Translations under genes and position numbers: made by a program
Part shown: in pieces, positions 1 through 36,620 of the stretch
Layout: every line of letters starts with the position of its first letter
How positions within the stretch are numbered: position 1 is the stretch's first letter
NCBI GenBank assembly: GCA_903930515.1
Contig: CAIYYW010000329.1
Coordinates: forward strand, 1-36,620
Length of the DNA: 36,620 bases
Source of the DNA: an uncultured delta proteobacterium
GTDB taxonomy: Bacteria > RBG-13-61-14 > DRUE01
Reading direction: 5' to 3'
Notes under the pieces: model-generated
The model's input: only the letters and a program-made list of their open reading frames with translations
The model's database searches: none
What the model was told of the DNA's origin: nothing

Positions 1-116
1 ATTTTGTCTCCCTTTCTGATCTCACTGGACCAATTTAAAGGCTGGAAGGAAGCTAGCATTTTTCCCAATAGTTGTCAAGGAAAAATAAATAAAAGATTTC
101 CCCCCCCGGTCGGTTC

Positions 117-146
117 TTGACAAAAAGACCGGTTTGGGATGACAAT
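117..146 (+). promoter_or_regulatory. sigma70-like promoter for the RDD gene: TTGACA (117-122), N18, GACAAT (141-146), 7 nt before ATG at 154
   Basis: Read directly from sequence; perfect -35, imperfect -10 (GACAAT). Confidence 0.5.
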
Positions 147-153
147 TTAAAGG

Positions 154-1479
154 ATGACCGGATTGAGATGTCCCCATTGCGGGTTCTTCAACCTGACTGC
201 CCGGGCCAAATGCGCCCGGTGCGGAAAATCCCTGCCCGAAATTCCCGCGGGTCAAAAAGATATGTTCCCGGAAGACGAGACCACCGGGTCCGGGTCGGTC
301 CTTCCCGCAGACCTCATCTCCCAGACCGGGGAATCCCTGAAGCCGAAGGAAGAGATGAAAAAGGTTTCGCTGTTGGAAGAGGCGGAAAAAGCCGAGGCCG
401 GGGAAGAGACGCCGGTGGTGGTCCGGACCGAGGAAATTGCTCTGCTGCCGGACGCGCCGGAAAAACCAGAGATGATTGAAGCCGAGCCGCTGCCGCTTCC
501 TCCGTCTCCGGAGCCGGCCGAGGAATTCAGTTCATACAAACCCGTGATCCTGGAAGAGGAGGTTGCTCCCCGTCCCGGTCCCGCGTCCAAGCCAACTGCG
601 CCGGTCCGGAAGAAAAGCTTTTTTGAGCGGGAATTCGGAGAAGGGAGCGGGTCCAAATCCGGGTCAATAATTGAAGGCGAAGTCATTACCCAAGCCACCG
701 GCATTTCCAAAGAAGCCCCGGTACCGATTGAGTATGAGCCGGAGCTGCCCAGCTTTGACGAAGCAGCCGCGAGCAAATCCCGGCCCCGGGCCGACCTGGG
801 CGACCTGTCCAATTTTTTCAAGGGCGAGAAGAAAACCCCGGAGCCGGTTCAAGAAGAGCCAGCCGCGGAGGGGAGCGAGCTTAGGCTGAATAAGGAATCC
901 GAGGAGTCGGAGGAAAGCTTATCCCGGATCGGGATTGAAAAAGAAGAGGGGAACGGCGCGAGTTTCAAGCCGGATTTCGAAGAGCCGCGGTTCCCGCAAT
1001 TCGGGGCCGATTCCGCTGAGAGCAGCGCCGCGGAATCTTCCGAGTCCGCGGTGGCTTCGCCCGCGATCCCGGGCAAGTCCCGGATCGTTTTCGCCGGGAT
1101 GTTTGACCTGTTGATTTATATGGGGATCGCCGCCCTGTTCGGGCTTGCCGGGCAATGGGCAAGCGGGATTCCCTTTTCCAGCCTGAGCTTGTCCGAGCAG
1201 GTCTGGCCGTTCGGGATCTTGATCCTGGCCGCGCTGTCCGCGGTGGTCTGGTTTTATCAGTTATTTTTTATCGCCGTGCTTGGCCAGACCTTGGGCGGGA
1301 TGATGATGAAGGTGGAAATCCTGGAACCCTCCGGCAACCGGCCGCGGATTTTGAAAGCCTCGCTCCGGGCTTTGATTTATGTGCTCTGCCTGATCCCCTT
1401 CGGACTCGGGTTCCTGCCCACGGTCCTCAGCAACTCTCTCCCCGATCTGGTCGCGCGCACCAAAGCCGTCCGCTGGTAA
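154..1479 (+). CDS. Zinc-ribbon N-terminus + long acidic low-complexity linker + C-terminal RDD-family membrane domain protein
   Basis: CPHCGFFNLTARAKCARCGKSLPE zinc ribbon; C-terminal FAGMFDLLIYMGIAALFGL...GQTLGGMMMKVEI...RASLRALIY RDD-like helices. Confidence 0.8.
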   Translation: MTGLRCPHCGFFNLTARAKCARCGKSLPEIPAGQKDMFPEDETTGSGSVLPADLISQTGESLKPKEEMKKVSLLEEAEKAEAGEETPVVVRTEEIALLPDAPEKPEMIEAEPLPLPPSPEPAEEFSSYKPVILEEEVAPRPGPASKPTAPVRKKSFFEREFGEGSGSKSGSIIEGEVITQATGISKEAPVPIEYEPELPSFDEAAASKSRPRADLGDLSNFFKGEKKTPEPVQEEPAAEGSELRLNKESEESEESLSRIGIEKEEGNGASFKPDFEEPRFPQFGADSAESSAAESSESAVASPAIPGKSRIVFAGMFDLLIYMGIAALFGLAGQWASGIPFSSLSLSEQVWPFGILILAALSAVVWFYQLFFIAVLGQTLGGMMMKVEILEPSGNRPRILKASLRALIYVLCLIPFGLGFLPTVLSNSLPDLVARTKAVRW

Positions 1480-1531
1480 TTAGTCAAAGAATCCCCGGCC
1501 GAGAATGTAGTCAAAGGAAAGGAAGAAACAA

Positions 1532-1939
1532 ATGGTAAAGCATTTAAGCCCGGGGAAAAAAGCCCAGCGGACCGGGAAATACGCAAAAATTATGACCAAA
1601 TGGAGGATCACATATAAGACCCGGGGCGTGAAATGGCAATTTGTTTCTTTTGAAGGGTCGCAGGGGGGAGAATCCACCGGCGTGGTTGACCTGATCGCGA
1701 TCCGGAAGAACCATGAATTGCCGAAAAAGGAGCCGTTTAGCCGTGGAGATTTGTTTGACATCGTTATGATCCAGGTCAAGAGCGGCAAGTCCGGTTTGAA
1801 AATTAGCGATATCTTTCGTTTAAAAAAAGTTGCGCGGAGGTATAAGGCCAAGCCCGTGATCGCGGAATGGGATCAGGGCAAAAGCCTGATGTTTTATGGG
1901 CTTTCCGGCAACAAGTTGGACCCGGAAAAAATATTCTGA
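1532..1939 (+). CDS. Small protein with PD-(D/E)xK nuclease-like motif order (function uncertain)
   Basis: ESTGVVDLIAIRK...DIVMIQVKSGK resembles the D...(E/Q)xK core of Hjc/Mrr-like folds; purine-rich SD (aaaggaaaggaag) upstream of ATG 1532; internal ATG 1592 possible. Confidence 0.55.
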   Translation: MVKHLSPGKKAQRTGKYAKIMTKWRITYKTRGVKWQFVSFEGSQGGESTGVVDLIAIRKNHELPKKEPFSRGDLFDIVMIQVKSGKSGLKISDIFRLKKVARRYKAKPVIAEWDQGKSLMFYGLSGNKLDPEKIF

Positions 1940-1974
1940 TTGATGAGTTCTGGAAAAAATATCAGGGGGTAAAA

Positions 1975-3621
1975 ATGAAGAAGCCGAAGAGCAGGTTATT
2001 GTTTGAGAATGCGGATATGCCGATGAGCATAGTGCGGCTGGGGATTTTGAAAGGCACCGGGATTGACATTGAGGATTTGAAGGAGAAGCCGATGATCGCG
2101 GTGGTGAACAGCCACACCGAGATCAACGCGGGCCACTCGCACCTTCGGCTCCTGGGCGAGAAGGTCAAGGAAGGGATTTACGCCGGGGGCGGCATCCCGT
2201 TTGAGTTCAATGTCCCGGCGCCGTGCGACGGGCTGACCGAGGGGAACGAGGGGATGAGGTTCATCCTGCCCCAGCGGGAATTGATTGCGGACATAGTTGA
2301 GACCCATATCCGGAGTATGCTCTTTGACGGGATGGTGATGATCGCGAGCTGCGACAAGATCATTCCCGGAATGATGATGGCCGCGATCCGGCTGGATTTG
2401 GCCGCGATCTTTATCACCGGCGGTCCGGGGGCGTGGCAGATCCGGTACACGCCGGGCCGGAAGGAGAGTGTTGACCACAAGGACTATCCGGAACTGTTAT
2501 GGAAGATCCAGACCGGAACGCTCGCCACCTGCGGCGCCTGCGAGTTGATGGGAACCGCCAACACCTTCCAGTGTCTCGCCGAGGCCATGGGCATGACCAT
2601 ACCCGGCTCGGCCAATGTGCCCGGCTTCCTGGCCGAGAAGCAGCGGTTCGCGCGCAAGGCCGGGAAGCGGATTGTTGAGATGGTGGAGGAGGGATTGACC
2701 GCTCGGAAGATTCTGACCAGAAAGGCGATTGAGAACGCGATCGTGATAGACCTGGCGATCGGAGGGTCCACCAATGCCACCCTGCATCTGCCGGCGCTGG
2801 CGCACGAGATCGGGTTTGAACTGAAGTTGGAGGAATTCAACAAATACACGAAAAAGATTCCCACGCTGTGCGGGATCAGCCCGTGCGGCCCCTTCGGGAT
2901 CATTGACCTTTATATGGCAGGCGGAGTGCCCGCGGTGATGAAGATGATGCAGGGAGACCTGCACCTGGACGCGATGACCGTGATGGGCACGCCGGTCAAG
3001 GGGATTGTGGACCACGCCCTGGTAAATGATCCCAAGGTGATTCCGCCGCGCGATAAACCGTTTTTGCCCGAAGGCGGCACCGCGGTTTTGTACGGGAACC
3101 TGGCTCCGCAAGGATGCGTGGTGAAGCAGGCCGCGGTGGCGCGGGATATGCTCAAGTTCACGGGCAAGGCAAAAGTGGCGGAGTCCGAGGCCGAGGCGAT
3201 CACATTCCTGCGCGAGAAAAAAGTTCAGGAGGGGGAGGTTTTGATCATCCGCTATGAAGGCCCCAAGGGCGGGCCGGGAATGCCGGAGATGCTCACGGTT
3301 ACGATGGCGATGGACCTGATCGGGTTCAAGCGGGTGGCCTTGATCACGGACGGAAGGTTCTCCGGCGCTTCCGCGGGTCCGTGCATCGGCCATATCACGC
3401 CCGAGGCATATTTGGGAGGGCCGATCGCGGCGCTCCGGGACGGAGACGAGATTGAAATTGATATTCCGAACCGGAAGATTGAGGTCAAGCTTTCCGATTC
3501 CGAGCTTAAGAAACGGCTGGAGAATTTCAAACCCCGGGAAAACCCGGTTCCGCAGGGATATATGAGAATGTATAAGAAGCTGGTGACCGATGCGGCGCAG
3601 GGAGCGATCCTTAAGGTCTGA
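1975..3621 (+). CDS. ilvD: Dihydroxy-acid dehydratase
   Basis: IlvD/Edd signatures: CDKIIPGMMMAAIRL, GTATCGACELMGTANTFQCLAEAMGMTIPGSA, DGRFSGASAGPCIGHITPEA; ATG 1975 preferred over the 1867 extension. Confidence 0.95.
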   Translation: MKKPKSRLLFENADMPMSIVRLGILKGTGIDIEDLKEKPMIAVVNSHTEINAGHSHLRLLGEKVKEGIYAGGGIPFEFNVPAPCDGLTEGNEGMRFILPQRELIADIVETHIRSMLFDGMVMIASCDKIIPGMMMAAIRLDLAAIFITGGPGAWQIRYTPGRKESVDHKDYPELLWKIQTGTLATCGACELMGTANTFQCLAEAMGMTIPGSANVPGFLAEKQRFARKAGKRIVEMVEEGLTARKILTRKAIENAIVIDLAIGGSTNATLHLPALAHEIGFELKLEEFNKYTKKIPTLCGISPCGPFGIIDLYMAGGVPAVMKMMQGDLHLDAMTVMGTPVKGIVDHALVNDPKVIPPRDKPFLPEGGTAVLYGNLAPQGCVVKQAAVARDMLKFTGKAKVAESEAEAITFLREKKVQEGEVLIIRYEGPKGGPGMPEMLTVTMAMDLIGFKRVALITDGRFSGASAGPCIGHITPEAYLGGPIAALRDGDEIEIDIPNRKIEVKLSDSELKKRLENFKPRENPVPQGYMRMYKKLVTDAAQGAILKV

Positions 3622-3677
3622 AAGGCACAAAGGCTTGAAAGCATAAAAGATAAAAAGCAAAACACAAGGAGGCGGAA

Positions 3678-5282
3678 ATGAAAAGAATCTTTGGCTTTTG
3701 CCTGGCGGGGATCTTTTTCCTGACCGCGAATTCCCTGCAGGCGCAAGGCCTCTGTGATCAAGCCGTTCCGACCGGACAAGGACCGGTCCTGGGCAGGCAA
3801 GATCAAAAATTGCCGGTCTGCGCTTATAAGGGCATTGCTTACGCGCTGCCGCCGGTGGGAGGGTTGCGCTGGAAAGCTCCGGAGTTTCCCGCCCAAAGAA
3901 GCGGGACCTTTCCGGCTTGGGAATTCGGGGCATCCTGCGTTCAGAACGAGGCGTTTTTTTCCGGGGGCAAGAGCAAGTCTTTCAGCGAGGATTGTCTCAC
4001 CCTCAACATTTTCCGGCCGGCCGAACCCGGGACCTATCCGGTGATGTTCTGGATTCACGGAGGGGGGGACACCGAGGGAGCGGGCAGTTATGAGATGTAT
4101 GACGGAACCGGCCTGGTTTCGGCGAAAAAGGTGGTGGTCGTGACCATCAATTACCGGCTGGGTTTTTTCGGGTTCCTGGCTTTGCCCGAGCTGGCCAAAG
4201 AAGACCCGCACCAAAGCACGGGCAATTACGGGGTGCTGGATCAAATTGCCGCCTTAAAATGGGTCCGGGAAAACATCTCCAATTTTGGCGGGAACCCGAA
4301 CCAGATAACTATTTTCGGGGAGTCCGCCGGAGGGGTTTCGGTCTGCAATCTCCTGGTGACACCCCTGGCGGCCGGGCTGTTCCAGCGCGGGATCATTGAG
4401 AGCGGCGGCTGCGACCTGAACCGGTCTTTGGAAGACGGATATGAACAGGGCCGGATCCTGCTCAAAGCCCAGGACTGCGAGGGCCGGGACGCGCTTCAAT
4501 GCCTGCGCGCAAAACCAGCCCAAAGCCTGCTGCTTCCCAGCAAGGAGTTGATCACCGGCGCCGCGGCGCATATTGACCATTATGTTTTTGCCGACCAGCC
4601 AATCGAAATTCTCAAAAAAGGAAATTTCAACCGGGTGCCCATGATCGTCGGGTCCAACCGCGATGAGTTCTCCCTGATCATTTTTCTCGCCCCGGGCGGA
4701 ATTTTTTCCTCGCGCAAACAGGTGGTCAAATTGATGGAAGACCAACTCGGGACCCGGGCGCAGGAGGTGCTCAATATGTATTCCTTTGACGATTACCAAA
4801 GGCCCGCTTTTCTGATGGGAGCGGCCTTCACCGACGGGTTCGGGTCGCGCGCCTTTGCCGCGGCGGAGGCGATGTCGCCGTTCACGCCGGTTTACCTCTA
4901 CCGCTTTGACTGGCGCGAGGAGCGGCTGGGAAAAATCCTGGGAGCTTTTCACGGGACAGAGATCCCCTTTGTGTTCGGAACCCTGGAGGCGAAAAAGGCC
5001 ACCCTCCATCTCCTGCTCAGCCCCAGGGCGGTCGCTTCGGGGAAACCGCTCTCGGAAAAAATGATGAGCTATTGGACTAATTTCGCCAAGACCGGCAACC
5101 CGAACCCAGCCGGGCTTGCGGAATGGCCGGCATATAAAACCGACCGGCGCGACCGGATCTATCTTGATAACCGGATCACGGTGGCGCCGCTCACGGCCAG
5201 GGAAATAGAGCGCTACCAATACTTCGCCGCGATCAGCGTTGAGGAGTTGATGGGTAAAAAGGATCAGGCCGGGGAGAAATAG
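3678..5282 (+). CDS. Secreted type-B carboxylesterase
   Basis: Signal peptide MKRIFGFCLAGIFFLTANSLQAQ; GESAGGVSVCNLL nucleophile elbow; EDCLTLNIFRP; FHGTEIPFVFG. Confidence 0.93.
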   Translation: MKRIFGFCLAGIFFLTANSLQAQGLCDQAVPTGQGPVLGRQDQKLPVCAYKGIAYALPPVGGLRWKAPEFPAQRSGTFPAWEFGASCVQNEAFFSGGKSKSFSEDCLTLNIFRPAEPGTYPVMFWIHGGGDTEGAGSYEMYDGTGLVSAKKVVVVTINYRLGFFGFLALPELAKEDPHQSTGNYGVLDQIAALKWVRENISNFGGNPNQITIFGESAGGVSVCNLLVTPLAAGLFQRGIIESGGCDLNRSLEDGYEQGRILLKAQDCEGRDALQCLRAKPAQSLLLPSKELITGAAAHIDHYVFADQPIEILKKGNFNRVPMIVGSNRDEFSLIIFLAPGGIFSSRKQVVKLMEDQLGTRAQEVLNMYSFDDYQRPAFLMGAAFTDGFGSRAFAAAEAMSPFTPVYLYRFDWREERLGKILGAFHGTEIPFVFGTLEAKKATLHLLLSPRAVASGKPLSEKMMSYWTNFAKTGNPNPAGLAEWPAYKTDRRDRIYLDNRITVAPLTAREIERYQYFAAISVEELMGKKDQAGEK

Positions 5283-5285
5283 AGC

Positions 5286-5340
5286 GGGGGCGGCAAGGGA
5301 AAGGGTTTAAAAGGGTCAAGGGGTTTAAGAGGGGTAGGGG
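5286..5340 (+). other. G-quadruplex-forming-like tract (7 G-runs)
   Basis: ggggg-cggcaa-ggg-aaa-ggg-tttaaaa-ggg-tcaa-gggg-tttaaga-gggg-ta-gggg satisfies G3+N1-7 several times over. Confidence 0.7.
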
Positions 5341-5388
5341 AGAGGAAACGGCCTGGGGGATTATGCAACCTGTAATGCAGCGCGAACC

Positions 5389-5622
5389 TTACTGCTCTTC
5401 CTCTTCCGACTCCTCGGTCTTGCGTTCAATCTGGCGGGCTTTTTGTTCCAGGGCGGAAGCAGCCGGATTCGTGTATCGCTCCGCGGCGGTATCCGCCTGT
5501 TTCTGCATTATCGCATTCCGTTGCGCCTCCTGCTGCTCCATCTGATGGTAATAATAGACGCCGATTTTCCAAAGCCCCAAGCCCAACAGCACCGCCGCCG
5601 CGATCCAGATCAGCTTTTTCAT
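5389..5622 (-). CDS. Small single-TM protein with acidic coiled-coil tail
   Basis: MKKLIWIAAAVLLGLGLWKIGVYYYHQMEQQEAQ...; ATG at 5622 preceded by a promoter-like sequence 9 nt away. Confidence 0.65.
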   Translation of the reverse strand: MKKLIWIAAAVLLGLGLWKIGVYYYHQMEQQEAQRNAIMQKQADTAAERYTNPAASALEQKARQIERKTEESEEEEQ

Positions 5623-5631
5623 TATAAGATG

Positions 5632-5660
5632 AGTATAGACTTTTTTATTCACAAATTCAA
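5632..5660 (-). promoter_or_regulatory. Promoter for small TM protein: TTGAAT-N17-TATACT, 9 nt to ATG
   Basis: minus-strand TTGAAT (5660-5655), TATACT (5637-5632). Confidence 0.6.
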
Positions 5661-5742
5661 GAAATTTGAACCATAGAGGAATCGGGAGTTGGGCGTTAGG
5701 AATTGGGAATTAGTAATTCGGGAAATTCCGAACCCCGAATGA

Positions 5743-5758
5743 GCCACGGCGCCGTGGC
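5743..5758. repeat. Perfect 16-bp palindrome GCCACGGCGCCGTGGC
   Basis: Self-reverse-complementary; preceded by ATTCGGG...CCCGAAT inverted repeat (about 5715-5740). Confidence 0.7.
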
Positions 5759-5815
5759 AGGAGCGCCCGCCGGCGTCCGTCTGAGCTTAGGTGCGGACCG
5801 GCTGCTTCCGCATGT

Positions 5816-6208
5816 CTATTTATGATTTGGAGACAGGCGGAGTTTCATTCGGATTGTCTCGCGGACCCGGGCAGCGGTTTTACGGGCCTGTCGGGCTTGT
5901 TCCGGCGAGGCCTGGTCGCCGGGGTATCGGAAGGAGACCGCATAAGCGGTAAGGCTTTCCATCTCATTCTTGATCAAGAGCAGTTCGGGGAGTTCGGGAA
6001 GGATTTGGTTCAACAGCGCGATCAGGTCATGGGTCCTGGGGATGCCCCGGCCTTGTTCTTCCAGATAGGCTTTCAGATACTTTTCCGCGCATTGCTGGGA
6101 ATGGAAGCAGACGGAGTTGTAAAGCGGCTTCGCGCCCCTGCTCAACCGATGGGCCGCCTGCCAATCTTCCTCGGCCTTATCAACCCCTTCCTTAACCGGA
6201 GGCTTCAT
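5816..6208 (-). CDS. HEPN domain protein (partner of MNT nucleotidyltransferase)
   Basis: NSVCFHSQQCAEKYLKAYLEEQG...RTHDLIALLNQI typical HEPN core; overlaps the upstream MNT gene. Confidence 0.88.
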   Translation of the reverse strand: MKPPVKEGVDKAEEDWQAAHRLSRGAKPLYNSVCFHSQQCAEKYLKAYLEEQGRGIPRTHDLIALLNQILPELPELLLIKNEMESLTAYAVSFRYPGDQASPEQARQARKTAARVRETIRMKLRLSPNHK

Positions 6209-6509
6209 AAACGACTTTGCCTTTTTCCATGATTTGGCGGATGAAGGAATCTCCCCATTTCAGGCGCTGCTTGATCTGGGCGGGGGTGCGGACAATGATG
6301 TCTATGGGGTAGGTATGCTCAATGGCTTGGCGGACCGCGGCCGCGGCGTCCAGGGTGTTCTTCCGCGTTTTCATTATGACCATCAAATCAATATCGCTGT
6401 CCGGCTGGGCCTTGCCATAGGCGTGAGAGCCGAACAGGATGATCTTTTCCGGCTTGAAGGAGCGGGTGATCTGGGAGACCAGATTATTTATTTCGCGGTT
6501 CCTGCTCAT
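6192..6509 (-). CDS. MNT-type minimal nucleotidyltransferase (antitoxin-type)
   Basis: IILFGSHAYGKAQPDSDIDLMVIM = GSx10DxD nucleotidyltransferase motif. Confidence 0.9.
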   Translation of the reverse strand: MSRNREINNLVSQITRSFKPEKIILFGSHAYGKAQPDSDIDLMVIMKTRKNTLDAAAAVRQAIEHTYPIDIIVRTPAQIKQRLKWGDSFIRQIMEKGKVVYEASG

Positions 6510-6517
6510 CTGCTTCC

Positions 6518-6546
6518 AAAATAGCCCGGGCCTCGGGAAAAATCAA
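6518..6546 (-). promoter_or_regulatory. Promoter for MNT-HEPN operon: TTGATT-N17-TATTTT, 8 nt to ATG
   Basis: minus-strand TTGATT (6546-6541), TATTTT (6523-6518). Confidence 0.5.
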
Positions 6547-6565
6547 GCCCTTGCTCAGAAAGGTT

Positions 6566-6700
6566 CAAATTATCTTTTCCATATTTTTCATCGCCTGCCT
6601 GAGCACGGGTGCGGTCTGGGTTCCGGCCAGGTCATTCTTTGTCGGGCAGTATCGGATAAGGATGATCAATCGCATGCCGGACTTCTGCTGCGGCATCCAG
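6566..6700 (-). pseudogene. Decayed paralogous fragment of an MNT nucleotidyltransferase
   Basis: minus frame LDAAAEVRHAIDHPYPI vs intact MNT LDAAAAVRQAIEHTYPI (13/17 aa, 38/51 nt, mismatches mainly third position), then stops and frameshift. Confidence 0.45.
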
Positions 6701-6834
6701 TTATGATCGCGGGGAATTGGCATCTTTGGCGGAAAAGGTTTATGATGAAAAAATCAATTGGGCGATACTTGGATTGGGGCTGGATTAACTTAGAGCCTGC
6801 GGTTGAGGGCATTCTGGAAAAGGAGAACAAGCCC

Positions 6835-9240
6835 ATGACAAAAGATTTCCGCAAAATTTGGATCGGGGTTGGCGTATTCATTCTGGGGTTGGCGATCTTG
6901 AGCGGATGTTTGCAGAAAGAGCGTCGCGCCAGACAAAACGACCCAAATCCGGGAGCAGATTTTGATTCAACCGCCTCCTTTGCCGCCGGCTCGCTCAAGC
7001 TGACCGGTAATGTGTTCAAGGGGCCGGTTTCCCGCGCCAGGGTGAAGTTCTATCTCTTGAAAGGGAATGGCGCGCGGGGAGAACCATTGGGCGCCAAGAC
7101 CACGGACGGCAACGGCCATTTTTCCATCAAGTTTTCTCCCAAGCCGGTCAAGCCGATTCTGGTGGAATCCTGGGGCGGGGCATATCAGGATGAGGTGAGC
7201 GGAAACACGGTGGCCCTGAACCGGACCGATCTAATGACCGCGATCGTTCCGGTCGGGACCAAATCCATCGCCATTACTCCGCTCACGCATCTGGCATCCA
7301 CCCGGGCCCGGGCCTTGGCAGCCTCCGGCGCCCCACTCACGATTGCGATCATCTCTTCTTATATCGGGGTGGCCCAGCAATATAACCTTCCCGCCTTTTT
7401 GGGAATCGTCCCGGTCGCCCCGAACAACCAATCCGTTATGAACACCGCGGATTTTTACCAGCGAAACTACGGCTTGATCCTGGCCGGCCTTTCCTATCTC
7501 GCGCAATTACTGGGGGTCCGAACCTACGATCTGATCTCGGGACTGGCCGAAGATTTATCCGACGGCATCCTGGACGGAATGAAAGGAACCACCCCCCTCT
7601 ACCTCCCGCTCATCGGCGGCGCCGGTGAAACCATCCGCCTGCCGACTTCGGCCGGGACTTCCCAGTTGCATAATGCCATTGACGCTTTTCTCGCCTCGGC
7701 CAATAACAAGACCAACATCACCCTGTTGGACATTTCCAATAATTACCGGCCCGTGGGAGTGAGTATGAACAGCGTTTTATTCATCACCAAAACCACCCTC
7801 CCGGTCTGGACTTCCGGTCAATTCGGGTCCACCGCCATCACCGGCCAGGGCGGGACTTTGCCATATCACTGCTCGCTCAAGGCCGGCTCAGCCTTGCCCG
7901 CGGGATTTGCCATCTCGGACGGTTGCGTTCTTTCCGGCACCGCGGAAATTTTGGCAGCCGGAATCAAGATGAAAATCAGTCCTCCCTTCACAGTCGTAAT
8001 GACCGATTCCGGGGTTTCCCCGGCCAAGCCGGATCCGAGCCGGGTTTTGGCCGACCAGCCGTTCATCGGGGAAAACGAAAATGAATTCAGGATCATCATT
8101 ATACCGGGCCTGCCCAACCTGGAGCCGATGACCGGCTCTTGCCGGAGGGGAATCCCCTGCTCCACCGAAGTGGCTACTGCCACGGGCGGAATTCAGCCTT
8201 ATTACTTTGTCCAAGACACCCTGCGCAATGGCCGGACTCCATTTGGAATCGGCGTTTGGACCTCGCTTAATTATTTAAATGCCCTGGCAAAAGGAACCAC
8301 CAAGGAGACCGGCACTTTCCCTTTCGGGGTCTGCGTGGTGGACCTGGCTGGCTGGAAAGATTGCAAACAAACCACCGTAATCGTTGACGACTGCGCCGGC
8401 ACGGGCAAGTCCTGTGATAAAAATCCCTGCTGTAAGGGAACTTGCGTGCCCAATCCGAAATGCGATTGGGCTGATCCTGATCCAGACAATGTCTGTTATG
8501 GTCCCTGCGAGGGAGACCGTCCGGTTGATTGCGGCAATGGTTGCTGTTCGCTGGAACATTCGGTATGCAAAGATCACTGCAAATGCGGGGTGGCCGAAGT
8601 AAACCCTTTGCAGATCGTTCCCGGTCAGGGCGCTCTTTCCGCCTGCATTCAACCCTTGAATGGGCCGCCCTATCAATATATTGTCTGTGAAGGCACTTTG
8701 TTGGCCATCGGCGGAGCGCCTTTATCCGGATATACCTGGACCGTTTCCAATCTTTCAACTTTCCCGCCCGGAACCACGGTATTGCCTTTAACCGGGGTTT
8801 TCACCGGAACCGGCTCGGCCGTGGTTGAAGGGAATTATACCTTTAATATGACGGTTTCCGACGAAGGGAGCCATATTGCGACCGGGGACTTTCATCTGGC
8901 AGTGATTACCGCTGACATTTGCGGCTGTCCGGTTTTCCAGCAGTCCTACGATCTTAGCCTGGGAACCGCTAATGCCGGGATGCCCTTTGGGTCGTCGCTG
9001 GCCGTTGCCGGGGGAACCCCGCCTTATAAGTGGTATGAAGATACCACCTATTCCGAGCGGGCAAATTTTGTCTCCTCCGGATTGGCGATTGATCTGGATC
9101 GAGGGGTGGTGCGCGGAAGCATCATGGAAACGGTTCGGGGAGAAACCATCAAGTTCAAGGTGATTGTCAAAGACAGCACCAACGCCACCGCGTTTTGCAC
9201 TTTTGAAAATTGTATTTATTCCATTGATGTCTCGCCCTGA
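6835..9240 (+). CDS. Large lipoprotein with putative Ig-like (He_PIG-type) repeats and a Cys-rich segment
   Basis: Lipobox LAILSGC after MTKDFRKIWIGVGVFILG; GG.PPY.W repeats; CCKGTCVPNPKC...CGNGCCSLEHSVCKDHCKCG; SD aaggag before ATG 6835. Confidence 0.8.
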   Translation: MTKDFRKIWIGVGVFILGLAILSGCLQKERRARQNDPNPGADFDSTASFAAGSLKLTGNVFKGPVSRARVKFYLLKGNGARGEPLGAKTTDGNGHFSIKFSPKPVKPILVESWGGAYQDEVSGNTVALNRTDLMTAIVPVGTKSIAITPLTHLASTRARALAASGAPLTIAIISSYIGVAQQYNLPAFLGIVPVAPNNQSVMNTADFYQRNYGLILAGLSYLAQLLGVRTYDLISGLAEDLSDGILDGMKGTTPLYLPLIGGAGETIRLPTSAGTSQLHNAIDAFLASANNKTNITLLDISNNYRPVGVSMNSVLFITKTTLPVWTSGQFGSTAITGQGGTLPYHCSLKAGSALPAGFAISDGCVLSGTAEILAAGIKMKISPPFTVVMTDSGVSPAKPDPSRVLADQPFIGENENEFRIIIIPGLPNLEPMTGSCRRGIPCSTEVATATGGIQPYYFVQDTLRNGRTPFGIGVWTSLNYLNALAKGTTKETGTFPFGVCVVDLAGWKDCKQTTVIVDDCAGTGKSCDKNPCCKGTCVPNPKCDWADPDPDNVCYGPCEGDRPVDCGNGCCSLEHSVCKDHCKCGVAEVNPLQIVPGQGALSACIQPLNGPPYQYIVCEGTLLAIGGAPLSGYTWTVSNLSTFPPGTTVLPLTGVFTGTGSAVVEGNYTFNMTVSDEGSHIATGDFHLAVITADICGCPVFQQSYDLSLGTANAGMPFGSSLAVAGGTPPYKWYEDTTYSERANFVSSGLAIDLDRGVVRGSIMETVRGETIKFKVIVKDSTNATAFCTFENCIYSIDVSP

Positions 9241-9249
9241 AAGTGCCGC

Positions 9250-10218
9250 TCAGGAGAATTTTTTCAGGAACGAACTCGCCTGCTTTTCAGTCGGCGCGCT
9301 TTGGGTGCCGCCCATTCCCTTCAGGGTTAGAGCGGCAGTGGCCGAGGCGAACCGGGCGGTCTCTTTCAAAGGCCAGCCTTTGAGCATGCCGTAGATCACG
9401 CCCGCGTCAAAGGCGTCTCCGGCTCCGATGGAATCCGTGATCTCGTCCACCTTGAAGGCGGGCTGGCGGATCATCTGGTCTTTGGTCCTGAGCAAGGCCC
9501 CCGCTGATCCCTGCTTGATCACCACCAGCTTGATCCCGGTGTCAATCAACACTTTTGCGGAATGTTCCGGACTTTTGGTCCCGGTGATCATTTCGGATTC
9601 CAGCTCGTCCGTGAAAATAATGTCCAAATACTCCGGCAGATTCCCGAAATGTTTGAGCCAGGGCTTTTGAACCTCCGCGAGCGGGAACTGGGAATCCAGG
9701 GAAGTGAGCAAGCCGTATTGCCGGGCTTTTTTAAATAAGTTTTCCGTGGCCGCGCCCCACATTTCCGGGTAATGCAAATATCCTCCGCAGTGCAGCGATC
9801 GCGCTTGACGCAGTTGATGATCAACGGTCTGCGACAGTTTCGCGGGCCAGGGATGATTGGTCGCGAGCCTGCCCGTGAGCGGACGCTTCCGGCTCCCGAA
9901 CAAGAGCAGATATATCCCGATCCCGGAACTCGCTCCTTTTTCCAGATTGACGCAACTGGAGGTGACGCCTTCTTTTTCCAATCTCTGTATAATCCATTTT
10001 CCAAAAAGGTCGTCCGCAACCGTGGAAAACATCCCGACCTTGAGCCCGAGCCGGGCCAGGTCAACCGCGCAATATCCGACCGAGCCCGCCATGCACAACT
10101 CAACCTTTGAGGTTCCCACCCATTGTAAAAGCTTCTCCATCTCCCTGGGCGCATCTCCCAAAACGATCAGATCAACATTGAGCGCGCCAACCGCCAGAAC
10201 ATCTATTTTATTTTTCAT
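9250..10218 (-). CDS. PfkB-family carbohydrate kinase
   Basis: VLAVGALNVDLIV...DSIGAGDAFDAGVIYGML PfkB signature. Confidence 0.93.
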   Translation of the reverse strand: MKNKIDVLAVGALNVDLIVLGDAPREMEKLLQWVGTSKVELCMAGSVGYCAVDLARLGLKVGMFSTVADDLFGKWIIQRLEKEGVTSSCVNLEKGASSGIGIYLLLFGSRKRPLTGRLATNHPWPAKLSQTVDHQLRQARSLHCGGYLHYPEMWGAATENLFKKARQYGLLTSLDSQFPLAEVQKPWLKHFGNLPEYLDIIFTDELESEMITGTKSPEHSAKVLIDTGIKLVVIKQGSAGALLRTKDQMIRQPAFKVDEITDSIGAGDAFDAGVIYGMLKGWPLKETARFASATAALTLKGMGGTQSAPTEKQASSFLKKFS

Positions 10219-10297
10219 TTATTTCCTTTTCCCTTTTTGGGCGGCGCGACAATTTTCTCGCGCTACCGACAAGTCATAAGTTGAGACCTGACCCCAA

Positions 10298-11542
10298 TCA
10301 GTGCGATCCCGGCGGGAACAGTTGCATCCACACCCGCGCGTGCTTGGGGATATTGGACCGCTGGCAATCCGGGTTTCTATCCCCCAACTCCACTGCGCAG
10401 TAATACGGGATCAGTTGCGCGGGCACGGTTGCGGGCAGGACAAAAATATTCTCATCCAGATCCGGCAGTCTCACCACATAATCCATCATCGGCGAGATTT
10501 CCCGGTCGCTCTCGCAAACGATCCCGATTGAGGGAGTTTTCAAACCCACGGTTGCGATCGCGACCTGCTGAAGCCACGGCAGGGACGGTCCGGGCGGGGC
10601 GATAATCGCGGTTACGATCCGCTCGTCGGTCAGCCCGAGCGCGCCGTGGATATGGCGGTCCGGGCACATTGCCTTGGCCGGGATGGAAGCCATCTCGTCA
10701 AACTTGAGCGCGAACTCTTCCGCGGTAGCCAGGTTCGGACCGCCGCCCACCGTGATGAAGCTGCGCGCGTCCTTATGCCGCTTCGCAATGGCGCGGCAGC
10801 GGCCGTCAAGATATTTCATATTCTTGCCCAGCCAGACCGGGACGCTGTAAAGCTGCTTCCGGAGCGATTTGAAATCCAGGTCCTTTCCGCTCCGCTCGCC
10901 CAGCTCAATCGCCAAAAGAATTCCCGCGGCCATCCGGGTGCAGTAGTGGAAGGTGTCGGAACCGCCGGTGTCAAACCCGCCGGCGCAGACAATGGTGGCG
11001 TCCGCGATTTGGGTGAGCGGGCTGAAGGGCACGGAGGTCACCGCGACTACATAGGCCCCGCCGGCTTTGGCCTTTTTGGCCGCGGCGTTGGAATCAAAGG
11101 TCCTGCCTGAGCCGGAGAAAACCAGGAATGCGGAATTTTTCAGGTCCCAGTCTCTTTGGCTGGTGATGAATTCCCCGCCGTCAACCGAGTCCCCGTCCCA
11201 TCCGGCGAGGTTCCCGAGCGCTTGGGCAACGCCCATGGCCACGAACTGAGAAGTGCCCAGCCCGGTTCCAATGATCCGCCGCTTTTTATTCCTGACAATA
11301 TGATCCGCGACTTGGGCCACTGATTTCGGAATGGTCTTAAGCGTGTCATTAAGGGCCTTGGGGGTGCTCATAATGTCATTATAAAGATTGAACGGATGAG
11401 AGGTCCGGGGCTTGCTCCCGAGCGCGATATACATCACCGGAAATTCCCCGGTCCCCTCAACCGCCTTTACCCCGCCCCCCTCCAGCCAGTCCCACTTCTT
11501 CCGAGGCTCAACCCCTTTCTTCGCTCCAACTTTTTTCGCCAT
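10298..11542 (-). CDS. SIS-domain sugar phosphate isomerase/deaminase-like protein
   Basis: RRIIGTGLGTSQFVAMGVAQALG; FSGSGRTFDSNAAAKKAKAGGAYVVAVTS; second SIS half with TVGGGPNLATAEEFALKFDE. Confidence 0.85.
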   Translation of the reverse strand: MAKKVGAKKGVEPRKKWDWLEGGGVKAVEGTGEFPVMYIALGSKPRTSHPFNLYNDIMSTPKALNDTLKTIPKSVAQVADHIVRNKKRRIIGTGLGTSQFVAMGVAQALGNLAGWDGDSVDGGEFITSQRDWDLKNSAFLVFSGSGRTFDSNAAAKKAKAGGAYVVAVTSVPFSPLTQIADATIVCAGGFDTGGSDTFHYCTRMAAGILLAIELGERSGKDLDFKSLRKQLYSVPVWLGKNMKYLDGRCRAIAKRHKDARSFITVGGGPNLATAEEFALKFDEMASIPAKAMCPDRHIHGALGLTDERIVTAIIAPPGPSLPWLQQVAIATVGLKTPSIGIVCESDREISPMMDYVVRLPDLDENIFVLPATVPAQLIPYYCAVELGDRNPDCQRSNIPKHARVWMQLFPPGSH

Positions 11543-11668
11543 CTCTCGTTCTCCTTTTTCTTATTCTACTTAATTTGCTCCATGCAGTTCACTCGTGAGG
11601 GTGAGTTATTCTGATGCCGCCTGATGTTTTGCAGCATATCTGCTGATTGAACAGATAAAAAACTCCGC

Positions 11669-11962
11669 CTATTTCAGTTCAAGCTTTTTCTTGACCCTTT
11701 CCCACGATCCCGGTTTCATTTTGCCTTGTTCCGCCCAGGCTCGCCTAACTGCTTCTGCTTCCAGAAGATTTTCCAAATCGTCCATCTCAGATAAATCTTC
11801 AATCGGTAAAATGGCCGCAAAACCTTTTCCTCGCCGGGTGATAATAATTCGCTCCTTGCCATAAGCCACCCGGTTGATCACCTCAAAAAAATTATCTCTG
11901 GCCTGGACCGTGGTAATTTTGCCCGGCAATTCAAACTCCTTCTCCTTAACTTTCCAACCCAT
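11669..11962 (-). CDS. Phd/YefM-like antitoxin, no adjacent toxin
   Basis: TTVQARDNFFEVINRVAYGKERIIITRRGKGFAAILPIEDL typical Phd/YefM fold. Confidence 0.8.
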   Translation of the reverse strand: MGWKVKEKEFELPGKITTVQARDNFFEVINRVAYGKERIIITRRGKGFAAILPIEDLSEMDDLENLLEAEAVRRAWAEQGKMKPGSWERVKKKLELK

Positions 11963-11970
11963 GATCAAAA

Positions 11971-11999
11971 AATGTACGATATGCGCGGAATGGTGTCAA
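11971..11999 (-). promoter_or_regulatory. Promoter for Phd-like gene: TTGACA-N17-TACATT, 8 nt to ATG 11962
   Basis: minus-strand TTGACA (11999-11994), TACATT (11976-11971). Confidence 0.7.
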
Positions 12000-12113
12000 C
12001 TGGCATAATGTTCGGAATTATGAGATTTTCGATTTTTTATGTCTTCCTGCTGCATTACTTTAATGTGCGGCGCCTGACAAAAATAAAATTTCGGCAATGG
12101 ATTTTGCTCCCTT

Positions 12114-12141
12114 TTGTAATTGTGCGGGAATCAAGGATAAT
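12114..12141 (+). promoter_or_regulatory. Promoter for ABC permease gene: TTGTAA-N16-GATAAT, 8 nt to ATG 12150
   Basis: TTGTAA 12114-12119; GATAAT 12136-12141. Confidence 0.6.
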
Positions 12142-12149
12142 GGGACGAA

Positions 12150-13109
12150 ATGAAATTGAGCCGTTCCCAAATCCTGGAGTTCCTGAGCGAAAACGGCTTC
12201 ATTATCATCTTCATTATCTGGTGTTTGTTCCTGGCCATAGTCACTCCGCCCTTCCGCTCAATATCCAACCTGATGACCGTGCTCCGCCAGGCGTCCATCA
12301 TCGGGATCGTGGCGATCGGGGAGATGCTGATCGTGCTGATGGGATCGGGAATGGATATTTCCCTCGCGTCCATCCTCGGCCTTTGCGGGGTGTCCGCGGC
12401 GATGCTGATGGTGGCGGGGTGGTCGTTGCCGGCGGCGGTTTGCGCCGGGGTTTTGCTGGGCGGGCTGGTCGGGATGATCAACGGGCTGATGGTTACCCGG
12501 ATGCGGATCAACGGGATCGTGGTCACGCTCGGGATGATGTACGCCCTGGAAGGGGTGGGGTTTGTGCTGACCAAGGGACAGACCATCTCCGGACCGACCG
12601 TGATTTCTTTGGCGCCGCTTTCGCGCGGATATTTCGGGCCGGTGCCGGTTCCGGTGCTGATCCTGTTTTTCTTTTACGCGGTGGCTTTTTATGTTTTAAA
12701 CTATACGGTGTTCGGAGCGCGATCCTACGCGGTCGGTGCCAACGAGCGCGCCTCCTGGCTCTCCGGAATCAATATTGACCGGCTCCGGCTTTTAAGCTAC
12801 ATCATCGCGGGTCTGCTCGCCGGGTTCGGAGGGGTGATGCAGACCAGCCGGATGGGATCGGCCACCGGAGGCATGGGAAGCGAATTCTTGTTCCCGATCC
12901 TGACCGCGGTGATCCTGGCCGGGGTCAGCCTTTCCGGGGGCAAGGGCAAAATCCTCAATGTCCTGATCGGAGCAATTTTCCTGGCGACCATCGCCAACGG
13001 CCTGATCCTGCTCAATGTCCCGATCTATATCCAAAAAATTATTTCTGGGGTGATCCTGGTGTTGGCGCTCTCGCTGGATCGGCTGAGGAATATCGGGGGC
13101 AGGGCTTAA
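12150..13109 (+). CDS. ABC transporter permease (RbsC/monosaccharide family)
   Basis: FRSISNLMTVLRQASIIGIVAIGEMLIVLMGSGMDIS; GARSYAVGANERASWLSGI; multiple TM helices. Confidence 0.92.
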   Translation: MKLSRSQILEFLSENGFIIIFIIWCLFLAIVTPPFRSISNLMTVLRQASIIGIVAIGEMLIVLMGSGMDISLASILGLCGVSAAMLMVAGWSLPAAVCAGVLLGGLVGMINGLMVTRMRINGIVVTLGMMYALEGVGFVLTKGQTISGPTVISLAPLSRGYFGPVPVPVLILFFFYAVAFYVLNYTVFGARSYAVGANERASWLSGINIDRLRLLSYIIAGLLAGFGGVMQTSRMGSATGGMGSEFLFPILTAVILAGVSLSGGKGKILNVLIGAIFLATIANGLILLNVPIYIQKIISGVILVLALSLDRLRNIGGRA

Positions 13110-13115
13110 TAAAAA

Positions 13116-14618
13116 ATGTCGGCAAAGATAGAATTCCATAACATCACCAAGGTTTTTCCGGGCGTGAAGGCCCTGGACGGGGTTTCGTTCGCGGTTGAAA
13201 CCGGAGAGGTTCACGGGTTGGTGGGAGAGAATGGCGCGGGCAAATCCACTTTGATCAAGATCATTTCCGGGGCTTTGAACGCGGAATCCGGGGAGATGCT
13301 CCTGGACGGAAAGGTTTTCCATCCGGCCGGTCCGCAGGATTCAATCATTGCGGGGATCAGCTCTATTTACCAGGAGCGGAGTTTCCTGCCCGAGCGGAAT
13401 GTGATGTTCAACATTATGCTGGGCCGGGAAAAAGGTTCTTCGCTCGGCCGTCTGGATTTTGGGGAGATGAAAAAGAAATGCCGGGAAGTCCTCAAGCTGC
13501 TCCATTCCGAAAACATCGGACTGGACTTAAAGGCCGGGGACTTGAAGGCCGGACAAAAACAGATCCTGGAGATCGGCCGGGCGCTGGTCCAGAAAAGCTC
13601 GGTCCTGATTATGGACGAGCCGACTTCGGCCTTGAACCTTGAGGAGCGGGAAAGTTTGTTCCAGGGGATCAAGCGGCTCCAGGCAGAGGGGATGACTATT
13701 ATATATGTGTCGCACCGGCTGGAGGAAATTTTTCGTCTGGCGGACCGGGTGACGGTTCTGCGGGACGGGAAATGGATTCAGACTTCTCGGATCAATGAAA
13801 TTAACAAGGACGACCTGATCAAAGCAATGGTGGGGAGAGAGTGGACCGGATCGTTTCCATCCAAGAACGCCGAGCCGGGCAAGCCGGTCCTGGAAGTGGA
13901 GGGGTTGAGCGGAAAATCTTTTCGCAACATCAGCTTCCAATTGCGGCAGGGAGAAGTTATCGGGATCACCGGTTTGGCCGGGAGCGGCAAAGAGGAATTG
14001 GGGCAGGCCTTGTTCGGGGCGTATCCGATCATCGGGGGCAGGATTAAAATTGCCGGAGAGGAAATTTCACCCACTCCCTGGACCGCGATCAAGGCCGGGA
14101 TCGCCTACCTTCCGGAGGACCGCAAGACCGAAGGGATTATCCAGTCGCTTTCGGTGCGGAGAAATATCTCGCTGCCGATATTGGGAAAACTTTCCGGCCT
14201 GATCGGGAATATCCGGATCAAGCAGGAGAGGGAATTGGCGCAAAGCTGGGTTGATCAACTGGGGATCAAGACCCCGGGACTGGAGCAGGTTTGCGAAAAT
14301 TTGAGCGGGGGCAACCAGCAGAAGGTGGTTCTGGCCAAGTGGCTGGCCTCCCGCGCCCGGCTGATCATCCTGGCCTGTCCCACCCAGGAGGTTGATGTAG
14401 TGGTCAAGTTTGAATTATACCGCCTGATCTCGGAACTTTCCCGAAAGGGGATTGCCATCATCCTGATTTCATCCGACCTTCCCGAAATCGTCGGAGTCAG
14501 CCGGCGCGTCCTGGTGATGCGCAACGGAGAGATCGCGGCCGAGCTGGAATCCGGCCGGGTGGAGAGCGAGACTATTCTGCGTTACGCCCTGGGCCAGGCC
14601 GCAATGGGGGGCGCTTGA
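13116..14618 (+). CDS. Tandem-NBD ABC transporter ATPase (RbsA/MglA family), second Walker B degenerate
   Basis: GLVGENGAGKSTLIK, VLIMDEPTSALN; second NBD LSGGNQQKVVLAKWLA followed by LIILACPTQEVDVV. Confidence 0.93.
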   Translation: MSAKIEFHNITKVFPGVKALDGVSFAVETGEVHGLVGENGAGKSTLIKIISGALNAESGEMLLDGKVFHPAGPQDSIIAGISSIYQERSFLPERNVMFNIMLGREKGSSLGRLDFGEMKKKCREVLKLLHSENIGLDLKAGDLKAGQKQILEIGRALVQKSSVLIMDEPTSALNLEERESLFQGIKRLQAEGMTIIYVSHRLEEIFRLADRVTVLRDGKWIQTSRINEINKDDLIKAMVGREWTGSFPSKNAEPGKPVLEVEGLSGKSFRNISFQLRQGEVIGITGLAGSGKEELGQALFGAYPIIGGRIKIAGEEISPTPWTAIKAGIAYLPEDRKTEGIIQSLSVRRNISLPILGKLSGLIGNIRIKQERELAQSWVDQLGIKTPGLEQVCENLSGGNQQKVVLAKWLASRARLIILACPTQEVDVVVKFELYRLISELSRKGIAIILISSDLPEIVGVSRRVLVMRNGEIAAELESGRVESETILRYALGQAAMGGA

Positions 14619-14674
14619 GCGTCTTCGGTTTGGGCGATCTTGCTCCATCCGCGGAAACCATTCCATCCGTCCGT

Positions 14675-14702
14675 TTGCAAGATTTGTTTAACTGACTATA
14701 AT
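14675..14702 (+). promoter_or_regulatory. Promoter for greA: TTGCAA-N16-TATAAT
   Basis: TTGCAA 14675-14680; TATAAT 14697-14702. Confidence 0.65.
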
Positions 14703-14750
14703 CCTTAGCGGTTTTTTGAAAATAATGGGTAAAAGGGAGAATGAAAAAAG

Positions 14751-15227
14751 ATGGCGTTGATGCGCGAGCCGATGACGCGGGAGGGTTATGAGCGGCTGAA
14801 GGCGGAGTTGGAGCGGCTGCGCTCAGTGGAGCGGGTGAAGATCGCGGAGGAGATAGAACGGGCGCGCTCTTTTGGAGACCTGTCTGAAAACGCCGAGTAT
14901 AATTACGCCAAGGACAAGCAGGGATTGATTGAAGCCCGGATCCGCAACCTGGAAGACAAGTTCTCCCGCGCCGATGTGATAGACCTTTCCCGGCTCTCCG
15001 GCGAAAAGATCACCTTTGGCGCCAGGGTGGAATTGATGGACATTGAGAGCAAGGAAAAGGTGACCTATCAGATCGTGGGCAGTTTTGAGTCGGATGCGGA
15101 AGCGGGCAAGATTTCTTTTGAAAGCCCGATGGCGCGGGCCTTGATCGGGAAAGAACTGGGAGACGATGTGGTTATAAAAAACCCCAAGGGACAAAGGACC
15201 TACGAGATCGTGGCAGTCAAGTTCTAG
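14751..15227 (+). CDS. greA: Transcription elongation factor GreA
   Basis: MTREGYERLKAELERLR...AREFGDLSENAEY-like SFGDLSENAEYNYAKDKQGLIEARI; SFESPMARALIGKELGDDV. Confidence 0.95.
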   Translation: MALMREPMTREGYERLKAELERLRSVERVKIAEEIERARSFGDLSENAEYNYAKDKQGLIEARIRNLEDKFSRADVIDLSRLSGEKITFGARVELMDIESKEKVTYQIVGSFESDAEAGKISFESPMARALIGKELGDDVVIKNPKGQRTYEIVAVKF

Positions 15228-15319
15228 AGATGTTGGCGATGACCGCAGGGGCACGGGCCGGGAAAATTATTTCAAAATCCCCCTTCCGGCTATGCGGGTC
15301 CGATCTCAGCCCTGATAAT

Positions 15320-15348
15320 TTGACAAGCTTTCCGTTTTATAGTATTTT
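15320..15348 (+). promoter_or_regulatory. Promoter candidate for hppA: TTGACA-N17-TATTTT, ~130 nt leader
   Basis: TTGACA 15320-15325; TATTTT 15343-15348. Confidence 0.5.
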
Positions 15349-15482
15349 CCCGCCAACTTATAAATGAATCACATTTGGGATTTACAACTGCTTTTGAAAA
15401 GGTTTGGGCATCCATTGTCAACCAACTCCAAACTTTCCGCTTAGCGGCTGGTAAAATATATTTAAAAAAGGAGGTTCTGGCG

Positions 15483-17699
15483 ATGAGTGAAGTAGGGTTA
15501 CTTGCGATCATTATTGTGATCAGCGTTTTCGGGCTGATCATGGCGTATGGCCTGGCCAAATGGGTGCTCAAACAGGGCACCGGCAGCGAGGCCATGCAAA
15601 AAATTTCCGACGCCATTAAACAGGGGGCCGAGGCGTTCCTGGCCAGGCAGTTCAGGACCATTGGCCTGCTGGCCGTGGCCTTTGCCGCGCTCCTGTTTAT
15701 CGGCTACGGCCTGCTCCGGGCGCACCGGGAATTTGACCCGGTGGATACCCGGATGGCTTTGGCGTTCTGGATCACGCTTTCCTTTGTGCTCGGCGCGATC
15801 TGTTCTTTGATCGCCGGATACATCGGGATGTGGGTGAGCATCCGGTCCAATATCCGCACCGCGGCCGGATTCCTGCAAAAGGAAGGCGCGGTCAACCAGG
15901 CCCTGCAGGTGGCGCTCCGGGGCGGCGCGGTTTCCGGACTGATGGTGGTGGCAATGAGTTTGCTGGGAGTGGCCGGGCTGTATGCCGCGGTAAAATTCAC
16001 TACCAGCGTGGAACCAACCCAGATCCCGTTCCTGATCGTGGGCTACGGGTTCGGCGCGTCCTTTGTCGCCCTCTTCGCCCAGCTCGGCGGCGGTATCTAT
16101 ACCAAGGCCGCGGATGTGGGCGCGGACCTGGTGGGCAAGGTTGAAGCCGGGATTCCCGAGGACGATCCCCGCAACCCCGCGGTGATCGCGGATTTGGTCG
16201 GAGACAATGTCGGCGACTGCGCCGGCCGTGGCGCGGACCTGTTTGAATCCACCGCCGCCGAGAACATCGGCGCGATGATCCTGGGCGGCGTGATGGCCCA
16301 TACCTTCCAGAAAATAATGCTGGAAAAAGGTATCACGGTTCCCGATTCCTGGGTCCTGGGAGTGATGCTCTTCCCGCTCGTTGCCCGCGCCTTTGGAATC
16401 ATTGCCTCGGTGATCGGGATCATTTCGGTCAAGGTCAAGGGCGAGGAAGACCCGATGCAGTCTTTAAACCGCGGCTACTATGTCACGGTGGTCCTGGCTA
16501 TGATCGCCTTTGCCGGAGCGAGCCGGATGTTGCTTTATCACGAGCAGGCCCCGCACGCCTGGATCAACTTCACGCTCTGCGGAGTGATCGGCGTGGTCAC
16601 CTCGGTATGTTATGTGTTCATTACCCAGTATTACACTGAATATAAATATCGCCCGGTCCTTTCCATTGCCGAGGCCTCCCAGACAGGCCCGGCCACCAAT
16701 ATCATCACCGGCCTCTCCGTCGGCCTGGAGTGCACCTGGATGCCGATTGTGGTCATCTCCGCGGCAATTTTGGGCTCCTACTATCTGGGAAAATCATCCG
16801 GGTTTGAGCACGCCGGATTGTTCGGAACCGCGGTCGCCACCATGGGTATGCTCGCCACCGCCGCCTACATCCTGGCGATGGACACCTTCGGTCCGATCGC
16901 GGACAACGCCGGCGGCATCGTTGAAATGAGCAAACAGCCCAAGGAAGTGCGGGACAAGGCCGACCGGCTGGACGCGGTCGGAAACACCACCAAGGCCCTG
17001 ACCAAGGGATACGCCGTCGGCTCAGCCGCTCTCGCCGCGTTCCTGCTTTTCTCCGCCTACTTTGATGAAGTAAGGAACTACCTCCCCGAGGTCCAGAAGA
17101 ACTTGTTTGTCGGCATTAATCTTGCCAAACCAGAGGTCTTTGTCGGCGGCGCTTTCGGAGGCATGCTGGTTTTCCTGTTCTCGGCCCTCGCCATCCGGGC
17201 CGTGGGCAAGGCCGCTTATTATGTGATCAATGATGTGCGCGCGCAGTTCAAAGAAAAGCCCGGCATCCTGCTGGGCACCGAGCAGCCCGATTACGGACGC
17301 ACCGTGGACATCGTGACCAAGGGCGCGCTTCGTCAGATGGTGGCGCCCGGCTTGCTCGCCGTCTTAATGCCGATTGCAGTCGGAATTATTTTCCGGATCT
17401 TCAAGACCCCGGACGACCCAACCATCGCCGCGGAAGCCGTCGGCTCGCTCCTGATGGTCGGGACCATCGTCGGGATCCTGATGGCCCTGTTCTTCAATAA
17501 CGGCGGAGGCGCCTGGGACAACGCCAAGAAATATATTGAGACCGGCGCCTACGGCGGGAAGGGTTCCCCCACCCACAAGGCCGCGGTCGTGGGAGACACC
17601 GTGGGAGACCCCTGCAAGGACACCGCGGGACCGTCGCTCCATGTCCTGATCAAACTTCTCTCAACCATAACCCTGGTGCTGGCGCCGCTGTTTATCTAG
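15483..17699 (+). CDS. hppA: Membrane-bound proton-translocating pyrophosphatase
   Basis: [66 protein letters not shown] aaaggagg before ATG 15483. Confidence 0.96.
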
Positions 17700-17714
17700 T
17701 TCAACCTTAAACCA

Positions 17715-17747
17715 AAAAAGGCGGGAGATCCTCTCCCGCCTTTTTTA
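17715..17747 (+). terminator. Rho-independent terminator downstream of hppA
   Basis: GGCGGGAGA-TCC-TCTCCCGCC followed by TTTTTT. Confidence 0.93.
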
Positions 17748-17861
17748 TTCTCCCGGACTGCCGGCGCCATTTTTTTACCACCGGTGGCGACAGGTCAAGT
17801 TTTTTGCAAATGGAGATATTTGATTTGCGCTTGAGCATAGTTGTATGTTAGATTTTGGGAA

Positions 17862-19268
17862 ATGGAAAAGAAGGGCAGGTTAAAGGCGATCTCGGCGCGG
17901 CTGGACGCGCTTTATGAGTTTGACCGGGAGCCGGTCAGTGAGAGCAAATTTCAGTCGGGCTGGAATTTCGCGTCCCTGTTCGCGGGCGAGCATATCGCGG
18001 GCACGGAATTTGTAATCGGGTCAATGTTCGTGCTCCACGGGGTTTCGGCCAAGGACCTGATCCTGGGGCTTTTGCTGGGAAACCTCCTGGCCGTGCTCTC
18101 CTGGACCTTGGTCTGCGCTCCGATCGCGGTCCGGGTAAGGCTCACCCTTTACTGGTATCTGCGCCAGATCGGGGGCCCGGGAATCACCTTTATCTATAAT
18201 GTGGCCAACGCTTTCCTCTATTGCATTTTGGCCGGGGCGATGATCTCGGTCGCGGCCACCGCGATCGGACTGGCCTTTGGCGTGGACACCCCGGCCCTGG
18301 ACGCGAAACTCCCCACCAGCGTCGGCTGGGTCGTGATCGCGTTGGGAACCGGGATGGTGGTGACGGTGGTGGCCATTCTCGGATTTGAAAAACTGTCCCA
18401 ATTCTCCAGCGTCTGCGCGCCTTGGCTGATCCTGATCTTCTTTGTCGGAGCCATTGCCGTGCTTCCCAGGATCGGCGAGTTCCATTCAGCGTCCGATTTG
18501 TGGAACCTGGCTCAAACCAAGATCTGGACCGGGATCCCGATTGAGGGCAAGGAAAAATTAGGCTTCTGGCACATTTGCTTTTTCGCCTGGTTTTGCAATC
18601 TGGCGATGCACATGGATTTGTCGGACCTGGCTTTATTCCGCTACGCCCGGCATTGGACCTACGGATTTTACTCGGCCTGCGGCGTGCTTCCCGGACACCT
18701 GATGGCATGGATCGCTTCCGGAATTATGGTGGCCGCGATCGGCCTGAAGATGAGTCCGGGACAGATGGCGGTGAACGCCGCGGGATTGGCCGGAGCGGTG
18801 GCGGTCGTGATTGCCGGCTGGACCACGGCCAACCCGACTTTATATCGGGCCGGACTCGCGCTCCAGACCGTCACCCCGAATTGGCCGCGCTGGCTGGTAA
18901 CCCTGGTGATCGGAATCCTCACCACCATCCTCTCCTGCTTCCCCTTCTTCTTTATGCGCCTCCTGGATTTCGTGGCCATTTACGGCCTGGTGCTGATGCC
19001 GATCGGAGCCGTGGTTTTCGCCGAGCACTGGCTGATCCCGAAACTGGGGATGGCCCAGAACCGCGCAAAGCAAAGGGGATGGTTCATCAGCTTTGCCGTG
19101 CTTTTAACCTGGGGCATCACCCTCGCAGTCTGCTGGTATATGCCGTTCCATTTATTCTTCAGATGGCTGCCGGGATATCTGATCGCGCTGGTCCTATACC
19201 TGGTCCTCGCCTCGCTGGAATCAAAACTGCGCCCGGCCCCAGCGGCTCAAACCGGAGGGGTAAAATGA
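17862..19268 (+). CDS. NCS1-type cytosine/purine permease-like transporter
   Basis: SGWNFASLFAGEHIAGTEFVIGSMFVLHGVSAKDLILGLLLGNLLAVLSW; about 12 TM helices; alternative ATG at 17841. Confidence 0.75.
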   Translation: MEKKGRLKAISARLDALYEFDREPVSESKFQSGWNFASLFAGEHIAGTEFVIGSMFVLHGVSAKDLILGLLLGNLLAVLSWTLVCAPIAVRVRLTLYWYLRQIGGPGITFIYNVANAFLYCILAGAMISVAATAIGLAFGVDTPALDAKLPTSVGWVVIALGTGMVVTVVAILGFEKLSQFSSVCAPWLILIFFVGAIAVLPRIGEFHSASDLWNLAQTKIWTGIPIEGKEKLGFWHICFFAWFCNLAMHMDLSDLALFRYARHWTYGFYSACGVLPGHLMAWIASGIMVAAIGLKMSPGQMAVNAAGLAGAVAVVIAGWTTANPTLYRAGLALQTVTPNWPRWLVTLVIGILTTILSCFPFFFMRLLDFVAIYGLVLMPIGAVVFAEHWLIPKLGMAQNRAKQRGWFISFAVLLTWGITLAVCWYMPFHLFFRWLPGYLIALVLYLVLASLESKLRPAPAAQTGGVK

Positions 19269-19507
19269 AAACCCGCACCCTGATCATCAACCTCGCGAGC
19301 ATCCTCGCGATCCTTTCACTTCTGATCGGTCTTTTGGTCGGCGTTCTCGCCTTCACCGGCGTCCTGGAATTTGAAAAATATAAATTGATCCTGAACCTGT
19401 CCAGCCTGGTCTGGTTTCTGACCGCGCCCTTCTGGTTCGTGCCTCAACTCTTCGGCAAAAATTTTGCCGAGGCCGGCAAGCAGGCTTGGCTTCGGCCGAA
19501 GGGCTGA
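19265..19507 (+). CDS. 80-aa two-TM protein, translationally coupled to the NCS1-like transporter
   Basis: ATGA overlap at 19265-19268; MKTRTLIINLASILAILSLLIGLLVGVLAFTGVLEFEKYKLILNLSSLVWFLTAPFWFVPQLFGKNF. Confidence 0.75.
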   Translation: MKTRTLIINLASILAILSLLIGLLVGVLAFTGVLEFEKYKLILNLSSLVWFLTAPFWFVPQLFGKNFAEAGKQAWLRPKG

Positions 19508-19740
19508 GTGAGGATCAAAGGAATCGCGCCTGAAGGCGCTCGCATCCTGCTCCGCTCCTCTCCAGACGCGGAGTTATGCAGGACAGGCCTTAAAAGCAAA
19601 GATTCGGTTGCGTCGTTGTGGTTTAAATTTCTTCGTGTTTGATGTTGCCCGGCGCCAGGTCAATGACCATGCTGGAATAAGTCGCCTCAAACCATTCGCG
19701 GAACATTTGATAGGTGCGGTTTTGGGGCCAGTCTGAAAAA

Positions 19741-20457
19741 TTATTTATTCTCTGCCAATTTTCTTTCGATCTCCAGGGACAGATTTTGGAAAAAGGTTTT
19801 AAGTTCCCTGGGGTCAAAAGGCTTGAGCATTTGCACGGGCCAGTCTTCCGCGCGATCGGAATAGGACCTTGCCTTATGGAGGGCTTGCGCGAAAAAGTAG
19901 AGGTCAAATCCGGGATCTTTTTCCTTGGCGAATTCCGCCAGTTCCCAGAAGGAAGCGTTTTCCTGAGTGAGAATGAAATAGAGGTCAACCACATCCTTAG
20001 GCGCGGTCCTTCCGAAAAAGGCCCCGAATTTGTCCGCAATTAAATCCAGGTAGTCATTGACAATAATAGTCTCTACCTTGAGGGGCGGCTGGAAACGAAA
20101 CGGGCTGTCATAGGCAAGCTGAATCTTGATGGTTTGATCGGTCTCCTTTAGCTCCAGTTCCACGAAAGTCTCATGTCGCCTGGTAATGGTGACGCTGAAT
20201 GATCCCTTGAAGTGCTGCTCCAGCTTGTTGGCAAAGGGAATGATCACTCCCTCCAGGCCGGTGAAAAAATCAAAATCATAGGACTTGCGATGGGCGAGGT
20301 AAAATTCCGCCAGCGCGGTTCCGCCGGCAAGGTAGAAATCTTCCGCGCCCGCCAAAGCGAAAAAGGATTTCAGGAACCTTTGATGCAGCGGGGACAGGGT
20401 GCCCTTAGTTTGCGGCGCCTGATTTGTCCATTTCGGAAAAGATTTCATTCCAAACAC
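19741..20457 (-). CDS. AbiEii-like nucleotidyltransferase (toxin-type)
   Basis: FYLAGGTALAEFYLAHRKSYDFDFFT matches AbiEii-family GGTAL...R.S.DlDff pattern. Confidence 0.85.
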   Translation of the reverse strand: MFGMKSFPKWTNQAPQTKGTLSPLHQRFLKSFFALAGAEDFYLAGGTALAEFYLAHRKSYDFDFFTGLEGVIIPFANKLEQHFKGSFSVTITRRHETFVELELKETDQTIKIQLAYDSPFRFQPPLKVETIIVNDYLDLIADKFGAFFGRTAPKDVVDLYFILTQENASFWELAEFAKEKDPGFDLYFFAQALHKARSYSDRAEDWPVQMLKPFDPRELKTFFQNLSLEIERKLAENK

Positions 20458-20644
20458 TCCTGACTTCCTTGGGCAGGGTAAGGTCCGGCAGAAGCTTGCG
20501 CACCTCTCCCCAGTCCAGATCTCGGATATCCTCGGTCCGGCCGTGAATCAAAACTTGCTCAATGTACCATTTGCGCTGGAAGGGATTATCCAGGTCAACC
20601 TCATCCACGGACCAGACAATATATCTTTTCGGCTTGATCTTCAT
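20405..20644 (-). CDS. Small partner protein of AbiEii-like gene (likely DUF6922-type, putative antitoxin)
   Basis: MKIKPKRYIVWSVDEVDLDNPFQRKWYIEQVLIHGRTEDIRDLDWGEVRKLL; overlaps the AbiEii-like gene start. Confidence 0.75.
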   Translation of the reverse strand: MKIKPKRYIVWSVDEVDLDNPFQRKWYIEQVLIHGRTEDIRDLDWGEVRKLLPDLTLPKEVRSVWNEIFSEMDKSGAAN

Positions 20645-20651
20645 CGGTTTA

Positions 20652-20680
20652 AATATACCATTGCTCTTTCCCTAAAACAA
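20652..20680 (-). promoter_or_regulatory. Promoter for AbiEii-partner operon: TTGTTT-N17-TATATT, 7 nt to ATG
   Basis: minus-strand TTGTTT (20680-20675), TATATT (20657-20652). Confidence 0.55.
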
Positions 20681-20777
20681 TCAGCGAGAAACGAAGGAAA
20701 AGACAGGATCAAAATCCAGGGGCGCTTTACAAAAGAGAAAAGCCATTTAGAATTGAGCCGACTTGAGGAACAAGTAA

Positions 20778-21872
20778 ATGAGTTTGATTGACGAGCTTGG
20801 GATCAAACCCGCGCCGGATTTTGAAGGCCGGATCAAGAAGGTTTTGCTGAGAAAAGGCGAGCCGGACCGGGTGGCTTTTTACGAGTTGTTCGCGGACAAG
20901 CAGATCAAGGACAAGATTTTGGGCAAGCCCACCTTGTTTCCGAGCCTGTTGCCGATCGGAGATCCGGCCAAGCTGATCCCTAATGAAATTGAATTCTGGC
21001 TCCGGCTTGGTTATGATTATGTCCCGGCGGCGCCCGCATACGGGTTCGGGATGAAGGTCAACCTGGCCAAGGACACCGCGGGAGTTGATCAGGGAATGAG
21101 GTTCTGGGTGGATGAGGGCGCATCCCTGATCAAGACCCGGGAGGATTTTGAAAAACATTTCTGGGTTGACGCGGACACGGTGAGCCTGGATCTTTTTGAC
21201 GCCTTTGCCCAGCATCTTCCGGAAGGAATGGTGGTCTTCGGACAAACTTCCGGCATAATGGAAAATGCGGTCTGGCTGTTGGGCCACCAGGGGATGTCTT
21301 ACCTGATGGCGGACGATCCCGAGTTGTTGAAAATGATTTTTGACCGGATCGGGAGCAACCTGGTGAGACTGATTGAGCGGATGGCGGAGAGGGAATTTGT
21401 CGGCGCGATCCAGATGGGGGACGACCTCGGGTTCAAGACCCAGACGATGATTTCTCCCAAAGCCTTGCGCGAGTATGTTTTCCCCTGGCACAAGAAAGCC
21501 GTGGAGGCCGCGCATCAAAAGGGCAAGCCCTTTATTTTTCATTCGTGCGGGAACCTGGAAAAAGTTATGGATGAGATCATCGCGAGCGGGATAGACGCCA
21601 AGCATTCGTTTGAGGACGAGATCACCCCGGTGGCCAAGGCGAAAAAACTCTGGGGGGACCAGGTGGCGGTTTTGGGCGGGCTGGATATTGATTTCCTCTG
21701 TCGCGCCAAGCCGGACCAGGTCCGGGAACGAACCGCGGCGATGATCCGGGAGCTGGCCCCGGGCGGCGGATGGGCGCTCGGCACCGGCAACTCGGTGGTG
21801 AACTATCTTCCGGTGGAAAATTATTTAATTATGCTCAAGACCGGATGGGAGCTGGGAAAATATCCGATTTGA
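20778..21872 (+). CDS. Uroporphyrinogen decarboxylase-family protein (methyltransferase-like)
   Basis: FIFHSCGNLEKVMDEIIASGIDAKHSFEDEITPVAKAKKLWGDQVAVLGGLDIDFL; URO-D superfamily. Confidence 0.87.
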   Translation: MSLIDELGIKPAPDFEGRIKKVLLRKGEPDRVAFYELFADKQIKDKILGKPTLFPSLLPIGDPAKLIPNEIEFWLRLGYDYVPAAPAYGFGMKVNLAKDTAGVDQGMRFWVDEGASLIKTREDFEKHFWVDADTVSLDLFDAFAQHLPEGMVVFGQTSGIMENAVWLLGHQGMSYLMADDPELLKMIFDRIGSNLVRLIERMAEREFVGAIQMGDDLGFKTQTMISPKALREYVFPWHKKAVEAAHQKGKPFIFHSCGNLEKVMDEIIASGIDAKHSFEDEITPVAKAKKLWGDQVAVLGGLDIDFLCRAKPDQVRERTAAMIRELAPGGGWALGTGNSVVNYLPVENYLIMLKTGWELGKYPI

Positions 21873-21882
21873 ATTTCAAAAA

Positions 21883-22881
21883 ATGAATCCTGCAAACGAT
21901 CAAATTTCCGCCCCGAAAAAGCCCTCGCCAATCCGGCAGGTCATTCCCTGGATGTTCGCGATCGCGATCCTGGTTTATATGTTTTATCAGGTGGACTTCC
22001 GCAAGGTCTGGAAGGTGATTGCCGCGGGCAAGCCGCTCTGGATCATCGGCGCATACCTGTTTTACTGCGCGGTCTATTATCTCACCGACATCCTGAGCTT
22101 CTTCCGCGCTTACAACTGGTTCAATCTCCGGATCAGTTTCAAGGAAACCGCGCTCCTTCGGTTCGCCTCTTACGCGGTCCAGGCCGTGAACGGAGCGCTC
22201 ACCGAAATTATGAGCGTGCTCTATATGTTGCGCGCGAAAAAGGTTCCCATCCTTAATTCCACCAGCTCGGCCGGGTTTGTTTACTTCAACGAAACCCTGA
22301 CCCTGATGACTTTTCTGGCATACTGCGCCTTCGCCCTGCCCACGGCAAACCGGATCCTGATCCCAATCCCCTATCTCAATATTTCCTTCTGGACCTTGTT
22401 CCAAGCCCTGATCATTTCGCTGTGGGCTCTGGTCCCGCTCTGGCTGATCTTCTGGAGAACCGGCCTTTGTTCCCGCTTCCCGAAAATCCGCGACAACCCC
22501 CTCCTGCTATCATTCAAGCAGGCCGCCTTGAAGAATTATTTGGAAATGTTCTTCTACCGCTTCAGCAACAACCTGATCAGCCTGGGCGCAAACATCATTA
22601 TGCTCAAGGCTCTGGGGATCAACGCCCCGATCGCGCTCCTGTTCGCCTGCGTGCCCTTGATGGTCAACATCGCGTACTGGCCGGTCTCGGCCGGAGGGTT
22701 CGGAGGGCCGCAGCTGGTCGCGCATTTCCTGCTCAAGGGATACGCCTCGGAAGAAGCCGTGCTCGCCTACAGCATCGTCTGGTCCGCCCTCTTCTTCCTC
22801 ACCCGAACCCTCACCGGCATCCCTTTCCTCCGGCCGGTATATCAGGCCGCGTTCCCGCAAGATTCAGCGCGTAAAAATTAA
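21883..22881 (+). CDS. LPG-synthase-TM/flippase-like (UPF0104-type) integral membrane protein
   Basis: Polytopic; VDFRKVWKVIAAGKPLWIIGAYLFYC; WPVSAGGFGGPQLVAHFLL. Confidence 0.65.
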   Translation: MNPANDQISAPKKPSPIRQVIPWMFAIAILVYMFYQVDFRKVWKVIAAGKPLWIIGAYLFYCAVYYLTDILSFFRAYNWFNLRISFKETALLRFASYAVQAVNGALTEIMSVLYMLRAKKVPILNSTSSAGFVYFNETLTLMTFLAYCAFALPTANRILIPIPYLNISFWTLFQALIISLWALVPLWLIFWRTGLCSRFPKIRDNPLLLSFKQAALKNYLEMFFYRFSNNLISLGANIIMLKALGINAPIALLFACVPLMVNIAYWPVSAGGFGGPQLVAHFLLKGYASEEAVLAYSIVWSALFFLTRTLTGIPFLRPVYQAAFPQDSARKN

Positions 22882-22935
22882 CCTCCCGGAATTGACAGTC
22901 CCGGAATTCCCCTTTACCCTTCATCTTTAAATCCG

Positions 22936-24072
22936 ATGAACGAGCGCGAAAAAAATATGCTCTGGCTCAGGCTGACCCGCGCCAAGGGAATGGGCCCGAT
23001 CTCTATCCGGAAATTGTTCCTGCATTTCCAGGGGGTGGAGAAAATATTCGCGGCCAAGGAATCGGAGTTCGGAAAAGTGGAAGGTATCAAGTCCGGGATC
23101 GCGAGGGAGCTTCAGGAAAAAGAACACCGGGAATGGGCGGAGCAGGAGCTGGAAAAAACCGACCGGGCCGGGGTAACCATCATTGCGATGGGCGATCCGT
23201 CATATCCGGAAAATTTATTGCAGATCCCGGACCCGCCGGTTGTGATCTATCTCAAGGGCGGTTTGAAAAAAGAAGACCAGCGGGCAGTGGCGGTAGTGGG
23301 TTCGCGGAATTACAACGAATACGGGGAAGTGATGGCTCGCCGGATCGGGGCCGGGCTGGCCAAATTCGGGATCACGGTGGTGAGCGGGATGGCCAGGGGG
23401 ATTGATTCCCTGAGCCAGGCCGCGGCATTGGACGGGGGAGGGCGGACCCTCGCGGTCCTGGGCTCGGGCGTGGATGTGATCTATCCGGCGGAGGAGAAGG
23501 ATCTTTACCGGCGGATCATTGAGCGCGGGGCCGTGCTCAGCGAATTCCCGATCGGGACCGGACCGGCCGCGGAAAATTTCCCGCAGCGCAACCGGATCAT
23601 CTCCGGCCTGGCAACCGCGCTGGTGGTGGTCCAGGCGAATAATCCCAGGAGCGGCGCCCTGATCACGGCCCGGTTCGCCCTGGACCAGGGCCGGATTGTT
23701 TACGCGGTTCCCGGAAACGCCGGCTCTCCCTGGTCCAAGGAAACCAACCGCCTGCTCAAGCAGGGCGCGGTTTTGGCCGAGGACGCCGAGGACATTGTGC
23801 TGGACCTTTTCCCGAGCCTGGGGATAAAGCCGGAGCAATTGGGGCCGCTGTTTGAGAAGGCCCAAAAACCGGGCAACTTGACAATTGAGCAGGAAAGAAT
23901 TTACTCTCTGATTCCGGAGTCGGAGGAAGGATCGGTGGAATTGGATTACCTGATCCGGAAAAGCAAGGTCGGGGCGAGCCAGACCCAATCCTTTCTGACC
24001 GAGCTGGAATTGTTCGGATTGATTGAAAAAATGCCGGGAGGAAAATGGCGGAAAAAACTGAGCAGTCTGTAG
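22936..24072 (+). CDS. dprA: DNA processing protein DprA
   Basis: VAVVGSRNYNEYGEVMARRIGAGLAKFGITVVSGMARGIDSLSQAAALDGGGRTLAVLGSGVDVIYPAE; NFPQRNRIISGL. Confidence 0.96.
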   Translation: MNEREKNMLWLRLTRAKGMGPISIRKLFLHFQGVEKIFAAKESEFGKVEGIKSGIARELQEKEHREWAEQELEKTDRAGVTIIAMGDPSYPENLLQIPDPPVVIYLKGGLKKEDQRAVAVVGSRNYNEYGEVMARRIGAGLAKFGITVVSGMARGIDSLSQAAALDGGGRTLAVLGSGVDVIYPAEEKDLYRRIIERGAVLSEFPIGTGPAAENFPQRNRIISGLATALVVVQANNPRSGALITARFALDQGRIVYAVPGNAGSPWSKETNRLLKQGAVLAEDAEDIVLDLFPSLGIKPEQLGPLFEKAQKPGNLTIEQERIYSLIPESEEGSVELDYLIRKSKVGASQTQSFLTELELFGLIEKMPGGKWRKKLSSL

Positions 24073-26441
24073 GAAAAGACCTGGTGATAGTGGAAAGTCC
24101 GGCCAAGGCCAAGACCATCAGCCGGTATTTGGGCAAGGACTATACGGTCAAGGCCAGCGTGGGCCATATTATTGACCTGCCCAAAAAGGAAATCGGCGTG
24201 AATATTGAAAAGGACTTTGAGCCTAAATACCAGGTGATGCCGGAGAAGAAAAAGATCGCCGCCGAGATCAAGGAGGCGGCGAAAAAGGCCAAAACGGTTT
24301 TTCTCGCCCCGGACCCGGACCGGGAAGGCGAGGCCATTGCCTGGCATATCGCCAACCTGATCAAAGCCGACAACCCGCGGGTCAAGCGCGTGCTGATCAA
24401 CGAGATCACCAAGCAGGCGGTGCAGAAGGCGATCGCCGACGCCGGCGAGTTGGACCGGAACCGGTTCGAGGCTCAGCAGGCGCGGAGGATTTTGGACCGG
24501 CTGGTGGGATATCAGATCAGCCCGCTGCTCTGGAAAAAAATCCGCACCGGCCTGAGCGCCGGGAGGGTGCAATCGGTCGCGGTCCGCCTGGTCTGCGAGC
24601 GCGAGCGCGAGGTTGAGGCGTTCAAGTCGGAAGAATACTGGACCCTTGAGGCCGATTTCAAGGCGCAGAACCCGCCGGAATTTTTGGCCAAGCTCTCCCT
24701 GATCAAAAACGAGAAGTTCAAAATCGAAAACCAGGCCCGGGCCGATGAGTTGGAAAAATCCCTTCAGGCCCTTGCTTACCAGGTTTCCAAGGTTGAGAAG
24801 AAGGAAAAGCAGAGAAGGCCGCCCGAGCCCTTCATCACGGCGCGCCTTCAGCAGGAAGCGGTGAAGCGGTTCGGCTTTCCGGCCAAGAGGACTATGTCGA
24901 TCGCGCAACAACTCTACGAAGGAATAGACCTCGGCCCGGAAGGACGGGTCGGATTGATCACCTATATGCGCACGGACTCGGTCCGGGTCTCGGACCTGGC
25001 CATTGCCGCGGCGCGGTCTAAAATCCTGGAGCTGTTCGGACCATCTCATCTACCGGCCACGCCCAATATCTATAAGAGCAAGAAGAGCGCCCAGGAGGCG
25101 CACGAGGCGATCCGTCCCACGATGATGGAATTGAGTCCGGAAAAAATCCAGCAATACCTCGCCCCGGAGCAGCAAAAACTTTACCGGATGATCTACGAGC
25201 GGTTCCTGGCCAGCCAGATGAAACCGGCGATCCTGGACCAGACCTCCATTGATATCTCCGGCAACGGCTTCACCTTCCGAGCCACCGGCACCGTGATCAA
25301 GTTCCCCGGATTCCTCGCCCTCTGGCAGGAGCCGGAAAGCGAGGATGAGGATTCCGAGGATAAATCCAATTCCAAAAAACTGCCGTTGGTATCGGTCGGG
25401 GAAAAAGTTCAACTGCTCAAGCTGGAAAAGAAACAGCATTTCACCCAGCCCCCTCCCAGATACAATGAAGCGAGCCTGATCCGGGAGCTGGAAGAGAAGG
25501 GGATCGGAAGACCCAGCACCTACGCCCAGATCGTGACCACCATCCAGGACCGGGAATATGTCATAAAGGAAAAAGCGGTGTTCAAGCCAACCGCGCTCGG
25601 GTTCCTGGTCAATGATATTCTGGTGATGAGCTTTCCCGACCTGGTCAACCCCCAGTTCACCGCCCGGATGGAAGACCAACTGGACGAGGTTGAGGAAGGC
25701 AAACTGAAATGGGTGGACCTGCTGAAGGAGTTTTATAAAAAATTCTCCCGCGACTTGGAGGCTGCTCCGGAGCTGATTGACAAAGCCCGGGGCGAAGTGC
25801 CGACCAGTCTCAAATGTCCCAAATGCGGGAAAGAACTGGCGATCCGGTGGGGCAAGAACGGGGAATACCTCAAATGCGCCGGCTACCCGGAATGCGATTT
25901 CACCTCCAATTTCAAGCGCGATGAAAGCGGAAAGGTGGAGCTGGTGGCCAGGGAAGAGACCGGGATCAATTGCCCGTTGTGCGGAAAGCCCATGGTGGTC
26001 CGCAAGAGCAAGCGCGGAGAATTCCTCGGTTGCTCCGGATACCCGAAATGCAAATCCACTTCCAATTTTGAGCGCGCGGAAACCGGCGGGATCAAACTTA
26101 AGGAAAAAGCCCCGGCCTCGCAGCCGACCGGGCTGGTCTGCGAGAAATGCGCCAAGCCCCTGGTGATCAAATCCAGGGCGCAACGCGAGTTCCTGGCCTG
26201 TTCCGGGTACCCGGCCTGCCGGAACATCAAGAATTTCAAGCGCAACGATAAAGGGGAAATTGAGATCGTGGCATCCGCGGAAGCGAGTGGCCCGGAGAAG
26301 GCTTGCCCGAAATGCGGAAAGCCCCTGTTATACCGGCGCGGAAGGTTCGGGCCGTTCCTCGGCTGCTCCGGATACCCGGACTGCAAATACCTCGAATCGC
26401 TCAACAAAAAAACGGCCGGCAAAAAAGATGAATCCGAATAA
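24045..26441 (+). CDS. topA: DNA topoisomerase I with four C-terminal zinc fingers
   Basis: LVIVESPAKAKTISRYLGKDYTVKASVGHI; GLITYMRTDSVRVS; four CxxC...C..YPxC fingers; overlaps dprA 28 nt. Confidence 0.97.
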   Translation: MAEKTEQSVGKDLVIVESPAKAKTISRYLGKDYTVKASVGHIIDLPKKEIGVNIEKDFEPKYQVMPEKKKIAAEIKEAAKKAKTVFLAPDPDREGEAIAWHIANLIKADNPRVKRVLINEITKQAVQKAIADAGELDRNRFEAQQARRILDRLVGYQISPLLWKKIRTGLSAGRVQSVAVRLVCEREREVEAFKSEEYWTLEADFKAQNPPEFLAKLSLIKNEKFKIENQARADELEKSLQALAYQVSKVEKKEKQRRPPEPFITARLQQEAVKRFGFPAKRTMSIAQQLYEGIDLGPEGRVGLITYMRTDSVRVSDLAIAAARSKILELFGPSHLPATPNIYKSKKSAQEAHEAIRPTMMELSPEKIQQYLAPEQQKLYRMIYERFLASQMKPAILDQTSIDISGNGFTFRATGTVIKFPGFLALWQEPESEDEDSEDKSNSKKLPLVSVGEKVQLLKLEKKQHFTQPPPRYNEASLIRELEEKGIGRPSTYAQIVTTIQDREYVIKEKAVFKPTALGFLVNDILVMSFPDLVNPQFTARMEDQLDEVEEGKLKWVDLLKEFYKKFSRDLEAAPELIDKARGEVPTSLKCPKCGKELAIRWGKNGEYLKCAGYPECDFTSNFKRDESGKVELVAREETGINCPLCGKPMVVRKSKRGEFLGCSGYPKCKSTSNFERAETGGIKLKEKAPASQPTGLVCEKCAKPLVIKSRAQREFLACSGYPACRNIKNFKRNDKGEIEIVASAEASGPEKACPKCGKPLLYRRGRFGPFLGCSGYPDCKYLESLNKKTAGKKDESE

Positions 26442-27117
26442 AAAAGCGGTGGTCCTGCTCAGCGGCGGGATTGATTCCGCGGTGGCCTCGGCCCTCGCGA
26501 ACAAGGCCGGCTATAACCTTTTCGGCCTGAGCTTTGATTACGGCCAGAGGCATAAGGTTGAACTCACGGCCGCAAAAAAAATTGCGGATCATTTGCATTT
26601 TGCACGCCACCTGATCTTCCCGCTCCCGCTTAATCTCTTCGGAGGCTCGGCCCTGCTCGGCGACTCGGAAGTGCCCAAGGGCCGGACCGATTCGGAAATC
26701 CAAACCGGGATCCCATCCACTTATGTCCCGGGCCGGAATTTAATCTTCCTCGCCATCGCCATCGCCTGGGCGGAAACTTTATCCGCGGACGCGGTCATCA
26801 TCGGCGCGCATACCATTGACTACTCCGGGTACCCGGACTGCCGTCCGGAATTTTTAGATTCCTTCCAGCGATCCGCCAACCTCGCCACCAAAGCCGGGAC
26901 CGAGCAAAGGCTGATCCGGGTCTGGCCCCCGCTGATCCACCTGGGCAAGGCCGAGATCATCAAGACCGGATCCGAACTGGGACTGGACTTCTCCCTCACC
27001 TTCTCCTGCTATGATCCGGATGAGCAGGGCCGCGCCTGCGGCCTGTGCGATTCCTGCCTGATCCGCAAAAAGGCTTTCCAAGCCGCGGATATTCCCGATC
27101 CCACTTTATACCGGTAA
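26428..27117 (+). CDS. queC: 7-cyano-7-deazaguanine synthase
   Basis: AVVLLSGGIDSAVASALA PP-loop; DYSGYPDCRPEFLDSF; C-terminal CYDPDEQGRACGLCDSCLIRKKAF zinc ligands; start overlaps topA end. Confidence 0.96.
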   Translation: MNPNKKAVVLLSGGIDSAVASALANKAGYNLFGLSFDYGQRHKVELTAAKKIADHLHFARHLIFPLPLNLFGGSALLGDSEVPKGRTDSEIQTGIPSTYVPGRNLIFLAIAIAWAETLSADAVIIGAHTIDYSGYPDCRPEFLDSFQRSANLATKAGTEQRLIRVWPPLIHLGKAEIIKTGSELGLDFSLTFSCYDPDEQGRACGLCDSCLIRKKAFQAADIPDPTLYR

Positions 27118-27176
27118 TTTTTTCGGAGAGACACCGGCCCGGAGGCTGGCAAGATCCGCCCTGAGCAAAACCCGCT

Positions 27177-27204
27177 TTGATCGGCGAAAGAAAATTGCTA
27201 TAAT
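27177..27204 (+). promoter_or_regulatory. Promoter for GTPase gene: TTGATC-N16-TATAAT, 7 nt to ATG 27212
   Basis: TTGATC 27177-27182; TATAAT 27199-27204. Confidence 0.7.
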
Positions 27205-27211
27205 TCTTATT

Positions 27212-28207
27212 ATGCCGGCAAACCTGACCCCCGATTATATGGAAGCGGAGCGGCTGTATAAACAGGCGCGCACGGACCAGGAGCGGATGGCGGCCCTGGA
27301 GCAGATGCTGTCCACTGTGCCCAAGCATAAGGGCACGGAAAAGATTCAATCCGACATCAAGCACCGGATGGCCAAACTGCGGGAGCTTTCCGAGGAGAAG
27401 TCGGGAAAGGGGGGCGGGAAGCGCGGGGTAAACCTTTTTGTGCCGCGAGAGGGGGCGGGCCAGGTGATCTTGATCGGCCCCCCCAATTCCGGTAAAAGCT
27501 CCATCCTGGGCTTTTTCACCAAGGCCCAGGTGGAGATCGCGGATTACCCTTACACCACCCGCCAGCTCCAGCCCGGGATGATGCCGTTCGGGAATGTCCA
27601 GATCCAGTTGGTGGACACCCCGGCGTTGAGTCCGGAAATGTTCGAGCCTTGGATGACCTCGGCGATCCGGTCGTCCGATTACCTCATCTTGGTGGTTGAC
27701 CTGATGAGTCCGGGGATTCTGGACGATCTGGAGTTCATCAAAAATACCCTGCGCCAGCATAGGATAGAACTTAACCGGAGCGCGCCGGAGAAGTTTGACG
27801 ACGAGGGGAACGCCCGGATCAAGGCGGTCATACTCGGGACGCATCTGGACCTGGAGGGCGCCAAAGACAACCTTGAGGCGCTCCGGGACATTTACGGCAA
27901 GGACCTGGACATTTTGGCCTTGTCGTTCAAGACCGGGGAGGGCGCGGATAAATTTGCCGGGGAAATTTTCCAGCGCCTGGAAGTGGTCCGGATTTACACC
28001 AAGAGTCCGGGCAAGCCCGCGGATCGGAGCGACCCGGTGGTTTTGCGGAAGGGGAGCACGGTGGACGACTTTGCCCGGGGCATCCACAAGGATTTGGAGC
28101 AAAATTTGAAATATGCCCGGATCTGGGGTAAGAATAAGTTTGAAGGACAGCGAGTGCCGCGCGATTATGTGTTTGAAGATGAAGATATCTGCGAGCTGCA
28201 TGGTTGA
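27212..28207 (+). CDS. DRG/Obg-like GTPase with C-terminal TGS domain
   Basis: VILIGPPNSGKSSILGFFT; IADYPYTTRQLQPGMM; DTPAL; PVVLRKGSTVDDFARGIHKDLEQNLKYARIWGKNKFEGQRV TGS. Confidence 0.88.
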   Translation: MPANLTPDYMEAERLYKQARTDQERMAALEQMLSTVPKHKGTEKIQSDIKHRMAKLRELSEEKSGKGGGKRGVNLFVPREGAGQVILIGPPNSGKSSILGFFTKAQVEIADYPYTTRQLQPGMMPFGNVQIQLVDTPALSPEMFEPWMTSAIRSSDYLILVVDLMSPGILDDLEFIKNTLRQHRIELNRSAPEKFDDEGNARIKAVILGTHLDLEGAKDNLEALRDIYGKDLDILALSFKTGEGADKFAGEIFQRLEVVRIYTKSPGKPADRSDPVVLRKGSTVDDFARGIHKDLEQNLKYARIWGKNKFEGQRVPRDYVFEDEDICELHG

Positions 28208-28217
28208 GGAGTAAACG

Positions 28218-28637
28218 ATGAGCGAGATGGTGATAAATTTTCCCGCACTGCTTTTTTCGCTGGTCACCGACGACCAGGGCGTGACCACTTTGGGAGACGA
28301 GGCCAAGGTTCATAAGATTCCGGACGATCTGGTGGTTCTGCTCCGGGTGCTGGAAGGGGCGGAAGCCGGCAAGGGCTACCAGATTCACGAGACCCCGGTC
28401 ACAATCGGCCGGGACAAGATTTGCGCGATCTCGGTCAAGGATTCCCGGATGAGCCGGCAGCACGGGGCGATCCTGTATTTCGCGCCCGACTTTTTCATCA
28501 AGGACCTCGCGTCCTCCAACGGCACCTTGCTGGACGGCAAGCCGGTGAAGCAGGCCAAGCTCAAGAACGGGGACAAGATCAAGATGGGGCAAACGGTTTT
28601 TGAATTCATCGTGAGCAATCTCTCGGAGGCGAAATAA
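28218..28637 (+). CDS. FHA-domain protein
   Basis: VTIGRDKICAISVKDSRMSRQHGAILYFAPDFFIKDLASSNGTLLDG. Confidence 0.93.
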   Translation: MSEMVINFPALLFSLVTDDQGVTTLGDEAKVHKIPDDLVVLLRVLEGAEAGKGYQIHETPVTIGRDKICAISVKDSRMSRQHGAILYFAPDFFIKDLASSNGTLLDGKPVKQAKLKNGDKIKMGQTVFEFIVSNLSEAK

Positions 28638-29407
28638 TGCGCGAGCTTTCTTTGATCAGCTCCGGCGAGACCAATCAGGGGCGGCTCCGGGAGGTGAACC
28701 AGGATTTTTTCCTGGTCAACCGACAGCTTAATCTGTTCGCGGTGGCGGACGGGATTGAAACCGCGCCTTACGGCGAGCTGGCGAGCAGGATGGCCGCGGA
28801 GAAGCTGGAGGGCCTGCTCAAGGATTTTGACCTGTCCCTGGACGCCACTCCCCCGAGCGATGATCATCCCGCGGTGCCGCTCCCGGTCCGGGCGCTCAAA
28901 TACGCATTCCGCGAGGTGAACCGCCAGATTTATAATTTTTCGCGCGAGACCCCGAAATACCAGGGGATGGGCACCACCCTGACCGCGCTCTGGATTTATC
29001 AGGGCCGCGCCTATTTCGGACATCTCGGGGACAGCCGCGGTTATTTGATCCGACAGAAAGTGGCGCAACAACTCACCCATGATCATACTTCCATCTCCGA
29101 TTCTCCCTCGAAATTAAGCGAGGATATGGAATTTTACGAGGGCAGCCAGCGCACCTCCGAACACGAGCTGACCCAGGCGCTCGGGATCAATCCGGATATT
29201 CAGGTGCAACTGGCCGGGGGGTCGCCCAAATCCGGGGACCATTTCCTGCTCTGCACCGACGGCCTCTACGGCCAGGTCCAGACCTGGGAGATGGTGGATA
29301 TGGTGAACCAGAACCTCCCCCATCTGGCCTGCCGGAAACTGATCCAGCTTGCAAATCAGAAGGGAGGCAAGGATAATGTCGCGGTGGTGGTCGTGCAGGT
29401 GGAATGA
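28637..29407 (+). CDS. PP2C-family Ser/Thr protein phosphatase
   Basis: GRLREVNQDFFLV; YFGHLGDSRGYLIR; HFLLCTDGLYGQV; GGKDNVAVVVV. Confidence 0.92.
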   Translation: MRELSLISSGETNQGRLREVNQDFFLVNRQLNLFAVADGIETAPYGELASRMAAEKLEGLLKDFDLSLDATPPSDDHPAVPLPVRALKYAFREVNRQIYNFSRETPKYQGMGTTLTALWIYQGRAYFGHLGDSRGYLIRQKVAQQLTHDHTSISDSPSKLSEDMEFYEGSQRTSEHELTQALGINPDIQVQLAGGSPKSGDHFLLCTDGLYGQVQTWEMVDMVNQNLPHLACRKLIQLANQKGGKDNVAVVVVQVE

Positions 29408-29460
29408 GGGCAAGGGTCTGAGGTCAGGGGAAAATTAACCACGGAAAAAAGGAGAGAGCA

Positions 29461-29919
29461 ATGGAAAATTTGGAGCTGATCAGAAACATCCGGATTTTTA
29501 TGGAACTGGAAGACCCGGAGTTGGAAAGGTTTTTACAGATCGCGGAGGAGAAGAAATTCGCCAAAGGCGCGGTGATTATTGAAGAGAACACGGAAGGGAA
29601 AGCCCTGTTCATTATCAAGAACGGCACGGTGGAAGTGACCAAGGTGGACGGGGCGCTGGAGAGCGAGTTGGGCAAGCTGTTCGCGGGGGAGCATTTTGGG
29701 GAGATGAGCCTGGTGGAGGACGCGAAAACCAGCGCGCGGGTCAAGGCCTATAATGAAGTGGTGTGCCTGGTGATTCCGCGGAGTGAGTTCCAGAAATTGA
29801 TTGAGAGCGATTACAAGGTTGCGGCCCGGGTTTACAAGGCCTTCACCCAGACCTTGTGCGACCGGCTCCGTCAGACCTCCCAGGACCTGGTGGCCTGGAA
29901 GCCGGAATTTCAGACCTGA
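29461..29919 (+). CDS. Cyclic-nucleotide-binding-domain (CRP-type beta-roll) protein without DNA-binding domain
   Basis: KGAVIIEENTEGKALFIIKNGTVEVTK...FAGEHFGEMSLVEDAKTSARVKAYNEVVCLVI. Confidence 0.9.
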   Translation: MENLELIRNIRIFMELEDPELERFLQIAEEKKFAKGAVIIEENTEGKALFIIKNGTVEVTKVDGALESELGKLFAGEHFGEMSLVEDAKTSARVKAYNEVVCLVIPRSEFQKLIESDYKVAARVYKAFTQTLCDRLRQTSQDLVAWKPEFQT

Positions 29920-29933
29920 CCGGAGCGCTCCCG

Positions 29934-30689
29934 CTAGTGGATCGGGGATCGCTTCAGGTTATTGATCAGCAGCTTGACCTGCTCGCCAAAATCCATCCGG
30001 TCCTGCCGCCTGGGATAGTAAAGGCTCGGCGCGCAGAAGGTGAGCACCTTGCGGAACGCCTCGGTATCGGGCGGATCAAAGAAGAACACGATCGGGATCA
30101 GACCCGGTCTCTGATAGGCCCGCTCGTATGCCCTGATTGAAATCGCGGCATTGATCCCGTTGATGATCGGCATTTTCAAATCCAGGATCAACAAACCCGG
30201 GTCCCGGTTCTGTTCAAACCACTCAAGGGTCCGAACCATCAGTTCCTCGCCGTTGGGAAAAGCATGGCTCTCCTCCGCCAGCATTGACTGTTTGGCCTCC
30301 GCCGCCAGCATTTCCCGCTCCTGATTCTCGTAACCGGCTATGAACAGATTGGGATAGAGCGGAGAAGTGAGAGGCAATGACGCGGTGGTCGGCTCTAGCC
30401 GGACCGTCAATTCGCTCCGTCCCACCTGGATTTGGTCTCCGTTTTTCAAGGTGATGCGCTCATCAATCGGGGCTTGATTGACAAAGGTGCCGTTCTTGCT
30501 CATCAAGTCTTCCAGCTCCACCGACTCGCCGCCGGCAATGATCTGGCAATGCTTGACGCTCACGGAGCTGTCATTGAGGACCACCTCCGCTTTCCGGCTC
30601 CGGCCGATCAGGATGTTGTCCTGAGTGAACTGGTACTCCTCTCCTCGCTGGCTGCCGCCGGTGATCATAATAAAAACTTTCCATCCCAT
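29934..30689 (-). CDS. FHA domain + degenerate response-regulator receiver-like domain
   Basis: ILIGRSRKAEVVLNDSSVSVKHCQIIAGGESVELEDLMSKNGTFVN; LLILDLKMPIINGINAAISIRAYE. Confidence 0.82.
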   Translation of the reverse strand: MGWKVFIMITGGSQRGEEYQFTQDNILIGRSRKAEVVLNDSSVSVKHCQIIAGGESVELEDLMSKNGTFVNQAPIDERITLKNGDQIQVGRSELTVRLEPTTASLPLTSPLYPNLFIAGYENQEREMLAAEAKQSMLAEESHAFPNGEELMVRTLEWFEQNRDPGLLILDLKMPIINGINAAISIRAYERAYQRPGLIPIVFFFDPPDTEAFRKVLTFCAPSLYYPRRQDRMDFGEQVKLLINNLKRSPIH

Positions 30690-30697
30690 TTTTGTAT

Positions 30698-30725
30698 TTT
30701 ATACCGCTTTTCCAGGGATTTGCAA
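30698..30725 (-). promoter_or_regulatory. Promoter for FHA-receiver gene: TTGCAA-N16-TATAAA, 8 nt to ATG
   Basis: minus-strand TTGCAA (30725-30720), TATAAA (30703-30698). Confidence 0.65.
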
Positions 30726-30730
30726 AAGGC

Positions 30731-31558
30731 TCAGGAGCCAAACTTGATCCGGCCGGAAAAAACCAGCCGGGCCGGGCCGGTCAGATAGCAGGAATTCGGA
30801 TTCCACTCAATCCATAAATCTCCGCCCGGGAGGGATACCGTCGCGGAGCAATCGGCCAGGCCGAGCTTGGCGCAGGCAACCAGGGCCGCGCAGGCTCCGG
30901 TTCCACAGGCCAAAGTCTCTCCGGCTCCCCGTTCCCATACCCGGACCTGGAGATGAGATCGGCTGATTACTTTCACGAACTCCACATTGACCCGGTTCGG
31001 AAACCAGCGATGGCGCTCGATCTTCGGCCCCAGCCGGGCCAGGTCAATTTTGCTCAAATCCGGAACCGGGATCACGCAATGCGGGTTCCCGACCGAGAGG
31101 CAGGTGGCGGAAAAGTTCTTGCCCTCCACCTTCAAGGTTTTTCCGATCAACTCGCCCCGGCCCGCCACTGGGATTTTCTTCGGATCAAATTCCGCCCTTC
31201 CGATCCCGACCCGGAACCGATGGCTTAGCTTCTCAACCCGCATCACCCCGGCCCGGGTCTCGATTCCAAAATTCGTCTTCCGGCTCAGGCCCCGTTCATA
31301 TATATATAGCGCCAGGCAGCGGATCCCGTTCCCGCACATCTCCGCCTCGGACCCGTCCGCGTTGAAAATCCGCATCCGGAAGTCCGCGTCTTTCTTTCCG
31401 GATTTTTGCAGAAGCAAAATACCGTCCGCGCCGATCCCGAAATGGCGGTCGCACCATTTGATCACCTGTCTTTTGGCCGGGACCCAATCCCTGCCCCGGG
31501 TGTCAAGCAGGATGAAATCGTTCCCCAGTCCCTCCAGCTTGTAAAAATTCAGCTCCAT
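30731..31558 (-). CDS. dapF: Diaminopimelate epimerase
   Basis: FYKLEGLGNDFILLD; AEMCGNGIRCLALY; GAGETLACGTGACAALVA. Confidence 0.97.
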   Translation of the reverse strand: MELNFYKLEGLGNDFILLDTRGRDWVPAKRQVIKWCDRHFGIGADGILLLQKSGKKDADFRMRIFNADGSEAEMCGNGIRCLALYIYERGLSRKTNFGIETRAGVMRVEKLSHRFRVGIGRAEFDPKKIPVAGRGELIGKTLKVEGKNFSATCLSVGNPHCVIPVPDLSKIDLARLGPKIERHRWFPNRVNVEFVKVISRSHLQVRVWERGAGETLACGTGACAALVACAKLGLADCSATVSLPGGDLWIEWNPNSCYLTGPARLVFSGRIKFGS

Positions 31559-31559
31559 C

Positions 31560-32825
31560 TTATTTCCCGTCCAGGAATTCCGGAATCTTCTCCAGCCGGG
31601 TCAGATCCGAGTATTTCTCCCGCTCCCGGATCACATGGAAATCTCTTCCCGAAACCAGCACCTCGGCCGGGAGCGGCTGGCCGTTGTAATTGCTCGCCAT
31701 AACGAACCCATACGCGCCCGCGCTCATCACCGCCAGCAACTCCCCCCGCTTAAGCTCCGGAAACACCCGGTCCCGGGCAAGGAAATCAGCGCTCTCGCAG
31801 ATCGGCCCGACCAGGTCCGCGAGCGATCCCGGCTGATCCGGCTTTTGCGTCACCGGCCAAACCTCGTGATACGATCCGTAAAGCGCCGGCCGGATCAAAT
31901 CGTTCATCCCGCCGTCCGCGATGATGAACCGCTTCAAGCTGTTCTCCTTCAAAAAAGACACCTGCAACAGCAACACCCCGGCGTTCCCCGCGATCACCCT
32001 TCCCGGCTCCAAAATCAGCTTGCAGCCGGAAGCTTTCGCCATCTCGGAAATCTCCGCGGCGTATTCCCCGGGCAGGGGCGGATGCTCGCTGTTATAGGTG
32101 ATGCCCAATCCTCCGCCCAAGTCCAGGTATTTGATCTCCAATCCCATACCCCGCAACTCCCCCACCAGTTTCACCAGGAAGGAAAGCGCCTCCACGATCG
32201 GCTCCATCCGAAGAAGCTGGCTACCGATATGGCAGTCCACCCCGCACAATTCCAAATGCGGATATTTCTTCCAGTCCCGGAACAAGGACTTGGCCTGGCC
32301 CAGTTCAATCCCGAACTTGTTGACCTTCAGCCCGGTGGAAATATGGGCGTGGGTCTGAGGGTCTATGTCCGGGTTGATCCGGAGCGCCACCGGGGTTTTT
32401 TTCCCCAGCCGACCCGCCACCTGGTTCAACAGCTCAAGCTCGCCCTCGCTCTCCACATTGAAAAACAGAATCCCTTTGGACAAGGCGTATTCCAACTCCG
32501 GTTCGGTTTTAGACACCCCGCTGTAAACCACCTTTTGAAAATCCCCGCCCGCCTGCTCCACCCGGTAAAGCTCCCCTCCGCTCACGATGTCAAACCCGCT
32601 CCCCAGCCGCGAAAATAGGCGCAGGATCGCCAGGTTGGATAAAGCCTTGACCGAAAAACAGGTGAGGTGGGGGATGTCCGCGAAGGAATGGTCAAACGCC
32701 TGGTAATGACGGGTCAGAGTAGCCGAGCTGTAAATATACGCCGGAGTACCCGTTTCCTCCGCAATCCGCCGGAGCGGAACCTCCTCGCAATACAACTCGC
32801 CGTGCTGATAGTTGAAATGATGCAT
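31560..32825 (-). CDS. lysA: Diaminopimelate decarboxylase
   Basis: CFSVKALSNLAILRLFSRLGSGFDIVSGGELYR; LDLGGGLGITY; ICESADFLARDR; SD GGAG before ATG 32825 (track start 32843 is TTG). Confidence 0.97.
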   Translation of the reverse strand: MHHFNYQHGELYCEEVPLRRIAEETGTPAYIYSSATLTRHYQAFDHSFADIPHLTCFSVKALSNLAILRLFSRLGSGFDIVSGGELYRVEQAGGDFQKVVYSGVSKTEPELEYALSKGILFFNVESEGELELLNQVAGRLGKKTPVALRINPDIDPQTHAHISTGLKVNKFGIELGQAKSLFRDWKKYPHLELCGVDCHIGSQLLRMEPIVEALSFLVKLVGELRGMGLEIKYLDLGGGLGITYNSEHPPLPGEYAAEISEMAKASGCKLILEPGRVIAGNAGVLLLQVSFLKENSLKRFIIADGGMNDLIRPALYGSYHEVWPVTQKPDQPGSLADLVGPICESADFLARDRVFPELKRGELLAVMSAGAYGFVMASNYNGQPLPAEVLVSGRDFHVIREREKYSDLTRLEKIPEFLDGK

Positions 32826-32841
32826 CTCTGCTCCAAAATTC

Positions 32842-32868
32842 AAAAACCACCCGAGCGGATGGTTTTTT
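32842..32868 (-). other. Terminator-like hairpin in the lysA 5' leader
   Basis: minus strand AAAACCATCC-GCTC-GGGTGGTTTTT within about 25 nt of the predicted TSS; also terminator-like on the plus strand (…GGATGGTTTTTTT). Confidence 0.55.
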
Positions 32869-32869
32869 T

Positions 32870-32898
32870 ATTATATCCCCGGCTTCCCCGGCTTGCAA
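32870..32898 (-). promoter_or_regulatory. Promoter for lysA-dapF: TTGCAA-N17-TATAAT
   Basis: minus-strand TTGCAA (32898-32893), TATAAT (32875-32870). Confidence 0.7.
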
Positions 32899-33038
32899 CT
32901 TGATCGCAGATTCTTCCCCGGCTTGCCCGCGCCTTCCCTTTCCGGTCCAACCACTTGCCCCTGCATTGCTGGATCGCTATAACAAAATTAGATAAGTATG
33001 CTGAATTGAGCTAAGTTTAAAAAATAGACCAAAACCCA

Positions 33039-33425
<387 letters not shown>

Positions 33426-34670
33426 TTATTCAGCTTCCCCGCCATACGCCGACTCGCTATGCTGGCTCAAATCCAATCCCCTATCCTCGTCCTCCGCCTC
33501 CACCCGCATCCCGATCAGCTTGTCCACCACCCGGTAAAAAATCAGGCTCATCACCAGGCCGAATACCACGGTCACAACCACGGCCAGGAGCTGGATCAGG
33601 AATTGATGGGGGTTCCCGAAGAACAGGCCGTCGTTGCCCGCGGAATTGATCGCCTTCTGAGCGAACAAACCCGCGGACAGCGTTCCCACAATTCCGCCGA
33701 TGCAATGCACCCCGAACACATCCAGCGCATCATCATAGCTGAACCAGGCCTTGACCTTGGTCACCGCGAAATAACAAAAGAACCCCGCGCCGATCCCGAT
33801 CGCGATGGCGGAAAGCGGTCCGACAAACCCGCAGGCCGGGGTGATCGTGGCCAGCCCGGCGATGGCGCCGGAGGCGCATCCCAACATTGTGGGTTTTCCC
33901 CGCAGCGTCCACTCCAGCAAGGCCCAGGTCAGGCCCGCGGCGGCTGCCGCGGTGTTGGTGGTGACAAAGGCGTTCACCGCAAGCCCGTTGGCCGCGAGCG
34001 CGGAGGCCGCGTTGAACCCAAACCATCCGAACCAGAGCAGGCCGGTCCCGAGCACGGTGAACGGTAGATTATGCGGCGGGATCGGGATCTCGCCGTAGCC
34101 TTTCCGTTTCCCGATCATAATCGCCAGCGCGAGCGCGGAAATGCCGGCGCTGATGTGAACCACGGTTCCGCCGGCAAAATCCAAAACGCCCAGGTTCCGG
34201 AGCCACCCGCCCGCTCCCCAGACCCAGTGCGCCAGCGGATCATAGACCAGCGCCGACCAGAGCAGGGCGAAGATGAAAAAGGACGAGAACTTGATCCGCT
34301 CCGCGAACGCTCCGATGAAGAGGGCAGGGGTGATCACCGCGAACATCGCCTGGAAGATCATAAAGGCCTGGTGCGGGATGGTCGCCGCGTAATCCGGGTT
34401 GGGCTGCATCCCCACCCCGGAAAGGCCGATCCATTTCAGGCTCCCGATTAAATGACCCAGGTCCGGGCCGAACGCGATAGAATACCCGAACAAAACCCAC
34501 TGCACCCCGATCAGGCACATCAGAATGAAGCACTGCATCAGAATGCTAAGCACATTCTTCCGCCGAACCATCCCCCCGTAAAAGAGCGCCAGGCCCGGGG
34601 TCATCAGCAAGACCAGCGCCGAGCCGACCAGAACGAAAGCCGTGTCTCCAGAATCAATCATTTCAATCAC
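33426..34670 (-). CDS. amtB: Ammonium transporter
   Basis: TPGLALFYGGMVRRKNVLSILMQ; DFAGGTVVHISAGISALA; DDALDVFGVHCIGGIVGTL. Confidence 0.96.
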   Translation of the reverse strand: MIEMIDSGDTAFVLVGSALVLLMTPGLALFYGGMVRRKNVLSILMQCFILMCLIGVQWVLFGYSIAFGPDLGHLIGSLKWIGLSGVGMQPNPDYAATIPHQAFMIFQAMFAVITPALFIGAFAERIKFSSFFIFALLWSALVYDPLAHWVWGAGGWLRNLGVLDFAGGTVVHISAGISALALAIMIGKRKGYGEIPIPPHNLPFTVLGTGLLWFGWFGFNAASALAANGLAVNAFVTTNTAAAAAGLTWALLEWTLRGKPTMLGCASGAIAGLATITPACGFVGPLSAIAIGIGAGFFCYFAVTKVKAWFSYDDALDVFGVHCIGGIVGTLSAGLFAQKAINSAGNDGLFFGNPHQFLIQLLAVVVTVVFGLVMSLIFYRVVDKLIGMRVEAEDEDRGLDLSQHSESAYGGEAE

Positions 34671-34735
34671 CTCCCGGATACTTTTGTAATATGAATTACA
34701 AACATTTTACTCTCCTGGTTTCGGGAAATAAGGTC

Positions 34736-34752
34736 AGCATATTCCGTGCCAA
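34736..34752 (-). promoter_or_regulatory. Sigma-54 (-24/-12) promoter for amtB-glnK: TTGGCACGGAATATGCT
   Basis: GG-N10-GC with perfect TTGGCACG -24 element; predicted TSS near 34725, SD gggaggtg before ATG 34670. Confidence 0.82.
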
Positions 34753-34829
34753 TAGTTTTCCCCGTTGCCAACCCCCGGAAATGCGAGCCTCTTGCGCTGG
34801 AAAACCCTTTACCTTTTGCCCGGAGCGGA

Positions 34830-34847
34830 TCGCAAAACCGGTTGCGA
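34830..34847. promoter_or_regulatory. Candidate activator dyad TCGCAA-N6-TTGCGA
   Basis: Perfect 6-bp inverted repeat between the two divergent sigma-54 promoters. Confidence 0.45.
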
Positions 34848-34951
34848 GGAGAAGAAATTTAGCCCGCCAAAATTGTCAATAATGCCAAAAAATACCAATA
34901 TTGTCAAAATAGCCGCAGATTCGGATATTGGCGCGGATAGTTTTTTTTAAA

Positions 34952-34965
34952 CCCGCAAATGCGGG
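34952..34965. repeat. Inverted repeat CCCGCA-AA-TGCGGG
   Basis: Perfect 6-bp arms in the amtB/hdrBC intergenic region. Confidence 0.5.
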
Positions 34966-35042
34966 GAATAAGCGAATAAAATCAAGATGTTAAAGGCTTG
35001 ACGCATCCGCTGGCCCGCGTTGCAAAAAGCCTTAAGACCATT

Positions 35043-35058
35043 GGGCATAGCTTTTGCA
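35043..35058 (+). promoter_or_regulatory. Sigma-54 (-24/-12) promoter for hdrBC-glt: GGGCATAGCTTTTGCA
   Basis: GG (35044-35045)-N10-GC (35056-35057); consensus TGGCAC-N5-TTGCA; predicted TSS about 35069. Confidence 0.75.
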
Positions 35059-35072
35059 CATAAGGGAAAGCG

Positions 35073-35156
35073 ATGCTGAAGACAATAAACGAAATATGCG
35101 CGCGGGCAATTGAGGCTATTTTAAGCTTCGGTTATTCAGCCGTTGGGAGGCTCTGA
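35073..35156 (+). CDS. 27-codon uORF/small peptide MLKTINEICARAIEAILSFGYSAVGRL
   Basis: Begins about 4 nt from the predicted sigma-54 TSS; stop 2 nt before the hdrBC ATG and contains its SD (GGGAGG). Confidence 0.4.
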   Translation: MLKTINEICARAIEAILSFGYSAVGRL

Positions 35157-35158
35157 AA

Positions 35159-36499
35159 ATGCCCTATTTAATTTTCTGGGGCTGTCATATCCCGGCTCGG
35201 TTTCCGCATTTGGAGCTTTCAATGAAAAAGGTTCTGGACGCGCTCGGGATACTTTATGCGGAGAGCAACCGGTTCACCTGCTGTCCGGAAAATTTCGGGA
35301 TCAAGGCGATGGGTCATTACCCCTGGCTTTTGACCGCGGGAAGGAATCTGGCGATTGCGGAAACGATGGGGATGGATCTGGTCAGCGCGTGCAACGGTTG
35401 TTATTCCACCTTGAAGAGCGCCCAGGCGGAGCTGCGAGGAGACGCGATGGCGCGGCAGAGCCTGAACCAATCCCTCCAAGGGATCGGCATGGAATATCAG
35501 GGCACGCTCAAGATCAGTCATTTCCTTGAGATGCTTTTTGACGATCTCAGTCCCGCGGGCATCAAGCGCAGGATTCGGAGGCCTCTGCAGGGAATTAAAA
35601 TCGCGGCTCATCCCGGGTGTCATCTGCTCAGGCCATCCACTCATCTCCGGTTTGACGAGCCGTTTATCGCGTCCAAGTTTGATCAACTGATCGCGGCAAC
35701 CTGCGCGGAGCCGCTGGAATATCAGGGCAAATTTCTCTGCTGTGGAGGCTCGTTCAAATATTCCGGCGAGGATGAGCTTTCCCTTCAGGCGGTTCGGGTC
35801 AAATTGAAAGAAATTCAGGAGTTGGGAGCGGACGCCTTGGTCACCGGCTGTCCCACCTGTTACAGCCAGTTTGACTCGGGTCAGATGATGCTCAACCGGG
35901 CCGGAGAAAAATTTGAGATTCCCGTGCTTTATTACACGGAACTGCTCGGGCTTGCGCTCGGGCTGTCTGCGGAAGAGCTTGCCCTGGACCGGCATCGGGT
36001 TCCGGTTGACAGCCTGCTCAACCGGCTGGCGCAGAAAGAAACGGAGAGGTTCTCGGCTAAAGGCATAATCAATCTGGAGATGATGCGGCAGTGCGTAGCC
36101 TGCTCCGCGTGCAAAGACGACTGTCCCGCGGTCAAGATCAGCAATGAGGGTTTCCAGCCCCATCGGCTTTTTGAAAAAATACTGGCGGGCGATTTGGCGG
36201 GGGTTCTGGCGTCAAGGGAAATCTGGAATTGCCTGGACTGCCACACCTGCGAGGAGTTGTGCGGACAGGCGATCGGGATGAACCGCTTCTTCGGTCAGCT
36301 TAGAGAATTGGCGCTGGCAAAAGGCCTGGCGCCGGAATCGGTCCAAGGCTCGGTGGACGCCTTTTGCAAGACCGGGATGGTGACCAAGCCCGCTCAAGTG
36401 ATGCGGAAGAAGCTGGGATTGGGAGAGCTCGCGCCCGCGGGGGATGATGAGTTGAAAAAGGTTCTCGCCGGGATGCACCGGTCAAAGGAGCCGGAATAA
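35159..36499 (+). CDS. Heterodisulfide-reductase-like HdrB-HdrC fusion (two CCG-type domains + two 4Fe-4S motifs)
   Basis: GCHIPARFP...TCCPENFG...CNGCYSTLK; HPGCHLLRPS...FLCCGGSFKYSG...TGCPTCYSQFD; CVACSACKDDCP and CLDCHTCEELC. Confidence 0.88.
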   Translation: MPYLIFWGCHIPARFPHLELSMKKVLDALGILYAESNRFTCCPENFGIKAMGHYPWLLTAGRNLAIAETMGMDLVSACNGCYSTLKSAQAELRGDAMARQSLNQSLQGIGMEYQGTLKISHFLEMLFDDLSPAGIKRRIRRPLQGIKIAAHPGCHLLRPSTHLRFDEPFIASKFDQLIAATCAEPLEYQGKFLCCGGSFKYSGEDELSLQAVRVKLKEIQELGADALVTGCPTCYSQFDSGQMMLNRAGEKFEIPVLYYTELLGLALGLSAEELALDRHRVPVDSLLNRLAQKETERFSAKGIINLEMMRQCVACSACKDDCPAVKISNEGFQPHRLFEKILAGDLAGVLASREIWNCLDCHTCEELCGQAIGMNRFFGQLRELALAKGLAPESVQGSVDAFCKTGMVTKPAQVMRKKLGLGELAPAGDDELKKVLAGMHRSKEPE

Positions 36500-36501
36500 A
36501 A

Positions 36502-36620
36502 ATGCAAGTCCGGGGTGTCTATGACTGGGAAATAAGAAACCCGTGCGGGTGCGGGATCACCGCGCTTTTAAGCGCGAAGCAAAAGCGCTCTGGCGGGGAG
36601 CTGGTGGTTCGGTCTCTGAA
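36502..36620 (+). CDS. 5' fragment of a class-II glutamine amidotransferase (glutamate synthase GltB1-like), truncated by window end
   Basis: MQVRGVYDWEIRNPCGCGITALLSAKQKRSGGELVVRSL: C-G-I-x-A/G start typical of Ntn-type GATase near an N-terminal Cys. Confidence 0.55.
   Translation, partial: MQVRGVYDWEIRNPCGCGITALLSAKQKRSGGELVVRSL

Follow-up and report, generated by a model that had tools for sequence, protein, structure and literature searches.

Two divergent sigma54-type promoter sites between amtB-glnK and an hdrBC-glutamate synthase operon in an uncultured delta proteobacterium

The gap of 497 bp between amtB and hdrBC contains two divergent sigma54 sites, which raises the question of whether ammonium uptake and a glutamate synthase operon that begins with a heterodisulfide reductase-like gene are switched on together when nitrogen is short. 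The window is the whole of contig C329 (36,620 nucleotides) and belongs to a draft genome of 3.65 Mb in 401 contigs. Comparisons were made with a congener (G001; hdrBC record CAIUDS010000550.1, isolate AlinenSedimentsD2_bin-1424), a genome of the same order (G002) and one related at domain level only (G042). It is likely that the two promoters, opened by an activator of the nitrogen-shortage response, drive amtB-glnK on one side and hdrBC-glt-glnA on the other. The features concerned are as follows.

33039..33374, minus strand: glnK, PII protein (PF00543, E 1.6e-34)
33426..34661, minus strand: amtB, ammonium transporter (PF00909, E 5.9e-130; TIGR00836 above cut-off)
34736..34752, minus strand: predicted sigma54 -24/-12 promoter of amtB-glnK, TTGGCACGGAATATGCT (top PSSM match of the window, 17.4 bits)
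34867..34914, no strand assigned: candidate activator (enhancer) region between the promoters, direct repeat D1 with TTGTCA at 34873 and 34901
35043..35058, plus strand: predicted sigma54 -24/-12 promoter of hdrBC-gltB1-gltB2-gltB3-glnA, GGGCATAGCTTTTGCA (PSSM rank 2, 14.0 bits; kept in G001)
35159..36499, plus strand: hdrBC fusion with two CCG domains and two 4Fe-4S sites (PF02754 twice, Fer4_17)
36502..36620, plus strand: gltB1, truncated at the contig end; glutamine amidotransferase subunit of a split glutamate synthase (tblastn with G001 gltB1)

Both sites have the sequences and positions given in a first-pass annotation of this DNA, and the GG-N10-GC spacing is exact at each. They meet the sigma54 pattern (GG and GC 10 apart, in a TGGCAC / TTGC context), the hdrBC site being the weaker. 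The -24 box of the amtB site, TTGGCACG, is perfect, as the annotation had claimed, and its -12 box is one base off (ATGCT vs TTGCT). At the hdrBC site the -24 box, GGGCAT, is weaker and the -12 box, TTGCA, is perfect. In the PSSM scan that had been proposed as a check, run over both strands of the whole window, these were the best two matches, followed by 13.6 and 13.4 bits elsewhere; the matrix (ceiling 20.6 bits) is a self-made approximation from the published consensus, so its scores are relative only. Against a simulated dinucleotide background, the chance of an equally good best match on the correct strand within the 250 nt upstream is 1.6e-4 for amtB and 2.9e-3 for hdrBC.

The predicted transcription starts lie at approximately 34725 on the minus strand for amtB and 35069 on the plus strand for hdrBC. 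The resulting leaders, of about 64 and 90 nt respectively, would be of ordinary length. No Rfam elements were found in positions 32800-35300. Translation of amtB more likely begins at ATG 34661, after GGGAGGTGATTGAA, than at GTG 34670; the AmtB of G001 begins at the corresponding MINSGDTAF. The amtB leader also holds a 12-codon ORF, MFVIHITKVSGR (window 34667-34705, minus strand), which has its own Shine-Dalgarno sequence and a stop that overlaps the amtB ribosome site; it may be due to chance. Another short ORF, downstream of the hdrBC promoter and before the gene itself, was set aside, since its Shine-Dalgarno sequence, read by eye, would fall upstream of the predicted transcription start.

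The rpoN gene, on which any such reading depends, is located on C34 (PF04552, E 6.0e-58). The genome also encodes eight full PF00158 enhancer-binding protein (EBP) domains, genes that the annotation had likewise named as a check. Receiver domains occur in at least five of the EBPs, and one, on C223, carries two GAF domains. The genome-wide check of sites was made by pattern searches and on individual contigs. Exact TGGCACRNNNNNTGCW occurs only five times in 3.65 Mb, while the strict pattern TGGCAYNNNNNTTGCW is found six times in this genome and nine times in G001, compared with one occurrence of the reversed pattern in each. Several strict-pattern matches in this genome are inside genes, so that single matches are no proof; exact matches within genes were discounted as promoters, among them the one in nuoF on C245.

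Other sigma54 sites occur elsewhere in the two congeners. Sites of 18.1 bits precede an ECF-sigma-like gene in both (L148, C312 222-237, minus strand, here; L166, C754 2318-2333, minus strand, in G001), a possible sigma54-to-ECF cascade. In this genome a sigma54 consensus of 16.1 bits (L149, C364 3604-3619, minus strand) is found 24 nt before a type IV pilin-like gene. Both congeners also have a candidate sigma54-driven small RNA (L150, C384 62-164, minus strand, here; L162, C34 1338-1448, plus strand, in G001), divergent from a dihydrolipoamide-dehydrogenase-like gene and with a conserved -24/-12 site. After the site comes a stretch of ~75 nt with a strong stem (fold z ~ -6.5 in both) and a C-rich anti-Shine-Dalgarno-like loop. 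The candidate is 85% identical between the two, was found in none of the others among 115 genomes and matches no Rfam family.

The hdrBC site, taken alone, is moderate, and this counts against the main reading. A rival view is that sigma54 acts at the amtB site alone; the match before hdrBC would then be fortuitous or decayed, with a housekeeping promoter driving that gene. The score of 14.0 bits and the weak -24 box favour this, as does the 13.2 bits reached by actinobacterial control loci. The controls were 61 hdrBC loci with an archaeal or actinobacterial label, groups in which sigma54 is not expected; 13.2 bits is their maximum, and that none has a site of at least 14 bits speaks for the main reading. 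Upstream of most other bacterial hdrBC-glt operons a good sigma54 site was looked for and not found, which again favours the rival; the operon is not under sigma54 control in general. In G001, however, TGGCACAGCTATTGCA is located 74 nt before hdrBC and scores 18.2 bits. With the two regions anchored on the site, 13/16 core positions are identical, whereas the flanks agree at the chance level (16/60 and 14/60), which points to selection on the hdrBC site itself. The GG-N10-GC positions, whose loss from the orthologous region would have told against the first-pass annotation, are conserved there. The hdrBC gene of G042, a genome with rpoN, also has a site, TGGCATAGAGATTGCA (~40 nt upstream, 16.5 bits), and at a separate locus TGGCACATTGTTTGCA is found 36 nt before amtB (19.9 bits). 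With both genomes considered, a sigma54 promoter at amtB only is unlikely.

The proposal of one regulatory island holds for this genome, with its two divergent sites in one gap, but the arrangement is not kept elsewhere. In G001, amtB-glnK is away from hdrBC and behind a different gene on a contig that ends upstream, and no sigma54 site was found in the short gap before amtB. So far the back-to-back order is seen in this genome only, and G001 offers no orthologous intergenic region to set beside the amtB site. This lack of a conserved divergent order speaks against the main reading, as do the intragenic consensus matches and a sigma70-like match in the gap. G001 retains hdrBC with gltB1, preceded by NuoF-like, ferredoxin-like and GltB2-like genes, after which a terminator-like hairpin was read by eye. 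These neighbours are the same genes as in a NuoE-NuoF-ferredoxin-GltB2-like cluster of the present genome (L147, C245 2027-6729, minus strand), which is perhaps a second glutamate-synthase-like redox enzyme.

The operon itself is spread over two contigs. The gltB1 gene resumes at residue 49 on C356. After it come genes for two further glutamate synthase subunits, one of Fer4-FMN and one of GXGXG type, and then glnA. Since gltB1 is broken across the contigs, we infer that C329 and C356 join, and the whole operon is read as hdrBC-gltB1-gltB2-gltB3-glnA. Its earlier description as an hdrBC-glutamate synthase operon was right, with a glutamine synthetase to be added. The position of glnA downstream of gltB1-B2-B3 strengthens the nitrogen reading, and genes for ammonium uptake and assimilation are present in amtB, glnK, gltB1-B2-B3 and glnA. 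This gene content supports the suggestion that HdrBC and the amidotransferase belong with ammonium uptake in a regulon that would respond to nitrogen starvation.

Alternatively, both could be sigma54 promoters that answer a signal other than nitrogen, such as redox state sensed through a two-component EBP. HdrBC is a redox protein, the EBPs with receiver domains are two-component response regulators whose signals are not known, and no EBP gene is adjacent to the gap. Such a signal fits poorly with the genes served: amtB, glnK, a split glutamate synthase and glnA. In Desulfovibrio vulgaris, DVU1823-1821 are among the members of a regulon of nitrogen metabolism and transport attributed to one EBP (PMC4641369), and within the same order as the present genome a GAF-type EBP adjoins glnK-amtB. 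A signal unrelated to nitrogen is therefore considered improbable.

The latter EBP gene, in G002, is directly upstream of glnK-amtB, beyond which is glnA with a 16.2-bit site. Its best relatives are the C223 protein of this genome (48%) and the C119 protein of G001 (47%). Its location and this kinship make the GAF-type regulator on C223 the first guess for the activator, and possibly it is the activator. A binding site was sought 80-200 nt upstream, where TTGTCA repeats were seen. Three other regions upstream of sigma54 sites in the two congeners together carry four copies of TTGTCA, where 0.35 would be expected (P 3e-4); as the repeat was picked post hoc and looks like a -35 element, it serves as no more than a lead. 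The 14-mer AAATTGTCAATAAT of the gap also occurs upstream of hdrBC in G042 (P 0.004); its exact occurrence in G001 is inside a gene and was set aside as chance. Counts of NtrC-like TGCAC were at chance level, with no enrichment, and NifA-like TGT-N10-ACA was not significant.

The resemblance of TTGTCA to a -35 element also bears on whether housekeeping sigma70 promoters drive both units, through TTGACA-N17-CATTAT (34907-34879, minus strand) together with plus-strand matches that contain TTGTCA. The gap has three sigma70-like matches against 1.0 +/- 0.9 in shuffles. Transcripts from these would have long leaders, and the conserved GG-N10-GC would be left unexplained; sigma70 promoters may also work alongside sigma54. 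That sigma70 accounts for both units is doubtful at best. That both sigma54 matches arose by chance is very improbable, given their very small joint chance, their conservation across species and the presence of rpoN, even with exact consensus matches also found within genes of this genome.

Under the favoured reading of two sigma54 promoters under nitrogen control, RNA polymerase with sigma54 would be held closed at each -24/-12 site. An activator responsive to nitrogen shortage, possibly the GAF-type protein, would bind about midway along the gap, opening both promoters. One transcript would yield AmtB and GlnK for ammonium uptake and PII control. The other would yield HdrBC, the three split glutamate synthase parts and glutamine synthetase for the assimilation of ammonia.

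The enterobacterial NtrC/sigma54 nitrogen regulon (glnALG, glnK-amtB) has sigma54 promoters before its amtB/glnK and glnA genes. Unlike that regulon, the present locus has the order amtB-glnK and a split glutamate synthase with HdrBC, no NtrB/NtrC pair was identified, and NtrC-type sites are not enriched. A sigma54 regulon of nitrogen metabolism and transport has been reconstructed for the D. vulgaris EBP DVU1949, including DVU1231-1233, DVU1258, DVU3392 and DVU1823-1821 (PMC4641369). It resembles the present case in having one activator for several sigma54 operons of nitrogen metabolism and transport, the activator and its site here being putative. It differs in that here amtB and the glutamate synthase operon diverge from one gap, and the operon begins with hdrBC. 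Ammonium transporter/PII genes, together with those of glutamine synthetase and glutamate synthase, presumably lie in the operons of the DVU1949 regulon. For Desulfovibrio, such a sigma54 nitrogen regulon has already been predicted (PMC4641369); less familiar is an HdrBC fusion whose gene accompanies those of a split glutamate synthase.

HdrBC resembles the HdrABC heterodisulfide reductase in its HdrB-like CCG domains and HdrC-like 4Fe-4S sites, with every cysteine present. Both CCG cysteine motifs (9, 41, 42, 78, 81 and 154, 194, 195, 231, 234) and both 4Fe-4S motifs (312-322 and 358-368) are complete. Unlike HdrABC, HdrB and HdrC are fused, no hdrA was found among the operon genes, and the protein falls below every NCBIfam equivalog cut-off (TIGR03288, 255 vs 345 bits; TIGR03290, 50 vs 160). 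The strongest HdrA match in the genome is on C366, in a separate hdrC-hdrB-hdrA cluster. The HdrA-like gene beside hdrC and hdrB there (L112, ~5150-7573, plus strand) has an in-frame TGA and possibly encodes a selenocysteine HdrA.

Putative F420-dependent split (archaeal-type) glutamate synthases have been described in ANME archaea (PMC9012536). The present operon shares with the split archaeal-type enzymes the separate subunits and an extra redox protein in the cluster; in contrast to the F420-linked ANME variants (PMC9012536), that protein is an HdrBC fusion. Among the best 80 hdrBC relatives in a public genome collection, glt genes accompany hdrBC in 78, with all three in 64 and glnA in 22; the 78 come from archaea, Coriobacteriia, Peptococcaceae and other groups. 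In the literature searched, no account of HdrBC alongside a split glutamate synthase was found. HdrBC probably serves the glutamate synthase in iron-sulfur electron transfer, as one of its subunits or as a feeder to it. More tentatively, HdrBC-GltB1-GltB2-GltB3 could be an anaerobic glutamate synthase that is widespread and has HdrBC as a true subunit. HdrBC would then take the place of the NADPH subunit GltD and supply electrons from a thiol/disulfide or ferredoxin pool, and in some bacteria the complex would be sigma54-induced under nitrogen limitation.

The promoters are of a known, mostly expected kind, and it is the link between HdrBC and glutamate synthase that merits biochemical study. 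The locus places HdrBC in a likely ammonia-assimilation regulon of an uncultured lineage, and the near-constant company of glt genes among its best relatives allows a concrete guess as to what donates electrons to split glutamate synthases.

Follow-up and report, generated by a model that had tools for sequence, protein, structure and literature searches.

Results and Discussion

The hdrBC fusion gene located near the end of the analyzed stretch of DNA (36,620 nucleotides, hereafter the window) probably encodes a dedicated, dithiol-fed electron-supplying subunit of a three-part (archaeal-type) glutamate synthase, with an estimated probability of roughly 0.7. This reading is based on the linkage of hdrBC to the glt genes, the identities of the encoded subunits, the conserved cluster ligands, co-inheritance and, in one lineage, lipoylation genes within the operon itself. 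The coordinates of all relevant features are collected in Table 1.

Table 1. Positions of the hdrBC-glt features in the window, on contig C356 of the same genome and at the loci used for comparison
Feature	Location	Strand	Remarks
glnB/glnK, P-II nitrogen regulator	33039..33407	-	adjoining amtB; PF00543, E 1.6e-34
amtB, ammonium transporter	33426..34670	-	divergent from hdrBC; PF00909, E 5.9e-130
hdrBC fusion	35159..36499	+	446 aa; proposed electron-input subunit of glutamate synthase
HdrB domain, first CCG motif (C9, C41-C42, C78, C81)	35171..35413	+	Pfam
HdrB domain, second CCG motif (C154, C194-C195, C231, C234)	35600..35875	+	Pfam
HdrC-like domain, two [4Fe-4S] motifs (C312/315/318/322, C358/361/364/368)	36083..36271	+	Pfam, phmmer
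gltB1 5' end (class II glutamine amidotransferase subunit)	36502..36620	+	cut by contig end
gltB1 remainder	G000:C356:1-967 (locus L044)		continuation of window gltB1
gltB2	C356 964-2469		downstream of gltB1
gltB3	C356 2524-3324		downstream of gltB2
glnA	C356 3429-4856		downstream of gltB3
Lipoyl-type operons	L052:3203-7841; L051:1-2643 with L171:1-5743; L073, L078, L079, L083, L105
Flavoprotein-type three-part loci	L146-L149, L152, L153, L155, L159, L162-L166		beside gltB1, replacing HdrBC

Architecture of the HdrBC Fusion

The first-pass annotation, made from the letters of the window, had described a single protein with two HdrB-type CCG domains followed by an HdrC-like pair of 4Fe-4S motifs, in an order inverted with respect to HdrD. 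Both points are borne out by the Pfam and phmmer alignments. Pfam recognizes the two CCG domains (E 9.6e-28) and, at residues 309-371, a 4Fe-4S dicluster domain. In a phmmer comparison with solved structures, residues 1-289 correspond to HdrB (5odc_B, E 1.2e-60) and residues 307-429 to HdrC (5odc_C, E 9.3e-11). The AlphaFold2 model, built on 46 relatives, has a mean pLDDT of 89.4, and its HdrB part fits 5odc_B with a TM score of 0.91 at 36% identity, so that the structure prediction supports the same assignment.

The HdrB motif CX(31-39)CCX(35-36)CX2C is present twice in the fusion, and all ten HdrB and eight HdrC cysteines are retained. The 18 cluster-ligand cysteines are kept in 70 of 70 fusions (C9 wherever the alignment has letters at that position), which indicates that the catalytic HdrB clusters should be present. 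Against the HdrB equivalog TIGR03288 the fusion reaches 255.4 bits, below the cut-off of 345.15; consequently, its substrate may differ from CoM/CoB. The TfrB model also matches the fusion (E 3.7e-18).

The protein shares with HdrD, the HdrC-HdrB fusion of HdrDE, the presence of the two modules in one chain, but its modules stand in the opposite order and no HdrE accompanies it. Since at the loci of two relatives (L143 and L144) hdrB and hdrC are separate, overlapping genes already arranged B-then-C, the most plausible origin of the "inverted" fusion is a joining of neighboring hdrB and hdrC genes, and not a rearrangement of HdrD. The HdrB fold, both CCG motifs and the HdrC dicluster domain are common to the fusion and to HdrBC of the HdrABC complex (PDB 5odc). 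It differs from the latter in being fused B-then-C, in its link to glutamate synthase, in the absence of HdrA from the operon and in its score below the equivalog cut-off. HdrABC uses CoM-S-S-CoB as its high-potential acceptor.

The Glutamate Synthase Genes Downstream

Two bases past the hdrBC stop codon a new reading frame opens with the residues MQVRGVYDWEIRNPCGCGITALL. The window ends with its contig, C329, 119 bases into this gene, and the 39 residues available, too short for a family match, gave none; they do match GltB1 of a same-genus genome. With a same-genus GltB1 as the query, the remainder was found on another contig of the same genome, C356, from base 2 onward (84% identity, E 6.6e-188), and comparison with the same-genus relative places about 24 missing bases between the two contigs. 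GltB1 carries a class II amidotransferase domain (GATase_2, PF00310), and its N-terminal Cys followed by Gly is invariant or nearly so among 14 GltB1 proteins. GltB2 combines a Glu_synthase domain (PF01645, E 8.4e-128) with an N-terminal ferredoxin domain (Fer4), and GltB3 consists of a GXGXG domain (PF01493, E 5.7e-36). The amidotransferase-type frame noticed at the window's edge is thus a genuine glutamate synthase subunit, followed by the other two. The downstream extension that had been proposed recovered GltB2 and GltB3 as anticipated, but not HdrA: no hdrA gene occurs in the window or on C356. Likewise, no GltD-type gene adjoins hdrBC in the window or is found on C356 up to glnA. The amidotransferase, FMN and GXGXG modules are those of NADPH-GOGAT (GltBD), the differences being that here they are split into three genes and that the operon is without GltD.

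An assembly artifact at the contig end was considered and rejected, because the same-genus genome carries an uninterrupted hdrBC-gltB1 pair on one contig; distant relatives have the pair as well. Together with amtB, glnB and glnA, the hdrBC and glt genes constitute a nitrogen-assimilation region.

Farther from the operon, the window holds a signaling-type cluster at 28218-30689, encoding an FHA protein, a PP2C-type phosphatase, a cyclic-nucleotide-binding protein and a second FHA protein. At 30731-32843, on the minus strand, dapF (diaminopimelate epimerase) directly follows a lysA-type decarboxylase gene.

Distribution and Gene Linkage

An alignment of five fusions was used to scan 84,980 species genomes and yielded 80 loci, whose neighbor genes were mapped with profiles built in this analysis. 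The archaeal hosts include Methanoperedens, other ANME-2, Methanosarcinales, Lokiarchaeota and Borrarchaeota, among others, and the bacterial hosts Bacillota, Actinomycetota, Armatimonadota, Nitrospinota and Acidulodesulfobacteriota, among others. Same-strand glt genes accompany hdrBC in 77 of the 80 loci, and the set stays together in varied gene orders; gltB1 is directly downstream in 74 and all three gltB genes are present in 66. The three exceptions (L051, L095 and L121) are each cut by contig ends. At L051, nearly 10 kb downstream is free of glt genes, the upstream side is missing, and gltB1 is found on another contig of its genome. Orthologous fusions thus do neighbor glt genes, and a chance neighborhood can be rejected on the 77 same-strand loci. 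Plasmid relatives of the fusion amounted to two matches, both HdrB-only.

Two further observations were made in this survey. A GltB2-like paralogue of about 530 aa occurs near the operon in 11 of the 80 loci (e.g., L045:1858-3438), with a different cysteine-rich N-terminus, CVTCVDGCIGMCEIG, and only a weak PF01645 match. Locus L059, a 3.5 kb contig labeled Deltaproteobacteria, falls inside Methanoperedens in the HdrB tree and is probably a binning error.

Co-inheritance and Possible Exchange of Input Modules

The glt-linked HdrBs all fall into a single clade (99/97) of the HdrB-domain tree, which includes none of the 22 other HdrBs. Among 31 non-redundant loci, HdrBC distances correlate with those of GltB1, GltB2 and GltB3 (r 0.911, 0.917 and 0.904), values slightly below that between GltB1 and GltB2 (r 0.936); species relationships contribute to all of these correlations. 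These data bear on the possibility that HdrBC and glt are genomic neighbors only, with HdrBC serving another nitrogen or thiol reaction and merely being co-regulated. The proximity of amtB, glnB and glnA to hdrBC, as expected of a nitrogen-assimilation cluster, is compatible with such an arrangement. It is highly improbable, however, as the same-strand linkage extends over many phyla and both domains, differing gene orders retain the set, and the evolution of its members is coupled.

The composition of three-part glutamate synthases was also inspected irrespective of HdrBC. In 290 bacterial genomes sampled in this way, 51 had a GltB1 match, 39 of them full-scoring three-part forms (E below 1e-150), and the best 30 were examined. 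HdrB and HdrC lie beside gltB1 in eight of these best 30 loci and an NAD(P)H-type flavoprotein in 13, while none has both; in the remaining nine, neither is found within about 1.5 kb. The flavoproteins are related to NADH-dependent ferredoxin or nitrite reductase subunits. That of L147 was scanned against the family library, where the phenylglyoxylate dehydrogenase epsilon subunit is its closest model, and the other twelve were classified by profile matches and reading. Since HdrBC and the flavoprotein never occur together beside gltB1 in this sample, HdrBC looks like an alternative electron-input module of glutamate synthase. The exclusion is suggestive rather than conclusive, given that the slot next to gltB1 has room for one gene only and that the sampled loci are related by descent.

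Taking into account that GltB2 has its own N-terminal ferredoxin domain, free ferredoxin could also be the donor. Reduced ferredoxin might then feed GltB2 directly, while HdrBC would act as a sensor of the thiol redox state or as a regulatory subunit, tying glutamate synthesis to the thiol pool. Three-part GltB1 loci with neither HdrBC nor the flavoprotein within about 1.5 kb (L150, L154, L158 and L167) are consistent with such a donor. A sensor role is nevertheless quite improbable: the conservation of 18 out of 18 Fe-S ligands fits an electron-transfer subunit better, HdrBC co-varies as strongly as the enzyme subunits do, and it exchanges with an NAD(P)H-type flavoprotein.

Lipoyl Genes within the Operon

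In a lineage comprising Clostridia, Peptococcaceae, Desulfotomaculum and a "delta" MAG, the hdrBC-glt operon contains genes for a lipoyl system. The dihydrolipoyl dehydrogenase gene, lpd, is present in nine of the 80 loci, lipA in three, and lipB in two genomes. In six loci, the gene directly before hdrBC encodes a free-standing lipoyl domain (about 77 aa), and in a seventh (L051) this domain is fused to LipA. The gene order at L052 is gltB1-gltB2-gltB3-lpd-lipB-lipA-lipoyl-hdrBC. The L051 contig opens with lipA-lipoyl-hdrBC, and another contig from its genome closes with glnA-glnA-gltB1-gltB2-gltB3-lpd-lipB, which corresponds to an L052-like order distributed over two contigs. Two Lpd proteins were checked and both pass the dihydrolipoyl dehydrogenase equivalog cut-off of NCBIfam (562.9 and 496.8 vs 408.8), and the redox motif GGTCLNRGC is found in all nine operon Lpd proteins. 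LipA and LipB of L052 are likewise above their NCBIfam equivalog cut-offs, and the operon lipoyl domain matches SucB-type (E2) lipoyl domains, its putative lipoylation site being the Lys of a T(S/N)KAVF motif. No 2-oxoacid dehydrogenase or glycine cleavage genes appear among the recurring neighbor families of these operons, some neighbors being unannotated. Three loci (L050, from the cultured strain Desulfotomaculum copahuensis, L055 and L091) have lpd and gave no lipoyl domain in what is a weak test.

Most simply, the lipoyl domain would serve HdrB as its disulfide/dithiol partner, with Lpd keeping it reduced. The occurrence of lpd, lipB, lipA and the lipoyl domain in one operon lends strong support to the thiol branch of the first-pass proposal, which had suggested that either a thiol/disulfide or a flavin-bifurcating partner feeds electrons into glutamate synthesis. 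The lipoyl genes occur in one lineage alone, which counts against the thiol model. The odds are about even that Clostridia, Peptococcaceae and some others have a glutamate synthase dependent on a lipoyl protein, with related HdrBC-GOGATs elsewhere running on other dithiols, e.g., CoM-SH/CoB-SH.

The window's organism is not of this type. Its genome has no lpd and free lipoyl domain beside hdrBC, the lipoyl domain is absent from the window and its flanks, and no E2-type lipoyl domain was detected in the genome, which is 93% complete; the one good PF00364 match is a biotin carrier with the motif EAMKM. LipA and one GcvH are present.

The bifurcation branch of the earlier proposal fared less well. 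It would place HdrBC in the glutamate synthase as the recipient of electrons from an HdrA-type flavoprotein, forming a bifurcating complex with glutamate synthesis as the high-potential acceptor. In known HdrABC complexes HdrC does receive electrons from HdrA (PMC12054007). The window's genome contains one HdrABC set (contig C366), and separate hdrC-hdrB-hdrA genes adjoin the operon at L061, L075 and L085. Yet these three are the only loci out of 80 with hdrA near the operon, all belong to Methanosarcinales, and hdrA always comes with its own hdrB and hdrC; in the window's genome, too, HdrA already has HdrBC partners beside it. As HdrA feeding also leaves lpd and the lipoyl genes unexplained, this alternative is considered unlikely, and a general HdrA link is rejected, hdrA being never in the core operon. 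The Methanosarcinales sets themselves (L061:14819-18558, L075:6186-9792 and L085:2438-6194) perhaps regenerate thiols.

Proposed Electron Route

For the preferred reading of HdrBC as a dithiol-fed subunit, we infer that the fusion would form a complex with the glutamate synthase. The two non-cubane clusters of HdrB would be the site at which a dithiol is oxidized to its disulfide. By way of the two [4Fe-4S] clusters in the HdrC domain, the electrons would then reach the ferredoxin domain of GltB2, and from there its 3Fe-4S cluster and FMN. At the FMN, 2-oxoglutarate and ammonia, freed from glutamine by GltB1, would be converted to glutamate. In the Clostridia/Peptococcaceae/"delta" lineage, the dithiol would be the dihydrolipoyl group on the free-standing lipoyl domain, re-reduced with NAD(P)H by the co-encoded dihydrolipoyl dehydrogenase, which gives the putative sequence NAD(P)H, Lpd, lipoyl dithiol, HdrBC, GltB2. 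Methane-cycling archaea may instead use CoM-SH plus CoB-SH as the dithiol.

The potential of the 2-oxoglutarate/glutamate couple is close to -0.12 V and that of dihydrolipoamide about -0.29 V, and glutamine hydrolysis gives additional help. The CoM-S-S-CoB couple has a potential of -140 mV (PMC3087415). Either dihydrolipoamide or CoM-SH/CoB-SH could thus drive glutamate synthesis.

Comparison with Known Systems

Three systems offer precedents, by analogy, for parts of this scheme. In thiol:fumarate reductase (TfrAB) of methanogens, TfrB has HdrB-like CCG domains and takes electrons from CoM-SH and CoB-SH. Its acceptor is fumarate, and the module order and partner subunits differ from those of the HdrBC-glutamate synthase; it may still serve as a precedent for an HdrB-type subunit that supplies electrons to a biosynthetic reduction. 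The F420-dependent glutamate synthase of methanogens and ANME-1 has an FrhB-like added subunit (PMC3087415, PMC9012536). Both forms would join a glutamate synthase to an added oxidoreductase subunit that brings a special donor, FrhB-like for F420 in the one and HdrBC in the other, so that the F420-dependent form would be a precedent for a changed input module.

In the sHdr-LbpA pathway of sulfur oxidation, the genes for Hdr-like proteins are accompanied by one for a lipoate-binding protein and by dedicated lipoylation genes (PMC10332631), which suggests a precedent for a partnership of Hdr-like and lipoyl proteins. The lipoate-binding protein, LbpA, resembles GcvH and is made by sLpl(AB)/LipS1/LipS2, whereas the lipoyl-type operons use an E2/SucB-like domain, itself absent from the window, with LipB/LipA/Lpd and with glutamate as the product.

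Significance

In the literature searched, mostly without subscription papers, neither an HdrBC-glutamate synthase nor its lipoyl form was found described; a glt operon in which lpd, lipB, lipA and a free lipoyl domain accompany hdrBC appears to be new. Nitrogen enters cells mainly through glutamate, and the donors of known glutamate synthases are NAD(P)H, ferredoxin and, as proposed, F420H2. If the reading is correct, a thiol-driven form would tie nitrogen assimilation in anaerobes and methane oxidizers to the thiol/disulfide pool, and HdrBC would gain a biosynthetic partner enzyme. Energy-poor cells could then spend weaker electrons on a reaction that NADPH overpays for, and methane-oxidizing archaea would also regain the heterodisulfide they need. 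For protein-bound lipoate, this would constitute a third role, beside those in the 2-oxoacid and glycine cleavage enzymes and in sulfur oxidation.
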